Positions 1 to 64,000 of a stretch of 64,000 bases of DNA are shown in pieces. The translations under genes and the position numbers were made by a program. Position 1 is the first letter of the stretch. Each line of letters begins with the position of its first letter. Origin of the DNA: Promicromonospora sukumoe (GTDB taxonomy: Bacteria > Actinomycetota > Actinomycetes > Actinomycetales > Cellulomonadaceae); the NCBI RefSeq assembly GCF_014137995.1, contig NZ_JACGWV010000001.1:3410001-3474000 (forward strand). Direction: 5' to 3'. The notes under the pieces were generated by a model. The model was not told the DNA's origin. It ran no database searches and saw only the letters and a list, made by a program, of their open reading frames with translations.

Positions 1-1142
1 GGTACGACCCGGCCACGGGCGACAAGCTGCTGACGTTCCCCACGAGCGGTGACGCGATCAAGCCGTTCCTCTCCAGCGTGGACAACGGCTGGCTGGCGAC
101 GGGCCTGCTGCTGACGGCGCGCGCGGAGCCGTCCCTGGCCCGCGCGGCGGACGCCGTCCGCGAGGACATGGACTTCGGCTGCTACTTCGACCCGGCGCAG
201 AACCAGATCCGGGGCGGGTTCTGGGACGTCGACCCGCAGGAGACGGCGCCCGTGGCGGGCGACTACTGCGAGATGGGTTCCGACGTCTGGTACACGGGCC
301 ACCACTACGGCGCGTTCAACACGGAGCCGCGCATCGCGTCGTACCTCGGCATCGCGGAGGGGCAGATCCCGGCGGAGCACTACTTCGGCACGTACCGCAC
401 GTTCCCCGACACCTGCGACTGGTCCTGGACCGAGACGCGGCCGGTCGGGCAGTGGGCCGAGTACCTGGGGGTGCCGGTGTTCGAGGGCGCGCTGCCGTAC
501 CGCGGCATGCGCGTGGTGCCGACCTGGGGCGGCAGCATGTTCGAGGCGCTGATGGTGCCGCTGTTCGTGCCCGAGGAGACGTGGGGCCCGCGCTCGTGGG
601 GCCGTAACCACCCGCTGTACGTGCAGGGCCAGATCGAGCACGGCATGCAGGAGGCGGAGTACGGGTACTGGGGCTTCTCGCCGTCGAACGACCCGGCCGG
701 CGGGTACCGCGAGTACGGCGTGGACCAGCTCGGGCTGGACGGGCCGGGCTACACGTCCGACCAGGAGCGCACGACCGTCGACCAGCCGTACGAGGGCTGC
801 CGCGAGGGTTCGCCGGAGCCCACGGAGTACGGTGACGGCGTCGTGACGCCGCACGCGTCGTTCCTCGCGCTGCGGTACGCGCCCCGCGAGGCGATGACCA
901 ACCTGCGCAACATCGCGACGGACTTCGACGCGTACGGCCCGGGCGGCTTCTACGACGCCGTGGCCGTGCGCAGCGGCCAGGTATCGGAGCGCTACCTGGC
1001 GCTGGACCAGGGCATGATCATGGCGGCGCTGGGCAACGAGCTGGCCGACGACGCGATGCGCCGCTACGTCGCGCCCGGTGCCCTGGAGCGCGAGGTGCGC
1101 CCCCTGATGGCGATGGAGACCTTCGCCGTCGGCCGCGACTAG
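1..1142 (+). CDS. Glycoamylase-like protein, 3' part
   Basis: The reading frame is open from base 3 to the TAG at 1140-1142, so the gene begins before the window; the GTG at 78 is an internal valine codon. The visible 379 residues include SVDNGWLATGLL near the left edge and RVVPTWGGSMFEALMVPL near base 505. Both resemble the glycoamylase-like fold (PF10091; relatives are GH144-type beta-glucan hydrolases and the terminal domain of cyclic beta-1,2-glucan synthases). A late D-Q-G-M motif (LALDQGMIMAALGNEL) also fits a sugar-binding alpha/alpha toroid. It probably acts on an oligo- or polysaccharide; the substrate cannot be told. No C-terminal anchor is seen. The GH13 enzyme downstream suggests a carbohydrate context. 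Confidence 0.75.
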   Translation, partial: YDPATGDKLLTFPTSGDAIKPFLSSVDNGWLATGLLLTARAEPSLARAADAVREDMDFGCYFDPAQNQIRGGFWDVDPQETAPVAGDYCEMGSDVWYTGHHYGAFNTEPRIASYLGIAEGQIPAEHYFGTYRTFPDTCDWSWTETRPVGQWAEYLGVPVFEGALPYRGMRVVPTWGGSMFEALMVPLFVPEETWGPRSWGRNHPLYVQGQIEHGMQEAEYGYWGFSPSNDPAGGYREYGVDQLGLDGPGYTSDQERTTVDQPYEGCREGSPEPTEYGDGVVTPHASFLALRYAPREAMTNLRNIATDFDAYGPGGFYDAVAVRSGQVSERYLALDQGMIMAALGNELADDAMRRYVAPGALEREVRPLMAMETFAVGRD

Positions 1143-1163
1143 CACCCCGACGACTAGCACCCC
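1136..1163. repeat. 13-bp direct duplication over a stop codon
   Basis: CGACTAGCACCCC occurs at 1136-1148 and again at 1151-1163. The first copy contains the stop codon of the glycoamylase-like gene, so the second supplies a spare in-line TAG. It looks like a short slippage duplication. Confidence 0.8.
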
Positions 1164-1167
1164 CGAC

Positions 1168-1211
1168 GTGTCAGACGCTCAGGTCCCCCGAGGGACCTGA
1201 GCGTCTGACAC
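1168..1211. terminator. Perfect 20-bp-arm palindrome, family gtgtcagac
   Basis: The left arm 1168-1187 and right arm 1192-1211 are exact inverted repeats around a 4-base loop (CCGA). It lies between the glycoamylase-like gene and the GH13 start, so termination is the simplest role. There is no T-run. The outer sequence GTGTCAGAC-N3-CAGGTC recurs in the palindrome at 22221. Confidence 0.6.
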
Positions 1212-1248
1212 ATTGGATCTTCCGCACCACCTACGAAGGAGTAGCTCC

Positions 1249-2853
1249 TTGGCTTCCGTCGACCTCGCCTCGCGCCTCGGGCGCACCGTGCTCTACCAGA
1301 TCTACCCGCAGTCCTTCGCGGACTCGAACGGTGACGGGATCGGCGACCTCGCCGGGATCGCGGAGCGCCTGGACTACCTCGCCTGGCTGGGGGTGGACGC
1401 GATCTGGCTCAGCCCGTGCTTCGTCTCCCCCTTCGCCGACGCCGGGTACGACGTCGCCGACTTCCTGACGGTGGCGCCGCGCTACGGCACGAACGAGGAC
1501 ATGGCGCGGCTGACCGAGGAGGCGGGGCGGCGCGGCATCTCGGTGCTGCTCGACCTCGTGGCCGGGCACACGTCGGACCAGCACCCCTGGTTCCGCGCGT
1601 CGGCCGATGACCCGGACGACGGCCGATTCGTGTGGAGCGACGTGCCCGCCGAGGGCTTCCAGCCCGGCCCGGGAGCGCGGGGCGGGTACTACAAGCCCAA
1701 CTTCTTCCCCGTGCAGCCGGCGCTGAACTTCGGCTACGCCCGCACGGACCCGGCCGAGCCGTGGCGGCAGCCCGTCGACGCGCCCGGCCCGCTCGCCAAC
1801 CGGGCCGCGCTGCGCGAGATCATGGCGCACTGGTTCGGCCTGGGCGTGGCGGGGTTCCGCGTGGACATGGCGGCGTCCCTCGTCAAGGACGACCCCGGCC
1901 ACGTCGAGACGGCGAGGCTGTGGCACGAGATGCGCGCCTGGCTGGACCGCGAGTGGCCGGGCCGCGTCATCATCAGCGAGTGGGGCGACCCGAAGGTCGC
2001 CGTCCCCGCGGGCTTCCACGCCGACTTCTTCCTCCAGTTCGGCGGGGACGACGACGGGCTGCCGCTGCGGTCGCTGTGGAACAACGGCGCGGGCACGGTG
2101 AGCCCCGGCTGGGGCGAGCTGTCGCCCTGGGCGGGCGCGGACGGCGCGGGCGACGCCGCCACGTTCGTCCGGGCCTGGCAGGCCGCGACGGACGCCATCG
2201 CGGCGGCCGGCCACGGCGGCGTCGTCGGCCTGCCGACGTCGAACCACGACTTCACGCGACTCGTCGCGGGCCCGCGCGACGCCGAGCAGGCGCGCGTGGC
2301 GCACGTGCTCACCATGACGTGGCCCGCCATGCCGTCGGTCTACTACGGCGACGAGATCGGCATGCGGTACGTGCCCGGCACGCCGACGCTGGAGGGCTCC
2401 CGGCTGGGCCCCGACTACGACCGGGCGGGCTCGCGCACGCCGATGCAGTGGGGCGACCTGCCCGCGGACCCGTACGGGCCGGGCAAGCCCGCCGACTCCA
2501 CCTACCTGCCGGAGGACCCCGACCCGGGGCGTCCGACGGTCGCGGCCCAGGTGGACGACGACGGCTCGCTGCTCCGCCTGGTCCGCGACCTGATCGCGCT
2601 GCGGCACGGCGACGAGCGGCTGGACGTGGCCGCCCCCGTCGAGGTGCTCGCCACCGGCTACCCGCTGGCGTTCGTGCGCGGCGGCACGCTCGCCGTCGTC
2701 CTCAACCCGGGCCGCGCGGCCGTGCAGTTGCCGCTCGACGGCGCCGCGAGGGCGCGGCCGGTCCTGGCCCGGGGCTTCCGGGTCGAGGCGGGCAGCGACG
2801 TCGTGCACCTGGACGGGTACGGCTACGCCGTCCTGGACCTCGCGGGCGCGTAG
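1249..2853 (+). CDS. GH13 alpha-glucosidase (oligo-1,6-glucosidase type)
   Basis: A 534-residue cytoplasmic alpha-amylase-family glucosidase. The N terminus VLYQIYPQSFADSNGDGIGD is typical of oligo-1,6-glucosidase and sucrose/trehalulose hydrolases. The GH13 regions are visible: DLVAGHTSDQHPWF (about residue 102), GFRVDMA with the nucleophile Asp (about 205), IISEW with the acid/base Glu (about 242), and NHDF with the transition-state Asp (about 332). TTG at 1249 was chosen because AGGAG sits at 1238, seven bases upstream; an in-frame TTG at 1213 lacks a site. No signal peptide is seen. It probably cleaves alpha-linked glucose from short oligosaccharides; the linkage is not resolved. Confidence 0.88.
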   Translation: MASVDLASRLGRTVLYQIYPQSFADSNGDGIGDLAGIAERLDYLAWLGVDAIWLSPCFVSPFADAGYDVADFLTVAPRYGTNEDMARLTEEAGRRGISVLLDLVAGHTSDQHPWFRASADDPDDGRFVWSDVPAEGFQPGPGARGGYYKPNFFPVQPALNFGYARTDPAEPWRQPVDAPGPLANRAALREIMAHWFGLGVAGFRVDMAASLVKDDPGHVETARLWHEMRAWLDREWPGRVIISEWGDPKVAVPAGFHADFFLQFGGDDDGLPLRSLWNNGAGTVSPGWGELSPWAGADGAGDAATFVRAWQAATDAIAAAGHGGVVGLPTSNHDFTRLVAGPRDAEQARVAHVLTMTWPAMPSVYYGDEIGMRYVPGTPTLEGSRLGPDYDRAGSRTPMQWGDLPADPYGPGKPADSTYLPEDPDPGRPTVAAQVDDDGSLLRLVRDLIALRHGDERLDVAAPVEVLATGYPLAFVRGGTLAVVLNPGRAAVQLPLDGAARARPVLARGFRVEAGSDVVHLDGYGYAVLDLAGA

Positions 2854-2878
2854 GCGCCCCGGGTGCCCCCGCTGAACG

Positions 2879-2917
2879 AACCCGGTACGCGCACCGGTCC
2901 GGCGCGCGTGCCGGGTT
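2879..2917. terminator. Stem-loop after GH13 gene
   Basis: Arms 2879-2892 (AACCCGGTACGCGC) and 2904-2917 pair with a single mismatch. The distal arm touches the purC -10 box, so terminator and promoter abut. Confidence 0.6.
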
Positions 2918-2922
2918 AGCCT
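2917..2922 (+). promoter_or_regulatory. -10 box for purC (TAGCCT)
   Basis: TAGCCT lies seven bases before GTG 2930, the spacing of a leaderless actinobacterial transcript. No clear ribosome site lies between. Confidence 0.5.
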
Positions 2923-2929
2923 TGGCCCC

Positions 2930-3760
2930 GTGGAACTGATCCGGAAGGGCAAGGTTCGCGAGGTCTACGCGGACGGCGACGATGTGATCCTGGTGGCCTC
3001 CGACCGCGTGTCGGTGTACGACGTCGTGCTGCCGACGGCCGTACCCGACAAGGGCGCGATCCTCACCCAGCTCTCGCTGTGGTGGTTCCGGCAGTTCGCC
3101 GACCTGGTGCCCAACCACGTGATCAGCGAGGACGTCCCGGACGAGTGGGCCGGGCGTGCCATCCGCTGCAAGAAGCTGACCATCGTGCCCGTCGAGTGCA
3201 TCGCGCGCGGGTACCTCGCGGGCGGCGGCCTGGACAGCTACAACGCGACCGGCAGCGTGTCCGGCGTCGCGTTCCCCCCGGGCCTGGTCGAGGCCGACCG
3301 GCTGCCCGAGCCCGTGTTCACGCCGTCGACCAAGGCGGACGAGGGGCACGACGAGTACATCTCCGTCGAGGAGATCGCCAAGGACCTGGGCACGGAGACC
3401 ACGGGCCGGCTGCGCGAGCTGACGCTGGCCATCTACGACCGCGGCGCCGAGATCGCGCGCGAGCGCGGCGTCATCATCGCCGACACGAAGCTGGAGTTCG
3501 GGTTCGACGCCGACGGCGTGCTGACCCTCGCCGACGAGGTGCTCACCCCGGACTCCTCGCGCTTCTGGAAGGCGAGCGAGTACGAGCCCGGCCGCTCGCA
3601 GTGGTCCTACGACAAGCAGTTCGTGCGCGACTGGTCCTCGACGCTGACCGGCTGGGACCGCACCTACCCGGGCCCCGAGATCCCGGACGACGTGGTCAAG
3701 GAGACCCGCGCCCGGTACGTCGAGATCTACGAGCAGCTCACCGGCGAACGCTGGTCCTGA
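2930..3760 (+). CDS. purC: SAICAR synthase
   Basis: Phosphoribosylaminoimidazole-succinocarboxamide synthase, 276 residues, joins CAIR and aspartate with ATP in purine synthesis. Family marks are GKVREVY at the N terminus, DRVSVYDV, the central VECIARGYLAGG, and DTKLEFGFD with DEVLTPDSSRFW in the C-terminal half. Length is normal for the single-domain enzyme. The GTG start follows TAGCCT directly, so translation is probably leaderless. No other pur gene is adjacent, so it seems to be a single transcription unit, closed by the hairpin at 3784. Confidence 0.96.
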   Translation: MELIRKGKVREVYADGDDVILVASDRVSVYDVVLPTAVPDKGAILTQLSLWWFRQFADLVPNHVISEDVPDEWAGRAIRCKKLTIVPVECIARGYLAGGGLDSYNATGSVSGVAFPPGLVEADRLPEPVFTPSTKADEGHDEYISVEEIAKDLGTETTGRLRELTLAIYDRGAEIARERGVIIADTKLEFGFDADGVLTLADEVLTPDSSRFWKASEYEPGRSQWSYDKQFVRDWSSTLTGWDRTYPGPEIPDDVVKETRARYVEIYEQLTGERWS

Positions 3761-3783
3761 GCCGGACGCGGGCTGAGCCGACA

Positions 3784-3811
3784 GGTGGGTGAGGCAGCCG
3801 CCTCACCCACC
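3784..3811. terminator. Bidirectional terminator between purC and the convergent gene
   Basis: Exact 12-bp arms (GGTGGGTGAGGC and its complement) around the loop AGCC lie between the ends of two convergent genes. Confidence 0.75.
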
Positions 3812-3828
3812 CGCCTCAACCACCCGGC

Positions 3829-6348
3829 TCACTCGCCCCGCGGCTTGAACTTGACCACCTTGTTGTCGCCGGGGCGGTTGAAGTTCCCCTTGAAGGCCCA
3901 GTTCGTGTAGCCACCGTCGCCCTGGCGCGTGACCGTCCCTGAGTCGAGACCCACCACGTAGAACTCCCCCACCGTGGCGAGGTGCACCTTCCCCGTGACG
4001 TCCGGCCCGAACTCCAGCCCGATGTCCCGGTGCCGGACGATGATGTTCTTGTCGGGGAACGCCTTGGCGTACTCGTCGGCGAGCGACTTGCTCTTCTCGC
4101 TGCGGCTGCCCGGCACGTCGCCGTCGAAGTCGGTACCCGGGTAGGTGCCCTCGTCCCGGTCGTACATCGGGTTGCGCCAGTCGCCGCCCAGGCCCTGCTT
4201 CACCTTGCCGTTGGTGTAGTAGTCGTCGTCCGGCTCGAACTTCTCGTGCTTGCAGCGGGGGGCGGGCTCGATCTTGACCTTGTTGCCGTCGACGTCGGTG
4301 ACCTCGAACGACGACTCCTTGAGCACGCGCTCCTCGTCGGTGGTGATCCACTCGCCCTTGAGCAGGTCGATCCCCTGCCAGCTCACGCCCGTCTCGACCT
4401 TCTCCTCGGTCTTGGTGTCGTCGTAGGTCAGCTCGCGCACGTTGCCGTGCTCCTCCAGCTCCTCGCGGAGCTCGCCGCCGTCCTCCTGGTCGTCCCGCTC
4501 GATCTCGATGTCGCCCTTCTTCAGCTTGCCCTCGTCGTCGCGCGGGAACAGCTCGTCGACCATCGGCGTGAACTTGTCGCGCAGGTCCGGGTACTGGTTG
4601 AAGTCGAGGATGAACTCCTGGACGGACGAGGTGCCCTCCTGCTTGTTCTTGCTGTAGCTGCCGCCCGCCTCGAAGCCGTACGGCAGGTCCGTCTCCACCT
4701 CGAACCCGGCCTCGTAGAGCGTCGCGAGCGCCTGGTCGTCGATGGTGATGTACATCTGCACGAGGTCGCCGTTCTCGTCGAAGTACACGGTGGTCTTCGT
4801 CGAGCCCTTCCACGTGGCGCCGACCCCGCCCTTGCCCATCAGCTTGCCGAGCTTGTCGCTCTTGCCCCACGGCCCGCCCGGCCCGAGCGCGCCGGAGACC
4901 AGGAAGCCGCCGATGTCCGTGGACGTGTAGCTCACCTCGTAGAGGCCGTTGTCCCACAGCCGGTCCTCGACCATGACCTCGCCCTCGTAGCTGCCCTCGG
5001 CGCTGCCGCCCGCGCCCACGCCCTTCCCGTCCTTGCTCTTGCCGCCCTTCTGCCCGTCGATCCCGACGTTGACGGTGACCTTCTTGGTCTCGGTGTCGGC
5101 GTCGTTGACGATGTGGTGGTCCGGCTCGTCCTCGAGATGGTCGTTGTAGCGGGTCTTCGCGGGCTCGCAGCCGGCCTGGAGCTGGCCGCCGAAGGCCCCG
5201 CAGGCGTGCTCCATCCCGGACTTCAGCCCGTCCGTCTTCGACTGCCACGAGATCCACTCCTGCGCGTCCTCGACGCTCGTGAACTCGTACGCGGTGTCGC
5301 TCGTGACGCCGTCGATCGCGGACACGCCGAAGGAGATGGGCGAGCCGAAGATGTTGTCGCCCGACACCCCGCCCCCGAACCCGCTGCCCTTGAGCATGTG
5401 CACCCGGACGCGGCCGTCACCGAGCCGCTCGATCATCACGGCCTCCGTGGTGCTGAACCGGAAGAACAGGAACGACGTCGTGTGGTCCTCGATGTGGGTG
5501 TTGACCTGCACGTAGCAGTCGGGCTCCATGTTGTCGTAGGCCGTCGTGACGCACTCGTAGAGCCAGCCCGACGTCGCGGCACGCTCCCGGCCGGGCCTCG
5601 ACTCCTTGTACGCCTCCCACTCCGCGTCGCACACGTCCTCGGGGACCGGGAGCCACTTGCAGCCGATGCGGACCTTCGGCGGGTCCAGGCTGACGTCCTC
5701 GCTGGTCGGCATCGTGCGGTTGCACTGCTCGTCGTCCGGGTCATCGCTCTCGTCGCCCCAGCCCTCGGTCACGCAGTCGACGATCTTGTCGTTGCCCTCG
5801 CGCTCCAGGCTCTCGTCCCGGCCGCCCGAGATCACCGTCTTCCAGACGTCGTCGAGCTCGGTCTCCGAGACGGTGAACAGGCACGTCACCGGGATCGGGT
5901 ACCAGACGCAGTCGATCTGGATCACGACCATGGCGGTGTCGCGGTCCTCCTGGGAGACGCGGGACAGGGTGAGCTCGTCCTCGCACGAGGTGTCGCCCGG
6001 GTCGTCGCCGTCGCCGTCCCCCGGCCCGTCGCCCGGTCCGTCGCCGGGTCCGTCGCCCGGCCCGTCGCCCGGTCCGTCGCCAGGGCCGTCGACGCAGTCC
6101 TCGGGGCTCCCGGGCTGCCCGATCGACTGGACGGCGCAGACGAGCTGCCCGCTCAGGTCCCGGCCCACGGGCGTCGCCGCGGCGAGCACCACGAGTGCCA
6201 CCAGGAGCAGCGCGCCGACGACGGCGACGTACTCCAGGAGGGCCTGGCCCCGCTCGTCGGGGGCCTCGTCGGGAACAGGGCGCCACCGGCTCCGGGTCCG
6301 GGCGCCGCGTGCGGTGCGTCGGTCAGGTTTCCCGGGCCGGCGAATCAT
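3829..6348 (-). CDS. Very large Flp-pilin-like surface protein, unknown function
   Basis: 839 residues. After a basic leader comes DERGQALLEYVAVVG and a hydrophobic helix of about 20 residues. A glycine before QALLEY gives Glu at +5 and Tyr at +6, the pattern of class IVb (Flp/TadE) prepilins cut by a TadV-type peptidase. Next is a Pro-Gly-Asp repeat (about residues 88-120), then some 700 acidic residues with scattered cysteines, rich in Lys/Glu/Asp and Gly. Real Flp pilins are about 60-80 residues, so this could be a pilin-anchored wall or pilus-tip protein. No tad genes are nearby. The ATG at 6348 has no convincing ribosome site, so the exact start is uncertain. I do not recognise the large domain. 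Confidence 0.75.
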   Translation of the reverse strand: MIRRPGKPDRRTARGARTRSRWRPVPDEAPDERGQALLEYVAVVGALLLVALVVLAAATPVGRDLSGQLVCAVQSIGQPGSPEDCVDGPGDGPGDGPGDGPGDGPGDGPGDGDGDDPGDTSCEDELTLSRVSQEDRDTAMVVIQIDCVWYPIPVTCLFTVSETELDDVWKTVISGGRDESLEREGNDKIVDCVTEGWGDESDDPDDEQCNRTMPTSEDVSLDPPKVRIGCKWLPVPEDVCDAEWEAYKESRPGRERAATSGWLYECVTTAYDNMEPDCYVQVNTHIEDHTTSFLFFRFSTTEAVMIERLGDGRVRVHMLKGSGFGGGVSGDNIFGSPISFGVSAIDGVTSDTAYEFTSVEDAQEWISWQSKTDGLKSGMEHACGAFGGQLQAGCEPAKTRYNDHLEDEPDHHIVNDADTETKKVTVNVGIDGQKGGKSKDGKGVGAGGSAEGSYEGEVMVEDRLWDNGLYEVSYTSTDIGGFLVSGALGPGGPWGKSDKLGKLMGKGGVGATWKGSTKTTVYFDENGDLVQMYITIDDQALATLYEAGFEVETDLPYGFEAGGSYSKNKQEGTSSVQEFILDFNQYPDLRDKFTPMVDELFPRDDEGKLKKGDIEIERDDQEDGGELREELEEHGNVRELTYDDTKTEEKVETGVSWQGIDLLKGEWITTDEERVLKESSFEVTDVDGNKVKIEPAPRCKHEKFEPDDDYYTNGKVKQGLGGDWRNPMYDRDEGTYPGTDFDGDVPGSRSEKSKSLADEYAKAFPDKNIIVRHRDIGLEFGPDVTGKVHLATVGEFYVVGLDSGTVTRQGDGGYTNWAFKGNFNRPGDNKVVKFKPRGE
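6018..6092 (-). repeat. 12-bp tandem repeats coding Gly-Asp-Gly-Pro
   Basis: About six copies of a 12-base unit like CCGTCGCCCGGT encode GPGDGPGD repeats in the linker of the Flp-like protein. Copy number may vary between strains by slippage. Near-identical neighbouring units suggest recent expansion. Confidence 0.8.
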
Positions 6349-6439
6349 CCGTCGACTCTAGGAACCGGCGCGGGCGGGGACCAGAGGCCCCGGACCCAGC
6401 CCGCGGTGGGCCCGGGGGCCCAGTGTCAGTGGCTCGGGA

Positions 6440-6445
6440 TACCGT
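6440..6445 (+). promoter_or_regulatory. -10 box (TACCGT) for the exonuclease fusion gene
   Basis: TACCGT precedes GTG 6453 by seven bases, which fits a leaderless start and helps choose 6453 over GTG 6444. Confidence 0.45.
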
Positions 6446-6452
6446 GCACGCC

Positions 6453-8327
6453 GTGAGCACCTCCACGTCCGCCGGAACCCGGGCCCCGTACCAGGCGACC
6501 TTCGAGGAGCTCGGCACGCCGCTGCGCGACGTCACGTTCGTCGTGGTCGACCTGGAGACCACGGGGACCAACGCCAAGGAGGGCGGCATCACCGAGATCG
6601 GCGCGGTGAAGGTGCGCGGCGGCGAGGTGCTGGGCGAGTTCCAGTCGCTGGTGAACCCGGGGCAGCCGGTCCCGGCGTTCGTCGCGCGGCTCACTGGCAT
6701 CACGAACGCCATGGTCGCCACCGCGCCCGACATCGAGCTCGTCCTGCCGAGCTTCCTGGAGTTCGCGCGCGACACGGTGCTGGTGGCGCACAACGCGCCG
6801 TTCGACGTCGGCTTCCTCAAGGCGATGTGCGCCCGGCTGGACTACCCGTGGCCCGGGTACACCGTGGTGGACACGGTGCCGCTGGCCCGCCGTCTGGTGA
6901 CGCGGGACGAGGCGCCCAACCACAAGCTGTCCACCCTGGCGAACCTGTTCCACGCCACGGTCTCCCCGGAGCACCGCGCGCTGGCCGACGCGCGCGCGAC
7001 CGTCGACGTGCTGCACGCGCTCTTCGACCGGCTCGCGCCCATGGGCGTCACGCACCTGGAGGACCTCGCCACGGCGGCCGACCCCGTGCCGCCCGAGGTG
7101 CGCCGCAAGCGGCACCTCGCCGACGACCTGCCGGACAGCCCGGGGGTGTACCTGTTCCGCGGCCCGGGCGACGAGGTGCTGTACGTCGGCACGTCCGTGA
7201 ACATCCGCAAGCGCGTGCGCTCGTACTTCACCGCGGCGGAGAAGCGGAAGCGGATCACGGAGATGGTGCGCATCGCGGAGCGGGTCACGCCCGTCGCGTG
7301 CGCGACGCCGCTGGAGGCACAGGTCCGCGAGCTGCGGCTCATCACCGAGCACGCGCCCCGCTACAACCGCCGCTCCAAGTTCCCGGAGCGGCACTCGTGG
7401 GTGCGCCTGACCGACGAGGCCTACCCACGCCTGTCGGTCGTGGGCGGCGTCGTGGCGGGCGCGGCGCACATCGGCCCGTTCGGGTCCCGGCGCACCGCGC
7501 AGGAGGCCGTGCACGCCCTGCACGACGCCCTGAACCTGCGCCAGTGCACCGCCCGCATCCCGCTGGTCTCCAAGCGCCCCGGCAGCCCCTGCGCCCTGGC
7601 GGGCATGGGCCGATGCTCCGCGCCGTGCGTGGCCACGGAGGCGCCCGACGCCTCCTACGCGGACGTGGCCGACGCCGCCCGCGCCGCCCTGACCGGCGAC
7701 CCCGCACCGGTGGTGCGCGCCCTCTCCGACCGCATCGCGGCGCTCGCCCACCAGGAGCGCTACGAGGAGGCGGGCGAGGTGACGCGGCGGCTGCGCGCCT
7801 TCGTCCAGGGCGCGCACCGGGCGCAGCGCCTCGGCCCCCTGGCCGGGTGCGCCGAGCTGGTCGCCGCGCGGCCGTCCGGCATCGGCGACGCGCCCGGCAA
7901 GCCCGGCGGCTGGGAGATCGTGGTGATCAAGCACGGCCGGCTCGCCGGCACCGACGTGTCGGCCCCGGGCGCCAGCCCGCTCCCCCTGGTGGACGCCCTG
8001 CGTACGACGGCGGAGCACGTCGAGCCGCCCGTAGCCCCGGCCCCCGCGGCACACCCCGAGGAGACCGACCTGCTGCTCGCCTGGCTCGACTCCCCCGGCG
8101 TCCGGCTGGTGCACGTCAGCGACACCTGGGCCTGCCCGGTGCGCGCTGCCGGCGCGCACGCCGACCTGACGTGGGCGTCGGACCGGGTGCGGGTCGAGAT
8201 CGCCGGGGACGGCGCGGTGCCCGACGACGGCACTGTGCCCGACGACGGCGCAGCCGAGGTCGAGGCCGCCGCGCCCGCGACGGAACCCGAGAACCCGCGG
8301 CACGTGGATACGATGACGGCATGCTGA
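6453..8327 (+). CDS. DEDDh exonuclease / GIY-YIG endonuclease fusion
   Basis: 624 residues. Residues about 25-195 are a DnaQ-type 3'-5' exonuclease: DLETTG near residue 32, NAPFDVGFL, and HRALADARATVD with the catalytic His-Asp. Residues about 225-310 are a GIY-YIG nuclease of the UvrC N-terminal type (SPGVYLFRGPGDEVLYVGTS, then ERHSWVRLT). A UvrC-like cysteine stretch (SPCALAGMGRCSAPC) follows. The architecture, a DNA-polymerase-epsilon-like and UvrC/Cho-like fusion, is known in actinobacteria and is thought to act in DNA repair or as a UvrC/Cho homologue. The last 30 residues are Pro/Glu/Ala-rich with a VPDDGTVPDDG repeat. Its stop overlaps the ATG of the next gene (ATGCTGA). Confidence 0.9.
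   Translation: MSTSTSAGTRAPYQATFEELGTPLRDVTFVVVDLETTGTNAKEGGITEIGAVKVRGGEVLGEFQSLVNPGQPVPAFVARLTGITNAMVATAPDIELVLPSFLEFARDTVLVAHNAPFDVGFLKAMCARLDYPWPGYTVVDTVPLARRLVTRDEAPNHKLSTLANLFHATVSPEHRALADARATVDVLHALFDRLAPMGVTHLEDLATAADPVPPEVRRKRHLADDLPDSPGVYLFRGPGDEVLYVGTSVNIRKRVRSYFTAAEKRKRITEMVRIAERVTPVACATPLEAQVRELRLITEHAPRYNRRSKFPERHSWVRLTDEAYPRLSVVGGVVAGAAHIGPFGSRRTAQEAVHALHDALNLRQCTARIPLVSKRPGSPCALAGMGRCSAPCVATEAPDASYADVADAARAALTGDPAPVVRALSDRIAALAHQERYEEAGEVTRRLRAFVQGAHRAQRLGPLAGCAELVAARPSGIGDAPGKPGGWEIVVIKHGRLAGTDVSAPGASPLPLVDALRTTAEHVEPPVAPAPAAHPEETDLLLAWLDSPGVRLVHVSDTWACPVRAAGAHADLTWASDRVRVEIAGDGAVPDDGTVPDDGAAEVEAAAPATEPENPRHVDTMTAC
8309..8314 (+). promoter_or_regulatory. -10 box (TACGAT) for the Lrp-domain gene
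   Basis: TACGAT, inside the 3' end of the upstream gene, lies six bases before ATG 8321, so the small gene may have its own leaderless transcript. Confidence 0.5.
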
Positions 8328-8602
8328 CCGCGATCGTCCTCATCGACGCCGAGACGTCCCGCATCCCCGAGGTCGCGCAGGAGGTCGCGAACATCGACGG
8401 TGTGAGCGAGGTCTTCTCCGTGACCGGCAAGACCGACCTCGTGGCGATCGTGCGCGTGCCCGAGCACGAGCAGCTCGCCGGCGTCGTGTCCGACACGGTG
8501 AACAAGGTGCCGGGCGTGCTGAACACCGAGACGCTCATCGCGTTCCGCGCCTTCTCGAAGGCGGACCTGGAGCAGGCGTTCGCGCTGGGGCTCGACGACT
8601 AG
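8321..8602 (+). CDS. Stand-alone AsnC/Lrp ligand-binding domain protein
   Basis: 93 residues covering only the RAM (regulator of amino-acid metabolism) ligand-binding fold of Lrp/AsnC proteins, with no helix-turn-helix. Typical pieces are TAIVLIDAE, VSEVFSVTGKTDLVAIVRV, and VPGVLNTETLIAFRAF. Such single-domain proteins form small oligomers and are thought to bind effectors or dock on other regulators. It overlaps the upstream nuclease gene by 7 bases. Function beyond ligand sensing is unknown. Confidence 0.88.
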   Translation: MLTAIVLIDAETSRIPEVAQEVANIDGVSEVFSVTGKTDLVAIVRVPEHEQLAGVVSDTVNKVPGVLNTETLIAFRAFSKADLEQAFALGLDD

Positions 8603-8651
8603 GTAACCGACCACCCAGGTAACCGGCGAGCAGGGGGGCGACGAGCAGCGG

Positions 8652-10439
8652 CTACTGCTGCTTGTCCTCTCCCTGTCCCGCAGAGCCCGGCTCCGTCGCG
8701 CCCGGGCCGGCAGCCCTCGGCCCCGCCGTGCCTGTTCCTCCGCCGCCTCCTGCGCTGCTTCCGGCCCTGCTTCCGGCCCCGCCCGGTCCGACGGCCGCGG
8801 GCGTCCTCGCCTCGAGCTCGTCGTGCTTGCCGTGCGAGTGGGCGGCCGCGACCTCGGCGGGGGTGGCCGGCTCGACGCGGTCCTCGTAGAAGAACTCGGA
8901 GATCCGCTGCCAGCGCCGGTCGGACCGGTAGCCCTTGCGTTTGACGCCGTGGGAGTCCTGGGCGGGCTGGATCTCCAGCGGCTGCGGCGAGGTGTGCTGG
9001 GTGCGCAGCCACACCTCCTGCGCGTCCAGAGGGGTGTGCACCTCGACGTACTCGCCGGTGGCGAACCGCACGACACGACCGGACTCGTGGCCGTGCAGCA
9101 CCAGCTCGCGGTCCTTGCGTTGCAGGGCCAGGCACACCCGTTTGGTCACGAAGAACGCGAACACGGGGCCCACGATCAGCAGGATGCGCAGCACCCAGGT
9201 GATCGCGAAGATGCTGAGGGCGAAGTGCGTGGCGATGAGGTCGTTGGTCGCGGCGAGGGCCAGCACCAGGAACGCGACGAACAACGCGACGCCGATCCCC
9301 GTGCGGACGGGCCTGTTGCGGGGCCGGTCGAGCACGTGGTGCTCCCGGTGGTCCCCGGTGAGCCTCGCCTCGATGAACGGGTAGGCGATCAGCAGGGTGA
9401 ACAGGATGCCGGGCACGATCATGGCGGGGATCAGGATGTTCATCGGCAGCGTGTAGCCGGCGATGACCCACTCCCAGCCCGGACCCGGCATGAGGCGTAG
9501 GGCACCGTCGACGAACAGGATGTACCAGTCGGGCTGGGTGCCCGCCGAGACGGGCGCCGGATCGTACGGCCCGTAGTTCCACACGTTGTTGATGGCCATC
9601 GTGGCGCCCATGAGCGCCAGCACGCCGAAGATGATGAAGAAGTTGCCCGTCATCTTGGCCACGTAGACCGGCAGTGCCGGGTAGCCGACCACGTTCTTGT
9701 CGGTGCGCCCGCCGCCGGGGTACTGGGTGTGCTTCTGGAGCACCATGAGGAACAGGTGCAGCGCGATGAGGCCGAGCAGCAGCGCAGGCACCACCAGGAT
9801 GTGGATGGTGAACAGACGCGGGATGATCTGGTCGCCCGGGAACGCGCCGCCGAAGACCAGGTTCGACAGCTCCGTACCGATCACCGGGACCGCCAGCACC
9901 ACGCCGTCGATGATCCGCAGGCCGTTGCCCGACAGGACGTCGTCGGGCAGCGAGTAGCCGGTGAACCCCGCGGCCAGGGCCAGGATCAGCATGGTGAGGC
10001 CGACGATCCAGTTGATCTCGCGCGGCTTGCGGAACGCTCCGGTGAAGAACACCCGGAACATGTGCACCACGATCGACGCCACGAAGATGAGGGCGGCCCA
10101 GTGGTGGATCTGCCGCATGAGCAGGCCACCACGCACCTCGAACGACATGTGCACCGTCGAGGCGAACGCCGACGACATGAGCTCCCCGTGCAGCGTGTCC
10201 GGGTACTGCCCCTCGTAGTGCACCAGCCCCATCGACGGGTCGAAGAACATCGTCAGGAAGAAGCCCGACAGGATCAGCACCACGAAGGAGAACAGCGCGA
10301 TCTCGCCGAGCATGAAGGACCAGTGGTCCGGGAAGACCTTGCGCGCGAACTCCTTGACCAGGGCACCGATGGTGGTGCGCTGGTCCAGGTAGTCGGCGGT
10401 CTTGCCGATCGCGGTACTCGGACGCTGCTTCGTTGCCAC
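8652..10439 (-). CDS. qcrB: Second cytochrome b subunit of the bcc complex
   Basis: 595 residues, closely similar along most of its length to the qcrB product at 11426. It keeps the haem-ligand helices (RQIHHWAALIF...VVHMFRVFF and FTIHILVVPALLL...ALHLFL), the actinobacterial PDWY in place of PEWY, and the cytoplasmic extension. It differs by a longer Gly/Ala/Pro-rich C-terminal tail. The GTG at 10439 was chosen for AGAGGTGA just upstream; longer forms to 10565 lack a site. It stands last in the leftward respiratory series, beyond sodA and a strong terminator, so it is probably expressed separately. It may be an alternative quinol-oxidising subunit. Confidence 0.93.
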   Translation of the reverse strand: MATKQRPSTAIGKTADYLDQRTTIGALVKEFARKVFPDHWSFMLGEIALFSFVVLILSGFFLTMFFDPSMGLVHYEGQYPDTLHGELMSSAFASTVHMSFEVRGGLLMRQIHHWAALIFVASIVVHMFRVFFTGAFRKPREINWIVGLTMLILALAAGFTGYSLPDDVLSGNGLRIIDGVVLAVPVIGTELSNLVFGGAFPGDQIIPRLFTIHILVVPALLLGLIALHLFLMVLQKHTQYPGGGRTDKNVVGYPALPVYVAKMTGNFFIIFGVLALMGATMAINNVWNYGPYDPAPVSAGTQPDWYILFVDGALRLMPGPGWEWVIAGYTLPMNILIPAMIVPGILFTLLIAYPFIEARLTGDHREHHVLDRPRNRPVRTGIGVALFVAFLVLALAATNDLIATHFALSIFAITWVLRILLIVGPVFAFFVTKRVCLALQRKDRELVLHGHESGRVVRFATGEYVEVHTPLDAQEVWLRTQHTSPQPLEIQPAQDSHGVKRKGYRSDRRWQRISEFFYEDRVEPATPAEVAAAHSHGKHDELEARTPAAVGPGGAGSRAGSSAGGGGGTGTAGPRAAGPGATEPGSAGQGEDKQQ

Positions 10440-10551
10440 GTCATCACCTCTGAGATAGGCGGCACGGGCCTCTTCCTGACCTCCAGTAGACACCGAAGCG
10501 GGCTTTGCTTCCACCCTCGGCGCCGATCCGGGGCACTGCGTCGGGGAACGA

Positions 10552-10600
10552 CAGATCCGGCGCACCCCTGGGAGAAAGCTCCCGGGGTGCGCCGGATCTG
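10552..10600 (-). terminator. Strong hairpin after sodA
   Basis: Arms 10552-10574 and 10579-10600 pair over 22 bases with one bulge around AAAG. It separates sodA from the second qcrB. Confidence 0.75.
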
Positions 10601-10630
10601 GTCGACGGCCTGGTCAGGCCGTCAGGTCCG

Positions 10631-11260
10631 TCAGGCCGACGGGACGACGAGACCCGCGGTCTGCGTCTTGGCCCGTGCCAGGCGCTCGGAGACGTTGCTC
10701 CACGACACCAGGTTCCACCAGGCCTTGATGTAGTCCGGGCGGACGTTCAGGTAGTCGATGTAGTAGGCGTGCTCCCAGCAGTCCAGCATGAGGACCGGGG
10801 TGAGCGCGAAGGGGATGTTGCCCTGCTGGTCGAAGAGCTGCACCACGACCAGCTTCTGGCCGATCGAGTCCCAGGCCAGGACGGCCCAGCCGGAACCCTG
10901 CACACCGGCGGCAACGGCGGTGAAGTGCGCCTTGAACTTCTCGAACGAGCCGAAGTGCTCGTCGATCGCCGCGGCGATGTCGCCGGTCGGCTCGCCGCCG
11001 GCCTCGGGCGCCATGTTCGTCCAGAAGATCGAGTGGTTGATGTGACCACCGAGGTTGAACGCGAGGTCCTTCTCGATCTTGTTGACGTTGGCCAGGTTGC
11101 CCGTCTCCCGGGCCTCCTCGAGCTGCTCCAGGGCAGTGTTGGCACCCTTGACGTACGTCGCGTGGTGCTTGGAGTGGTGCAGCTCCATGATCTTGCCCGA
11201 GATGTGGGGCTCGAGCGCGGCGTAGTCGTAGGTCAGGTCAGGGAGCGTGTAAACAGCCAT
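10631..11260 (-). CDS. sodA: Superoxide dismutase (Mn/Fe)
   Basis: 209 residues; converts superoxide to peroxide and oxygen. The metal ligands are recognisable in HHSKHHATYV, NHSIFW, and DCWEHAYY, the last a variant of the DVWEHAYY signature with Cys for Val. The sequence begins MAVYTLPDLTYDY at ATG 11260, preceded by GGAGG; the upstream extension is rejected. Mn or Fe use cannot be decided by eye. It sits between two qcrB copies, so respiration and superoxide defence may be co-located for a reason, since the bc complex is a superoxide source. Confidence 0.96.
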   Translation of the reverse strand: MAVYTLPDLTYDYAALEPHISGKIMELHHSKHHATYVKGANTALEQLEEARETGNLANVNKIEKDLAFNLGGHINHSIFWTNMAPEAGGEPTGDIAAAIDEHFGSFEKFKAHFTAVAAGVQGSGWAVLAWDSIGQKLVVVQLFDQQGNIPFALTPVLMLDCWEHAYYIDYLNVRPDYIKAWWNLVSWSNVSERLARAKTQTAGLVVPSA

Positions 11261-11425
11261 TGCTGAGGTACCTCCAGGATCGGTCCGCACACCGGACGGT
11301 GCGCAGGGTGGGACGCCGTCCGGGTCGTGCGCCGAGGTGGTGCCCGCCGGGACGGCAATGGCCCGCGTCCCCGGCCGCAGATGCGGACCGAGAGACGCAG
11401 GCCATCGCTTGGTGTCGCAGGTCGC

Positions 11426-13138
11426 TCAGTGCTCCCGCGAGGTGGTTCCCGCGCCGGCCTCGACGGCCTGACGCTCGGAGCCGTGCAGCTCGTCGTGCTC
11501 GCCGTGCGAGTGCGCGGCGGCCACCTCTGCCGGGGTGACGGGCGAGACACGGTCCTCGTAGAAGAACCGGGACAGGACCTGCCAGCGCTTGTCGGCGCCG
11601 TAGCCCTTGCGCTTGACGCCCCGCGCGTCGGTCTTCGGGGCGATGGCCAGCGGGCCGGGCGCCTCGTAGTTGACGCGGAGCCAGCGCTCCTGGTCGTCCA
11701 GCGGGGTGTGCACCTCGATGTACTCGCCGGTGGCGAAGCGCACGATGCGGCCCGACTCGTGGCCGTGCAGCACCAGCTCGCGGTCCTTGCGCTGCAGGCC
11801 GAGGCAGATGCGCTTCGTGATGAAGTACGCGAACACCGGCCCGACGAAGAACAGCACGCGGAACACCCAGGTGATCGCGTTGATCGACAGCGCGAAGTGC
11901 GTGGCGATGAGGTCGTTCGACCCGGCCAGGGCCAGGATGATGAACGCCGTCAGGAACGCGACGCCCAGGCCGGTGCGCGCCGGCTTGTTGCGCGGGCGGT
12001 CCAGCACGTGGTGCTCGCGGTCGTCGCCCGAGACCTTGGCCTCGATGAACGGGTACACGATGAGGAACGTGAACAGGAGACCCGGGATGACGACGGCGGG
12101 GATCAGCACGTTCAACGGCAACGTGTAGCCGAGGATGACCCACTCCGTGCCCTGGCCCGGCATCAGCCGCAGCGATCCCTCCAGGAACAGCATGTACCAG
12201 TCCGGCTGGGCGCCGGCGGAGACCGGTGACGGGTCGAACGGCCCGTAGTTCCACACGTTGTTGATCGACATCGTCGCGCCCATGAGCACGAGCACGCCGA
12301 ACACGATGAAGAAGTTGCCGGTCATCTTGGCGACGTACACCGGCAGCGCCGGGTAGCCCACCACGTTCTTGTCGGTGCGGCCACCACCCGGGTACTGGGT
12401 GTGCTTCTGCAGCACCATGAGGAACAGGTGCAGCGCGATGAGCGCGAGCAGGATGCCCGGCACCACGAAGATGTGCAGCGTGAACAGGCGCGGCACGATG
12501 TGGTGCCCCGGGAACTCGCCGCCGAAGATCATGTAGGACATGAACGAGCCGAGCACCGGGATCGACTTGACCACGCCGTCGGTGATGCGCAGGCCGTTGC
12601 CGGACAGCACGTCGTCGGGCAGCGAGTAGCCGGTGAAGCCGGCCGCCAGGCCCAGGATCATGAGCAGGATGCCGACGATCCAGTTGATCTCACGCGGCTT
12701 GCGGAACGCGCCGGTGAAGAACACGCGCATCATGTGCACCACGATCGAGGCCATGAAGATCAGGGCCGACCAGTGGTGGATCTGCCGCATCAGCAGACCG
12801 CCGCGCACCTCGAAGGACATCTCGAGGGTCGAGGCGAACGCCACGGACATGAGCTGCCCCTGCATGCTCGCCGGGTGCTCGCCCTCGTAGTGCTCCAGCG
12901 CCATCGACGGCTCGAAGAACATCGTCAGGAAGAAGCCCGAGATGATCAGCACCACGAACGAGAACAGCGCGATCTCGCCGAGCATGAAGGACCAGTGGTC
13001 CGGGAAGACCTTGCGCGCGAACTCCTTGACGGCGACGCCGATGGAGGTGCGCTGGTCGAGGTAGTCCGCGGCCTTGCCGACGGTCGTCGTCGGCTTGGCC
13101 GGTGCCTCGTTCTTGGTGTCGTGGGTCGCGGTGCTCAC
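11426..13138 (-). CDS. qcrB: Cytochrome b subunit of the bcc menaquinol complex
   Basis: 570 residues, integral membrane. Haem b ligands appear to be His121/His135 and His222/His237 (RQIHHW, VVHMMR, TLHIF, ALHLFL). A PDWY motif replaces PEWY at the quinol site, usual in actinobacteria. The C-terminal 150 residues are the actinobacterial cytoplasmic extension. It oxidises menaquinol and passes electrons to QcrA and QcrC. GTG 13138 overlaps the qcrA stop as GTGA, so translation is coupled. It ends the qcrC-qcrA-qcrB unit. Confidence 0.96.
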   Translation of the reverse strand: MSTATHDTKNEAPAKPTTTVGKAADYLDQRTSIGVAVKEFARKVFPDHWSFMLGEIALFSFVVLIISGFFLTMFFEPSMALEHYEGEHPASMQGQLMSVAFASTLEMSFEVRGGLLMRQIHHWSALIFMASIVVHMMRVFFTGAFRKPREINWIVGILLMILGLAAGFTGYSLPDDVLSGNGLRITDGVVKSIPVLGSFMSYMIFGGEFPGHHIVPRLFTLHIFVVPGILLALIALHLFLMVLQKHTQYPGGGRTDKNVVGYPALPVYVAKMTGNFFIVFGVLVLMGATMSINNVWNYGPFDPSPVSAGAQPDWYMLFLEGSLRLMPGQGTEWVILGYTLPLNVLIPAVVIPGLLFTFLIVYPFIEAKVSGDDREHHVLDRPRNKPARTGLGVAFLTAFIILALAGSNDLIATHFALSINAITWVFRVLFFVGPVFAYFITKRICLGLQRKDRELVLHGHESGRIVRFATGEYIEVHTPLDDQERWLRVNYEAPGPLAIAPKTDARGVKRKGYGADKRWQVLSRFFYEDRVSPVTPAEVAAAHSHGEHDELHGSERQAVEAGAGTTSREH

Positions 13139-14205
13139 TTCAGGCGCTCCCAGAAGCTCGGGCCGATGGGCTCGGCGAAGTCTTGCTGCGCCACGAGGTA
13201 GCCCTCGTCGTCGACCGTGATCGGCAGCTGCGGCAGCCGGCGGTTAGCCGGGCCGAAGACGACCTTCGCGCTGTCCGCGATGTCGAACGTCGACTGGTGG
13301 CAGGGGCACAGCAGGTGGTGGGTCTGCTGCTCGTAGAGCGCCACCGGGCAGCCCACGTGCGTGCAGATCTTCGAGTAGGCGACGATGCCCTCGTGCGACC
13401 AGGTCTCGCCGGGCGGGGACTGGTCGGTCCGGAGGTCCTCCGGGTTCAGGCGGACCATGAGGACGACGGCCTTGGACTTCTCGTTGATCCAGTCGTGCGT
13501 CTCGCGGTACGCCTCGGTGGTCTCCGGGACGACGTGGAAGACGGAGCCCACGGTGACGTCGGCGGCCTTGATGGGCCGGCCCGAGGGGTCGATCGCCAGG
13601 CGCATGCCCGACTTCCACATGGTGTGCTTGAACTTGGAGATGTTCCAGTCGCCACCCACCGAGCCGATGAGCGGCACCGCGATGGCCAGCGGGAACAGGG
13701 CCAGCGCGCCGAAGAAGGCGCCCTTGAGCACACCACGGCGGCCGACGACGCCGGAGTCGCCCAGCCCCTCGTTCAGGTCGCGGACCGCGATGGCGCGGTC
13801 TTCCTCGTTCGTCGCGAGCGAGTGACGCTCCTGGACCATCTCCTTGTCGCCCATGAGCGACTTGGCCCAGTGGATGCCGGCGACGCCGATACCGAGCAGG
13901 GAGAGCGCGAGGCCCAGACCGATGAGCAGGGTCGACAGGCGGACGCCCGACGTCGTGCCGTCCGGCGGGACCATCACGTAGGCGACGATCGAGCCGATCG
14001 TGCCGAGGATGGACAGGACGAACAGGATCGTGACGGTCCGCTCGGCGCGCTTGGCGGCGCGCGGGTCGGTGTCCGTCAGGCGGTGCTTGTGCTCCGGGAC
14101 GCCCGGGTCGGGAAACCGCTCCGGGTGGCCGACGGCGGTGCCCGTCTCGGGGGTGACCGCCACCTCGTGCGAGGTGTCGGCGGGGTTGTTCTGGTTCTCG
14201 CTCAC
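13135..14205 (-). CDS. qcrA: Rieske iron-sulfur subunit of the bcc complex
   Basis: 356 residues. Three hydrophobic segments precede a Rieske domain with CTHVGCPVALY and CPCHQSTFD, which supply the two Cys and two His ligands of the 2Fe-2S cluster. Three N-terminal membrane spans are typical of actinobacteria. GTG 14205 overlaps the qcrC stop (GTGA), which decides the start; the longer form to 14226 is rejected. It carries electrons from menaquinol at QcrB to cytochrome cc. Confidence 0.96.
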   Translation of the reverse strand: MSENQNNPADTSHEVAVTPETGTAVGHPERFPDPGVPEHKHRLTDTDPRAAKRAERTVTILFVLSILGTIGSIVAYVMVPPDGTTSGVRLSTLLIGLGLALSLLGIGVAGIHWAKSLMGDKEMVQERHSLATNEEDRAIAVRDLNEGLGDSGVVGRRGVLKGAFFGALALFPLAIAVPLIGSVGGDWNISKFKHTMWKSGMRLAIDPSGRPIKAADVTVGSVFHVVPETTEAYRETHDWINEKSKAVVLMVRLNPEDLRTDQSPPGETWSHEGIVAYSKICTHVGCPVALYEQQTHHLLCPCHQSTFDIADSAKVVFGPANRRLPQLPITVDDEGYLVAQQDFAEPIGPSFWERLK

Positions 14206-14981
14206 GAGGACTTCGCTCCGATCCACACGGCTGCGCCGATGAGCAGGCCCAGGCCGATCACGAAGGCCCAGAGGCCTTCGGACACCGGGCCGAGGGCGCC
14301 GAGCGCGTTACCGCCGGCCGAACCCTCGCGCTGCTCGACGAGGAACGACACGATGTCGCGCTTCTCGTCCGGCGTGATGTTCGCGTCGTTGAACACCGGC
14401 ATCGACTGCGGGCCGGTGAGCATCGCCTGGTAGATGTTCCGCTCCGACGTCTCCCACAGCGCGGGGGCGAACTTGCCCTCCGAGAGGGCGCCACCGGCGC
14501 CCACGGCGTTGTGGCACATGGCGCAGTTGGTGCGGAACAGGGCCATGCCGTTCGAGGCGTCGCCCTTCGAGGCGTCGACCTGCTCGTCCGTCGGGATGGC
14601 CGGGCCTGCGCCCAGCGAGGAGACGTACGCGGCCAGCGCCGCGGTCTGCTCGGCGTCGAACTGCGGCGGCTTGGCCTCCGCCTGCGGGCCGTTCATCTGC
14701 ATCGGCATGCGGCCGGTCGACACCTGGAAGTCGACGGCGGCAGCGCCGACGCCTACCAGGGACGGCACGCCTGCGGTGCCCTCGGCGTTCGCGCCGTGGC
14801 ACGTCGCGCAGTTGGCCTGGAACAGCTTCTTACCGGTCTCGATGTCCGCGGTGCTGACGGTCTCGGCCTTAGCCGTGCTCGGAGCCAGGGCGGCGTAGAC
14901 GCCGCCCGTGGTCAGCAGCGCCAGCAGCAGGAGGACGACCGGCGCCAGCCGGTGATGCCTGCGGGCGGCGAGTGCCTTCAC
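14202..14981 (-). CDS. qcrC: Dihaem cytochrome c subunit of the bcc complex
   Basis: 259 residues. An N-terminal signal-anchor (VVLLLLALLTTGGVYAA) is followed by two class I cytochrome c domains, each with a haem motif (CATCH near residue 58, CAMCH near residue 154), and a C-terminal membrane helix (AFVIGLGLLIGAAVWIG). The dihaem form lets the bcc complex pass electrons straight to the aa3 oxidase without a soluble cytochrome c. GTG 14981 has GAGGAAA upstream. It lies 105 bases after ctaE and opens the qcr operon. Confidence 0.95.
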   Translation of the reverse strand: MKALAARRHHRLAPVVLLLLALLTTGGVYAALAPSTAKAETVSTADIETGKKLFQANCATCHGANAEGTAGVPSLVGVGAAAVDFQVSTGRMPMQMNGPQAEAKPPQFDAEQTAALAAYVSSLGAGPAIPTDEQVDASKGDASNGMALFRTNCAMCHNAVGAGGALSEGKFAPALWETSERNIYQAMLTGPQSMPVFNDANITPDEKRDIVSFLVEQREGSAGGNALGALGPVSEGLWAFVIGLGLLIGAAVWIGAKSS

Positions 14982-15086
14982 GAAAATTTCCTCGTCTCGC
15001 TGTGAGTGTTGAGCTTCTCTGTCATGAACCTATGCCACCGCACGTGGCCGTGTGGCACGGACGCCCTGGGGCGACCGTGCGAACGG

Positions 15087-15731
15087 TCAGCGCAGCAGGT
15101 AGATCACCGCGAACAGCGCGATCCACACCACGTCGACGAAGTGCCAGTAGTAGGACGTGACGATCGTGGTGGTGGCCTCGTGGTGACCGAAGCGCTTGGC
15201 GGCGAACGAGCGGCCGAGCACGAAGAGGAAGGCGATCAGACCGCCGGTCACGTGCAGACCGTGGAAGCCGGTCGTCATGTAGAAGACCGAGCCGTACGCG
15301 CTGGACGAGATCGTCAGACCCTGGTGCACCAGCTCGGTGTACTCGAAGATCTGACCACCGATGAAGAACGCGCCCATCAGGTAGGTCATCGTCAGCCACT
15401 CGTGCATGCCCCAGGTCCAGAACTGGTAGAGCTTCCCGGAGCGCGACGGCTTGAACTGCTCGGCCTTGAAGACCGCCCACTGGCAGGTGAAGGAGGACAG
15501 CACCAGGACGATCGTGTTGATCGTCGAGAAGGTGATGTTCAGCTTGTCCGCCTGCAGCGCCCACTCCTCGGCCGGCATCGTCTGCCGGACCGTGAAGTAC
15601 ATCGCGAAGAGCGCTGCGAAGAACATGAGCTCGCTCGCGAGCCAGACAATCGTCCCGACCGAGACCGGGTTCGGACGATTGACTGTCACGTGCTGGTGCG
15701 TGGGGGTGGCTGCAGCCGTTGCGGTCGACAC
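15087..15731 (-). CDS. ctaE: Cytochrome c oxidase subunit III
   Basis: 214 residues with five to six membrane helices, including [30 protein letters not shown] and [20 protein letters not shown], the family ending. GTG 15731 is chosen because CATAAT stands seven bases upstream; the in-frame ATG at 15740 overlaps that -10 and is a second option. It belongs to the aa3 oxidase, although ctaC, ctaD and ctaF lie apart at 17517-20652. Placement before qcrCAB is the normal actinobacterial order. Confidence 0.95.
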
Positions 15732-15738
15732 GACAGCC

Positions 15739-15744
15739 ATTATG
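15739..15744 (-). promoter_or_regulatory. -10 box (CATAAT) for ctaE
   Basis: On the minus strand CATAAT is followed by seven bases and GTG 15731, giving a leaderless transcript for ctaE-qcrCAB. Confidence 0.5.
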
Positions 15745-15906
15745 GCCGACGTTGGAGCGTCCCGAACGCCGAAGAGCCGCGGACACTCGCGTCGAATCTC
15801 ACAAAGTCCTTTCATCGCCCTACCGGTGCCCTCACTTGCTGACGTGATCCAGCAGATCGCCATGAAAAGGGAGTGGACATATCTGCCGCCGAGGCAGTCT
15901 CTGTGC

Positions 15907-15912
15907 CACGAT
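15907..15912 (+). promoter_or_regulatory. -10 box (CACGAT) for the receiver-like gene and trpD
   Basis: CACGAT stands six bases before ATG 15919. It is divergent from the ctaE promoter across about 160 bases. Confidence 0.4.
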
Positions 15913-15918
15913 CGACGC

Positions 15919-16380
15919 ATGACCGGCATGACGACGGATGTGACCAGCGCAGGTTCGAGCGGTACGGCTTCCGGCAGCTCCGCGCCGGGCCCGCGAGTCC
16001 TCCTGTACAGCGACGACCGCACGGTGCGCGAGCAGGTACGCCTCGCCGTCGGGCCGCGCCTGCACGCGGGCGCGCCCACCATCGAGTGGGCCGAGGCCGC
16101 CACCGCGACCGCCGTGGTGGACCAGGCCGACAACGAGAAGTGGGACCTGCTCGTCCTCGACGGTGAGGCCGACCAGACGGGCGGCATGGGCCTGTGCCGC
16201 CAGCTCAAGAACGAGATCTACGAGTGCCCTCCGGTGCTCGTGCTGACGGGGCGCCCGGCCGACGCCTGGCTCGCGACCTGGTCGCTGGCCGACGGCGTCG
16301 TGGCGCGCCCGCTCGACGCCGTCAAGGTCCAGGAGGCCGTGGCCCACCTGCTCGCCCCCGCGACGGCGGGTACCGCGTGA
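15919..16380 (+). CDS. Orphan receiver-like protein
   Basis: 153 residues. After about 25 flexible Ser/Thr/Gly residues comes a CheY-like fold: [14 protein letters not shown] (acidic pair), [10 protein letters not shown] (candidate phospho-Asp), PPVLVLTG (Thr), and [10 protein letters not shown], where Arg stands in place of the usual switch Lys. No output domain follows, so it is either a phosphate-independent receiver or a protein-docking module. Its stop overlaps the trpD GTG (GTGA), giving translational coupling. No histidine kinase is adjacent. It is divergent from ctaE; a link to respiration or tryptophan synthesis is only positional. Confidence 0.75.
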
Positions 16381-17426
16381 ACCTCGAGGCACCCACGTGG
16401 TCCGGTCTGCTCGCCGGGCTCATGACCGGCACCGACCTGAGCCAGCAGGAGGCCCGCTGGGCGATGGACCGGGTGATGACCGGTGAGGTCTCCCCCGTCC
16501 AGCTCGCCGGCTTCCTGGTGGCGCTGCGGGCCAAGGGCGAGACCGTCGAGGAGCTCTCGGGCCTGACCGACTCGATGGTCGAGCACGCCGTGCGCATCGA
16601 GGTGCCCGGGCCCTCGGTGGACATCGTGGGTACCGGCGGCGACCGTGCGCACACGGTGAACATCTCCACGATGGCCTCCGTGGTCATCGCGGGTGCCGGC
16701 CTGCGCGTCGTGAAGCACGGCAACCGGGCGGCGTCGTCGTCGTCGGGCAGCGCGGACGTGCTGGAGGAGCTCGGCATCCGCCTGGACCACCCGCCGAAGC
16801 GCGTCGCGCGCATCGCGCGCGAGGCGGGCATCACCTTCTGCTTCGCCGCGGCCTTCCACCCGTCCATGCGCCACGCGGGCGTGACCCGCAAGGAGCTGGG
16901 CGTGCCCACGGCCTTCAACTTCCTGGGCCCGCTCACCAACCCGGCCCAGCCGCGCGCGGCCGCCGTCGGCTGCGCGGACGCGCGGATGGCGCCGCTGATG
17001 GCGGGCGTGTTCGCCGAGCGGGGCAAGTCCGCGCTGGTGTTCCGCGGGGACGAGGGCCTGGACGAGCTCGCCGCGACCGCGGGCGCCACCGTCTGGGAGG
17101 TGTCCGGGGGCACGGTCACCGAGCACCGCATCGACCCCGCCGAGGACCTGGGCCTCACCCGCATCAAGGTCGAGGACCTGCGCGGCCACGACGCCGCCTA
17201 CAACGCGGGCGTCGCCCGGGCGGTGCTCGCGGGCGAGGACGGCCCGGTCCGCGAGACCGTGCTGCTCAACGCCGCCTCCGGCCTCGTCGCCGACGGCACG
17301 CTGCCCGGCACGGGCTCCGGGACGCTCGTGGAGCGGCTCACCGCGGGCATCGGCCTCGCGGCGCAGGCCGTGGACTCCGGGGCCGCCCAGGCCACCCTGG
17401 ACCGCTGGATCGCGGCCAGCCGGTAG
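16377..17426 (+). CDS. trpD: Anthranilate phosphoribosyltransferase
   Basis: 349 residues; transfers phosphoribose from PRPP to anthranilate in tryptophan synthesis. Signatures include [17 protein letters not shown] (PRPP loop), [18 protein letters not shown], and [14 protein letters not shown]. The GTG start overlaps the upstream gene by four bases. Other trp genes are absent here, so it is an isolated trpD as in many actinobacteria. The unit ends in the palindrome at 17453. Confidence 0.96.
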
Positions 17427-17436
17427 CCGGCACCGC

Positions 17437-17508
17437 CGAGATAGAACCGTGGCGAGATAGAACTGGGGCCGGACCACCGATCGGTGGTCCGGCCCCAGTT
17501 CTATCTCG
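17437..17508. repeat. gagatagaac repeat with a 56-bp perfect palindrome
   Basis: One 16-base unit (CGAGATAGAACCGTGG, 17437-17452) precedes a perfect palindrome 17453-17508, whose two ends are the same CGAGATAGAAC motif in opposite orientations. It lies between convergent trpD and ctaF, so it can serve as a two-way terminator. The same unit builds the arrays at 28580 and 37816. Confidence 0.85.
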
Positions 17509-17516
17509 GCGAAGCG

Positions 17517-17918
17517 TCAGTGCGAGTGGATGCCTCGCGAGTACTCGAACACCCAGCCCACCAGCGCGATGATCGCCACGCAGAAGCCGATGTAGAGCAC
17601 CCACCAGCCCACGGCCAGGCCGAGGAAGCAGATCGCGGCGGAGCCGGCGATCGCGAGCGGCCACCAGCTCCAGGGCGCGTACACACCCTGGTCACCGGCG
17701 GCGTCCTCGATGTTGCCGTTCGGGTCGTCCTCGGGCCGGGCGTCGATGCGCCGGGCCGTCAGGGCCAGGTACGCACCGATCATCGCGACCAGGCCACCGA
17801 CGAGCGGCATGCCCAGGAAGCCGACCGGCTCGTGCCAGTCCGTCATGAAGCCGTAGACGACCCCGGCCAGGACGAAGAAGGGCGTGCCCCAGAGGAACAG
17901 CCGTGCCTCGATCTTCAC
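17517..17918 (-). CDS. ctaF: Cytochrome c oxidase subunit IV
   Basis: 133 residues with four hydrophobic segments ([31 protein letters not shown]; a pair after [10 protein letters not shown]). This matches the small actinobacterial CtaF. GTG 17918 overlaps the ctaD stop (GTGA). It stabilises the aa3 oxidase; no catalytic residues are expected. Confidence 0.92.
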
Positions 17919-19729
17919 TTGCTGGTCCCCTCGTCCGGCTTGTCCACGATGGTCGTGCTGCTCTGACCCGAGTCGCCCGTACCGTTCGCGGCGCGCTGCT
18001 GGGCCTGCTTGTCCTGACCGCGGCGGTCGGCCTCGCCGTAGATGTTGTCGAGCACGCCGCGGTTGTACTCCGGGTGCTCCATCGCGACGACCTCAGGGTG
18101 GTGCAGGTCGAACGCCGGCGACTCCGAGCGGATGCGCGGGAGCGAGGAGAAGTTGTGCCGCGGCGGTGGGCAGGACGTGGCCCACTCCAGGGAGCGGCCG
18201 TAGCCCCACGGGTCGTCGACCGTCACCTTGGGCGCCTTGCGCCAGGTGATGTAGACGTTCCAGAGGAACGGCAGGGTCGACGCGGCGAGGATGAACGCGC
18301 CGATCGTGGACACCTGGTTCTCCCAGGTGAAGCCCTCCTGCGGCATGTAGTCCGCGTAACGACGCGGCATGCCCTCGACACCCAGCCAGTGCTGGATGAG
18401 GAACGTGGTGTGGAAGCCGACGAACAGCATCCAGAAGTGCACCTTGCCCAGGCGCTCCGACAGCATGCGGCCGGTCATCTTGGGCCACCAGAAGTAGAAC
18501 CCGGCGAACATCGCGAACACGACGGTGCCGAAGACCACGTAGTGGAAGTGCGCGACCACGAAGTACGAGTCGGAGAGCTGGAAGTCCAGGGCGGGGCTCG
18601 ACAGGATGATGCCGGTCAGGCCACCGAAGAGGAACGTCACCAGGAAGCCGATGGACCAGAGCATCGGCGTCTCGAACGTGAGTTTTCCTCGCCAGAGCGT
18701 GCCGATCCAGTTGAAGAACTTCACGCCTGTCGGTACCGCGATGAGCATCGTCATGAACGCGAAGAACGGCAGCAGGACGGCGCCGGTCACGTACATGTGG
18801 TGCGCCCACACCGTCACCGACAGCGCGGCGATGGCGATGGTCGCGTAGACCAGGCCCGTGTAGCCGAAGATCGGCTTGCGGCTGAACACCGGGAAGATCT
18901 CGGACACGATGCCGAAGAACGGCAGGGCGATGATGTAGACCTCGGGGTGCCCGAAGAACCAGAACAGGTGCTGCCAGAGGATGGCGCCACCGTTCTCGGG
19001 GTTGAAGATCTGCGCGTCGAGACGACGGTCGGCACCCAGCGCGAACAGCGCGGCGGCCAGCGGCGGGAAGGCCATCAGCACGAGGAGGCTGGTGACCAGC
19101 GTGTTCCAGGTGAAGATCGGCATCCGGAACATGGTCATGCCCGGCGCGCGCATCGTGATGATCGTGGTGATGAAGTTGACCGCACCGAGGATCGTGCCGA
19201 AACCGGCCAGTGCCAGGCCGAAGACCCAGAGGTCTCCACCCAACCCTGGACTGTAGGTCGTGGTCGACAGCGGCGCGTACGCGAACCAGCCGAACGACGC
19301 GGCACCCTGCGGGGTGAGGAAGCCGGCGGTGGTGATGAGGCCACCGAACAGGAACAGCCAGTAGGCGAACATGTTCAGGCGCGGGAACGCGACGTCGGGC
19401 GCGCCGATCTGGAGCGGCATGATCACGTTCGCGAAGCCCGCGAAGAGCGGGGTGGCGAACAGCAGCAGCATCACGGTGCCGTGCATCGTGAAGAGCTGGT
19501 TGTACTGCTCCTTGCTCTGCACGAGCTGGATGCCCGGCTCGAACAGCTCCGCCCGGATCAGCAGGGCCATCAGGCCGCCGATGCAGAAGAAGATGAACGA
19601 CGTGATCAGGTAGAGGTACCCGATCGTCTTGTGGTCAGTGGAGGTGATCCACTTGATGATCGTCCGGCCGAGCGTCTGGCGCCCGGGGGCCAGGCCCGGG
19701 ATCAGCTCGGTCGTGGTCGCTGCGGCCAT
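17915..19729 (-). CDS. ctaD: Cytochrome c oxidase subunit I
   Basis: 604 residues, about twelve membrane helices; the catalytic subunit with haem a, haem a3 and CuB. Visible motifs are [10 protein letters not shown] (CuB His and the cross-linked Tyr), [10 protein letters not shown] (CuB His pair) and [11 protein letters not shown] (haem a3 and a ligands). A hydrophilic C-terminal tail of about 60 residues follows. The ATG overlaps the ctaC stop (TGATG), so the ctaC-ctaD-ctaF genes are coupled. Confidence 0.97.
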
Positions 19730-20652
19730 CAGTGCCCAGCCTCCTCTTCCGTGGTTTCCGCCGGGTTGTCGACCGGGCCGGCCGTGCGGGCGAGGTCCAT
19801 GCCGAGCGAGCCGGTCTGCCCCTTCGCCGCGAGATCCGCCATGTGGGCGTCGTACTCCTCGGCGGACACGACCTTCACGTTGAAGAGCATGCCGGAGTGG
19901 AACTCACCGCAGAGCTCGGCGCACTTGCCGGCGTACGTGCCCTCGCGGGTCGGCGTCACCTGGAACGTGTTGGTCCGGTTCGGGATCATGTCCTGCTTGT
20001 ACAGGAACGCGGGGATCCAGAAGGAGTGGATGACGTCGCGCGAGTCGAGGGTGAACTCGACGGTCTCGTTGACCGGCAGGTAGAGCGTCGGGAAGGACGT
20101 CGAGGTGCCGACGGCGCCGTCGAGCTCGTCCTCGGCCGTGACGCTGCCGGGGTCCGCCTCGTGCTCGCCGTAGTCGTACACGTCGGCGTCGAGGTAGTTG
20201 AAGTCCCAGCTCCACTGCTTGCCGACGACCTGGATGTGCTCGGTCGCGGTGCCGTCGACGGTCTTGATGGCCGTCACGTCGCGGTCGGTATACCAGAACA
20301 GCACGAGCACCATGATGATCGGCACGGCCGTGTACATGAGCTCGAGCGGCAGGTGGTAGCGCGTCTGCACCGGGAGCTGGTGGTCGTCCTTGCGCTTCCG
20401 GTAGGCCGCGATGCACCACAGCATCAGGCCCCAGGTCACGATGCCCACGGCGAGGGCTGCGATCCACGAGCCCACCCACAGGTCGGTGATGCGACCGGTC
20501 TGGTTAGTCACCTCCCCGTCGCTGTAGCCGGGCAGGTATCCGCGCTGGACGGATTCGCTTGCGCAGCCAGAGGCCAGCACTGCGACGGCGACGGCTAGAG
20601 CCGACGCACGCAGGATGGCCCGCCGGGTGCGGGTAGGTGACTTCGAGTGCAA
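19729..20652 (-). CDS. ctaC: Cytochrome c oxidase subunit II, lipoprotein
   Basis: 307 residues. A lipoprotein signal ends in VLASGC (Cys about residue 28), followed by two membrane helices and a CuA cupredoxin domain: [22 protein letters not shown], and [12 protein letters not shown] with the two Cys, His and Met ligands. It accepts electrons from the bcc complex. TTG 20652 is chosen because AAAGG precedes it by six bases and it places the signal peptide at the N terminus; longer forms to 20811 would add some 50 basic residues. Confidence 0.93.
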
Positions 20653-20735
20653 GGGAGGCCTTTCACGTCTCGTCCGGCGCGTCGCACCGGTTTCCTCCCG
20701 AGCTCCACGCAGAACCTTCGTCCTCGATGGGATGC

Positions 20736-20741
20736 AGCCTA
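20736..20741 (-). promoter_or_regulatory. Candidate -10 (TAGGCT) for ctaCDF
   Basis: TAGGCT on the minus strand lies about 80 bases before the ctaC start in the 270-base gap to the divergent gene. It would leave an untranslated leader. No convincing -35 was found. Confidence 0.35.
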
Positions 20742-20922
20742 GCGCGCTCCGGGGCCTGATGATGCCCGGAACGGACCTCGCGGAACGTGACGCACTCCGC
20801 ACACGGGGCACACGTCGGCGCTGTTCAGGACACCCGCCCAGGTCGTGTCAGAACGATCGCCGCGAGGGCCCGTCACGACAGGTGCGAGGATCAGACGGAC
20901 GGCACCAGCAGCAGGAGGACGT

Positions 20923-22194
20923 GTGAGCCACGCCACCCCGGGGAACCCCGGTGAGCCCGGCAGTTCCGGCAGTCTCGGCAGGCCAGGAGGTTCCGGCAGG
21001 CCCGGAGGTTCCGGTACCCCGGAGCGGGTCTACCTCGACAACGGCGGGCGCGCCCCGTGGCACCCGCTCGCCCGGCAGGCGTTCGAGCAGGCCCTCGCCG
21101 ACGGCTGGGCGGACCCCCGCCGCCTGCACGCCGAGGGCCGGCGCGCGGCGCGGCTGCTCGACGGCGCCCGCGAGGCGGTCGCCGCCGTGCTCGGCGCACG
21201 CACGCAGGAGGTCCGGTTCACGCCCAGCCACACCGCCTCCCTCCACACGGCGGTCGCGGCGGCCGCGGCTGCCCGACGGCGCGCCGGCTCCGCCGTCGTC
21301 GTCAGCGCCGTCGAGCGGGCCGCCGTCCTGCACGCGGCGAGCCTGGCGTCGGGTGGTGCCGGAGGCGCGGGTGTCACGGAAGGTGCGGATGCCGCAGGCA
21401 GGCCCGCCGCCCCCGTGCCCGTCGACCGGCTCGGGCGGGTCGACGTGGACGCCATGGTCGCGGCAGTCGGGGCGCCCGGCGTCGCGCTGGCCGCGCTGCA
21501 GCACGCGAACGGCGAGGTGGGCACGGTCCAGCCGGTCGGTGCGGTGCACGACGCCGCCCGCGAAGCCGGCGTCCCGCTGCTGGTCGACGCCGGGGCGAGC
21601 GTGGGCCACGTCGCGGTGCCCGACACCTGGGACCTGCTGGCCGCGGACCCGGCGGACTGGGGCGGCCCGGCCGGCGTCGGCGTCCTCGCCGTCCGGCACC
21701 GGGTGCGCACGGCGCCCGTAGGACCCGAGGACGAGGACCCGTGGGCCCCCGGCGGCGTGAGCGTGCCCCTGGCGTTCGCCGCGGCGGTGGCGCTGCAGGC
21801 CGTCGAGTCCGACCGGGTGGCGCAGGAGGCACGTCGTCGGGCACTGGTGGAGCGGGTACGGGCCGAGGTGTCCCGCATCCCCGACGTCGAGGTGGTGGGC
21901 GACCCGGACGGACGCCTCCCCCACGTCGCCACGTTCTCGTTCCTCTATGTGGACGGCGAGGCGCTCGTGACGGAGCTGGACAGGCACGGGTTCGCCGTCG
22001 GGTCGGGCTCGGCGTGCACCGCGAGCACGCTGGAGCCGTCGCACGTGCTGGCCGCGATGGGCGTGCTCACGCACGGCAACGTGCGGATCGCCCTGGACCG
22101 CTCCACCACCGCCGACGAGGTCGAGCGGTTCTGCGCGGTGCTCCCGGGCGCCGTGTCGCGGGTCCGCGAGATGCTCGGCGTCGGCGGCCTGTAA
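20923..22194 (+). CDS. Cysteine-desulfurase-like protein without PLP lysine
   Basis: 423 residues. A Gly/Ser/Pro-rich N terminus (GSSGSLGRPGGSGRPGGSG) leads into the aminotransferase class V fold: RVYLDNGGRAPWHP, LQHANGEVGTVQPV, LLVDAGASVGHV, and the catalytic-cysteine loop GSGSACTASTLEPSHVLAAMG. In NifS/IscS the PLP lysine lies in SAHK-x-GGPKGVG; here the matching stretch is DPADWGGPAGVG, with Asp for Lys. The whole protein contains no lysine at all, so it cannot form the usual Schiff base. GTG 20923 follows AGGAGG. The tusA gene follows. It may carry sulfur through its cysteine, act as a partner, or be non-catalytic. Confidence 0.85.
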   Translation: MSHATPGNPGEPGSSGSLGRPGGSGRPGGSGTPERVYLDNGGRAPWHPLARQAFEQALADGWADPRRLHAEGRRAARLLDGAREAVAAVLGARTQEVRFTPSHTASLHTAVAAAAAARRRAGSAVVVSAVERAAVLHAASLASGGAGGAGVTEGADAAGRPAAPVPVDRLGRVDVDAMVAAVGAPGVALAALQHANGEVGTVQPVGAVHDAAREAGVPLLVDAGASVGHVAVPDTWDLLAADPADWGGPAGVGVLAVRHRVRTAPVGPEDEDPWAPGGVSVPLAFAAAVALQAVESDRVAQEARRRALVERVRAEVSRIPDVEVVGDPDGRLPHVATFSFLYVDGEALVTELDRHGFAVGSGSACTASTLEPSHVLAAMGVLTHGNVRIALDRSTTADEVERFCAVLPGAVSRVREMLGVGGL

Positions 22195-22220
22195 CTCTCC
22201 CCACGCACGACTCCCTTGCA

Positions 22221-22266
22221 CGTGTCAGACACACAGGTCACTAGAGTGACCTGTGTGTCTGACACG
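22221..22266. promoter_or_regulatory. Perfect palindrome overlapping the tusA promoter and start
   Basis: 21-base arms (22221-22241 and 22246-22266) surround TAGA. The loop and right arm contain TAGAGT, a fitting -10, and the tusA GTG at 22255. It shares GTGTCAGAC-N3-CAGGTC with the palindrome at 1168. It could be a terminator for the upstream gene, an operator, or an mRNA structure hiding the start. Confidence 0.6.
22242..22247 (+). promoter_or_regulatory. -10 box (TAGAGT) for tusA
   Basis: TAGAGT lies at the centre of the palindrome, seven bases before GTG 22255. Confidence 0.5.
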
Positions 22267-22569
22267 TTGGTGGACGCCCGCGGGCTGCGCTGCCCGCTGC
22301 CCGTGATCCGGCTCGCCGCGGCCGCGAAGGGCCTGCCGGCGGGCACCGAGCTGACCGTGCTGTCGACCGACCCCGCCGCCAAGCACGACGTGCCCGCCTG
22401 GTGCCGCATGCGCGGCCACGAGCACGTGGCGACCCGCGAGCACCACTCCGGGAGCCCGGGCGAGGAGGGCCGCGATGCCGGAGCCGACAACACGCCCGGC
22501 GACGAGGGCTGGGACGAAACCGCCGACGAGGGCTGGGACGGCTGGGCCGTGACCGTCCGCCTCGGCTGA
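22255..22569 (+). CDS. tusA: TusA-like sulfur carrier
   Basis: 104 residues. The first 70 are a TusA/SirA fold with the active cysteine in DARGLRCPLPVIRL and STDPAAKHDVPAWCRMRGHE. The tail is acidic with an internal repeat (DEGWDETADEGWDGW) and ends in a last strand WAVTVRLG. TusA receives persulfide from a desulfurase and hands it on, for instance to tRNA or cofactor pathways. Here its neighbour is a desulfurase homologue lacking lysine. The start is taken as GTG 22255 from the -10 spacing; GTG 22246 and an upstream TTG are alternatives. Confidence 0.85.
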   Translation: MSDTLVDARGLRCPLPVIRLAAAAKGLPAGTELTVLSTDPAAKHDVPAWCRMRGHEHVATREHHSGSPGEEGRDAGADNTPGDEGWDETADEGWDGWAVTVRLG

Positions 22570-22645
22570 CCCTCTCCTTCGAGACCTAAGTTTCTTCGCT
22601 CTGGAGCGGCTCAGAGCGAAGAAACTTAGGTCTCGAAGGAGAGGG
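22570..22645. terminator. Perfect 34-bp-arm palindrome after tusA
   Basis: Arms 22570-22603 and 22612-22645 are exact inverted repeats around an 8-base loop. It is unusually long for a terminator and contains an A/T-richer core (CCTAAGTTTCTTCG). It begins one base after the tusA stop codon. Confidence 0.75.
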
Positions 22646-22663
22646 GACAAACCGCCAGGTATT

Positions 22664-22805
22664 GAGATCGGTCTTCTGCGTCGAGATCGGTCGATCAACC
22701 GACCGATCTCAGTGCAACCGGCCGGTCTCAGTGCATTCGACCGATCTCAGTGCGACCGACCGGTCTCAGTGCATCCGACCGGTCTCGGAGCAACGGACCG
22801 ATCTC
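22664..22805. repeat. 19-bp tandem array, unit gagatcggtc, with inverted halves
   Basis: Two units read GAGATCGGTC at 22664 and 22683. A short palindrome (22683-22710) flips the orientation, then five full 19-base units of the type AGTGCNNCCGACCGGTCTC follow at 22711, 22730, 22749, 22768 and 22787. The GACCGRTCTC core is conserved and the linker varies. The layout matches the 16-base arrays elsewhere in the window. There are no spacers, so it is not CRISPR. Confidence 0.85.
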
Positions 22806-22841
22806 GCACACCCCGCTCCCACCAAAGGAGCCAGGACATCA

Positions 22842-22879
22842 CGAAGGGCCGGTCACCCCGTGGGGTGACCGGCCCTTCG
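22842..22879. terminator. Bidirectional terminator between tusA block and erpA
   Basis: Exact 18-base arms (CGAAGGGCCGGTCACCCC and complement) around GT lie just downstream of erpA, which runs leftward. Confidence 0.75.
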
Positions 22880-22911
22880 CGCCGAGAACGTCGCTCAGCG
22901 GGAGGCTGCGA

Positions 22912-23265
22912 TCAGGAGAACGACCCGCCGCAGGCGCATGCGCTGCCCGCGTTCGGGTTGTCGATCGTGAAGCCCTGCTGCTCGATGGTGTCCTTGAAGT
23001 CGATCGTGGCGCCCTCGAGGTACGGCACGCTCATCTTGTCCACGACGACCTCGACGCCGTCGTAGTCGCGCAGAGCGTCCCCGTCGAGCACCCGCTCGTC
23101 GAAGTAGAGCTGGTAGATCAGCCCGGAGCAGCCACCCGGCTGCACCGCGACGCGGAGGCGCAGGTCGTCGCGGCCCTCCTGCTCGAGCAGGCTACGGACC
23201 TTGCCCGCGGCGACGTCGGTGACGTTGACGCCGTGGGTACCGATGTCCGTGGTGGTGTCGGTCAT
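22912..23265 (-). CDS. erpA: A-type Fe-S carrier (IscA/ErpA/HesB)
   Basis: 117 residues. It has the three conserved cysteines of A-type carriers, in PGGCSGLIYQL and the ending GSACACGGSF, plus GFTIDNPNAGSAC. It hands Fe-S clusters to target enzymes; NadA, encoded nearby, is one plausible client. ATG 23265 follows GGGAGA; an upstream extension to 23397 has no support. The gap to the next gene (23266-23436) shows no reading frame with good marks. Confidence 0.95.
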   Translation of the reverse strand: MTDTTTDIGTHGVNVTDVAAGKVRSLLEQEGRDDLRLRVAVQPGGCSGLIYQLYFDERVLDGDALRDYDGVEVVVDKMSVPYLEGATIDFKDTIEQQGFTIDNPNAGSACACGGSFS

Positions 23266-23436
23266 GTCATCTCCCGATCGTGTTCGACATACCGGTAGTC
23301 GATCCTTGAACGTCCCTAACCCATCGGCTGGTCCGTCTGTTCCCGCGTGCCGGTCTGTTCTCAGATCGTACGCCCACGTACCGCGTGCGCCCATCACCGT
23401 CCGGGGTGCGGAGCGCCGCCCGCGGGGCCCGCCGGG

Positions 23437-24015
23437 TCAGCGCGCCCAGCCGGGCGACCAGGTCCGGGCCACGCGGGCGACGTCGCCGTCGGCGACCTCG
23501 TGCACCCCGCTGAGGCCCGCCGTCGACCACTCGCGCCTGCTCACCTTGCTGCGCTCCGTGACCACGACCACGGGGACCGCGTGCGGCGCGGCGGCCGCCG
23601 CGGCCTCCACGACGACCCCCCGGTGCAGGCCCTCGCCGTCGAGCAGCGTGACGTACGCCACGACGACGTCGGCGCGCGCGGCGGCCTCGGTCAGCGCCGC
23701 GCCCTCCGCCCGGGGCAGGGCCGAGGAGGCGGGCCCGGGCGCCGTCGGCCCCGGGTGCGCGAGCCCCGCGTCCTGCGGCCCGACGGCGGCGGGCCGCCCC
23801 ACCGGGATCGCGGGTCCGGCCAGCAGCACGCCGCGGCTCGCGGCGTCGTCGGGCGGCGGGACAGGCGGACCGCCCGCACGCGCCGCGACGGCCCCGGGTA
23901 CCCGGACCTCGCGCGCGTCGGTGCCGGCGTGCGGCGCGGCGGCATGCCACGCGGAGGCCAGTCGCTCGGCGTCGGGCAGGGTCTCGGCAAGCAGCAGCAC
24001 GTGCACGAGACGCAT
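23437..24015 (-). CDS. Glycerate-kinase-like C-terminal-half protein
   Basis: 192 residues, Ala/Pro-rich. The last 90 residues (VVVAYVTLLDGEGLHRGVVV, AVPVVVVTERSKVSRREW, AGLSGVHEVADGDVARVA) resemble the end of class II glycerate kinases, where a D-G-Q-S-L-G-K type motif and a final W occur. Full kinases are about 370 residues, so this is half-length and the N-terminal part is not recognisable. ATG 24015 with AGGACGG upstream is preferred. It is divergent from nadA by about 50 bases. Family assignment is weak; catalytic activity is doubtful. Confidence 0.55.
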   Translation of the reverse strand: MRLVHVLLLAETLPDAERLASAWHAAAPHAGTDAREVRVPGAVAARAGGPPVPPPDDAASRGVLLAGPAIPVGRPAAVGPQDAGLAHPGPTAPGPASSALPRAEGAALTEAAARADVVVAYVTLLDGEGLHRGVVVEAAAAAAPHAVPVVVVTERSKVSRREWSTAGLSGVHEVADGDVARVARTWSPGWAR

Positions 24016-24052
24016 CGTGGCACCGTCCTGACTGCCTGTCACCACCGCGTGT

Positions 24053-24058
24053 CATGAT
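24053..24058 (+). promoter_or_regulatory. -10 box (CATGAT) for nadA
   Basis: CATGAT is followed by seven bases and GTG 24066, supporting that start over the in-frame ATG 24054. Confidence 0.45.
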
Positions 24059-24065
24059 GGTGACC

Positions 24066-25271
24066 GTGAGCACCCTGCTGGCTGAATACTCCGGTTTCTC
24101 CGAGCCTGCCTCGTCCCCGTTGCTGCTGCTCGGCCAGGGGCGTGACCTGGCCTCCGAGCGCGGCGTGGAGTGCACGGGCGAGCTGCCCGCACCGAGCGAC
24201 CCGGACCTCGTGGACCGGGCGCGCGCCGCACGGGCCGCGCTGGGCACCCGCGCGTTCGTCCTGGGCCACCACTACCAGCGCGACGAGGTCATCGACTTCG
24301 CCGACGTGACCGGTGACTCCTTCAAGCTCGCGCGCGAGGCGGCCGCCCGCCCCGAGGCCGAGTTCATCCTGTTCTGCGGCGTGCACTTCATGGCCGAGAG
24401 CGCGGACATCCTCACCTCCGACCAGCAGCAGGTCGTGCTGCCGGACCTCGCGGCCGGCTGCTCGATGGCCGACATGGCCGCGATCGGCCAGGTCGAGGAG
24501 GCCTGGGCGGTGCTGCAGGACGTCGGCATCGCGGACTCCACGATCCCCGTGACGTACATGAACTCGTCGGCCGCCATCAAGGCGTTCACCGGGCGGCACG
24601 GCGGCACCGTGTGCACCTCCTCCAACGCCGAGGTCGCGCTGCGCTGGGCGTTCGACCAGGTCGGCGGCGTCGACGGCACCGGCAAGGTGCTCTTCCTCCC
24701 CGACCAGCACCTGGGCCGCAACACCGCGGTCCTGGAGCTCGCGATGTCGCTGGACGAGTGCGTGGTCTTCGACCCGCGCAAGCCGAACGGCGGGCTGACG
24801 GACCAGGAGCTGCGCGACGCGCGGATGATCCTGTGGCGCGGCCACTGCTCGGTGCACGGGCGCTTCTCGGAGCAGAACGTCACCGACATCCGCGCGGCGG
24901 TGCCCGGCGTCAACGTCATGGTGCACCCGGAGTGCAAGAACGAGGTCGTCACCGCGGCCGACTACGTGGGCTCGACCGAATACATCATCAAGAAGCTCGA
25001 GGCGGCCGAGCCCGGCTCCTCGTGGGCGATCGGCACGGAGCTGAACCTCGTGCGCCGGGTCGCGCGGGCGCACCCCGACAAGCAGGTGCACTACCTCGAC
25101 TCGACGGTGTGCTTCTGCTCCACCATGAACCGGATCGACCTGCCGCACCTGGTGTGGGCCATGGAGTCGCTCGTGGAGGGGCGCATGGTGAACCGGATCG
25201 TCGTGGACGCCGACGACGCCCACTGGGCGCGGGTGGCGCTCGACCAGATGCTGGCCCTTCCCGGAATCTGA
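24066..25271 (+). CDS. nadA: Quinolinate synthase
   Basis: About 401 residues; condenses iminoaspartate and dihydroxyacetone phosphate to quinolinate for NAD. Three cysteine positions for the 4Fe-4S cluster are visible: FCGVHFMAES, HPECKNEV and STVCFCSTMNRI. Other marks are LGHHYQRDEVIDFAD, GCSMADMA, and LFLPDQHLGRN. It is the longer actinobacterial form with an N-terminal extension. nadB and nadC are not next to it. It needs an Fe-S cluster, consistent with erpA close by. Confidence 0.96.
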   Translation: MSTLLAEYSGFSEPASSPLLLLGQGRDLASERGVECTGELPAPSDPDLVDRARAARAALGTRAFVLGHHYQRDEVIDFADVTGDSFKLAREAAARPEAEFILFCGVHFMAESADILTSDQQQVVLPDLAAGCSMADMAAIGQVEEAWAVLQDVGIADSTIPVTYMNSSAAIKAFTGRHGGTVCTSSNAEVALRWAFDQVGGVDGTGKVLFLPDQHLGRNTAVLELAMSLDECVVFDPRKPNGGLTDQELRDARMILWRGHCSVHGRFSEQNVTDIRAAVPGVNVMVHPECKNEVVTAADYVGSTEYIIKKLEAAEPGSSWAIGTELNLVRRVARAHPDKQVHYLDSTVCFCSTMNRIDLPHLVWAMESLVEGRMVNRIVVDADDAHWARVALDQMLALPGI

Positions 25272-25284
25272 CCGGGCTGAGCGT

Positions 25285-25914
25285 GTGAGCGGCAACGGCG
25301 GGCTACGGATCGGGATCTTCGTCTTCGACGGGGCGGAGGAGCTCGACGTCGTCGGGCCCTTCGAGGTCTTCGCCGAGTGGGGCTCGCACTCGCAGGTGCG
25401 GCCCACCGTGAGCACGTTCTCCTGGGACGGCTCCGGAGTGCGGCTCGCCAAGGGCCTGCGCATCCTGCCCGCGCACGGCGCGGACGACGTCGGGCCGCTG
25501 CACGTGCTGGTCTACCCCGGAGGCCTCGGCACCCGGCCGCTGCTGGCCGAGCCGGGGCACCTGGAGTGGCTGCGGCAGATCCGCAGGCAGACCCCGATCA
25601 TGGCGAGCGTCTGCACGGGCGCCCTGCCGCTGGCCGCGGCCGGGCTGCTCGCGGGGCGGCCGGCCACCACGCACCACGAGCACTACGACGAGCTCACCGA
25701 CCTGGACCCGAGCGTCCTCGTGGACACCGAGGCGCGGTACGTGGACGACGGCGACGTGGTCACCTCCGCCGGTGTCTCCGCGGGCATCGACATGGCGCTG
25801 CACCTGGTCGAACGCCTGGAGACGACGGCGGTGGCCCGGTCGGTGCGCAACGCTATCCAGCACCCGCCGACGGCGCTCGGCGCGCCCGGACCAGGGACCG
25901 GACCGGGTATCTGA
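25285..25914 (+). CDS. DJ-1/PfpI family protein (isonitrile-hydratase-like)
   Basis: 209 residues. It has the DJ-1/PfpI glutamine-amidotransferase-like fold: IGIFVFDGAEELDVVGPFEV at the start, VLVYPGGLG, the nucleophile-elbow cysteine in MASVCTGALPLAAAGLL, and VTSAGVSAGIDMALHLVERL. This pattern resembles isonitrile hydratase and the N-terminal domain of GlxA-type regulators, but no AraC DNA-binding domain follows. The GTG start lies 13 bases after nadA, so co-transcription is likely. The substrate is unknown. Confidence 0.85.
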   Translation: MSGNGGLRIGIFVFDGAEELDVVGPFEVFAEWGSHSQVRPTVSTFSWDGSGVRLAKGLRILPAHGADDVGPLHVLVYPGGLGTRPLLAEPGHLEWLRQIRRQTPIMASVCTGALPLAAAGLLAGRPATTHHEHYDELTDLDPSVLVDTEARYVDDGDVVTSAGVSAGIDMALHLVERLETTAVARSVRNAIQHPPTALGAPGPGTGPGI

Positions 25915-25945
25915 TACTGCCGGTTCCCGGTATAACCTCGGGCAC

Positions 25946-26491
25946 ATGGCTCGCATGCTCCAGCTCACCTGGTCCGGACTCTTCCCCCGCAAGGCCCGCC
26001 CTGGACAGACGCTGCTCGACCCCTCCGTCACCCGGATGCGCGTCGGGCTCCTGGACCTCGACTCCTACCTGCACGTCAACAACGGCACGTACCTGCAGAT
26101 GATGGACGTGGCCCGGAACAACCAGATCGCCGACCTCGGCATGTTCCCGGTCGCCAAGCAGAAGGGCTGGGCGCCGGTGGTCGCGGCGTCGACCATGAAG
26201 TACCGCCGGTCGCTGCAGCCGTTCGAACGGTTCGAGATCACGACCCGCATCCTGGGCTGGGACGAGCGCGTCTTCTACCTGGAGCAGGTGTTCACGCGCG
26301 GCGACAAGCTGTGTGCCCGCGGCATCGTCGCCAGCCGGTTCCTGGACCGCAAGGGCAACCGGATCTCCGCGCTGGACGTGGTGCGGGACGCGACGGGCGA
26401 GGACCTGCCCTCCCCCGAGCTGCCCGCCGACGTGGCGGCGTGGGCTCGCGCGCTGGACGTGGCACCGCGCGAGCCCTCCGCCAAGATCTAG
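25946..26491 (+). CDS. Acyl-CoA thioesterase (4HBT hot-dog fold)
   Basis: 181 residues. The key region is LLDLDSYLHVNNGTYLQMMD, with Asp/His/Asn positions as in 4-hydroxybenzoyl-CoA thioesterase relatives, then TMKYRRSLQPFERFEITTRI and VFYLEQVFTRGDKL. It is likely to hydrolyse acyl-CoA; the substrate is not known. TATAAC at 25931 lies nine bases before ATG 25946, so a near-leaderless transcript is likely. Confidence 0.85.
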   Translation: MARMLQLTWSGLFPRKARPGQTLLDPSVTRMRVGLLDLDSYLHVNNGTYLQMMDVARNNQIADLGMFPVAKQKGWAPVVAASTMKYRRSLQPFERFEITTRILGWDERVFYLEQVFTRGDKLCARGIVASRFLDRKGNRISALDVVRDATGEDLPSPELPADVAAWARALDVAPREPSAKI

Positions 26492-26515
26492 CCGGGGCGG
26501 GACAGAGCTGAGGGC

Positions 26516-27895
26516 CTAGAGCCCCTCGCCGATCTTCGTCAGCAGCAGCGCCTCGGCCAGGACGACGTTCCGCAGCTCGCCCAGATGCACCGACTCGTTG
26601 GCGCCGTGCGCCCGCGAGTCCGGGTCCTCGACGCCGGTCACGAGGATCGCGGCGTCGGGGAACACCTCGAGCAGGTCCGCGATGAACGGGATGGACCCGC
26701 CCACGCCGACGTCGACCGGCGGGGTGCCCCACGCCTCGGCGAAGGCGGCGCGCGCCGCCCGCATGGCGGCCGTGTCGCCCGCGGCGAGGAACGGCTTGCC
26801 CTGCTCGCCCGAGCGCCACGTGACCTGCGCGCCGAACGGCGCGTGCTTGGCCACGTGGGCGGCGAGGGCCGCGTCCGCGGCGGCCGGGTCCTGGCCCGGC
26901 GCGAGCCGCAGCGAGATCTTGGCCGAGCAGCGCGGCGCGATCGTGTTGGACGCCTCGGCCACCGAGGTGACGTCCATGCCGATGACGGACAGCGCGGGCT
27001 TGGCCCACAGGCGACCGGACAGGGTGCCGGTGCCCGCGAGGGACACGCCGTCGAGCAGCGACGAGTCGGCGCGGAACTCGGCCTCGGAGTAGTCGACCTC
27101 GGGCTCCGGCGCGCTGACCAGGCCGTCGATCGCGACGTCGCCCGCCTCGTCGTGGAACGTCGCCACCAGCCGGGACATCAGGGTGACGGCGTCCAGCACG
27201 GCGCCGCCGAACATGCCGGAGTGCACGGCGTGGTCCAGCACGCGCAGCTCGATCTCGCCGTCGACCAGGCCGCGCAGCGACGTCGTCAGGGCGGGCACGC
27301 CCACCTTCCAGTTCGTGGAGTCGGCCACGACGATGACGTCGGCCGCGAGCAGGTCGCGGTACTGCTCCAGGAAGGCCCGGAACGACGGCGAGCCCGACTC
27401 CTCCTCGCCCTCCAGGAACACCGTGACGCCGACGGGCAGGTCCGCGCCGTCGGGCAGGCCGAGGGCGCGCAGGGCGCCGAGGTGGGCCACGATGCCCGCC
27501 TTGTCGTCGGCGGCGCCGCGGCCGAAGAGGCGCTCCCCCACCTGCGTGGGCTCGAACGGGTCGGTGTCCCAGGTCGCCGGGTCGCCCGGCGGCTGCACGT
27601 CGTGGTGCGCGTAGAGGAGCACCGTCGGCGCGCCCTCGGGCGCGGGCCGGCGCGCGACGACGGCGGGCGCGCCCGGCGTGCCGTCGGGGCGCGGGGCGGA
27701 CAGGATCTGGACGTCCGGCAGGCCGGCGTCGCGCAGGAGCTGCGCCGTGGTGTCGGCGCTGGCGGCGACGTGCGCCTGGTCGAACGCGGCGGCCGAGACG
27801 CTCGGGATGCGAACGAGCGCCTCGAGGTCGGCCTGCAGGGCGGGGAACAGCTCGGCGACGCGGGCCCGGAGGGCAGCGGATGTATCGGTGGTCAC
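26516..27895 (-). CDS. M20 family metallopeptidase (dipeptidase)
   Basis: 459 residues. A two-zinc M20 hydrolase: YAHHDVQPPG (first His/Asp), GRGAADDKAG (bridging Asp), FLEGEEESGSPSF (catalytic and ligand Glu), HSGMFGG in the lid domain, and HGANESVHLGE with the last ligand His. It is cytoplasmic and probably cleaves dipeptides or acyl-amino acids. GTG 27895 follows TAACGT by six bases. It shares a 56-base divergent promoter region with the DUF3043 gene. Confidence 0.93.
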   Translation of the reverse strand: MTTDTSAALRARVAELFPALQADLEALVRIPSVSAAAFDQAHVAASADTTAQLLRDAGLPDVQILSAPRPDGTPGAPAVVARRPAPEGAPTVLLYAHHDVQPPGDPATWDTDPFEPTQVGERLFGRGAADDKAGIVAHLGALRALGLPDGADLPVGVTVFLEGEEESGSPSFRAFLEQYRDLLAADVIVVADSTNWKVGVPALTTSLRGLVDGEIELRVLDHAVHSGMFGGAVLDAVTLMSRLVATFHDEAGDVAIDGLVSAPEPEVDYSEAEFRADSSLLDGVSLAGTGTLSGRLWAKPALSVIGMDVTSVAEASNTIAPRCSAKISLRLAPGQDPAAADAALAAHVAKHAPFGAQVTWRSGEQGKPFLAAGDTAAMRAARAAFAEAWGTPPVDVGVGGSIPFIADLLEVFPDAAILVTGVEDPDSRAHGANESVHLGELRNVVLAEALLLTKIGEGL

Positions 27896-27901
27896 TGCCC
27901 C

Positions 27902-27907
27902 ACGTTA
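27902..27907 (-). promoter_or_regulatory. -10 box (TAACGT) for the M20 peptidase
   Basis: TAACGT on the minus strand lies six bases before GTG 27895. Confidence 0.5.
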
Positions 27908-27939
27908 ACGGCTCGCAACCAGCCGGTGCCGGGAGCGAT

Positions 27940-27945
27940 TAGGCT
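27940..27945 (+). promoter_or_regulatory. -10 box (TAGGCT) for the DUF3043 gene
   Basis: TAGGCT lies six bases before GTG 27952. The spacer GGGAGG could also act as a ribosome site. Confidence 0.5.
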
Positions 27946-27951
27946 GGGAGG

Positions 27952-28569
27952 GTGTTCTCCCGCAGCAAGACTTCGACTCCAGACGGCGTGACCCCCGTGG
28001 GCGACTCCCCGACCGAGGTGACTCCGGCGTCCGACGAGACGCAGACCGCCGCCGGCAAGGGCCGCCCCACGCCGAAGCGCAACGTCGCGCAGGCCGCGAA
28101 CAAGCGCCCCCTCGTCCCGGACGACCGCCGGGCCGCGCGCAAGGCGCAGCGCGAGAAGTCGCGCGTCGACCGGGAGCGCGCCTACCAGGCGATGCAGACC
28201 GGCGACGAGCGCTACATGCCGGCCAAGGACAAGGGTCCGGTGCGCCGGTACGTGCGCGACTTCGTGGACGCGCGCTGGAACCTGGGCGAGTTCTTCCTGC
28301 CCGTCGCGTTCATCTTCCTCTTCGCGACGTTCTTCACGCAGCAGTACCCGCAGCTCAGCATCTTCGTGATGCTCGGCCTGTACGGGTTCCTGTTCCTGAC
28401 GATCATCGACGCGTGGCTGCTCTGGCGTTCGCTGAAGAAGCGCCTGACGGCCAAGTTCGGCGAGGTGCCGCGCGGCCTGCTGATGTACACCATCACGCGC
28501 GCCTACCAGCTGCGCCGGTCGCGGCTGCCCAAGCCGATGAGCAAGAAGCGCGGCAACTACCCGGAGTGA
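27952..28569 (+). CDS. DUF3043 membrane protein
   Basis: 205 residues. A charged N-terminal half (about 100 residues, with DDRRAARKAQREKSR) is followed by two membrane helices (FFLPVAFIFLFATFF and LSIFVMLGLYGFLFLTIIDA) and a basic tail. This is the DUF3043 family, widespread in actinobacteria; its function is unknown. The 28580 repeat array starts 10 bases after its stop. Confidence 0.88.
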   Translation: MFSRSKTSTPDGVTPVGDSPTEVTPASDETQTAAGKGRPTPKRNVAQAANKRPLVPDDRRAARKAQREKSRVDRERAYQAMQTGDERYMPAKDKGPVRRYVRDFVDARWNLGEFFLPVAFIFLFATFFTQQYPQLSIFVMLGLYGFLFLTIIDAWLLWRSLKKRLTAKFGEVPRGLLMYTITRAYQLRRSRLPKPMSKKRGNYPE

Positions 28570-28579
28570 CCCGCCTCGC

Positions 28580-28746
28580 CGAGATAGAACCCCGGCGAAG
28601 TAGAACTGTGGCGAGGTAGAACCCTGGCGGTTGCCGGGTGTTCTACCTCGCCACAGTTCTATCTCGCTGCAGTTCTACTTCGCTGCAGTTCTATCTCGCT
28701 GCAGTTCTACTTCGCTGCAGTTCTATCTCGCTGCGGTTCTACTTCG
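28580..28746. repeat. 16-bp tandem array, unit gagatagaac, inverted about a centre
   Basis: Three units read CGARRTAGAAC-N5 at 28580, 28596 and 28612. A short GC-rich centre follows (28628-28638). Seven units then read in the opposite sense, ending TTCTAYYTCG at 28650, 28666, 28682, 28698, 28714, 28730 and 28746. The 16-base period is exact. TATC and TACT variants alternate along the right side. It lies between convergent genes, so it may work as an expanded terminator. Confidence 0.9.
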
Positions 28747-28763
28747 GCGAGACGGGGAGTGCG

Positions 28764-29777
28764 TCAGGCCGGGCGCTTCTTCGGCATGCCCTCGAAGGTC
28801 TTGGCCGGGTCGCGCTCGACGACGCCCGCGAGCGCCTCGTCGATCTGCTTCAGCAGCTCGGCCGGGATGGTGACGCCCGACGCCTTGACGTTCTCGGCGA
28901 CCTGCTCGGGGCGGGAGGCACCCACGAGCGCGGCAGCCACGTTGTCGTTCTGCAGCACCCAGGCCACGGCGAGCTGCGCCATGGACAGGCCCAGCTCGTC
29001 GGCGACCGGCTTGAGGTTCTGCACGGCGGTCAGGGTCTCGTCGCTCATGAATCGGCTGATGGTCTGCGCGCCGCCCTTCTGGTCCGTGGCGCGCGAGCCG
29101 GCCGGCGCGGCCTGGCCCGGCAGGTACTTGCCGGAGAGCACGCCCTGGGCCATGGGCGACCAGACGATCTGCGAGACGCCGACCTCCTTCGAGGCGGGCA
29201 CGACCTCGTCCTCGATGACGCGCCACAGCATCGAGTACTGGGGCTGCGAGGAGATGAGCTGGAAGCCGAGCTCCTTGGCGAGCGCGGCGCCGGCGCGGAT
29301 CTGGTCGGCGGACCACTCGGAGACGCCGATGTAGAGGGCCTTGCCCTGCCGGACGACATCGGCGAACGCCTGCATCGTCTCCTCGAGCGGGGTCTCCACG
29401 TCGTAGCGGTGGGCCTGGTACAGGTCGACGTAGTCGGTGCCGAGGCGCGACAGGGAGCCGTTGATGGACTCCATGATGTGCTTGCGCGACAGGCCGACGT
29501 CGTTGGGGCCCTTGGGCCCGGTGGGCCAGTACACCTTGGTGAAGATCTCCAGGGACTCGCGGCGCTCGCCCTGCAGCGCGTCGCCGAGCACCTGCTCCGC
29601 GACGGTGTTGGCGTACACGTCGGCGGTGTCGAACGTGGTGATGCCGGCGTCGAGGGCGGCGCGGACGCACGCCGTGGCGACGTCGTTCTCGACCTGCGAG
29701 CCGTGGGTGAGCCAGTTGCCGTACGTGATCTCGGAGATCTTGAGACCACTGTTGCCGAGGTACCGATAGTTGACCAT
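28764..29777 (-). CDS. Aldo/keto reductase (potassium-channel beta-subunit-like)
   Basis: 337 residues, TIM-barrel NADPH-dependent reductase. The catalytic tetrad is visible: FDTADVYANTVAEQ (Asp, Tyr), FTKVYW (Lys) and YQAHRYD (His). The NADPH-binding end has VLQNDNVAAALVGASRPEQV. The opening MVNYRYLGNSGLKISEI is the Kv-beta/YghZ-like branch. The substrate is unknown. ATG 29777 follows TAGGCT by six bases. Confidence 0.92.
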   Translation of the reverse strand: MVNYRYLGNSGLKISEITYGNWLTHGSQVENDVATACVRAALDAGITTFDTADVYANTVAEQVLGDALQGERRESLEIFTKVYWPTGPKGPNDVGLSRKHIMESINGSLSRLGTDYVDLYQAHRYDVETPLEETMQAFADVVRQGKALYIGVSEWSADQIRAGAALAKELGFQLISSQPQYSMLWRVIEDEVVPASKEVGVSQIVWSPMAQGVLSGKYLPGQAAPAGSRATDQKGGAQTISRFMSDETLTAVQNLKPVADELGLSMAQLAVAWVLQNDNVAAALVGASRPEQVAENVKASGVTIPAELLKQIDEALAGVVERDPAKTFEGMPKKRPA

Positions 29778-29783
29778 GACGGC

Positions 29784-29789
29784 AGCCTA
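29784..29789 (-). promoter_or_regulatory. -10 box (TAGGCT) for the aldo/keto reductase
   Basis: TAGGCT on the minus strand lies six bases before ATG 29777, inside the last codons of the upstream gene. Confidence 0.5.
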
Positions 29790-30614
29790 TGCCAGGCGTT
29801 CGAATCGATTCGAGTCCCGGCGCAGCGTGCGCAGCAGGCCGGCGGCGAGCAGGGCCTGCCCGGCGACGTAGACCACGGCCGACAGGCGCAGGACGGCCAG
29901 GTAGACGCCCTCCGAGTCGCCCACGAGGAGTCCGGCGGCGGCGAGCACCGCCGTCGCGACGTGCAGCAGGGCACCGGTGCCCGCGAGGCGGTCGACCCGC
30001 CAGGCCGCCACCTCCAGGAACGCCACCGCGACGCACCAGGCCGCGCCCGCCGTGACCGCCCCGACCACGTACTCGGCGAGGTCCAGGTGCAGCAGCCCGG
30101 AGACGACGACCGCGACGGCGGCGACGCCGACGACCCAGCAGGCGGCGCCGGCCAGGCGGTACAGACGCCCCGCGCCGAGCCACCCCCGGAACGCGAGGGT
30201 CTGCGCGACCAGCGCCAGCGCGAGCACCGCGACCAGCATCATCGCCTGGTAGACGATGCCCTCGAGCTCCATGCTGCCCATCAGCGCCTCCCACACCCCG
30301 GACAGGAGCGTGCCGGCGACCACCGGGTCGCCCAGGTAGCCCAGCGCCAGGGCGACGAGGGTCAGGACCACGGGGCGGGGCCGCCCGCTCGTCCCGGGGG
30401 TTCCCGAGGCCGCCCACAGCGTCAGGGCCAGCAGCGGCAGGAGCAGGAGGTGGGCCACGACCGCGGGCGTGAGCCCGTCCTCGCCCCACGGCTCCACGTC
30501 GCCCGTCAGCCGGACCACGAGCGCGACGAGCAGCGCGCCGAACGCGATCCGGGAGACGAGGCCGGGCAGGAACGTGCGGAGTCGCGTCGGCGGGACGACG
30601 TCGTGGCTGGTCAT
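29787..30614 (-). CDS. Polytopic membrane protein, possibly lysoplasmalogenase-like
   Basis: 275 residues with about eight hydrophobic segments. LALGYLGDPVVAG near residue 105 recalls the L-G-D motif of YhhN/TMEM86 lysoplasmalogenases, but the rest is too diverged to be sure. ATG 30614 (MTSHDVVPPTRL) is preferred over longer forms. It ends just before the aldo/keto reductase, whose promoter lies in its tail. Confidence 0.7.
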   Translation of the reverse strand: MTSHDVVPPTRLRTFLPGLVSRIAFGALLVALVVRLTGDVEPWGEDGLTPAVVAHLLLLPLLALTLWAASGTPGTSGRPRPVVLTLVALALGYLGDPVVAGTLLSGVWEALMGSMELEGIVYQAMMLVAVLALALVAQTLAFRGWLGAGRLYRLAGAACWVVGVAAVAVVVSGLLHLDLAEYVVGAVTAGAAWCVAVAFLEVAAWRVDRLAGTGALLHVATAVLAAAGLLVGDSEGVYLAVLRLSAVVYVAGQALLAAGLLRTLRRDSNRFERLA

Positions 30615-30707
30615 GCCCTCATGGTGGAGGGTGGTTGCCCCGGGCGCCACGAAAGCCGCGCCTGGTCGGCCCGCTTCAGTGGCCCTCGCCGTCAGTGAAC
30701 CTCGCGG

Positions 30708-31421
30708 TCAGTGGCCCTCAGTCAGGCCCGACGGCGCGAGCCACCGCGCGGCGACCTGCACCACCGGGCCGACGCCGAAGGCGAACACGACGGTCGCCCA
30801 GCCGAACGTGCCGCCGAGCAGCACCCCGATCACCACGACCGTGACCTCGATGGCGGTCTTGACCAGCCAGACGGGCCAGCCCGTCAGGCGCACCGCCCCC
30901 GTCATCAGGCCGTCGCGCGGCCCCGGCCCCAGCCGTGCGCCCACGTAGGCGGCGGTGCTGATCCCGAGGAGGACCGTGCCGCCCAGGGCGAGCGCGATCC
31001 CGGTGGCGAGCGCCGGCTCGGGCAGCACCCGGTCCAGTGCCCACAGGGCCGGGTCGATGACCAGGCTGATCACGATGATGTTCGCGACCGTGCCGATGCC
31101 CGGCTTCTGGCGCAGCGGGATCCACGCGAGCATGACCAGCAGGCCGACGCCGAGCACGACCCAGCCGTACGGCAGCCCGGTGCGGCCCACGATGCCCTGG
31201 TCCAGCACGGCCCACGGCATCGCGCCCTGCCCCGAGTGGAGCATCATCGCGGTGGCGACGCCGAAGCCGACGAGCCCCAGCAGGAGCTGGACGCCGCGGC
31301 GCACCGGCCCCATGAGCACGCGCGCGACGACCGGTGCCGGGTCGAGCGCCGGGGCTTCGAGCCCTGGAACGGGGATGTCAGCGGGGGCGGGCTCGGCCGG
31401 GCGGCCGGTGGTCGTCGTCAT
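30708..31421 (-). CDS. YczE/YitT-like membrane protein
   Basis: 237 residues from ATG 31421. A soluble, proline-rich 35-residue start is followed by about five membrane helices, with GFGVATAMMLHSGQG, LGVGLLVMLAWIPLRQKPGIGT and LGPGPRDGLMTG, typical of the YczE branch of the YczE/YyaS/YitT family. It is divergent from a MocR regulator, a pairing seen repeatedly in actinobacteria, so it is probably the regulator's target and may be a transporter linked to a vitamin B6 or amino-acid ligand. Confidence 0.82.
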   Translation of the reverse strand: MTTTTGRPAEPAPADIPVPGLEAPALDPAPVVARVLMGPVRRGVQLLLGLVGFGVATAMMLHSGQGAMPWAVLDQGIVGRTGLPYGWVVLGVGLLVMLAWIPLRQKPGIGTVANIIVISLVIDPALWALDRVLPEPALATGIALALGGTVLLGISTAAYVGARLGPGPRDGLMTGAVRLTGWPVWLVKTAIEVTVVVIGVLLGGTFGWATVVFAFGVGPVVQVAARWLAPSGLTEGH

Positions 31422-31439
31422 GGTCCCATGGTGCGGTCC

Positions 31440-31464
31440 ATTGGCCTTGTCATCCAGGGCCAAT
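31440..31464. promoter_or_regulatory. Candidate operator of the MocR regulator
   Basis: ATTGGCC (31440-31446) and GGCCAAT (31458-31464) are exact inverted repeats separated by 11 bases in the 61-base divergent gap. Position and symmetry fit a dimeric GntR-type operator. Confidence 0.5.
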
Positions 31465-31482
31465 CGCGGAAGAGTGGCCCCT

Positions 31483-32970
31483 ATGTCCGTCGCGTCCCCC
31501 ACTGTGCTGCGCCAGCTCTCCCCCGCCACGACCGCCCGCCTGCTGGGCTCGTGGCACGCGGGCGGGCCGGCCTACATCGCCCTCGCCGACGCGCTGCGGG
31601 CCGCCGTCCTGTCCGGCACGGTCGCCCCCGGCACCCGGCTGCCCAGCGAGCGGGAGCTCGCGGCCACCCTCAAGGTGTCGCGCACCACGACGTCGGGCGC
31701 CTACGCGCGGCTGCGCGAGCTCGGCTTCGCGGTCAGCCGGGTCGGGTCGGGCTCGGTCACCACCCTGCCGCAGCGCTCCGTCGACCCCGCCCTGGGCGGA
31801 CCGGCGGGCGGTGACGCCCCGGTGGCCCGCGACGCCCTGCGGGCCACGACGTCGGCGGGTCTCCCGTCCGTCGTCGGGCACCTGGACCTGTGGCAGGCGA
31901 CGCCGCCCGCGCCGCCCGAGCTGCACGACGCCTTCGCGCGGGCCCTGGAGGGCCTGCCCGCCTACCTCGACTCGGGCGGGTACGAGCCGCACGGCCTGGC
32001 GCCGCTGCGCGAGGCGGTCGCCGCCCGCTACCGCGAGCGCGGCGTCCCCACCACGGCCGACGAGATCCTGGTGACCACCGGCGCCCAGCAGGCCATCGCC
32101 CTGCTCGCGCACACCCACCTGCACCCGGGCGACCGGGCGGTCGTGGAGTCGCCCACCTACTTCCACGCGATGGAGTCCATGCGCGACGCCGGGGGCCGGG
32201 TGGTCGGCGTCCCCGCCGTACCGTTCGACGTCGACCTGCTCGCCTCCACGGTGCGCCGCGCCCAGCCGCGGCTCGTGTACCTGGTGCCGGACTTCCAGAA
32301 CCCGACGGGCTCCGTGATGTCCGCCGACGAGCGTGCGGCGGTCCGGGAGATCGCCGACCGGTACGGCGTCACCGTCGTGGGTGACGAGACGCTCGTCGAG
32401 CTGAACCTGTCGGACGGGGAGATGCCGCCGGCGTTCGCCGGGGACGGCACGTCGCCGCACGTGGTGTCGGTGGGTTCGGCCTCCAAAGCGTTCTGGGGCG
32501 GGCTGCGGGTGGGCTGGGTGCGGGCGCACCCGCAGGTGATCTCGCACCTCGCGCGGGCGCGGCAGTCGGCGGACATCGCCACGGCCGTGCTGGAGCAGCT
32601 CGCCGTGGCCGAGCTGCTCGGCCGCCGCGAGGAGGTCATGGCCGGGCGGCGCCGGATGCTGCGCGAGCGCCGCGACCTGCTGGTCCACCGGCTGCGGGAG
32701 ACGTTCCCGACCTGGGACGTGCCGACGCCGCGCGGCGGGCTGTTCTGCTGGGCCGACCTGGGCCGGCCCGTCGCGCAGGCGTTCGCGGCGGCGGCGGCCG
32801 CGGAGGGCGCGCTGGTCGCGGCCGGACCGATCTTCAGCCCCGAGGCCACCGGCTCCGCGTCCCGGGTGCGGATCACCTTCACGCGGTCGCCCGCCGAGCT
32901 GGCGGACGCCGTGCCCCGGCTGGCCCGGGCCTGGAGCCGGGTCGCGCCGTCGGGCAGGCAGCGGCGGTGA
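31483..32970 (+). CDS. MocR/PdxR-type regulator (GntR HTH plus aminotransferase domain)
   Basis: 495 residues. Residues about 25-95 form a GntR winged helix (ALADALRAAVLSGTVAPGTR, LPSERELAATLKVSRTTTSG). A linker leads to a fold-type I aminotransferase domain from about residue 130: TTGAQQAIALLAHTHLHPG, YLVPDFQNPTGSVM, and the PLP lysine in VSVGSASKAFWGGLRVGW. MocR proteins bind PLP or an amino compound and regulate divergent genes, here the YczE-like gene and likely itself. The start is taken at ATG 31483; no strong ribosome site is seen. Confidence 0.92.
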   Translation: MSVASPTVLRQLSPATTARLLGSWHAGGPAYIALADALRAAVLSGTVAPGTRLPSERELAATLKVSRTTTSGAYARLRELGFAVSRVGSGSVTTLPQRSVDPALGGPAGGDAPVARDALRATTSAGLPSVVGHLDLWQATPPAPPELHDAFARALEGLPAYLDSGGYEPHGLAPLREAVAARYRERGVPTTADEILVTTGAQQAIALLAHTHLHPGDRAVVESPTYFHAMESMRDAGGRVVGVPAVPFDVDLLASTVRRAQPRLVYLVPDFQNPTGSVMSADERAAVREIADRYGVTVVGDETLVELNLSDGEMPPAFAGDGTSPHVVSVGSASKAFWGGLRVGWVRAHPQVISHLARARQSADIATAVLEQLAVAELLGRREEVMAGRRRMLRERRDLLVHRLRETFPTWDVPTPRGGLFCWADLGRPVAQAFAAAAAAEGALVAAGPIFSPEATGSASRVRITFTRSPAELADAVPRLARAWSRVAPSGRQRR

Positions 32971-33014
32971 ACGAGCAGGCCGGTCAATGAGCAGGCCGGT
33001 GACAGACTGAGGCG

Positions 33015-33959
33015 ATGACCGAGACCGAGCACGTCTCCGCATCTGCCGCCGCGCCTGACACTGCACCTGACACCGCACCCGGCACCGACCGGGACACGAG
33101 CGGGGACATCGCCGCCCGGGCGCGGGCCGTGGCGGCCACCGCGTTCATGGTCCCGATGCTGCCCTGCGCGGACGTCGACGAGATGGCCGACTTCTGGACG
33201 AGCCTGGGCCTGACGGTGACCTACCGGCAGCGCCGCCCCAACCCGTACGTGGCCCTGGAGCTCGGCGGGATCGTGCTGCACTACTACGAGATGCCCGAGT
33301 GGGACCCCGAGCAGTCCCACTCGACGTGCGCCGTGGCCGTCCCCGACACCGAGCCCGTCCACGACCTGTTCGCCGCGGGCCTGCGGGAACGGTTCGGACG
33401 GCTGCCGGTGACCGGGTTCCCCCGGATCACGCGCCCGCGGCGTCGTGCGAACAACGCCGGGCTGTCCGGGTTCAGCCTGATCGACCCCGCCGGGAACTGG
33501 GTGCGGGTCACGCACGTGGTGCCGTCCGGCACGAGCGGGGACGCCGACGGCGACCCCGACGCCGCCGCAGGTCCCGCCCCGGCCGGCACCGACGTCGCCC
33601 CCTGGAGCGCGACGCCCGGGGGCGGGCCGGTCGCCAGGGCGCTCGACACCGCCGTCGTGCTCGCGGACTCGCAGGGCGACCCGGCGCAGGCGCGCAAGAT
33701 CCTCGCGGGGGCGCTGCGCCGCGCGGCCGGCACCGCAGCCGGAACCGCGGACCCGACGGCGACCGGCGTGCCCGTGGCCGAGCTGGCGCCGGCGCTCGCC
33801 TACCTCGTCGAGCTGTGCGTGCGCACCGGGGACCCGGAGGCGGCGCGGTCGGCGCACGAACGCCTCGCGGACCTCGCCGCGGCCGACCTGGCGCCCGCCG
33901 ACCGGAACGTCGCCGACGTGGCGCTCACGGAGTCGCGGGCGGTCCTGCCCGTGCCATGA
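33015..33959 (+). CDS. VOC (glyoxalase/bleomycin-resistance) family protein
   Basis: 314 residues. After a Thr/Asp/Pro-rich leader, residues about 45-175 make a vicinal-oxygen-chelate unit: MVPMLPCADVDEMADFWTSL, LELGGIVLHYYEMPEW, FSLIDPAGNWVRVTHVV. The last 110 residues are helical, with PAQARKILAGALRRA and DPEARSAHERL-like pieces that recall tetratricopeptide helices. Only one VOC half is present, so it probably dimerises. The ligand is unknown. It follows the MocR gene by 44 bases and may be co-transcribed. Confidence 0.85.
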   Translation: MTETEHVSASAAAPDTAPDTAPGTDRDTSGDIAARARAVAATAFMVPMLPCADVDEMADFWTSLGLTVTYRQRRPNPYVALELGGIVLHYYEMPEWDPEQSHSTCAVAVPDTEPVHDLFAAGLRERFGRLPVTGFPRITRPRRRANNAGLSGFSLIDPAGNWVRVTHVVPSGTSGDADGDPDAAAGPAPAGTDVAPWSATPGGGPVARALDTAVVLADSQGDPAQARKILAGALRRAAGTAAGTADPTATGVPVAELAPALAYLVELCVRTGDPEAARSAHERLADLAAADLAPADRNVADVALTESRAVLPVP

Positions 33960-34030
33960 GCGGCACCGAGGTGTTGTCCGGCGCCGAGGTGTCCGACGTC
34001 GTCCAGAAGACCCCGGCGGGCCGGGCGGCC

Positions 34031-34240
34031 TCAGGGAATCCGCAGCTCCACGCCCGGCGCGGCCTGCGTGCCGTCGTGCAGCAGGCTCGCCTGCACGGCG
34101 CCGGCCGCGGACAGCTCGCGCCAATGCTCACCGAGCCACTGCTCGGCGTCGTACTGCGCGGTGAAGACGGGCGTGACGGGCTCGGTCAGGCGACGCCCCT
34201 CGGCGTCGTCCAGGGCCCACTCCCACTGCGGACGGATCAC
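34031..34240 (-). CDS. Small conserved-looking protein coupled to pyrD
   Basis: 69 residues beginning MIRPQWEWALDDAEGRRL. GTG 34240 overlaps the pyrD stop (GTGA) and has GGGAGG just upstream, so translation is coupled. Trp-rich pieces (QWEWAL, QYDAEQWLGEHWREL) and an even composition suggest a folded cytoplasmic domain. I do not recognise its family; a role tied to pyrD is only positional. Confidence 0.75.
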   Translation of the reverse strand: MIRPQWEWALDDAEGRRLTEPVTPVFTAQYDAEQWLGEHWRELSAAGAVQASLLHDGTQAAPGVELRIP

Positions 34241-35334
34241 TCGTACCTCCCACTAGCCGTCGAGCCGGCCGACCGGGTCAGGGCGCGGTTGATCTCCGAC
34301 GCCCACAGCGGCCCCTCGTAGACGAACGACGTGTAGCCCTGGGTCAGGTCGGCGCCCGCGCGCAGGTACGCGCGGACGTCGTCGGCCCGGGTGATGCCAC
34401 CCACGCCGATGATGACGGGGCCGGTCCCGAGGCGCTCGCGCAGCCGCGCGACGACCTCGATGCCCCGGCCGAGCAGCGGCGGGCCGGACAGCCCGCCGGG
34501 CCCGCGGTCGTGGCCGATCGTCGTGTTGACGGCGACCACGCCGTCCAGCCCCAGCTCCAGCACGAGGTCGGCGACGGCGTCGACGTCCTCGTTCGCGAGG
34601 TCGGGGGCGATCTTCACCAGCAGCGGGATGCGGCGGCCCGTGCCCCGGCCCACCGCGGCACCCGTGGTGGCCTCGTCGGCGGCGGCGCGCACCGCCTCGA
34701 GGATGGGGCGCAGCGACTCCGTGGCCTGCAGGTCGCGCAGGCCGGGCGTGTTCGGGGACGACACGTTGACCACGAGGTAGTCCGCCCAAGGGGCCAGCAG
34801 CCGGGCCGACGTCGCGTAGTCGCCCGCGGCGAACTCGGGCGGCGTCACCTTGGACTTGCCGATGTTGGCGCCGACGACGATCGCGCGGCCCGCCGCGGTG
34901 CGGCGCAGCGCGCGGAGCCGGTCCGCGGCGGCCGCGGCGCCCTCGTTGTTGAAGCCCATCCGGTTGCGCACGCCCCGCACGTCGAGCTCACGCCACATGC
35001 GCGGCTTGTCGTTGCCGGGCTGCGGCCGGGCGGTGACGGTGCCGATCTCGACGAACCCGAAGCCGAGCATCGTCAGGCCCCGGACCGCCCGCGCGTTCTT
35101 GTCGAAGCCTCCGGCCAGGCCGAACGGCGCGGGCACGACGCGGCCGAAGAGGCGCACGCTGCCCGGTCCCCCGGCACGCTGGCCCAGGTAGGGGGCGAGC
35201 GCGCCCTGCGCGATGTCGCGCAGGACCGGCACCTGCCCGGCACGTTCGATCAGCGAGAACGCGATCTCGTGCGCACGCTCCGGGTCCATCCGGCGGAAGA
35301 CGCCGTTGAACAACAACGAGTACGGCCAGCTCAT
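34237..35334 (-). CDS. pyrD: Dihydroorotate dehydrogenase (quinone), class 2
   Basis: 365 residues; oxidises dihydroorotate to orotate with FMN and passes electrons to quinone. The N-terminal helical membrane-associating segment (SLLFNGVFRRMDPERAHEIA) marks class 2. FMN-barrel marks are GLAGGFDKNARAV, NRMGFNNEG, VVNVSSPNTPGLR (with the catalytic Ser), LLVKIAPDL and IGVGGI. ATG 35334 overlaps the upstream stop (ATGA) and follows GAGGAGAGG. It is third in a four-gene leftward operon. Confidence 0.96.
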   Translation of the reverse strand: MSWPYSLLFNGVFRRMDPERAHEIAFSLIERAGQVPVLRDIAQGALAPYLGQRAGGPGSVRLFGRVVPAPFGLAGGFDKNARAVRGLTMLGFGFVEIGTVTARPQPGNDKPRMWRELDVRGVRNRMGFNNEGAAAAADRLRALRRTAAGRAIVVGANIGKSKVTPPEFAAGDYATSARLLAPWADYLVVNVSSPNTPGLRDLQATESLRPILEAVRAAADEATTGAAVGRGTGRRIPLLVKIAPDLANEDVDAVADLVLELGLDGVVAVNTTIGHDRGPGGLSGPPLLGRGIEVVARLRERLGTGPVIIGVGGITRADDVRAYLRAGADLTQGYTSFVYEGPLWASEINRALTRSAGSTASGRYE

Positions 35335-35759
35335 GCAGTCCTCTCCTCGGACGTGCTGCGCGACGTCCGCCACAGCCACCACAGGCCCACGAAGGGCAGG
35401 ACCAGGGGCACGTAACCGTAGCCCTGGCCGAATCCGGACCAGACGGTCGACTCGCCGAAGACGTCAGGGTCGGCAAGGGACAGCGCCCCGATCGTGACGA
35501 CGCCGACGGCCTCGATCCCGACCGTGATCCAGGCGGTCACCCGCCAGGCGGGCGTGCCGATCGCGAGCGCGAACGTCGCGACCACGTACACCGCGGCCGC
35601 GAGCGTCGAGAGCGTGTAGGCCACCGGCGCCTCGCCGAACTTCACGACGAGCTCGTAGGACGAGCGGCCCAGGGCCGCGAACGCCAGGATGCCGTACACG
35701 GTCACCAGCACGCGGCCGAAGCCCCGCCCGGTCCGTCGTCCGGCTGTCGGTTCCGTCAT
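35331..35759 (-). CDS. Four-helix membrane protein
   Basis: 142 residues with four hydrophobic segments (VLVTVYGILAFAALGRSSYEL; LAAAVYVVATFALAIG; VTAWITVGIEAVGVVTIGALS; YVPLVLPFVGLWWLW). Its ends overlap both neighbours (TGATG upstream, ATGA with pyrD), so it is firmly in the operon. No function recognised; actinobacterial relatives occur next to pyrD as far as I recall. Confidence 0.8.
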   Translation of the reverse strand: MTEPTAGRRTGRGFGRVLVTVYGILAFAALGRSSYELVVKFGEAPVAYTLSTLAAAVYVVATFALAIGTPAWRVTAWITVGIEAVGVVTIGALSLADPDVFGESTVWSGFGQGYGYVPLVLPFVGLWWLWRTSRSTSEERTA

Positions 35760-36118
35760 CAGGCCCCCGTCCAGATCTGCCACATGCGCCACTCCAGGAA
35801 GGCCACCGTCAGCGACGCCACGAGCAGCACCACCGAGCTCCACTTGCTGCGCTCGGCGAAGGCCCACGCGGCGGCCACAGGCAAGATCACGAGGGTCGTG
35901 GCGAAGTAGCCCCAGAACAGCAGGGGGTCGCTCGCACCGCCACCGCCCGCACCCTGGACGATCGCGACGACGCCCTGCACGAGCAGGACGACCTCGATCA
36001 CGGCACCGCCCCAGAGCTGGTTCAGGATCACCGCGCGGTCGCGGGCGACGAACCAGCCGGCCCACCCGGCCAGGACCACGCAGAGCGCGACCACGAGGAG
36101 CAGGAGGGCAAGGATCAC
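35759..36118 (-). CDS. Small integral membrane protein, operon head
   Basis: 119 residues with about four membrane helices (VILALLLLVVALCVVLAGW; AVIEVVLLVQGVVAIVQG; PLLFWGYFATTLVILPVAAAW; VVLLVASLTVAFLEW). GTG 36118 is chosen by the -10 TAGTCT seven bases upstream. Its stop overlaps the next ATG. Function unknown. Confidence 0.78.
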   Translation of the reverse strand: MILALLLLVVALCVVLAGWAGWFVARDRAVILNQLWGGAVIEVVLLVQGVVAIVQGAGGGGASDPLLFWGYFATTLVILPVAAAWAFAERSKWSSVVLLVASLTVAFLEWRMWQIWTGA

Positions 36119-36125
36119 GTCCTGC

Positions 36126-36131
36126 AGACTA
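36126..36131 (-). promoter_or_regulatory. -10 box (TAGTCT) for the pyrD operon
   Basis: TAGTCT on the minus strand lies seven bases before GTG 36118, divergent from the pepA promoter. Confidence 0.5.
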
Positions 36132-36262
36132 CCGGGCAGCCCCCGTGGGGCGGCAATCGGATCGTGCGTGACCTGCGCCTCGATCGGGGGGCGGGCGGGC
36201 TGCCGGGCAGGTGGCCGACCGCTGCCGGAGCTACCGCCGGACGGGCGGTCAGGGGCCCGGGA

Positions 36263-36268
36263 TACGAT
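36263..36268 (+). promoter_or_regulatory. -10 box (TACGAT) for pepA
   Basis: TACGAT lies seven bases before GTG 36276. Confidence 0.5.
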
Positions 36269-36275
36269 CGGCTGC

Positions 36276-37823
36276 GTGACCGACGTGACCCTCTCCAGCA
36301 AGAATCCCACCGCCGTGAAGGCCGAAGCGCTCGTAGTGGCGACCGCCCAGACGTCGGACGGCGTTGCCGTCGTGTCCGACCAGCTCCCCACGGACCTGCT
36401 CACGCAGCTCGAGACGCTCGCACCCCAGCTCGGTGTGACCGGCGCGCGCGACGAGGTCCGCAAGATCCCTGCGGGCGACAAGCTCGCCGCCGACGTCCTG
36501 GTGCTGACCGGCCTCGGCGAGCGCGCCGAGGACGGCACCTTCGCCACCGAGACGCTGCGGCGCGCCGCGGGCGCCGCGACCCGCGAGCTCGCGGGCCTCA
36601 AGTCCGCCGCCATCGCGCTGCCCGCCTCCGACGACGCCGAGATCACGGCCGTCACCGAGGGCGCCCTGCTCGGCGCCTACGCCTTCAACCGGTACCGCAC
36701 CTCCGGCAAGGCTGCCCCGAAGGCCGCCGGGAAGGACGCCGCCAAGAACGGCAAGGACCCGGTCGCCGCGATCGAGATCCTCACCCCACTGCACAAGAAC
36801 GCCAAGGCCAAGCTCGCCGCCGAGCGCGCCGCGATCCTCGCCGCTGCGGTGCACGCCACCCGCGACCTGGTCAACACCGCGCCGAACGAGCTGTACCCGG
36901 CCACGTTCGCCGACGCCGCGAAGGCCGCCGCCAAGGACGTGAAGCACCTCAAGGTGACGGTGCTGGACGACAAGCAGCTCGCCTCGGGCGGCTACGGCGG
37001 CCTCACCGCCGTCGGCCAGGGCTCGTCGCGCGGGCCGCGCCTGGTGAAGGTCGCGTACACGCCGGCCAAGCCCGGCGCGAAGATCGCGCTCGTGGGCAAG
37101 GGCATCACCTTCGACTCCGGCGGCATCTCGATCAAGCCGGCCGCGGGCATGGAGGCCATGAAGTCCGACATGGCCGGTGCCGCCGCCGTGCTGTCCACGG
37201 TGGTCGCCGCCGCGAAGCTGAACCTGCCGGTCGCGGTGACGGGCTACCTCTGCCTCGCCGAGAACATGCCGGGCGGCAACGCCCAGCGCCCCGCCGACGT
37301 CATCACCATCTACGGCGGCAAGACCGTCGAGGTGCTGAACACCGACGCCGAGGGCCGCATCGTCATGGCCGACGGCCTCGTCTCCGCCGTCGAGGACGGC
37401 CACGACGTGGTGCTCGACATCGCCACGCTCACGGGCGCCCAGATGGTCGCGCTCGGCAGCCGCACGTCCGCCGTCATGGGCAGCGACGACGTGCGCGACG
37501 AGGTCAAGGCCGCCGCCGACGCCTCGGGCGAGCTGTTCTGGCCGATGCCGCTCCCGGAGGAGCTCACGGCCAACATCAAGTCCAAGGTGGCCGACGTCGC
37601 CAACTCCGGCCCGCGCTGGGGCGGCATGCTCAACGCCGGCCTGTTCCTGCGGACGTTCGTGGGCGACCACCCGTGGGCGCACCTGGACATCGCCGGGCCG
37701 GCCTTCAACGAGGGCGGCGCGCACGGCTACACGTCGGGTGGCGGCACCGGGGTCGGCGTCCGCACCCTGCTGACGTTCGTCGAGGGCCGGGCGGCGGCCG
37801 CGGCGGCTCTTCCCGCGAAGTAG
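36276..37823 (+). CDS. pepA: Leucyl aminopeptidase (M17)
   Basis: 515 residues, cytoplasmic two-zinc aminopeptidase. The metal-binding C-terminal domain has VGKGITFDSGGISIKP, MKSDMAGAAAV, LCLAENMPGG and the M17 signature NTDAEGR near residue 350. The N-terminal macro-like domain carries a Lys/Ala insert (GKAAPKAAGKDAAKNGKD). The final codons GCG AAG TAG form the start of a 16-base repeat unit, so the gene's end merges into the array that follows. Confidence 0.95.
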   Translation: MTDVTLSSKNPTAVKAEALVVATAQTSDGVAVVSDQLPTDLLTQLETLAPQLGVTGARDEVRKIPAGDKLAADVLVLTGLGERAEDGTFATETLRRAAGAATRELAGLKSAAIALPASDDAEITAVTEGALLGAYAFNRYRTSGKAAPKAAGKDAAKNGKDPVAAIEILTPLHKNAKAKLAAERAAILAAAVHATRDLVNTAPNELYPATFADAAKAAAKDVKHLKVTVLDDKQLASGGYGGLTAVGQGSSRGPRLVKVAYTPAKPGAKIALVGKGITFDSGGISIKPAAGMEAMKSDMAGAAAVLSTVVAAAKLNLPVAVTGYLCLAENMPGGNAQRPADVITIYGGKTVEVLNTDAEGRIVMADGLVSAVEDGHDVVLDIATLTGAQMVALGSRTSAVMGSDDVRDEVKAAADASGELFWPMPLPEELTANIKSKVADVANSGPRWGGMLNAGLFLRTFVGDHPWAHLDIAGPAFNEGGAHGYTSGGGTGVGVRTLLTFVEGRAAAAAALPAK

Positions 37824-37949
37824 AACCACAGCGAAGTAGAACCGTGGCGAGATAGAACTCTGGCGAAGCAGCAGCTGCTGCTTCGCCAGAGTTCTATCTC
37901 GCTGGAGTTCTATCTCGCTGGAGTTCTATCTCGCTGAGGTTCTACCTCG
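37816..37949. repeat. 16-bp tandem array, unit gagatagaac, with a central palindrome
   Basis: Three units (37816, 37832, 37848) read CGARRTAGAAC-N5. A perfect 22-base palindrome (37864-37885, AGCAGCAGCTGCTGCT core) is the centre. Four units then read in reverse, ending at 37901, 37917, 37933 and 37949. The first unit includes the pepA stop codon. It lies between convergent genes, as at 17437 and 28580. Confidence 0.9.
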
Positions 37950-37955
37950 GCGGGG

Positions 37956-38306
37956 TCACTTCTTGCGCTGCGCGCTGTTCCAGTCGCGCATGCGCTGGGG
38001 GTAGCCGGTGAACCGGACGTTGTAGACCGGCACGCCGAGCTGGTTCGCGATGTCGAAGGCGGTGCGCTCGTCCGGCACCCGGCGGCGGGTCCACTCCCCG
38101 GTGCTCGCGACGAGCAGGATGGTGCTGGGGATGTCGGTGGTCGGGGGCTCCACATAGGCCTCCACACCGACGCGGGATCCGATGAACTCACCGAGGTGCG
38201 CCAGTGTCTGGCGGCGCGCGTCGTTGCCGGCGGGGCGTGATCCGCTGCCGGGCGTGGAACGGCGCTGGAAGAAGCGCGCGAGCGAGCTACGGGACTGGCG
38301 GGGCAT
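37956..38306 (-). CDS. Small protein of unknown function
   Basis: 116 residues starting MPRQSRSSLARFFQRR. The basic, Ser/Arg-rich first 30 residues look disordered. The rest (TLAHLGEFIGSRVGVEAYVE, TILLVASTGEWTRRRVPD, ANQLGVPVYNVRFTGYPQRM) looks like a small alpha/beta domain. No signal peptide or catalytic motif is clear. TACCCT is correctly placed upstream. Family not recognised. Confidence 0.72.
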   Translation of the reverse strand: MPRQSRSSLARFFQRRSTPGSGSRPAGNDARRQTLAHLGEFIGSRVGVEAYVEPPTTDIPSTILLVASTGEWTRRRVPDERTAFDIANQLGVPVYNVRFTGYPQRMRDWNSAQRKK

Positions 38307-38603
38307 GCAACGAGGGTACTAGCGAGACCGGCAGTGTCCTAGGCATCTCCACGCACATCGCAGGAAACTCGCACCTTCTGCCGACGTCTTGCCCGGCAAC
38401 ATGCCGGTTCCGGCCGCCGTCGGTCCTGTCCCGGTCCCGTCGCGGTCCTGTCACAGGGCCTCCGGGCCGTCAATGTCGCCACGGTCACACCCGACAGACG
38501 GGGTGCACGATTGGGGCCACGCCCGCTGAAGTGTCAAGATGGCATGCGGCGCCAACCCGCGCAGCAGTCGCAGTCACCTCCGCCATCCCTGAGGAGCCAG
38601 CAC
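38307..38603. other. Intergenic region before lpd
   Basis: About 300 bases without a credible gene. TTGGGG near 38512 and CAAGAT near 38536, 18 bases apart, could be a promoter for lpd with a leader of some 60 bases. GAGGAG at 38591 is the lpd ribosome site. Short C/G-rich runs (GTCCCGGTCCC-like) are repeated. Nothing else is seen. Confidence 0.4.
38313..38318 (-). promoter_or_regulatory. -10 box (TACCCT) for the 116-residue protein
   Basis: TACCCT on the minus strand lies six bases before ATG 38306. Confidence 0.45.
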
Positions 38604-40022
38604 TTGCCTACGCATGACAACCCGGACACGTACGACGTCGTCGTGCTCGGTGGGGGAAGCGGCGGCTACGCGGCCGCCCTCCGCGCCGCGCAGCTGGGCC
38701 AGAGCGTGGCCCTCGTGGAGAAGGACAAGCTCGGCGGCACCTGCCTGCACGTCGGCTGCGTGCCCACCAAGGCCCTCCTGCACGCCGCCGAGGTGGCCGA
38801 CGCCGCCACGCACGGCGCGCAGTTCGGCGTCCGCACCACGCTGGACGGCATCGACATGCCCGGCGTGCTCGCCTACAAGGACTCCGTGGTCGCCGGCCTG
38901 TACAAGGGCCTGCAGGGGCTGATCGCCTCGCGGAAGATCACCGTCGTCGAGGGGCACGGCACGCTCGCCTCCCCCGGCGTCGTCGAGGTCACCGCGGCGG
39001 ACGGCGCCACGCGCAGCCTCACCGGCACCCACGTGGTGCTCGCGACCGGCTCGTACGCGAAGACCCTGCCCGGCCTGGAGCTCGGCGGCCGCGTGCTGAC
39101 CTCCGACCAGGCGCTCACCCTCGACACCGTCCCGAAGTCCGTCGTGGTGCTCGGCGGCGGCGTCATCGGCGTGGAGTTCGCCAGCGTCTGGAAGTCCTTC
39201 GGCGCAGACGTGCAGATCGTCGAGGCGCTCCCCCACCTCGTCCCCAACGAGGACGTCGCGCTCTCGAAGGCGCTGGAGCGCGCGTTCCGCAAGCGGGGCA
39301 TCAAGTTCTCCCTGGGCGACCGCTTCGCCCAGGTCAAGCAGTCCGACGACGGCGTCCAGGTCGAGCTGGAGTCGGGCGCCACGTTCGACGCCGAGCTGCT
39401 GCTCGTCGCCGTCGGGCGCGGTGCGCGGACCGCCGACCTCGGCTACGAGGCCGCCGGCATGCGCGTCGACCGCGGGTTCGTCCTGACCGACGAGCTGCTC
39501 CGCACCGGCGTCGCGACGCCGGCCGGCGGACAGGTCTGGGCCGTCGGCGACATCGTGCCCGGCCTGCAGCTCGCCCACCGCGGCTTCGCGCAGGGCATCT
39601 TCGTGGCCGAGCAGATCGCGGGCCTGTCGCCCGCGCAGATCGACGAGGCTACGATCCCGCGCGTCACCTACTGCGAGCCGGAGGTGGCGTCGGTCGGCGT
39701 CACCGAGGCGCGGGCCGCCGAGCTGTACGGCCCGGACCAGGTGGAGACCATCGAGTACAACCTCGCGGGCAACGGCAAGAGCAAGATCCTGGGTACCCAG
39801 GGTTTCGCCAAGCTGGTGCGCCGCAAGGACGGACCCGTGGTCGGGATGCACCTGATCGGCTCGCGAGTGGGCGAGCTGATCGGCGAGGGCCAGCTCATCG
39901 TCGGCTGGGAGGCGTTCCCTGAGGACGTCGCCTCGCTCGTCCACGCACATCCCACCCAGAACGAGGCACTCGGAGAGGCACACATGGCACTGGCCGGCAA
40001 GCCTCTGCACGCCCACAACTGA
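38604..40022 (+). CDS. lpdA: Dihydrolipoamide dehydrogenase (E3)
   Basis: 472 residues; reoxidises the lipoyl group of 2-oxoacid dehydrogenase complexes with FAD and NAD. FAD-binding [20 protein letters not shown], the redox disulfide in [20 protein letters not shown]-binding [15 protein letters not shown], and the C-terminal active-site His-Glu in [13 protein letters not shown] are present. TTG 38604 is preferred because GAGGAG lies seven bases upstream. The E2 gene follows after 29 bases. Confidence 0.96.
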
Positions 40023-40051
40023 CCATAACGACAAAGGAGACCCCACAGGTC

Positions 40052-41863
40052 ATGTCTGAGAACGTGCAGCTGCCGGCCCTCGGCGAATCCGTCACCGAGG
40101 GCACTGTCACCCGCTGGCTCAAGGCTGTCGGCGACGAGGTCGCCGTCGACGAGCCGCTGCTCGAGGTGTCGACCGACAAGGTCGACACCGAGATCCCGTC
40201 GCCGATCGCCGGCGTCCTCGAGCAGATCCTCGTCCAGGAGGACGACACCGTCGAGGTCGGTGCCACCCTCGCCGTCATCGGCGACGGTTCCGGCTCGGGC
40301 GACGCCCCCGCCGCTCCCGCCGCCGAGCAGGCCGCCGCCGAGGCGCCTGCCGCCGAGCCGGCTCCCGAGCCGGCCGAGGCCTCGCCCGCCGCGGCCCCCG
40401 CCGCCGAGTCGCCCGCACCGGCTCCCGCCGCTGCTCCGGCAGCCGCCCCGGCCGGCGGTGGCACCGACGTGCTGCTGCCCGCCCTGGGCGAGTCCGTCAC
40501 CGAGGGCACCGTGACGCGCTGGCTCAAGGAGGTCGGTGACGACGTCGCCGTCGACGAGCCCCTGCTCGAGGTCTCCACCGACAAGGTCGACACCGAGATC
40601 CCGTCGCCCGTCGCCGGGACGCTCCAGGAGATCCTGGTCAAGGAGGACGAGACCATCGAGGTCGGCGCCATCCTGGCCCGCGTGGGCTCCGGCGCCGCCG
40701 CTCCGGCGGCCGAGGCTCCGGCCGCTCCGGCCCCCGAGGCGCCGAAGACCGAGGCTCCGGCCGAGGCCACCCCGGTCCCGGACCCCGCCGCGGACTCCCC
40801 GCTGCCGGCCCAGGCCGCCGCGCCCGCACCGGCTGCTCCGGCCCCCGCTGCCCCGGCTCCGGCCGCGCCGGCGCCCGCCGCTCCGGCTCCGGCTCCCGCC
40901 GCGCCCGCTGCTCCGGCGCCCGCCGCCGGCCGCAGCAGCGGCTCGTACCTGACCCCGCTCGTGCGCAAGCTCGCCGCGGAGAAGGGCGTCGACGTCGCCA
41001 CGGTGACGGGTACCGGTGTCGGTGGCCGTATCCGCAAGGAGGACGTGCTCGCCGCGGCCGAGGCCAAGGCCGCTCCGGCGCCCGCCGCTGCCGCTCCGGG
41101 CAAGGCCGCTCCGGCCGCGACCAAGCTCGAGGTGTCGCCGCTGCGTGGCACCACGGAGAAGATGTCGCGCCTGCGCAAGATCGTCGCCGAGCGGATGCTC
41201 GAGGCGGTCCAGTCGCAGGCCCAGCTGACCACGGTCCTGGAGGTCGACGTGACCCGCGTCGCGAAGCTCCGGGCCAAGGCCAAGGAGTCGTTCGCCGCGC
41301 GCGAGGGCGCCAAGCTGACGTTCCTCCCGTTCTTCACGCAGGCCGCCGTCGAGGCGCTCAAGGCCTACCCGAAGATCAACGCCACGATCGACACCGAGAA
41401 GGGCGAGATCACCTACCACGGCTCGGAGAACGTCGGTATCGCCGTCGACACCGAGCGTGGCCTCGTGGTCCCGGTCATCAAGAACGCCGGTGACCTGAAC
41501 CTGGCGGGCATCGCCCGGCAGATCCAGGACCTGGGTGCGCGCACCCGGGCGAACAAGGTCACGCCGGACGAGCTGTCGGGCGGCACGTTCAACATCACGA
41601 ACACCGGCTCGGGCGGCTCCCTGATCGACACGCCGATCGTGCCGCTGGGCCACGCCGCCATCCTGGGCACGGGCACCATCACCAAGCGCCCGGTCGTGGT
41701 GACGGACGGCGAGGGCAACGAGAGCATCGCGGTGCGCTCGATGGCCTACATCTTCCTGTCCTACGACCACCGCCTGGTCGACGGCGCGGACGCCGCGCGC
41801 TTCCTCACCGCGATCAAGAACCGGATCGAGGAGGGCGCGTTCGAGGCCGAGGTCGGTCTCTGA
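40052..41863 (+). CDS. sucB: Dihydrolipoyl acyltransferase (E2), two lipoyl domains
   Basis: 603 residues. Two nearly identical lipoyl domains (residues about 1-75 and 140-215) each carry the lipoylated Lys in [14 protein letters not shown]. Ala/Pro-rich linkers follow, then an E1/E3-binding domain ([20 protein letters not shown]) near residue 295, and the catalytic domain from about residue 365 ending with [15 protein letters not shown] (His and Asp of the acyltransferase site). In actinobacteria this SucB-type E2 mainly serves pyruvate dehydrogenase; use for 2-oxoglutarate is also possible. It is paired with lpdA, and lipA/lipB lie 6 kb away. Confidence 0.95.
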
Positions 41864-41890
41864 CGAACCTCGTCAGGTAGGTAGTGCCGT

Positions 41891-41927
41891 GCTGTGGCCG
41901 GTCCCGGGTTCCGGGACCGGCCACAGC
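41891..41927 (+). terminator. Terminator of lpdA-sucB
   Basis: Perfect 17-base arms (GCTGTGGCCGGTCCCGG and complement) around GTT. Confidence 0.8.
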
Positions 41928-41965
41928 CGTCTGTACGTCACCCTTCTGAGCGGCGCCCCGCGCGT

Positions 41966-41971
41966 TAGATT
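41966..41971 (+). promoter_or_regulatory. -10 box (TAGATT) for the epimerase gene
   Basis: TAGATT lies six bases before ATG 41978. Confidence 0.5.
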
Positions 41972-41977
41972 CGCGGC

Positions 41978-42973
41978 ATGGACGTTGCGGTGGCCGGCTC
42001 GCACGGCTTCATCGGCTCCGCGCTCGTCGCGGACCTCGTCGCCCGGGGGCACGGCGTGCGGCGCCTGGTGCGCCGCGGCACCGGCTCGGGAGGCACCGGG
42101 TCGGGTGACGGCACGGGACCGCGCGGCACCAGCTCGTCCGACGACGGCGCGCTCCGCACGAACCCCACGAACGCCGCGACCGACCCGCCCGCAGTGCGCC
42201 AGGTGCTGTGGGACCCGCGCACGGGCGAACTCGCCCCGGCCGCGCTGGAGGGCGCGGACGCCGTCGTGAACCTGGCCGGCGCCGGGGTGGGCGACCACCG
42301 CTGGACCCCGGCCTACCGGCAGAAGCTCCTGGGGTCGCGGACCACCACCACGAGCCTGCTGGCGCGCACGATCGCGCGCCTGGACGACCCGCCGGTGCTG
42401 GTGAACGCCTCGGGGACCGGCGCATACGGGAACCGCGGGGACGAGGTGCTGACCGAGGCGTCGGAGCGCGGGGACGACTTCCTCGCGCAACTGGTCAAGG
42501 CCTGGGAGAACGCCACGGCACCCGCCGCCGACGCCGGGGCCCGCGTCGTCTGGCTGCGCAGCGGCATCGTGCTCGGGGCCTCGGGCGGGGCGCTCGGCAG
42601 GCTGCTGCCGCTCCTGCGCCTCGGCGTCGGCGGGCCGCTCGGCAGCGGCAGGCAGTGGTGGAGCTGGATCACGCTCGTCGACGAGGTCGCGGTGATCCGG
42701 CACGTCATCGGCGCGGACGTGCGCGGACCCGTGAACGCCGTGGCGCCCGAGCCCACCACCAACCGGGAGCTGACCCGCGCGCTCGCCAAGGCCCTGCACC
42801 GCCCGGCGGCGCTGACCGTGCCGCGGTTCGCGCTGCGGATCGCGGTCGGTCAGCTCGCCGCCGACCTGGTGGCCTCCCAGAGGGTCGTCCCCGCCGTCCT
42901 GAGCCGGACGGGCTTCGCCTGGACGCACGCCGCCCCCGAGGAGGCGGCGCGCTGGGTCGCGGCGAGGGGCTGA
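41978..42973 (+). CDS. TIGR01777-type NAD-dependent epimerase/dehydratase
   Basis: 331 residues. Extended SDR fold: VAVAGSHGFIGSALVADLVARGH (Rossmann motif), VVNLAGAGVGDHRWTPAYRQ, and VNASGTGAYGNRGDEVLTE with the Tyr of a shifted active site. The C-terminal DUF1731-like end is AVLSRTGFAWTHAAPEEAARW. A Ser/Gly-rich insert of about 35 residues after the first helix is unusual. The family (YfcH/SulA-like) has no settled function. It converges on the pseudokinase gene with 6 bases between. Confidence 0.88.
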   Translation: MDVAVAGSHGFIGSALVADLVARGHGVRRLVRRGTGSGGTGSGDGTGPRGTSSSDDGALRTNPTNAATDPPAVRQVLWDPRTGELAPAALEGADAVVNLAGAGVGDHRWTPAYRQKLLGSRTTTTSLLARTIARLDDPPVLVNASGTGAYGNRGDEVLTEASERGDDFLAQLVKAWENATAPAADAGARVVWLRSGIVLGASGGALGRLLPLLRLGVGGPLGSGRQWWSWITLVDEVAVIRHVIGADVRGPVNAVAPEPTTNRELTRALAKALHRPAALTVPRFALRIAVGQLAADLVASQRVVPAVLSRTGFAWTHAAPEEAARWVAARG

Positions 42974-42979
42974 GCCGGG

Positions 42980-44434
42980 TCAGCGCACCTCGGAGACCCG
43001 CCAGCCGCCGGGCGTCCACACCAGGGTGAGGTCGGCCTGCTCCTTCGACGCGGGCACCGCGGTCTCGCCGTCGGCGGAGACCTGCAGGTGCGCGGTGATC
43101 GTGTACTCGATCCGCACGACCGCCTCGATGACCTGCTTCTTCTTGCCCTCGGTGCTGTCCGACGTCTCGGTCTTGTTCGACGTCGTGGTCGCGCTCTGCA
43201 CGGCCGTCGCGGCACCCGGACCCTGCGTCACGACCTCGGTCGACTGGATCTCCGCCGACGCCCCGACCACCTGCGCCTTGTTCTGCTTGAGCTCCTGGAG
43301 GATCTTCTGGTCGGCCACGTAGGCCGGCGAGCCCTCCAGGTTGACCGTGCTGATGTCGGACACGGCGCCCGCGAGCAGCGCGAGGCGGCGCTCCGTGAGC
43401 TCGACGGCGGCCCCGGCCGGGTCCTTGGCGTTGCTCACCGGGTTGATGCCGCCGCCCCACGCGGGAGCGGCCGAGTCGGGCGACGGCGCCGCGACGGCGG
43501 GCTCCTCGCCGCCGAACGCCTCGGGGATGGCGGTGATGCCCGCGGAGATCCCCGCGACGACACCGGCCGCGATCATGACCGACGCGAGCACGGAGCCCGC
43601 CAGCGCGCGCGGCTGCTCGGCCTTGGCGCCCGGCCGCGCCGTGGCTGCCCGGCCCGAGACCGGCAGCGTCGCCCGGCGTCGCGCGGTGGTCGCCCACGAA
43701 CGGGCGTCCACCGCGGCGATCGAGCCGGTCAGCGTCCTGGCCGCCGACCGCCAGGGCGACGGCGTGTGCGCGCCCAGCGGCACGTGGCCCGCGATGGGCA
43801 CCGGGCCGCTGATGGCGGCCGAGACGAGCGCCGAGGCGTCCGGGAGCCGGACGGGCTCGGTCTGCACGGCGACGTCCGCCAGCGCGGCGAGCGTGCCCGG
43901 CTCGGGCCGGTCGCGCGGGTCCTCCGCCCGGGCGCGGGCCAGGACGGCCCGCAGCGCCTGGTCGGCCTTGGAGTCCAGGCTCGGGCCGGGGAAGCCCAGC
44001 ACCGACTCGACGAGCGTGGCCAGGGACGTGACGTCGACCGGGTCGTCGCTGTGCTCGGGCAGCGTGACGCGCGGGCGCAGCATGGCGCTGCCGTCGCTGC
44101 GCAGCAGCACGTCCGTCGGCCGCACGCCGCCGTGGACGAGGCCCACGCTGTGCAGCGCGGCCAGTGCCTGCGCGATCGCGACGGTGATGCCCGCGCCCTC
44201 GGCGGCGGTCAGCGGACCGCGCGAGCCGACGGCCGTCGGCAGGTCGACCGCCCCGGTCCGGGACAGCCGGACGTCGAGGTTGTCCGGCCCGTTCGGCGAG
44301 ATGGCGATGAGCGGCACGAGATGGGGGTGGTCCAGTGTCGCGAGGGTGTCCAGGCGGCGCACCAGGAGGTCCCGTGACGCAGCCTCCATGGGGACGGCTA
44401 CGCGGACCAGTTCCGCGGATTCGATGTAGTGCAC
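42980..44434 (-). CDS. Membrane pseudokinase with extracellular domain
   Basis: 484 residues. The first 215 residues follow the Ser/Thr kinase fold, but key residues are lost: the ATP-lysine strand reads LVRVAVPMEA, the catalytic loop reads VHGGVRPTDVLL instead of H-R-D-x-K-x-x-N, and the Mg loop is MLRPRVT rather than DFG. A Ser/Arg/Thr-rich juxtamembrane part and one helix (AGSVLASVMIAAGVVAGISAG, about residues 278-300) follow. The outer part ends in a domain of about 150 residues (EAVVRIEYTITAHLQVSADG, LTLVWTPGGWRVSEV) resembling NTF2-like or Mce-associated folds. It may recognise a wall signal and recruit a partner, as mycobacterial pseudokinases do. Confidence 0.8.
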   Translation of the reverse strand: MHYIESAELVRVAVPMEAASRDLLVRRLDTLATLDHPHLVPLIAISPNGPDNLDVRLSRTGAVDLPTAVGSRGPLTAAEGAGITVAIAQALAALHSVGLVHGGVRPTDVLLRSDGSAMLRPRVTLPEHSDDPVDVTSLATLVESVLGFPGPSLDSKADQALRAVLARARAEDPRDRPEPGTLAALADVAVQTEPVRLPDASALVSAAISGPVPIAGHVPLGAHTPSPWRSAARTLTGSIAAVDARSWATTARRRATLPVSGRAATARPGAKAEQPRALAGSVLASVMIAAGVVAGISAGITAIPEAFGGEEPAVAAPSPDSAAPAWGGGINPVSNAKDPAGAAVELTERRLALLAGAVSDISTVNLEGSPAYVADQKILQELKQNKAQVVGASAEIQSTEVVTQGPGAATAVQSATTTSNKTETSDSTEGKKKQVIEAVVRIEYTITAHLQVSADGETAVPASKEQADLTLVWTPGGWRVSEVR

Positions 44435-44532
44435 CCGTTCATGAGAACTCCGTGAATCGAGGCCCGCTCTTTATCCACAGGATTTGCCGAATCCGACGCC
44501 CTGTGGGTGAACTCCCGGGTCCGCCGAGGGAC

Positions 44533-45621
44533 TCACACGTCGACGAGCCGCCCTTCCTTTGCCGAGACCCGGGCCGCGTCCAGCACCTCCGCGGTCCGGA
44601 CGGCGTCGGCCGGATCGACCGGTACCTCCGCCTCGCCGGCGAGCCACTCGGCCACGGCGGTGTAGAAGTCGCCGTGCCCGCCACGCGGCTGCGGCACGGC
44701 CGTCCGCTCGCGGCCGCGGGTGAGCCAGCCGTGCGTACCCTCGGGCTGGTCGTCGTCGAGCACGTCGAAGGGTGAGGCGTCGGCCTCGAAGGAGTGGACC
44801 AGGTACGCGCCGCCGTCCCCGAGCACGCGGGTGCGCGGGCCGGGCGCGCCGACCAGCGAGCCCGCCCACAACCGCGAGACCACGCCCTTGGCGGGCGGCT
44901 CGACGCCGAACAGCACGTCGGCGGCCGCCGCACGACCCGGCACCGGGCCCGGCCGGGTGCCCGGCGCGGCGTGGTGCAGCACGAGGAAGACGTCGTCCTC
45001 GGTGGGCGTGGACAGCGTCCGCGTCTCGGCGTACACGGAGACGACCGGCCCGAAGAGCTGCGTGGCGGAGTCCACGAGATGCGGGCCGAGGTCGAGCAGG
45101 AGCCCGCCGCCCACGACGTCGTTCTCCTTCCAGCGCTGCTGCGGCTTGGGCCGCCAGCGCTCCCAGTGCCGCTCGAAGGTGTGCACCTTGCCGAGGTCGC
45201 CGCGGTCCAGCAGCGCCTTGAGCGTGAGCTGCTCCGGGTCCCAGCGCCGGTTGTGGAACACGGTGAACGGCGTGCCCGACGCCGACGCCGCGGCGACGAC
45301 CCGCCGCGCCTCGGCCGCCGTCGTCGCGATCGGCTTGTCCAGCACGAAGGGCTTGCCCGCCACGGAGACGGCGTTCGCGTGCTCGGCGTGCAGCGACGAG
45401 GGGCTGGCGATCACGACCAGGTCGTAGAGGCAGGGCTCCAGGAGCATCGACGTGAGGTCGTTGAACAGCCGTGCGCCCGGCCAGTCGCCGGCCGCCTGGA
45501 CGCGCCGTCCGGAGTCGCGCGCGACCACCGCCGTTACCGACATACCCGCAGCTCGCGCCAGTCGGGCGTGAATTTGCCTGCCCGCTCCGCCGTAGCCGAC
45601 AATCCCGATCCGAAGTGCCAT
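44533..45621 (-). CDS. Gfo/Idh/MocA family oxidoreductase
   Basis: 362 residues. An N-terminal Rossmann fold (LRIGIVGYGGAGRQIHARLA) with the family motif FVLDKPIATTAAEA (Lys of the E-K-P motif, here D-K-P) is followed by the alpha/beta domain, with LLDLGPHLVDSATQLFGPV. It is likely an NAD(P)-dependent sugar or inositol dehydrogenase. ATG 45621 is chosen; no strong ribosome site, CACCAT six bases upstream. The substrate is unknown. Confidence 0.9.
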   Translation of the reverse strand: MALRIGIVGYGGAGRQIHARLARAAGMSVTAVVARDSGRRVQAAGDWPGARLFNDLTSMLLEPCLYDLVVIASPSSLHAEHANAVSVAGKPFVLDKPIATTAAEARRVVAAASASGTPFTVFHNRRWDPEQLTLKALLDRGDLGKVHTFERHWERWRPKPQQRWKENDVVGGGLLLDLGPHLVDSATQLFGPVVSVYAETRTLSTPTEDDVFLVLHHAAPGTRPGPVPGRAAAADVLFGVEPPAKGVVSRLWAGSLVGAPGPRTRVLGDGGAYLVHSFEADASPFDVLDDDQPEGTHGWLTRGRERTAVPQPRGGHGDFYTAVAEWLAGEAEVPVDPADAVRTAEVLDAARVSAKEGRLVDV

Positions 45622-45787
45622 GGCCCCATGGTGCCCCGGAGGACGCGGCGACGCGAGATTACTGGTCAGCCGCTAAATCCCCGTAACACAACTCTGGCAG
45701 ACTGGGGCAAGAGGTACGTTTCGCACGTTCTAAGACTTTGTCCGGCCATCTGCGGTCCGGACCACCGGCCGACAGATTGAGGGGCTC

Positions 45788-46501
45788 GTGTCCGCCACAG
45801 CCAAGAAGTCCAGCCAGACCCGCAAGACCCTGCAGCTCGTGCTCATCGCCGTCGCGGCGCTCGTGCTGGCCGGAAACTTCGTCGTCAAGTCCCTGGGCGA
45901 CGACGTCGCCCCCGCCGAGGGCGCGGAGGGCTCGGCCCTCGCGACGCTGGACGTCCTCACGGTGCAGGACGCCGCCACCGAGGACGGCTACGACCGCGAG
46001 TCCGACTTCGGCAGCGCCTGGCAGGACGTCGACGACAACGGCTGCGACACCCGCAACGACATGCTCCAGCGCGACCTCGACGACTTCGTGCTGACCGACG
46101 GCGACTCGTGCCAGGTCGCCTCCGGCACGCTGGACGACCCGTACACCGGCGAGACCATCGAGTTCGAGCGCGGTGAGCGCTCGGGCGACGTGCAGATCGA
46201 CCACGTCGTCGCGCTGATGAACGCCTGGACCACGGGTGCCGCCGACTGGAACAAGGACAAGCGCGTCGAGATCGCGAACGACCCGCTGAACCTCATCGCC
46301 TCCGACGGCCCCGCCAACATGGGCAAGGGCGCGAAGGACGCCGCGGAGTGGCTGCCCGAGAACCAGGCCTTCCGCTGTGAGTACGTGGCCCGGCAGATCG
46401 CCGTCAAGGCCAAGTACGAGCTGTGGGTCACGCCCGCCGAGCACGACGCCATGGAGGACGTGCTGACGAGCTGCCCGTCGGAGCCCCTCCCGGCCTCCTG
46501 A
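45788..46501 (+). CDS. Secreted or membrane-anchored HNH-family nuclease
   Basis: 237 residues. An N-terminal hydrophobic signal or anchor (LQLVLIAVAALVLAGNFVV) is followed by a DUF1524/GmrSD-C-like HNH domain: CDTRNDMLQRDLDDF, VQIDHVVALMNAWTTGA (the His of the nuclease site), NDPLNLIASDGPANMGKG (Asn), and EYVARQIAVKAKY. Such extracellular nucleases are common in actinobacteria and may degrade DNA for nutrients or defence. The GTG has GAGGGG close upstream. Four cysteines could form disulfides outside the cell. Confidence 0.87.
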   Translation: MSATAKKSSQTRKTLQLVLIAVAALVLAGNFVVKSLGDDVAPAEGAEGSALATLDVLTVQDAATEDGYDRESDFGSAWQDVDDNGCDTRNDMLQRDLDDFVLTDGDSCQVASGTLDDPYTGETIEFERGERSGDVQIDHVVALMNAWTTGAADWNKDKRVEIANDPLNLIASDGPANMGKGAKDAAEWLPENQAFRCEYVARQIAVKAKYELWVTPAEHDAMEDVLTSCPSEPLPAS

Positions 46502-46535
46502 CGGGGCTCGTTTCCGGCATCCGCTTGCTGACTGT

Positions 46536-46599
46536 GGTTCAGCAGGAGATCGGCGACCGCTACCGGACCACATGCGGTCGTCCTCAGCCTGCTGAATCC
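46536..46599. repeat. 64-bp nested palindrome, copy 1 (ggttcagcagg family)
   Basis: GGTTCAGCAGG at the left pairs with CCTGCTGAATCC at the right. Inside, CGACCGC (46554) pairs with GCGGTCG (46574), with 7-base spacers and a 13-base loop. A second copy of exactly the same length and layout lies at 47773, on the other side of the next gene. Confidence 0.8.
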
Positions 46600-46742
46600 A
46601 GCTCAGCAGCGTTGCCCTGACCGACGCCAGCCATGGCGGCAGCTGAGGGGTAGCGCGACCACAGGGTGGGGTTCGGCGAGGTTGTGCACAGGGGTGGCCC
46701 GCGCGGCGTCGACGGCGGGGCCCGCGGTGATCTGATCGCCGC

Positions 46743-47738
46743 ATGCGTTCGCTCACCGCGGTCCCCCAGGTGCTGCACGACCTCGCCGCCCGCCAGGAAG
46801 GCCTCGTCTCCGTGCGACAGTGCTACGCCGCCGGCGTCGACCGGCGGCGTATCGGACGGCTCGTCGACCGCGGCGTCTGGCGCACGGAGGGCGGCCGGGT
46901 GCTCGACACGGATCCCGTGGAACCGGGCAAGCGGGTCCGGGACGACTACTTCGACCACCTCCGACGCCGGTCCGCGGTGAAGGGTCTGCTCGTCTGGCCG
47001 GGAACGGCCGCCGTCGGGTCCGCGGCGCTCGCCCTGCACGGCGTCGCAGGCCTGCCTCGGCGCATCGACCCCGAGATCTCGTTCCCCCGAGGCACTCGCC
47101 ATCAAGGGCGGGACGGCGTACTCGTGCGCCAGTACGGGAACTTCGCGTCCCAGCGGTACGGCGACTGGCGTATCGCGAAGATCGAGTACGCGCTGGCGCA
47201 GGCCCTGCCCGGCCTCTCCCGGGACGACGGCGTCGCCGTGGTCAGCAGCGCCCTCAACAAGAACCTGATCGACGACGCCAGGCTCGCCGAGGTCGAGCGC
47301 CTGCTGCACGGACGCCGTGGATCCGTGGAGGCCGTCGACCGGCTGAGCCTCGCGGACGGCCGCGACGAGTCGCCCGCGGAGACCCGGGCGCGGCTCTCCT
47401 GCGTCGATCACGACGTGCCCCCGCACCGGCTCCAGGTCGTGTTCCGCCGGGGCGGCCAGTTCCTCGGCCGGTGCGACCTCGGCTGGCGCCTGCGCGACGG
47501 GCGGTGGCTCGTCGTCGAGATCGACGGCGTCGGGCCGCACTCCACCCCGGAAGCGCTGGTCAAGGACGCGCCTCGGCAGAACCGGCTGCTGGCGACCGAC
47601 AAGGTGGTGCTGCTGCGCTTCAAGCCCGCGGACAACGACCGCCCGGGCGGCATCGGCGCCGTCGTCGTCGCCCACCTGAAGGACCTCCCGGCCCAGTCCC
47701 CACCGCCGGCTCGTCCTGCGGACATCCACCTCGACTGA
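46743..47738 (+). CDS. AbiEi-like/DUF559 protein (predicted HTH plus nuclease-like domain)
   Basis: 331 residues. The N terminus (VLHDLAARQEGLVSVRQCYA, RIGRLVDRGVWRTEGGRVL) resembles AbiEi-type winged helices of type IV toxin-antitoxin proteins. The C-terminal 90 residues look like the DUF559 PD-(D/E)XK-type domain: FLGRCDLGWRL (Asp), WLVVEIDGVGPHS (Glu), and DKVVLLRFKP. No AbiEii toxin partner is adjacent. Similar single proteins are numerous in actinobacteria; their role is not settled. It is flanked by the two 64-base palindromes. Confidence 0.78.
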   Translation: MRSLTAVPQVLHDLAARQEGLVSVRQCYAAGVDRRRIGRLVDRGVWRTEGGRVLDTDPVEPGKRVRDDYFDHLRRRSAVKGLLVWPGTAAVGSAALALHGVAGLPRRIDPEISFPRGTRHQGRDGVLVRQYGNFASQRYGDWRIAKIEYALAQALPGLSRDDGVAVVSSALNKNLIDDARLAEVERLLHGRRGSVEAVDRLSLADGRDESPAETRARLSCVDHDVPPHRLQVVFRRGGQFLGRCDLGWRLRDGRWLVVEIDGVGPHSTPEALVKDAPRQNRLLATDKVVLLRFKPADNDRPGGIGAVVVAHLKDLPAQSPPPARPADIHLD

Positions 47739-47772
47739 GCTCGGCCGAGCCGGACCGAGCCGGACTGAGGTT

Positions 47773-47836
47773 GGTTCAGCAGGCTGCCTGCGACCGTCAA
47801 CGGGCCAGTTACGGCCGTATCCAGCCTGCTGAATCC
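47773..47836. repeat. 64-bp nested palindrome, copy 2 (ggttcagcagg family)
   Basis: The outer arms GGTTCAGCAGG (47773) and CCTGCTGAATCC (47825) are identical to copy 1, and inner arms CGACCGT and ACGGCCG lie at the same offsets. Loops differ in sequence, while arm changes keep most pairing, which suggests selection for the hairpin. Confidence 0.8.
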
Positions 47837-47878
47837 CGGTCAGCCGGGGCCGCCTCCTGCGGGCCCGACGGGCGGGCT

Positions 47879-47884
47879 TAGGCT
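47879..47884 (+). promoter_or_regulatory. -10 box (TAGGCT) for lipB
   Basis: TAGGCT lies seven bases before ATG 47892. Confidence 0.5.
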
Positions 47885-47891
47885 TGCGCGC

Positions 47892-48584
47892 ATGGACATC
47901 CGACACCTCACCGGGCACGTCGAGTACCACGAGGGCTGGGACCTGCAGCGACGCACCCACGAGGGCGTCCGCGGCGAGGACCTGGCCGACACCGTCTTCT
48001 TCCTCGAGCACCAGTCCGTCTACACGGCGGGGGCGCGCACGCACCGCGACGAGTACCCGACCGACGGCACCGAGGTCGTCAAGGTGGACCGCGGCGGCAA
48101 GATCACCTGGCACGGGCCGGGGCAGATCGTCGCCTACCCGATCATCAAGCTGGCCAAGCCGTTCGACGTCGTCGAGTACGTCCGCACGCTGGAGCAGGCC
48201 GTGATGGACGTGTGCACCGCGTTCGGCCTCGCGACCATGCGCGTCGAGGGCCGCTCCGGGGTGTGGGTCGCCGCCGACTCCCCCGACGTCGCGGACCCCC
48301 GGCTGGAGCGCAAGATCTGCGCCATCGGGGCGCGGGTCGCCAAGGGCGTCACCATGCACGGCCTCGCCCTGAACTGCGACGCCGACCTGGCCGCGTTCGA
48401 CCACATCGTGCCCTGCGGCATCCCCGCGGAGGACGCCGACGTCACGTCCCTGACCGCCGAGCTCGGCCGGCAGGTCACCGTCGACGAGGTGCGGCCCCTC
48501 CTGGAGGCGGCGCTGATCGAGCGCCTCACGCCGCTGCTCGCGCGGGCGGCCGCGCCGTCCGAACCGGTCACCGCGGCCGTCTGA
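47892..48584 (+). CDS. lipB: Octanoyl-(acyl-carrier-protein) transferase
   Basis: 230 residues; moves octanoate from ACP to lipoyl domains. Marks are [17 protein letters not shown], and [20 protein letters not shown] with the catalytic Lys, followed by FDHIVPCGI with the catalytic Cys. Length is normal. lipA follows after 137 bases with its own ribosome site; the gap contains a short direct repeat (CTGATCGACCG twice). Confidence 0.96.
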
Positions 48585-48721
48585 CCGACAGCCTGATCGA
48601 CCGCCTGATCGACCGTCCGGCCCACCGTGACGAACGACACGTGCGGGCCGCCCGACGGCCGCGCGACGCCGGGCGCCCGAGGCATAAGGTGGGCGAACCC
48701 GCTGACCTGGGAGGGATCTGC

Positions 48722-49723
48722 GTGACCATCGCACCTGAAGGCCGACGTATGTTGCGCATCGAAGCGCGCAACTCGGCCACGCCCATCGAGAAGAAGCCCG
48801 AGTGGATCAAGACCCGGGCGGTGATGGGGCCCGAGTACCGCGACATGAAATCGCTCGTCAAGGGCGAGGGCCTGCACACGGTGTGCGAGGAGGCCGGCTG
48901 TCCCAACATCTTCGAGTGCTGGGAGGACCGCGAGGCCACGTTCCTCATCGGCGGTGACCAGTGCACCCGCCGCTGCGACTTCTGCCAGATCGACACCGGC
49001 AAGCCCGCCGACTTCGACAAGGACGAGCCGCGGCGCGTCGCCGAGTCCGTGCGGACCATGGGCCTGAAGTACTCGACCGTCACCGGCGTCGCCCGCGACG
49101 ACCTGGCCGACGGCGGCGCCTGGCTCTACGCGGAGACCGTCCGCCAGATCCACGCGCTGAACCCCGGCACCGGCGTCGAGCTGCTGATCCCGGACTTCAA
49201 CGCCATCCCCGAGCTGCTCGACGCCGTCAACGAGTCCCGCCCCGAGGTGCTGGCGCACAACGTCGAGACCGTGCCGCGCATCTTCAAGCAGATCCGCCCG
49301 GCGTTCACCTACGAGCGGTCGCTCTCGGTCATCACCCGGGCCCGCGACGCCGGCCTCGTCACCAAGTCCAACCTGATCCTGGGCATGGGCGAGACGATCG
49401 ACGAGGTCAAGCAGGCGCTGCAGGACCTGCACGACGCCGGTTGCGACATCATCACGATCACCCAGTACCTGCGCCCGTCGCTGCGGCACCACCCGGTGGA
49501 CCGCTGGGTGCGGCCCGAGGAGTTCGTGGAGCTGTCCGAGGCGGCCGAGGAGATCGGCTTCCTGGGCGTCATGGCCGGGCCGCTGGTGCGCTCCTCCTAC
49601 CGCGCGGGCCGGCTGTGGGGCCAGGCGATGACCAAGCACGGCCGCCCGATCCCCGAGGCGCTGTCGCACCTCGCACAGCCCACCACCTCCCGTCAGGAGG
49701 CGGCGAGCCTGCTGGCCCGCTGA
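48722..49723 (+). CDS. lipA: Lipoyl synthase (radical SAM)
   Basis: 333 residues; inserts two sulfurs into octanoyl groups. It has both Fe-S motifs: the auxiliary [12 protein letters not shown] and the radical-[11 protein letters not shown], plus the C-terminal R-S-S-Y (VRSSYRAG) serine that ligates the auxiliary cluster. GTG 48722 follows GGGAGGG. The products serve SucB. Fe-S supply links it to erpA functionally. Confidence 0.97.
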
Positions 49724-49764
49724 CCCGGCTCGCCGGCCCGGCACGCCGACCGCTCGCAGCGCAC

Positions 49765-49770
49765 TAGAAT
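49765..49770 (+). promoter_or_regulatory. -10 box (TAGAAT) for the DUF4191 gene
   Basis: TAGAAT lies eight bases before ATG 49779 and two before ATG 49773, so 49779 is the better start. Confidence 0.5.
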
Positions 49771-49778
49771 CGATGACC

Positions 49779-50516
49779 ATGGCCCGAACCTCGTCCGGAG
49801 GCGAAGCGCGCGACGACGCGTCCGTCACCAAGCAGAAGAAGCCCAAGAAGCGCCGCTGGTATCACCAGCTGTGGGACGTCTACAAGATGACCCGCAAGCA
49901 GAACCCGCTCGTCACCTGGTGGATGCTCGCCGCGTTCGTCGGTGTGGTGGCGGTGGCGCTGCTCATCGGTGTCCTCGCGGGCCCGTGGGTGTACGCGCTC
50001 GTCATCGGCGTGCCCTTCGCCGTGCTGGCGGCGATGTTCGTGCTGTCGCGCAGCGCCGAGAAGGCCGCGTACACGCAGATCGCCGGTCAGCCCGGCGCGG
50101 CCCGGGCCGCGCTCGGCACCGTGCGTGGCGGCTGGACCTTCGAGGAGGAGCCCGTCGCCGTCGACGCCCGGAACCAGGACTTCGTGTTCCGGGGCGTCGG
50201 CCGGGCCGGCATCGTGCTCGTCTCCGAGGGGCCGTCGCACCGCGTGACGCGCCTGCTCGACCAGGAGCGCAAACGGGTCAGCCGCATCCTGTCCAACGTG
50301 CCCGTCACGGTGATCCAGTGCGGCGACGGCGAGGGGCAGGTGCCGCTGACCAAGGTCGCGCGCGCCGTCACCAAGCTGAAGTCGACGCTGACCCGCGCCG
50401 AGGTGGCCGAGATCAGCAAGCGCCTCAAGGCGATCGGCGGCATGAAGCTGCCGATCCCCAAGGGCATCGACCCGACCCGCGCGCGTCCCGACCGCAAGGG
50501 CATGCGCGGTCGCTGA
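49779..50516 (+). CDS. DUF4191 membrane protein
   Basis: 245 residues. A basic N terminus (KQKKPKKRRWYHQLWDVYKM) precedes two close membrane helices (WWMLAAFVGVVAVALLIGVL and YALVIGVPFAVLAAMFVL), then a soluble domain with GGWTFEEEPVAVDARNQDFV and LLDQERKRVSRIL. This is the DUF4191 family found between lipA and glnA in many actinobacteria; its function is unknown. Confidence 0.9.
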   Translation: MARTSSGGEARDDASVTKQKKPKKRRWYHQLWDVYKMTRKQNPLVTWWMLAAFVGVVAVALLIGVLAGPWVYALVIGVPFAVLAAMFVLSRSAEKAAYTQIAGQPGAARAALGTVRGGWTFEEEPVAVDARNQDFVFRGVGRAGIVLVSEGPSHRVTRLLDQERKRVSRILSNVPVTVIQCGDGEGQVPLTKVARAVTKLKSTLTRAEVAEISKRLKAIGGMKLPIPKGIDPTRARPDRKGMRGR

Positions 50517-50557
50517 CCCGGCCGCCGCCGTCGGGCAGCCGTCAAGCGATCATCGTG

Positions 50558-50589
50558 AAGGGGCGCCTCTCCACCGGGAGGCGCCCCTT
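50558..50589 (+). terminator. Terminator of the lipA-DUF4191 block
   Basis: 12-base perfect arms (AAGGGGCGCCTC and complement) with an 8-base loop, followed by T-rich sequence. Confidence 0.8.
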
Positions 50590-50751
50590 TGCCTTCCTTT
50601 CACCCGTCCTTTCATCCGTCCGATGGACGGACGCCGCCGGGCCACGCCATGTGAGTTCTGGCACTCTGGGGATCGCTGCCGGAGTCTCGACCAGCACATC
50701 TCCCCGGGGTTACACGGCCGAGAGGCCCGAGAAACATCCCCGCAACAATCA

Positions 50752-50767
50752 GTAACCAGAGAGAAAC
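50752..50767 (+). promoter_or_regulatory. Candidate GlnR box upstream of glnA
   Basis: GTAAC-N6-GAAAC matches the half-site pair of actinobacterial GlnR (gTnAC-n6-GaAAC). It lies about 107 bases before the glnA start. A weaker GAAAC at 50731 could extend it. The position fits nitrogen control of glnA. Confidence 0.55.
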
Positions 50768-50873
50768 CACCTGCCCATAGGTTCGTGGCGATCCGCGAGC
50801 GACAGTGCCCAGCTCGTCCCGGGCATGGTCCGACGGACTCCCCCTGAACTTATCGAGCGAGCAAGGAGCGCAG

Positions 50874-52298
50874 ATGTTCAAGAACGCCGAGGAGGCGATC
50901 GCCTTCACCCGCAACGAGGGGGTGGAGTTCGTCGACGTCCGGTTTATCGACCTGCCGGGCGTTACGCAGCACTTCAACATCCCGGTCGAGCAGTTCGACG
51001 AGGACGCCTTCAGCGAGGGCCTCATGTTCGACGGCTCGTCGATCCGCGGTTTCCAGGCGATCCACGAGTCCGACATGAAGCTCGTGCCGGACGTCGCGAC
51101 GGCGTACATCGACCCGTTCCGCAAGGCCAAGACCCTGATCGTGAACTTCTCGATCGTGGACCCGTTCACGGGTGACGCCTACGCCCGCGACCCGCGCAAC
51201 ATCGCGGCCAAGGCCGAGGCCTACCTGAAGTCGACCGGCATCGCCGACACCGTCTTCTTCGGTGCCGAGGCCGAGTTCTACGTGTTCGACGACGTGCGCT
51301 TCAAGACCGCCGCGAACGAGAGCTTCTACTCCATCGACTCCGTCGAGGCCGCGTGGAACACCGGCCGCGAGGAGGAGGGTGGCAACCTCGGGTACAAGAC
51401 CCGCTACAAGGGCGGCTACTTCCCCACCTCGCCGAGCGACCGCTTCGCGGACCTGCGCGACGACATGGTCAAGACCCTCGCCCAGGTCGGCCTCTCCGTC
51501 GAGCGCGCGCACCACGAGGTGGGCACCGCCGGCCAGCAGGAGATCAACTACAAGTTCAACTCCCTGCTGCACGCCGCCGACGACCTGATGAAGTTCAAGT
51601 ACGTCATCAAGAACGTCGCGTTCGAGGCCGGCAAGTCGGCCACGTTCATGCCGAAGCCGATCTTCGGTGACAACGGCTCGGGCATGCACTCGCACCAGTC
51701 GCTCTGGAAGAACGGCGAGCCGCTGTTCTACGACGAGAAGGGCTACGGCGGCCTGTCCGACCTGGCTCGCTGGTACATCGGCGGCATCCTGAAGCACGCG
51801 CCGTCGCTGCTCGCCTTCACCAACCCGTCGGTGAACTCGTACCACCGCCTGGTGCCGGGCTTCGAGGCTCCCGTGAACCTCGTCTACTCGGCCCGCAACC
51901 GCTCCGCCTCGATCCGTATCCCGATCACGGGTACGTCGCCGAAGGCCAAGCGCATCGAGTTCCGCGCGCCGGACCCGTCGTCGAACCCGTACCTGGCGTT
52001 CTCCGCGATGCTGATGGCCGGCCTGGACGGCATCAAGAACCGCATCGAGCCGCCGGCCCCGGTCGACAAGGACCTGTACGAGCTGCCGCCCGAGGAGCAC
52101 GCGCAGATCGCCCAGGTGCCGACGTCGCTCGGTGGCGTGCTCGACGCGCTCGAGGCCGACCACGAGTACCTCACCGCCGGTGACGTGTTCACGGAGGACC
52201 TGATCGAGACCTGGATCGCGTACAAGCGCGAGAACGAGATCGACCCGATCCGCCTGCGGCCGCACCCGCACGAGTTCGAGCTGTACTACGACATCTGA
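50874..52298 (+). CDS. glnA: Glutamine synthetase, type I
   Basis: 474 residues; makes glutamine from glutamate, ammonia and ATP. Marks include [33 protein letters not shown] (metal Glu), [15 protein letters not shown] (metal His), and [21 protein letters not shown], where the Tyr matches the GlnE adenylylation site of GSI-beta. ATG 50874 follows AAGGAG. A GlnR-type box lies upstream, so both transcription and activity are probably nitrogen-controlled. Confidence 0.97.
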
Positions 52299-52334
52299 CA
52301 GTCGGTCCCTCGTGACCTGCTGAGATGCCCCGGA

Positions 52335-52386
52335 ACGGCGGCTGACCTGCACTTCGTCTCGCGACGTCGTGCAGGTCGGCCGCCGT
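52335..52386 (+). terminator. glnA terminator
   Basis: 18-base arms (52335-52352 and 52369-52386) with one mismatch, followed by TTT. Confidence 0.8.
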
Positions 52387-52492
52387 TTCTCGTGCTCGGG
52401 TGTAGTAGATCAAGGGCCCGCCGACCCAGTGGCCGGCGTAGTTCACCCCGGCCCCGGAGTGCCGAATCAGGGCGGCGTGGCATCGTCGAAAC

Positions 52493-52678
52493 ATGAGCAT
52501 CGACGAGGCAATGAGCAGCTTCAAGTCAGCGGAGGACTGGGCCGGCCAGGCATACGGCCGCCTCTCCGGACTGACCGGGCCCGACGAGACGACGACGCAA
52601 GCGCTGGCCGATCTGGCGCGCAGCATCGGCGCGCTGGCCAAGGGCCTGCGGCAGACGACCACCGAACCGCCGCCGTGA
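52493..52678 (+). CDS. Possible small protein, 61 residues
   Basis: Starts MSIDEAMSSFKSAEDWAGQA and is Ala/Leu/Thr-rich with a helical look (ALADLARSIGALAKGLRQT). CATCGT lies six bases before ATG 52493, fitting a leaderless start. No relatives recognised, so it may be spurious. Confidence 0.5.
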   Translation: MSIDEAMSSFKSAEDWAGQAYGRLSGLTGPDETTTQALADLARSIGALAKGLRQTTTEPPP

Positions 52679-52719
52679 TCCGACGCGGCTGACCCGGCCG
52701 ACGGGCGGCGTCGGGCACA

Positions 52720-52795
52720 GCAGTTGCTGCCACGAGGGGCCTCCTGCTGGCAGGAACCGCTGTGGTCAACTGGTAGCGGTTGCTGTGGTCACAGC
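52720..52795. repeat. Palindrome related to the gttgctgccagga family
   Basis: GCAGTTGCTGCCA (52720-52732) and TGGCAGGAACCGC (52748-52760) pair with two mismatches. A second small hairpin (GCTGTG-GT-CACAGC, 52782-52795) follows. The left arm matches the elements at 56173 and 59772. Confidence 0.55.
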
Positions 52796-52813
52796 CAGTT
52801 CGGCCGACGTCGT

Positions 52814-52819
52814 TATCGT
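52814..52819 (+). promoter_or_regulatory. -10 box (TATCGT) for the 126-residue protein
   Basis: TATCGT lies six bases before GTG 52826. Confidence 0.5.
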
Positions 52820-52825
52820 TCGGGA

Positions 52826-53206
52826 GTGGACAACTCGACGGTGCCGGATGCCCGGGACCTGACACAGCACGAGCGCGCGATCCTCGACCTGCTGCTCAGC
52901 GGCGACTTCCCCGGCGCGGCAGACTTACGTGCTCAGGCGGAACACGTCCAGGTCGTCGCGACGTGCGGCTGCGGGTGCGGGTCCTACGACGTCGCCGTCA
53001 CCGAACCCGGTGTCGCGCGCGCCGACCTGCCGAACGGTCCGATCCTCCAGGAGCTGTCGGTCATCGACGCGGACGGCACGTTCTACGGCTCGGTCATCAT
53101 GCTTGCCCACGGCGGCCTCCTGTCCTACCTCGACTACCACACCTGGGACGACAGGACCCTGACCGGGCTACCGCCGATCGAGCACCTCTCGGTTCTCCGG
53201 CGCTGA
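52826..53206 (+). CDS. Unknown protein with CGCGCG motif
   Basis: 126 residues. It opens with a helix (LTQHERAILDLLLSGDFPGA), followed by VVATCGCGCGSYDVAV, a tight cluster of cysteines that could bind a metal, and strands ending in SYLDYHTWDDRTL. No membrane segment or signal. The promoter spacing supports the GTG start. It does not belong to a family I can name; the fold could be an immunity-type domain, given the neighbours. Confidence 0.65.
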   Translation: MDNSTVPDARDLTQHERAILDLLLSGDFPGAADLRAQAEHVQVVATCGCGCGSYDVAVTEPGVARADLPNGPILQELSVIDADGTFYGSVIMLAHGGLLSYLDYHTWDDRTLTGLPPIEHLSVLRR

Positions 53207-53374
53207 GCAAGCGAACGCGTCCCCGGCCCGGTGTACATCCCGTCGGGCGGCGCAGCCAGGCACGGTCGCCCGTTTCGGGGGAGGCCGCACCGGCCGCCGT
53301 CGGCCATCGTGGGGCGTGCGGACGAGGCGTCGCCTGGCTGGGGGTGCGCCCGAGAGAGCGCGCTGGAGGCGACG

Positions 53375-56152
53375 ATGTCGCGGACCATCGGCCGGATCTC
53401 GGTGGACCCGGCGTCCACGCACGCCATCGAGGTCGCCAACCGGCTCCACGTCGACGTGGTCGAGGGGCTCGGTGTCGCCGAGGCGGGTCGTCGGCTGGAG
53501 ATGTACGGGCCGAACCGGCTCGCCGCCGCGAAGAAGGAGTCGGCGCTCCAGGCGTTCGGTCGGCAGTACCGCGACTTCATGCAGATCGTCCTGCTGGTCG
53601 CCGCCGTCGTGAACCTCCTGGTCACCCGCGACATCGGCACCTCGCTGGTGCTGGCGGGCCTGACCTTGTTCAACGCCGTCATCGGCCTGCGGCAGGAGGC
53701 CAAGGCGGAGCAGAGCGTCGCAGCGCTGGCCCAGATGATGAAGACGGTCGCGCGCGTGCGGCGTGACGGCCAGGCCGTCGAGGTCGATGCCGGGGAGCTG
53801 GTGCCGGGCGACGTCGTCCTCGTCGAGGCCGGGAACCGCGTGCCCGCGGACGGCCGGATCACGCTGGCCGCGACCCTGGAGATCGAGGAGGCCGCGCTCA
53901 CCGGGGAGAGCCTGCCGGTGAGCAAGTCGACCGACCCGGTGCCCGGCGACGACGTCCCGCTCGGCGACCGGACCTGCATGGCGTACATGAACACCTCGGT
54001 CACCCGGGGCCGTGGCGAGCTGGTCGTCACCGCGACGGGCATGAACACCGAGATCGGTCACATCGCGAACCTGCTGGCCAGCACGGAGACCGACAAGACG
54101 CCGCTGCAGAAGCAGCTCGACGGCCTGTCCCGGATCATCGCGTCGATCGCCGCCGTCGCGCTGGTCTTCGTGGTGGTGCTCGGGCTGATCCGAGGCGAGT
54201 CGTTCGACACGCTGTTCATCACCGGCGTGGCGCTGGCCGTGGCCGCCATCCCGACCGGGCTGCCCGCCGTCGTCACCGCGCTGCTCTCCATGGGCACCCG
54301 CGAGATCGCGCGCCGCAACGCGATCGTCAAGCGGCTGCCCGCCGTGGAGACGCTCGGCTCGACGTCGGCGATCTGCTCGGACAAGACCGGCACCCTGACC
54401 CTGAACAAGATGACTGCCCGGGAGCTGGCGATCCCCGGCCAGAACGTCTTCACCGTGACGGGCGAGGGATACGGCACCGTCGGCGAGATCAGGCACGTCG
54501 GCGGCTCGCGCATCGACCTCGACCCGTACCTCCTGCCGATGGTGCTTTGCGCGGACGCGGTGCTCGACGGCGAGAGCCTGATCGGCGACCCGACCGAGGG
54601 CGCCCTGATCGTGCTCGGCGCCAAGGGCGGCCTGGACATCGCCGAGACGCGGCGGGACTTCCCGCGCCTCGCGGAGGTGCCCTTCGACTCCGAGTACAAA
54701 TTCATGGCCACCTTCCACGACATGACCGACGACGACGGACGCCCCGTGGTGCGCTGCTACGTGAAGGGCGCCCCCGACGTGCTGATCGCGCGCGGCGCCG
54801 CCTACCGGTCGCCCGACGGCGTCGTCGTGCCGATCACCGACCAGAACCGCAGCCTGGCGCTGGACGCGAACAACCGGATGGCCAACTCCGGCGAACGGGT
54901 CATGGTCGTGGCGCAGCGCGACGTCGACCCGACGGTCTTCGACGCCGCACGATCAGGTCCCAGAAACCTGATCTCCCTGGTCAGCGAGCTCACGCTGCTG
55001 GCGATGGTGGGCATCGTGGACCCGCCGCGCCCCGAGGCCAGGACGGCGATCGCCGAGTGCCGCTCGGCCGGGATCAGGGTCCGGATGATCACGGGCGACC
55101 ACGCCACCACCGCCGCCGCGATCGCCCGGGAGCTCGGAATCGAGGGTCGGGCGCTGACCGGCAGCGAGTTCGCCGCGATGACCGACGACGAGCTGCTGGC
55201 CCAGCTCGACGGCATCGGCGTGATCGCCCGGGTGGCGCCCGAGGACAAGATCCGGCTGGTGCAGCTGCTCAAACGCTCGGGCAACGTGGTCTCGATGACG
55301 GGCGACGGCGTGAACGACGCGCCCGCCCTGAAGGCCGCGGACATCGGCGTCGCGATGGGTATCACCGGCACCGAGGTCTCCAAGGAGGCCGCGGTGATGA
55401 TCCTGACCGACGACAACTTCGCGACGATCGTCAACGCCGTCTCCTACGGCCGCAGCCTCTACGACAACCTCGTGAAGTACCTCCGCTTCCAGATGTCCAC
55501 GCTCGTCGCGTACATCGCGATCTTCCTGCTCGCGGGCATCCTGAACATCGCGGCGGGCACTCCCCTGAACCCGCTGCAGATCCTCTGGCTCAACATGGTC
55601 GTCGACATCCCGATCGCGATCGCGCTCGGCTTCGACCAGGCCACCAAGGGCCTGATGGACCGGCCCCCGCGCCCGGTCGGGGCGCCGGTCCTGTCCCGGA
55701 CGGCCTGGATCCGGCTCTGTGTCCAGGGCGCCGTGATGACCGCCGGGGCGCTCGTGGCGTACCAGCTCGGCCTCGGCCTGAGCGGCCCGATCGTCGCGGC
55801 GACGATGCTGCTCACCACGCTGTCGCTGTTCCACGTGATCGCGGGCCTGCTCTCGCGGGACCAGACCGGCACGATCTTCGACCGCGACGCGCTGCCCGGC
55901 GTCGCCCAGCTGCGGCGCTACGGGCTGGCGCTGCTGGCGATCGTCACGATCACGACGATCGACCTGCTGGAGCAGGTCTTCGGCACCACGGACCTCGACG
56001 GGCAGCAGTGGGGCCTGTGCATCGCGCTGGCGCTGAGCCTGCTGGTGGTCGAGGAGATCATCAAGGTGTTCCTGCGCCGGCGGGAGGGTCGGGGCGGGGT
56101 GGCGCGGGTGGTGGCGGCGGCTCCCCCATCGGGGGTGGCGCCGACGGCATAG
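53375..56152 (+). CDS. P-type ATPase, P2-like, altered ion site
   Basis: 925 residues. Actuator motif LTGESLPVSKS; phosphorylation site CSDKTGTLTLNKM; nucleotide-binding KGAPD; hinge MVTGDGVNDAP-type (VSMTGDGVNDAPALK). About ten membrane helices. The layout is that of Ca2+/cation P2 ATPases, but helix 4 reads AAIPTGLPAVVT where Ca2+ pumps have PEGLP, and helix 6 reads LNMVVDIPIAIALGFD, keeping Asn and Asp but not Thr. The transported ion is therefore unclear. ATG 53375 follows GGAGG by five bases; the upstream open frame to 53231 is rejected. No regulator is adjacent. Confidence 0.9.
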   Translation: MSRTIGRISVDPASTHAIEVANRLHVDVVEGLGVAEAGRRLEMYGPNRLAAAKKESALQAFGRQYRDFMQIVLLVAAVVNLLVTRDIGTSLVLAGLTLFNAVIGLRQEAKAEQSVAALAQMMKTVARVRRDGQAVEVDAGELVPGDVVLVEAGNRVPADGRITLAATLEIEEAALTGESLPVSKSTDPVPGDDVPLGDRTCMAYMNTSVTRGRGELVVTATGMNTEIGHIANLLASTETDKTPLQKQLDGLSRIIASIAAVALVFVVVLGLIRGESFDTLFITGVALAVAAIPTGLPAVVTALLSMGTREIARRNAIVKRLPAVETLGSTSAICSDKTGTLTLNKMTARELAIPGQNVFTVTGEGYGTVGEIRHVGGSRIDLDPYLLPMVLCADAVLDGESLIGDPTEGALIVLGAKGGLDIAETRRDFPRLAEVPFDSEYKFMATFHDMTDDDGRPVVRCYVKGAPDVLIARGAAYRSPDGVVVPITDQNRSLALDANNRMANSGERVMVVAQRDVDPTVFDAARSGPRNLISLVSELTLLAMVGIVDPPRPEARTAIAECRSAGIRVRMITGDHATTAAAIARELGIEGRALTGSEFAAMTDDELLAQLDGIGVIARVAPEDKIRLVQLLKRSGNVVSMTGDGVNDAPALKAADIGVAMGITGTEVSKEAAVMILTDDNFATIVNAVSYGRSLYDNLVKYLRFQMSTLVAYIAIFLLAGILNIAAGTPLNPLQILWLNMVVDIPIAIALGFDQATKGLMDRPPRPVGAPVLSRTAWIRLCVQGAVMTAGALVAYQLGLGLSGPIVAATMLLTTLSLFHVIAGLLSRDQTGTIFDRDALPGVAQLRRYGLALLAIVTITTIDLLEQVFGTTDLDGQQWGLCIALALSLLVVEEIIKVFLRRREGRGGVARVVAAAPPSGVAPTA

Positions 56153-56172
56153 CCGGGAGCCTGGTAGTGACC

Positions 56173-56217
56173 ATGCAGTTGCTGCCAGGACCGGGCAGAT
56201 CCTGGCAGCAGCTGCAT
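56173..56217. repeat. 45-bp palindrome, gttgctgccagga family, copy 1
   Basis: Arms 56173-56190 and 56200-56217 pair over 18 bases with one mismatch. It follows the ATPase gene. The downstream bases GCCCTGTTTACGGCGT are also similar in the copy at 59772, so homology extends past the hairpin. Confidence 0.75.
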
Positions 56218-56380
56218 GCCCTGTTTACGGCGTCGTCCTGCACCGTCTGCCTCGCCCCTCCTTCATGTACCCGCGCAGCCCGGCTCCGGCACCCGACCAC
56301 GGCCCTGGATCAGGTGCTCCGGTCTGAGATGATCCGGGGCGAGCGGCTCCCGCTGCCTCATGACGAAGGGACTGGTGGTG

Positions 56381-57379
56381 ATGGTGCAGGTCCCCGACGA
56401 GCCGACGGCGTTGTTGCGCTTCGGTACCGTGGGCGCGCCCGACCTGCCACGTCGTATCGAACTCCTGCGAGCCAGGAACGGGCTGACAGCGTTCACCGGC
56501 GCAGAGGTTCTGCTCGACGTAGAGGCTGACTTCTCGGTTCGTGAAGGCGCGGCCGTCGTCTTCGCCGAGCGAGCGTTCCCCGTGGCGGAACTGGCACGAG
56601 CGCTCGAGCTGTGGGCCCCGGAGTCCGACGAGCCGCGCCACGACTTCTCGTTCGACTCCATGTCCTACGACGTCCCCGGAGCCGTGCGGATCGTCGACAC
56701 CGGAAGCGGGTGGACGATCGGGTCCCGGTATGCGCGGACCACCACGGTGCCGCGGCCATGGCCGGTGGTGCACACGGAGGTCCGGGCATTCGTCGAGATG
56801 GTCAAGCTGGCGACAGCCGTCGCAGTCCGGGAGGCCACCGGCTCGATGATCACCGCGATCCTGGCCATGAGCCGCGCCTTCGACATGTCCCTGGCCGACG
56901 CCAAGGCCTTCGTAGTGGACGCCGTCCGGGGGATCGGTCCGGTGGACCAGCGGCTTCATGACATCGTTGAGAACGATGGCAGGACGGGAGTGCTGGGGAT
57001 GCGGGTGACCGTCGTGGCGACCGGAGAGGGCACGACGTCGGACGTGGTGGTGGACGGTCCAGCCGGACGGCTGCACGGGTCGTGGGTCGGGCCGCGGCCC
57101 CAGGTCGGAGCCACGGTCGACATCGAGGTCGAGACAGACCGCCAGTGCGAGTGGGGCGACGTCGTGCTCGGGGCGACCTCGGAGCCACGCGCCGACAGCG
57201 ACCACCGTTCATGGCTGCGGGGACTGGCCGAAAGGCTCGATCCGGACGGCATCCTCGTCCTCCGGTCCGGACCCGCGGTCACGATGGTCGAGATGACTGG
57301 TTTCCCGCCCGCGAGCGTGATCGGAAGTCTCGTGGCGATCCCGGTCGACGGGGCCCGATTCTTCCCCACCGGGGTCTGA
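56381..57379 (+). CDS. Unknown protein, possible multi-domain
   Basis: 332 residues starting MVQVPDEPTALLRFG. Three parts are suggested: an N-terminal alpha/beta region (DLPRRIELLRARNG; VLLDVEADFSVREGAAVVF), a helical section (VEMVKLATAVAVREA, ITAILAMSRAFDMSLADAKA), and a C-terminal beta-rich part (MRVTVVATGEGTTSDVVVDG, HGSWVGPRPQVGATVDIEVE). No catalytic motif is clear. AAGGGA lies nine bases before ATG 56381; ATG 56360 is a longer option. It begins a group of immunity-like or unknown genes. Confidence 0.65.
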   Translation: MVQVPDEPTALLRFGTVGAPDLPRRIELLRARNGLTAFTGAEVLLDVEADFSVREGAAVVFAERAFPVAELARALELWAPESDEPRHDFSFDSMSYDVPGAVRIVDTGSGWTIGSRYARTTTVPRPWPVVHTEVRAFVEMVKLATAVAVREATGSMITAILAMSRAFDMSLADAKAFVVDAVRGIGPVDQRLHDIVENDGRTGVLGMRVTVVATGEGTTSDVVVDGPAGRLHGSWVGPRPQVGATVDIEVETDRQCEWGDVVLGATSEPRADSDHRSWLRGLAERLDPDGILVLRSGPAVTMVEMTGFPPASVIGSLVAIPVDGARFFPTGV

Positions 57380-57421
57380 GGCGGATATGAGTCCTTCCGA
57401 CGCCACGCACGGTCAGTCGCT

Positions 57422-57856
57422 ATGACCGAGCCGTCGTTCGTCGTCGGCGAATACCGCTTGCGGCACATGCACCACAAGCTGTTCCACTACGCCCACGTCG
57501 TGGTGGCCGCTCAACCCGCCACGACGAACGCCGTCTCCGCCGGGACGGCGCCCTTCGCCTGGCGTCTCGACTCATACGGGGCGTTCGCGTACGCCCTTGA
57601 CACCGATAGCGACTTGGTCGAAGAGGCGGTCGATGGCGCTGTGCGGGCGCTCGACGCGCTCCCCGGTGGTTCCGCGTTCTTCGCCGTCGTGACGTCGATC
57701 CAGACGTCGAACGTGGACACATTCCCGGGCGACGTCCGGTATGCCGCAGGCCACGCCCTGTGGAGGGCGGTGGGCCACCCGCGTACGGACGCACGGGAGG
57801 TCAGAGACGGTGGACTCGTCTTCCCGGACGAAGCGCTCGGTGTCGCGGTCGGCTGA
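57422..57856 (+). CDS. Unknown small alpha/beta protein
   Basis: 144 residues, starting MTEPSFVVGEYRLRHMHHKL. Alternating strands and helices (AHVVVAAQPATTNAVS; AFAYALDTDSDLVEEAVDGA; AFFAVVTSIQTSNVDT) suggest a compact domain. It follows the 332-residue gene by 42 bases and faces the DUF4279-SMI1 gene. No family named. Confidence 0.6.
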   Translation: MTEPSFVVGEYRLRHMHHKLFHYAHVVVAAQPATTNAVSAGTAPFAWRLDSYGAFAYALDTDSDLVEEAVDGAVRALDALPGGSAFFAVVTSIQTSNVDTFPGDVRYAAGHALWRAVGHPRTDAREVRDGGLVFPDEALGVAVG

Positions 57857-57872
57857 CGAGGAGGCGGTCCGG

Positions 57873-58862
57873 CTACGCAGGTAGGCCTTCCACATGAGCG
57901 TCGACGACGTCCAGCAGCTGACGCAGGAAGGCGTCGAGATCGGCCGCGACCTCACGGACGCCTCCGGCGCCCACGGTCGGAACCGCCTCACGGTCCTCCG
58001 TCGGCGGAACGTACAGCACGTGGCCGCCGTCAACCGCCAGTGCGAAGTAGCCACCGACGCCGTCCGAACCGAATGTCACGACGTCCGCGTGAGCACCGTC
58101 AGCGACGACCCGCTCCGGATGTCCCCGCTCGCTCGCCTCGTTGAGCCATGCGGCCGGGTGGATCACGTAGCCGTCGTCGACGGAGACGATTGAGACCCCG
58201 TCGACGGCCTCATACAGAGCCACGAGAGAGTCCGGAGTCCCCGGCGGAAGTACCGCCTTGCGCTCCATCGAGGCTGCTCTGACGAAGCTGACGCCCGGTG
58301 TCTCTTCTTCTTCGTGCTCGCGTGACCGTACCTCAAGAAGGCGCAGCGATGCAGCCATCGAGTCCCGCCACCAGTCGAGGTCGAGCCGCGGACGGTATCC
58401 GGCCACCACCTCGTCGGGCTCGCCGACGAGGTCGGCGTACTGGTCGATGTCCAGGGTCGCACCGGCGCGCGCGAGCCAGGCCAGTGCCTCAGTCGTGAGA
58501 AAGAAGCCTCGGGCTCCGTGCGGGTCCCGCCCGTCCATGTCCTGCACGACAACGAGCCGTACCGCGTCGCCGAGATCCGCGCGTGAACGCAGACGGTCAG
58601 CGAGGTCGCCCGGGAGCGCCTCGATGGCACGGGTGATCCCGTCCACTCCCGCGTGCCGGGAGGCACGCCACCACAGACGATGAGTCCACTTGGACCAGTC
58701 GAACGGTCTGGGCGGCGGAACCTTCACATGTGCCGGAATTCGGCGTGGCCGACGGGGTAGATCCCCGATCGAGTGAGAGTCGCCCGACGACGGGCCGAGT
58801 GCCACGGACAGCTCGCTCAGACTGGCCGTCGACGACCCGACGAGGAGGTACGCACGCCACAT
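57873..58862 (-). CDS. DUF4279 plus SMI1/KNR4 fusion, immunity-like
   Basis: 329 residues from ATG 58862 (MWRAYLLVGSSTASLSELSV). Residues 1-135 look like DUF4279: WSKWTHRLWWRASRHAGVDG, ARGFFLTTEALAWLARAGAT, LDIDQYADL. Residues about 195-329 look like SMI1/KNR4 (SUKH): VLPPGTPDSLVALYEAVDGV, YVIHPAAWL, VVTFGSDGVGGYFALAVDGG. Both families occur as antitoxin-like immunity proteins in polymorphic toxin loci. The start is preferred for AATACT seven bases upstream and because it does not overlap the divergent gene. No toxin gene was found here. Confidence 0.8.
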   Translation of the reverse strand: MWRAYLLVGSSTASLSELSVALGPSSGDSHSIGDLPRRPRRIPAHVKVPPPRPFDWSKWTHRLWWRASRHAGVDGITRAIEALPGDLADRLRSRADLGDAVRLVVVQDMDGRDPHGARGFFLTTEALAWLARAGATLDIDQYADLVGEPDEVVAGYRPRLDLDWWRDSMAASLRLLEVRSREHEEEETPGVSFVRAASMERKAVLPPGTPDSLVALYEAVDGVSIVSVDDGYVIHPAAWLNEASERGHPERVVADGAHADVVTFGSDGVGGYFALAVDGGHVLYVPPTEDREAVPTVGAGGVREVAADLDAFLRQLLDVVDAHVEGLPA

Positions 58863-58869
58863 GGGCGCG

Positions 58870-58875
58870 AGTATT
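58870..58875 (-). promoter_or_regulatory. -10 box (AATACT) for the DUF4279-SMI1 gene
   Basis: AATACT on the minus strand lies seven bases before ATG 58862. Confidence 0.4.
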
Positions 58876-58903
58876 CCAGTGTCGGCCGGGCCGGCCGGAA
58901 AGG

Positions 58904-58909
58904 TAGCGT
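58904..58909 (+). promoter_or_regulatory. -10 box (TAGCGT) for the 99-residue gene
   Basis: TAGCGT lies six bases before GTG 58916. Confidence 0.5.
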
Positions 58910-58915
58910 CCAGCT

Positions 58916-59215
58916 GTGCCACGACGGAGGACTCCTCAGGAGAAGAAGCAGCTCAGCCTGCTCAACGACCGCCGCAACAACTACGGCGAGAACTCGAAGG
59001 CGTCGCGGAAGAACATCCCGCGGAACAAGGCGTTCGTGAACCGCGCGAACCGGCACGCGGACCGGCAGGCCCTGGTCATCGCCCTCGGGTCTCACGACGC
59101 GGAGCAGGGCGAACGGGCTGACCTGACGGTGCGTGGTCGGAGACGGAGGGTGTGGCGCAAGTGGCCTGACATCAGCCTCGGCCAGGTGCTCGCCGGGCGC
59201 TCGGAGCACGAATGA
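58916..59215 (+). CDS. Small basic protein
   Basis: 99 residues, starting MPRRRTPQEKKQLSLLNDRR. Very rich in Arg, Asn and Lys (NDRRNNYGENSKASRKNIPR), with a Trp-containing end (VWRKWPDISLGQVLAG). It could bind nucleic acid or a partner protein, but no known domain is recognised. Its stop overlaps the next start (ATGA), so the pair is coupled. Confidence 0.75.
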   Translation: MPRRRTPQEKKQLSLLNDRRNNYGENSKASRKNIPRNKAFVNRANRHADRQALVIALGSHDAEQGERADLTVRGRRRRVWRKWPDISLGQVLAGRSEHE

Positions 59216-59769
59216 CCTCTCCAGGCTCCACAGGCTCCGGCGAGTCATCGTCCTGGGACGGACTCTTCGGGATCGGGGACTACTGGCCGGTGTGCCAGCG
59301 CGGGATCGAGGCGGTCGCCTCGACGCACGGCGCGCGCCTGACCGCACTGCTCGGCCGGACGCTCAAGCACGCGTGGGTGCTGTGGGACGTCCAGGCTGGC
59401 TCGTGGTTCGCCGACGCCCCGGTGGTGTTCGACTTCGGGGACGAACAGCTGGAGGTCCAGCACCACAAGCTCGACGAGCTCTCGATCACCTGGGGCACGA
59501 TCGACGCCCTGGCTCCGGTGACCTGGCCGGAGAGCGAACTCGTCTGGCGAGATGACGCGATTCCGGACCTGCGACGCCTGCATGGTCAGCGGGTCGCCGC
59601 CGGTGAGCTCCTCGAGTGGCTCGGACCTGACCTGGCGAACGGCATGGTCGCCGTGGGTATCACGTTCGAGCACGGTCAGGTTCTCGTCTACACCGCTCTC
59701 GACGAGAACGGACTCGGCTTCGGGAGACCCGGCCCCGAGTACCGTTCCTGGTCCCGCGGCCACCACTGA
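59212..59769 (+). CDS. Unknown protein coupled to the basic protein
   Basis: 185 residues, starting MTSPGSTGSGESSSWDGLFG. It is acidic with many strands and Trp (WVLWDVQAGSWFADAPVVFD, QLEVQHHKLDELSITWG, VAVGITFEHGQVLVYTALDE). The acidic protein next to a small basic one resembles the make-up of an antitoxin/toxin or immunity/effector pair, but this is only a pattern. Ends two bases before the palindrome at 59772. Confidence 0.7.
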   Translation: MTSPGSTGSGESSSWDGLFGIGDYWPVCQRGIEAVASTHGARLTALLGRTLKHAWVLWDVQAGSWFADAPVVFDFGDEQLEVQHHKLDELSITWGTIDALAPVTWPESELVWRDDAIPDLRRLHGQRVAAGELLEWLGPDLANGMVAVGITFEHGQVLVYTALDENGLGFGRPGPEYRSWSRGHH

Positions 59770-59771
59770 CC

Positions 59772-59816
59772 ATGCCGTTGCTGCCAGGACTGGCCTCATC
59801 CTGGCAGCAACTGCAT
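59772..59816. repeat. 45-bp palindrome, gttgctgccagga family, copy 2
   Basis: Arms 59772-59789 and 59799-59816 pair with one mismatch. The length is the same as the copy at 56173. It sits between convergent genes and may be their two-way terminator. Confidence 0.75.
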
Positions 59817-59856
59817 GCCCGATACGCGGCGTTGGCACCGCCGCCGGGCCCGAGGA

Positions 59857-61074
59857 TCAGCCGATGCGCACCACCCGGGCCCACGACGGCGGTACCGGCG
59901 GGACGTACGGGCTCTCCTCGTGCCACCGGCTCGGCCGGGAGAACAGCCCGATCACCGTCCGGCACGGCGGAGGCGCGGACGGCCACGCCGTCTGGCCGTC
60001 GGTCAGGACGACGAGCGTGTCCGGCTTCGGGGACCTGCGGAGGGCCACAGTGATTCCGGTCGTCAGGTCCGTGCCCCCGCCACCAACCAGCGGGATGCCC
60101 TCCGCCTGGCAGATGCGCCCTGCTGTGTGCACAGCCGCGTCGCACGACAGCACGGTCACCAGGTCGCGTCGCCCGCCCAACGCCTTCAGGATCGCGGAGA
60201 CCTCGAGGAGCGCGCTGCCGAGCTCGTCGTCGCTGACCGATCCGGAGGTGTCGATGACCACGCTGACCTGCGGGGGCCTGCGCCGCAGGCTGGGCAGGAT
60301 CACCCCGGGCAGCGACGCGCTCCTGCGGCCTGGGCGCCCGTAGGTGTGGCTGTCGCCGACCCCGCTGCTGGTCACCGCCGAGCGGATGGCAGCGCCCAGC
60401 AGGTCGCGCCAGGGCTGCGGCGGATGGACGACGTCGTTGGCCCAGCGCCGCCAGCCGTCAGGCGCGTCGCCGGGCGCGCCGACGATCCCGCGCGCGACCC
60501 GGAACCTGACCGACTGACGCTCCGACTCGGTCAGGCCGTGGGAGCCGCCCTCCCCCAGGTCCCAGGCCCGGTCGCGCCCGTCGGCACCGCTGCCGCAGTC
60601 GTGCCAGGCGTACGGGTCGGTCAGGGGTCCGGGGCTGATGTCGCCAACGTACTCCTCCAGCAGGAGGCCGGGCCTCAGGTGCAGCGCGGCCGGCGTCACG
60701 GCCCCGGCCGGCAGGGGCAGGTCGGCGTCGAAGCCGTCGTCGTTGATCTCGCAGTCGGCCGCGAGGTTGATCCGGAACCGCCGGCTCCGCGCCTCGGCTC
60801 CGGTGCGCACCCCGACGATGCGGTTGCCCCGCATGTGATGGTCCCGCAGCAGGTGGGAGACCTCGTGCACCCAGACGGCAGCGAGCTCGTCCAGCGGCGT
60901 CCGGTCCACGAACAGGGGCGAGACGTAGCAGCGCCAGCTCCGGTCCACCGCCATGGTCGGCACGGTCCGGGTCGGCACCACCTCCAGGGCGAACAGCGCG
61001 GTCGCGAGGTATGGACGCAGGTGGCAGGCCCTGAGCCGGGCCGCGTAGAGCTTCTCGGTGTCCATGGTCGTCAC
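59857..61074 (-). CDS. HExxH metallopeptidase-like plus VWA domain protein (DUF2201-like)
   Basis: 405 residues. The first half has AAVWVHEVSHLLRDHHMRGN near residue 63, an HExxH zinc motif, and FRINLAADCEINDDG, a possible third ligand region. The C-terminal 120 residues form a von Willebrand A-like domain with the MIDAS motif VVIDTSGSVSDDEL, then GGGGTDLTTGI and VVLTDGQT. This is the DUF2201 arrangement found next to MoxR ATPases. GTG 61074 overlaps the MoxR stop (GTGA). It may be an ATPase-activated protease or chaperone-type partner. Confidence 0.87.
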   Translation of the reverse strand: MTTMDTEKLYAARLRACHLRPYLATALFALEVVPTRTVPTMAVDRSWRCYVSPLFVDRTPLDELAAVWVHEVSHLLRDHHMRGNRIVGVRTGAEARSRRFRINLAADCEINDDGFDADLPLPAGAVTPAALHLRPGLLLEEYVGDISPGPLTDPYAWHDCGSGADGRDRAWDLGEGGSHGLTESERQSVRFRVARGIVGAPGDAPDGWRRWANDVVHPPQPWRDLLGAAIRSAVTSSGVGDSHTYGRPGRRSASLPGVILPSLRRRPPQVSVVIDTSGSVSDDELGSALLEVSAILKALGGRRDLVTVLSCDAAVHTAGRICQAEGIPLVGGGGTDLTTGITVALRRSPKPDTLVVLTDGQTAWPSAPPPCRTVIGLFSRPSRWHEESPYVPPVPPSWARVVRIG

Positions 61075-62258
61075 GCCCCCGCGGGCAGCAGTCCGGCCTG
61101 CTTGCCCAGCGGCACCGCGACGGCAAGCCGTCCGATCGCGGCGGGCACGGCCCAGTCCGGCCGACGGAGCGTGGAGAGCGTCATGACGGGCGTCACCAGC
61201 AGGTCGGGCGCCCCCGTCTCCAGCGCGCGCACGAGCACCTCCCACGCCGCGGCCCACCGGTCCTCGTCCGGCCGCTTCTTCACCGCGAGCACGACGGCGT
61301 CCAGGACGGCCAGCCGCAGGTCCCCGCGCTCGGGCAGGACCGCCGAGGCTGGATCGGCGAGGAGGGTCTCGGGATCGGGCAGGTCAAGCCGGTCGATCGC
61401 GGCGAGCAGCTCGAAGCCCGGCCCGTCCCCCACGGCACCCTTGACCAGCAGCGAGAGCACGTCGCGGTCCGCTCCTGCCGCCGTGGCGAAGGCGATGAGC
61501 CGCAATGCCGTCTCCCAGCTGCGCGGTGAGGGCCACGCGCCGCCACGGCGAGTCTCGCTGGTCGGGAGCTGGTGCATCAGCGCCGGGCGCGCCTCCAGAA
61601 AGGTACACACCGCCCGCCGGGCGAACGCCACGGCGTCGGGAAGCCGCTCCGCGTCCAGCCGCGGCAGGACGGCGCTCGGCCAGGTACCGCCCAGGCCCCG
61701 TACGACGACGTCGGGATCGTGCCGCCACGGCAGGTGGACGAACCGGTTGGCCAGCGGGGCGCTGAGCTCCCACCCGTCGGCGGCGGACCCGCGCGGGTTG
61801 GCCGCGGCGACGATGCGGACGCCGTCGGGCAGCCGGAGGGCGCCGACCTGGCGTTCCAGGACGACACGCAGCAGGGCGGCCTGGACCGCCGGCGGCGCGG
61901 TGGACAGCTCGTCGAGGAAAAGCAGGCCCCGGCCGGCATCCGCCAGCTGGACCGCCCAGTCCGGCGGGGCCATGGGCACGCCGAGGCGCGCCGGATCGTC
62001 GCCGACGACGGGCAGGCCGTTGAAGTCGGACGGCTCGTGCACGCTCGCGATGACGGTGGTCAGGGGCAACCCCAGCGAGTCGGCGAGCTGCGTGATCGCG
62101 GAGGTCTTGCCGACGCCCGGCTCGCCCCACAGGAGCACGGGGACGTCGGCTGTCACGGCCAGTGTGAGCCCGGTGAGCTGGGCGTCGGGGCGTGGCTCGG
62201 TCGTCGAGCCGGTCAGCAGGGTCAGGAGGTCGGATGCGACGGAGAGCTGAGAAGTCAT
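61071..62258 (-). CDS. MoxR-type AAA+ ATPase
   Basis: 395 residues. Walker A LLWGEPGVGKTSAI near residue 43, Walker B GLLFLDELSTAPPAVQAALL, sensor-type IVAAANPRGSAADGWELSAPLANRF. The C-terminal 150 residues are helical. MoxR ATPases work with VWA proteins to fold or activate targets. ATG 62258 follows AGGTGA. It is the middle gene of a three-gene cassette. Confidence 0.92.
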   Translation of the reverse strand: MTSQLSVASDLLTLLTGSTTEPRPDAQLTGLTLAVTADVPVLLWGEPGVGKTSAITQLADSLGLPLTTVIASVHEPSDFNGLPVVGDDPARLGVPMAPPDWAVQLADAGRGLLFLDELSTAPPAVQAALLRVVLERQVGALRLPDGVRIVAAANPRGSAADGWELSAPLANRFVHLPWRHDPDVVVRGLGGTWPSAVLPRLDAERLPDAVAFARRAVCTFLEARPALMHQLPTSETRRGGAWPSPRSWETALRLIAFATAAGADRDVLSLLVKGAVGDGPGFELLAAIDRLDLPDPETLLADPASAVLPERGDLRLAVLDAVVLAVKKRPDEDRWAAAWEVLVRALETGAPDLLVTPVMTLSTLRRPDWAVPAAIGRLAVAVPLGKQAGLLPAGA

Positions 62259-62346
62259 GGGTCACCTGTGAGTGGTAGAGGTCCGGCCGGCGCTGGAGAG
62301 GCCAGGGCCGGAAGGGTCAGGGCAGGAGAGGTCCGGGCAGGAGATG

Positions 62347-63837
62347 TCAGTAGGTCGCCACGAGGAAGCGGCGGGCATGCCAGTCACGCCGACCGCGTGG
62401 GACGGCGACGAGAGATGCGCGGAAGGCCAGATCGGACCGGATTCCCCGGCCTGCCGGAATCTCGGGATCGGCGTCGAGCAGAGCCGGCAGGAGTCCCGCC
62501 CGGTACGCGCCGTACGCGACCCGTCCTTCCGCCACTGCGGTCAGCTCGTCCTGAAGGTCGCCGGCCCTGAGCACGGCCTCGGGACCGAGCAGGTCCTCGA
62601 CCGCGGCCAGGGCGGAGCCGACGTCGCCGTGGTCGAGACGTGCCCGGACGTCCGCGAGCGCCGTCGGGGCGCGATGCAGCTGGTCGATGACGTGGAGGCA
62701 CGGCAGGGGTGTCCCGCCCAGCTGGGCGAGCAGCTCCTCGTGCCCGATCTCGTCCGGGGCGTGGTCGAGGGCGGTGAGAACGCCGTCGACGACCGTGAGC
62801 CGGTGTGTCTCGCCGCGGCATTCGACCTGTCGTATGCCCGGAGCGGGGGCGACACTGTTTCGCCGGGTGCTGCCGGGTGCCAGCGCGTCGGCGACCAGCG
62901 GGTGCAGGTCGCCGGGCGTGACCAGGCCTGCCCGGAGGAGCAGGGCGTCGGGCGGCACCCAGGTCGCGGCGTCGGGGAGCACTGCGGTCCCGGGGGACGG
63001 TGGGCGTCCGTGCCTCGGCGCACGCGCCGTGCCGGTCCAGGAGACGCCGGTCGGGGACGTGCCGGGTCGGGACGGGACGTCGAACAGGGCCGCCAGGTCG
63101 CGCGACGTCGGGGCCTGCGGGACGCCGTCGGCGTGGACGCGAAGCACCAGACGCCGCCTGCCGAGCCGGACGGTGATGCCGCCCCGGGGTACGCCGTCCG
63201 ATGCCACGAGAAGGGCGGCTTCTGCCGGCCACCTGGTCACCGCCCAGTCGTCCGGGACGCCGCTCAGCGGCACCGGGGCGAGCGGCACAGAAGCGTCCGA
63301 GACGGAGGCGCCCGACGCCGGACCCGCACGTTCGACCAGCTCAGCGCTGCGCCGGGCATCCCAGAGGTGTCGGTGCAGGTCGAGCCGGAACCGGCGGTCC
63401 GGGTGCGGCGTGGCCCGGTCGGCGACGTCCCACCAGGCCAGGATCATCCGTTGCGGTCCGGACGCCCAGGCGGGTGGCGTGCGGACGACGAGGTGCCCCG
63501 CCCCGCCGTCGGGCAGGGGGTACCGGGCGAGCGTGCTGGTGGTGTCAGGCCGCAGCAGACCGCCGGGCATCACCCGTGGCATGTGCCAGCGCAGCAGGTC
63601 GGGCACGAGCTGGCGCAGGTCCGCCCGGACGGCCGCGACAAGTTCGGTGCCGTACGCACGACGGAGGCGACGCAGGTCCACGTCGACGTCCACGCGTGCG
63701 GCCGCGCACGCGCCTGCCCAGTCACCCACCAGGCGGCGGGCTGTCGCGGTCTCGATCATCGGCGGCGGGGCGGCGTACTCACGTACCCGCTGCCAGGAAA
63801 GGAGCCGGAGGTTCTCGGTCGACCTCGATGAGTGCAT
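62347..63837 (-). CDS. Unknown protein, first gene of the MoxR/VWA cassette
   Basis: 496 residues from ATG 63837, preceded by AAGGTGA. It is cytoplasmic, rich in Ala/Arg/Asp/Pro, with no membrane segments. Pieces include VRADLRQLVPDLLRWHMPRV, MILAWWDVADRATPHPDRRF, ITVRLGRRRLVLRVHADG and a helical end (ALLDADPEIPAGRGIRSDLA). I see no known domain. It lies 88 bases upstream of the MoxR gene in the same direction, so it may be the adaptor or target of the cassette. The 62259-62346 gap has AG-rich repeats and no hairpin. Confidence 0.72.
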   Translation of the reverse strand: MHSSRSTENLRLLSWQRVREYAAPPPMIETATARRLVGDWAGACAAARVDVDVDLRRLRRAYGTELVAAVRADLRQLVPDLLRWHMPRVMPGGLLRPDTTSTLARYPLPDGGAGHLVVRTPPAWASGPQRMILAWWDVADRATPHPDRRFRLDLHRHLWDARRSAELVERAGPASGASVSDASVPLAPVPLSGVPDDWAVTRWPAEAALLVASDGVPRGGITVRLGRRRLVLRVHADGVPQAPTSRDLAALFDVPSRPGTSPTGVSWTGTARAPRHGRPPSPGTAVLPDAATWVPPDALLLRAGLVTPGDLHPLVADALAPGSTRRNSVAPAPGIRQVECRGETHRLTVVDGVLTALDHAPDEIGHEELLAQLGGTPLPCLHVIDQLHRAPTALADVRARLDHGDVGSALAAVEDLLGPEAVLRAGDLQDELTAVAEGRVAYGAYRAGLLPALLDADPEIPAGRGIRSDLAFRASLVAVPRGRRDWHARRFLVATY

Positions 63838-64000
63838 CAGCACTCACCTTCGGTGTACCGGACCCCCAATCTGGCGATCGTGAAGGTCATCATCGGGAGG
63901 GAGGCTAGCAGGCCGGATGCTCGGCGGGTAGCTTCCGGAGGCGCATCCTTTCCCGAGCCATGTGCCTGATCTTCCGGGAAGCGCCGTGCTCGGCGAGGTC
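63838..64000. other. Right-edge sequence without a gene
   Basis: The 163 bases contain the ribosome site of the 496-residue gene and probably its promoter on the minus strand. No other gene start or end can be supported. Confidence 0.5.

Follow-up and report, generated by a model that had tools for sequence, protein, structure and literature searches.

Background

PLP-dependent cysteine desulfurases hold their cofactor through a Schiff-base lysine, and in the 64,000-nucleotide stretch of Promicromonospora sukumoe DNA analysed here (contig NZ_JACGWV010000001.1, positions 3,410,001 to 3,474,000; the window) a relative of NifS and IscS is encoded in front of a TusA-family sulfurtransferase and lacks that lysine. 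This raises the question of what such a protein could do for sulfur handling when the cofactor has lost its anchor. Arg354 of E. coli IscS serves the substrate carboxylate. Its replacement R354K leaves desulfurase activity in place, whereas H104Q, Q183E and K206A each abolish it, the Asp180-type residue bonds N1 of PLP, and the K206A protein retains some PLP, according to excerpts of PMC9978102. The IscS-TusA relay of E. coli (PDB 3lvj) resembles the pair in the window in fold and in pair type, but IscS is PLP-dependent and makes the persulfide from cysteine.

By combining translation of the window with homologue alignment, comparison of gene neighbourhoods, a tree and substitution rates, we found one actinobacterial locus that occurs with and without the PLP lysine while the carrier cysteine and usually TusA are kept, a natural experiment on making versus carrying a persulfide. 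The comparison suggests that in many actinobacteria the cofactor lysine has gone and the sulfur-carrying cysteine has stayed, leaving a cofactor-free sulfur-handling protein. Databases call many such proteins cysteine desulfurases, although the sampled ones from the window's order lack the cofactor-bonding residue, and models of sulfur supply that rely on such names may be in error for many actinobacteria.

Methods

Genome loci were best or hand-picked matches (60 regions) rather than a random sample. The 239 loci gave 232 proteins after removal of L004 (the same gene as L011) and of six loci without a match. A locus was called syntenic when tusA lay at most 2.5 kb behind the gene or coxB at most 3 kb away, which held for 182 loci; five pairs of the same or nearly identical genes reduced these to 177 distinct genes. 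The absence of a neighbour may reflect a short sequence stretch. For the tree, 116 syntenic and 10 outgroup rows were used with the loop columns left out, after rows shorter than 340 residues had been dropped and rows at least 80% identical to a kept row had been collapsed; it is a quick tree without bootstrap, in which 43 of the 123 inner branches are weak and three rows are long. The gene at 19729..20811 on the minus strand is taken to be coxB/ctaC, and the names cox, nadA and SufC are likewise assumed from sequence or place wherever no family match is given. Asn155, in E. coli IscS numbering, is also our assumption. E. coli residues were assigned to window columns by motif and by alignment to Archaeoglobus fulgidus IscS and L003, and not to E. 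coli IscS itself. The roles of His104, Asp180, Gln183, Lys206, Cys328 and Arg354 follow excerpts of PMC9978102.

Results

A desulfurase relative without its PLP lysine

The features on which the analysis rests are the following.

19729..20811, minus strand: presumed coxB/ctaC (cytochrome c oxidase subunit II), divergent neighbour, named from its sequence
20923..22194, plus strand: lysine-less class V aminotransferase-fold protein (NifS/IscS relative), 423 aa
21316..21318, plus strand: Arg132, replacing the PLP-stacking His, by residue comparison with relatives
21508..21510, plus strand: Asn196, invariant in the 50-row lysine-less clade
21586..21588, plus strand: Asp222, retained, by motif the Asp that meets PLP N1 (role from excerpts of PMC9978102)
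21631..21690, plus strand: former PLP-lysine loop DLLAADPADWGGPAGVGVLA, residues 237-256, Asp245 at the Lys position
22000..22032, plus strand: catalytic-cysteine loop GSGSACTASTL, residues 360-370, Cys365 at 22015-22017
22084..22086, plus strand: Arg388, retained, by motif Arg354 of E. coli IscS
22220..22267, no strand: dispersed palindrome between the genes, perfect over arms of 23 nt and overlapping the probable tusA start
22255..22569, plus strand: TusA-family sulfurtransferase, 104 aa if GTG 22255 is the start, CPLP persulfide Cys at 22291-22293
22912..23397, minus strand: ErpA-type iron-sulfur carrier, convergent neighbour, by family match

Translation of 20923-22194 (+) yields 423 residues without a single lysine, just as the initial annotation had reported. 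Lysine makes up 2.6% of residues in 14 hand-picked neighbouring ORFs, so that about 11 would be expected in a protein of this length (Poisson P ~1.5e-5). Proteins of this locus family contain little lysine in general, however, with a median of 3 in lysine-bearing and 0 in lysine-less members, and composition accounts for part of the complete lack. More telling is the PLP loop, which reads SAHKWGGPxGVG in canonical relatives and DPADWGGPAGVG in the window protein, where residue 245 within LAADPADWGGPAGVGVLA (codon 21655-21657) is Asp, in agreement with the earlier statement that the site is altered. Two further cofactor contacts of PLP-dependent desulfurases are replaced, the stacking His by Arg132 and the Gln that contacts the PLP phenolate oxygen by Ala225. 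The Asp that meets PLP N1, the substrate-site Arg and the cysteine loop AVGSGSACTAS, with Cys365 encoded at 22015-22017, are all present. Judged from the translation, this protein cannot form a PLP Schiff base at the usual position, and cysteine desulfuration is very unlikely because it differs at all three positions at which a replacement kills activity (H104, Q183 and K206 in E. coli numbering).

The protein otherwise has the architecture of a fold type I class V aminotransferase (Pfam Aminotran_5, E 1.9e-34), and the fold is intact in a structure model. Against the NCBIfam NifS model TIGR03402 it scores 212.8 bits; the cut-off is 530.75, below which lysine-bearing relatives also fall (257.9, 271.5 and 386.6). 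The closest homologues that bear a name come from Promicromonospora and are annotated as cysteine desulfurase or class V aminotransferase, and homologue P0002 starts at the same point as the window protein (MSHATPGNPG). The N-terminal stretch of about 30 residues (20923-21021) is a Gly-rich, collagen-like run (GNPGEPGSSG...) with low model confidence, which is short or missing in most of 22 aligned rows.

Alignment of homologues, scored at the lysine column and the Cys loop, gave Asp in 120/120 and Cys in 120/120 of the best 120 listed out of 7998. Since Asp is fixed at the lysine column in these sequences, the substitution is not a sequencing error, one of the two ways in which the initial annotation could have been overturned. 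The other, a conserved lysine elsewhere that binds PLP, fails as well: 99 of the same best-listed 120 contain no lysine at all, and no invariant lysine column was found in the 50-row lysine-less clade described below. The stacking His is Arg in 120/120 of them, thus in 121/121 when the window protein is included; in that enlarged set the Gln has become Ala (119) or Ser (2), and the Ser and His of the phosphate cup are absent too. With the Schiff base impossible and with the Cys loop, TusA partner and cytochrome oxidase neighbourhood conserved, the description of the window protein as a maintained non-PLP relative of cysteine desulfurases is supported, and this part of the earlier reading stands.

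Lysine-bearing and lysine-less forms occupy the same locus

None of the 70 loci from the window's family and order that were aligned first (L011-L080) has the loop lysine, and nearly all carry the Cys loop V[GA][ST]GSAC, the exceptions being L067 at a contig end and L073, in which it is scrambled. A lysine-bearing gene lies between coxB and tusA in Streptomyces, Streptosporangiaceae, Micromonosporaceae, Nocardioides, Kribbella, Jiangella and others; the Streptomyces orthologues are annotated as 'cysteine desulfurase/sulfurtransferase TusA family protein'. Locus, fold, Cys loop and TusA partner are common to both forms, but the orthologue has the Lys, mostly in a loop SAHKWGGP, together with the His and usually the Gln. 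The two loops are colinear (LAASAHKWGGPPGVG versus LAADPADWGGPAGVG).

Among the 177 distinct syntenic genes the lysine is present in 89 and absent in 88, and in L119 and L122 a lysine lies one residue before the PLP position. The 88 lysine-less genes have D (52), S (16), A (7), E (4), G (4), T (4) or M (1) in its place, and 50 of them encode no lysine anywhere. The cysteine is kept in all 87 lysine-less genes with data and Asp222 in 87 of 88, while coxB lies divergently upstream in 160 of the 177 genes, on the other side in 4 and was not found in 13; tusA is downstream in 156. The protein occurs at a threshold of 1e-45 in 75 of 297 genomes of the window's order. TusA occurs in 113 of the 297, with many of its matches in long ORFs that resemble other fusions.

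The near-invariance of Asp222 would fit equally well with binding of a cofactor or of a ligand resembling one, and it bears on whether the protein could still be a cofactor enzyme that holds PLP or PMP non-covalently through Asp222 and Asn196 and catalyses a slow or different reaction. E. coli IscS K206A, which keeps part of its PLP, slowly forms intermediates (excerpts of PMC9978102), a point in favour of this idea. The stacking His, the Gln and the phosphate-cup Ser and His are, however, gone from the window protein and the best-listed 120 homologues, and the residue in place of the lysine varies (D, S, A, E, G, T, M) in a way unlike a catalytic base; we give this explanation little credence.

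The lysine was lost more than once

On the tree, the lysine label requires at least seven changes, compared with a mean of 42 after shuffling, and strongly supported branches force two of them. The lysine thus changed more than once among actinobacterial locus members, which we read as loss, although the change count alone cannot separate gain from loss. One lysine-less group comprises 50 rows (support 94, below the starred level) and holds all 46 sampled rows of the window's order. L110 is lysine-less inside a lysine-bearing group that has a starred branch, and L105 stands apart from the 50-row group with the loop SAHMWGGP, the stacking His kept and the Gln not. Of the best 120 listed in a search with L105, 72 lack the lysine (T 54, S 10, M 4, A 2, V 1, I 1) and 48 carry it. 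All 120 keep the cysteine, and 69 of the 72 lysine-less ones keep the stacking His. One of these 72 is named Nanopelagicales, and this second lysine-less group presumably comes from fresh water.

The lysine-less gene is under purifying constraint

Within the 50-row group, 16 columns are invariant over 30.6 substitutions per site of tree: W62, A87, N196, E198, Q203, D222, A288, G356, G362, C365, P372, L376, A378, G380, G385 and R388. Lys245, His132, Ser242 and mostly His244 of the lysine-bearing rows are lost or variable there, although His132 remains in 10 of the 50 rows; Gln225, found in 34 of 51 lysine-bearing rows, is lost or variable as well. For the genus, 45 pairs from ten loci have a median dN/dS of 0.16, and of six segments the former PLP loop and the Cys region have the lowest dN (0.009 and 0.010; the median for the gene is 0.066). 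Ten Streptomyces loci with the lysine served for comparison; their Cys region has a dN of 0.082 against a gene median of 0.147 and is therefore relatively less constrained. These rates indicate that the window gene is not decaying and that the altered loop is itself conserved within the genus.

A pseudogene is ruled out by the dN/dS of 0.16. Some observations would favour a gene on its way out: among 121 genomes from the window's family, 15 gave no match at 1e-40 (ten belong to one genus), at least one weak match (G003) is the IscS paralogue or equally distant, and L073, a second lysine-less copy in genome G268, has a scrambled Cys loop beside a TusA without CPxP. That low dN/dS, together with the conservation of the cysteine and its loop over the sampled order and the kept synteny, makes decay scarcely credible. 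The other copy in the genome of L073, L072, falls outside the 182 loci, no coxB or tusA having been found beside it.

The TusA partner and a candidate sulfur relay

The ORF behind the window gene matches PF01206 (E 4.4e-19; 68.5 bits, above the curated cut-off of 28.6) and carries the CPxP cysteine of TusA as CPLP. An intact Cys loop followed by TusA had been noted before, and both hold, as does the end of TusA at 22569; its start is likely GTG 22255. CPxP is present in 84/84 TusA neighbours of lysine-bearing genes and in 71/72 of lysine-less ones. The exception is L073, and its joint loss of both cysteine sites is a single case, but it points the way that cooperation between the two cysteines would predict. 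Desulfurase and TusA form one ORF in at least 27 lysine-bearing loci, including Streptomyces, and the lysine-less L117 is likewise fused to TusA (481 aa, Aminotran_5 plus TusA); the fusion count is a motif-based lower bound, with Pfam run on 2 of 28 and three more long lysine-bearing rows lying outside it. No tusA was found behind 16 of the 88 lysine-less genes, which keep the cysteine (L067 has no data there), so TusA is not the sole reason for its conservation.

Since the Schiff-base Lys, the stacking His, the Gln and the phosphate-cup residues are gone, PLP catalysis appears to have been lost, and an ordinary PLP-dependent cysteine desulfurase paired with TusA would be the ancestor. With PLP residues lost, both cysteines conserved and the two genes linked and fused, we lean, by a little, towards the reading that this descendant has been kept as a sulfur carrier between Cys365 and the TusA cysteine. 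Cys365, on its mobile loop, would accept sulfane sulfur, probably from one of the cell's working desulfurases, SufS or IscS, whose genes lie elsewhere, or else from a small persulfide; the part of the old pocket that retains Asn196, Asp222 and Arg388 could hold the latter. The sulfur would then be passed on to the TusA cysteine, in that direction. Besides Asp222 and the genes without a tusA behind them, three points speak against this carrier reading: the second lysine-less group mostly keeps its stacking His, E. coli IscS K206A retains some PLP, and L119 and L122 have a lysine next to the PLP position.

A related proposal goes further and makes the protein a PLP-independent sulfane-sulfur transferase that evolved from cysteine desulfurases on more than one occasion. 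In it Asn196, Asp222 and Arg388, on the pyridine and carboxylate side of the former pocket, would hold a small persulfide, for example that of cysteine, and the outer sulfur would move to Cys365 and on to TusA. We regard it as conceivable though rather unlikely; if it were true, lysine-bearing and lysine-less orthologues would be the before and after states of a switch in sulfur source.

The genome also encodes a SufS (TIGR01979, over the cut-off), next to genes for an ABC ATPase and a NifU_N protein. Its IscS-like protein has SAHK and adjoins MnmA. PLP enzymes other than the window protein therefore probably serve cluster assembly and tRNA thiolation. The single TusA of the genome is that of the window.

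Neighbours and the roles they might suggest

In the window the gene order is coxA and coxB upstream, with coxB divergent, and behind tusA a convergent ErpA-type gene followed by nadA. In four loci of one genus (g14: L024, L025, L029 and L030) the position of the cox genes and erpA relative to the pair is switched to the opposite side or strand while the pair is intact, and pair and cox linkage are therefore separable.

The divergent arrangement with coxB, found for 160 of the 177 genes, the intact fold of the model and the invariance of Asn196, Asp222 and Arg388 without a Schiff-base lysine would all fit a non-catalytic regulator or dead subunit, which senses a small molecule in the former pocket or pairs with a working IscS or SufS and steers sulfur or respiration while carrying no sulfur itself. 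Such a protein has no need of the cysteine, yet every lysine-less gene with data keeps it; fusion to TusA in both states points to sulfur transfer, and the genome's IscS, only about 35-37% identical to the window protein, is a poor candidate for a heterodimer. A regulatory role thus seems unlikely to us.

An iron-sulfur assembly partner, in which Cys365 would be a cluster ligand or the persulfide for a scaffold or carrier, perhaps ErpA, is suggested by A. fulgidus IscS. This is the best PDB sequence match (4eb5, 4hvk), and like the window protein it has the IscS fold with a kept Cys loop and a natural Asp (Asp199) for the Lys; a close precedent for loss of the central lysine is thus already known. 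Owing to the Lys-to-Asp change it has no desulfurase activity, its Cys is a ligand to a [2Fe-2S] cluster on IscU, and Methanosarcina acetivorans IscS1 also lacks the Lys (both from excerpts of PMC7585200); PLP is shown in 4EB5 according to a figure legend of PMC9769115. In 128 of 182 loci an ErpA-type gene follows downstream in convergent orientation, and in 50 none was found within the fetched stretch. The adjoining gene is, however, tusA and not iscU, the NifU_N gene sits beside SufS elsewhere, and ErpA is on the other strand beyond a 34-nt inverted repeat. The losses are moreover opposite: A. fulgidus IscS keeps the His and has Leu for the Arg, whereas this clade is mostly without the His and keeps the Arg (Arg132 and Arg388 in the window protein; the archaeal L237 has Asp, His and Val). 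Taken together, these points make an iron-sulfur partnership, by way of ErpA and NadA, distinctly unlikely.

Unlike A. fulgidus IscS with its partner IscU and cluster-ligand role, the window protein is bacterial, has tusA as its neighbour and belongs to a family with more than one loss. As A. fulgidus IscS pairs with IscU, keeps the His and has Leu where the clade has an invariant Arg388, residues and gene context suggest that the actinobacterial form is a second type of desulfurase relative without the lysine. No description of it was found among the papers listed in searches of the open literature.

Repeats around the pair

The palindrome at 22220-22267 has 270 genome matches to its arm with at most three mismatches, and a reversed control has none. 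Both arms occur at the same place in L012 and one arm in L013. It looks like a REP-like dispersed element of this genome and its near relatives, outside the conserved locus, and as a dispersed repeat it is unlikely to be a regulatory site of this locus. The 34-nt inverted repeat (22570-22645), which is perfect and encloses an 8-nt loop, lies between the convergent tusA and erpA; L012 has a similar one (97%). A tandem array of a 19-bp unit, CAACCGACCGATCTCAGTG, in 5.8 copies occupies 22696-22805, between the inverted repeat and erpA. Elsewhere in the window, two tandem arrays at 28640-28746 and 37889-37949 consist of similar 16-bp units, GTTCTACCTCGCTGCA and GAGTTCTATCTCGCTG.
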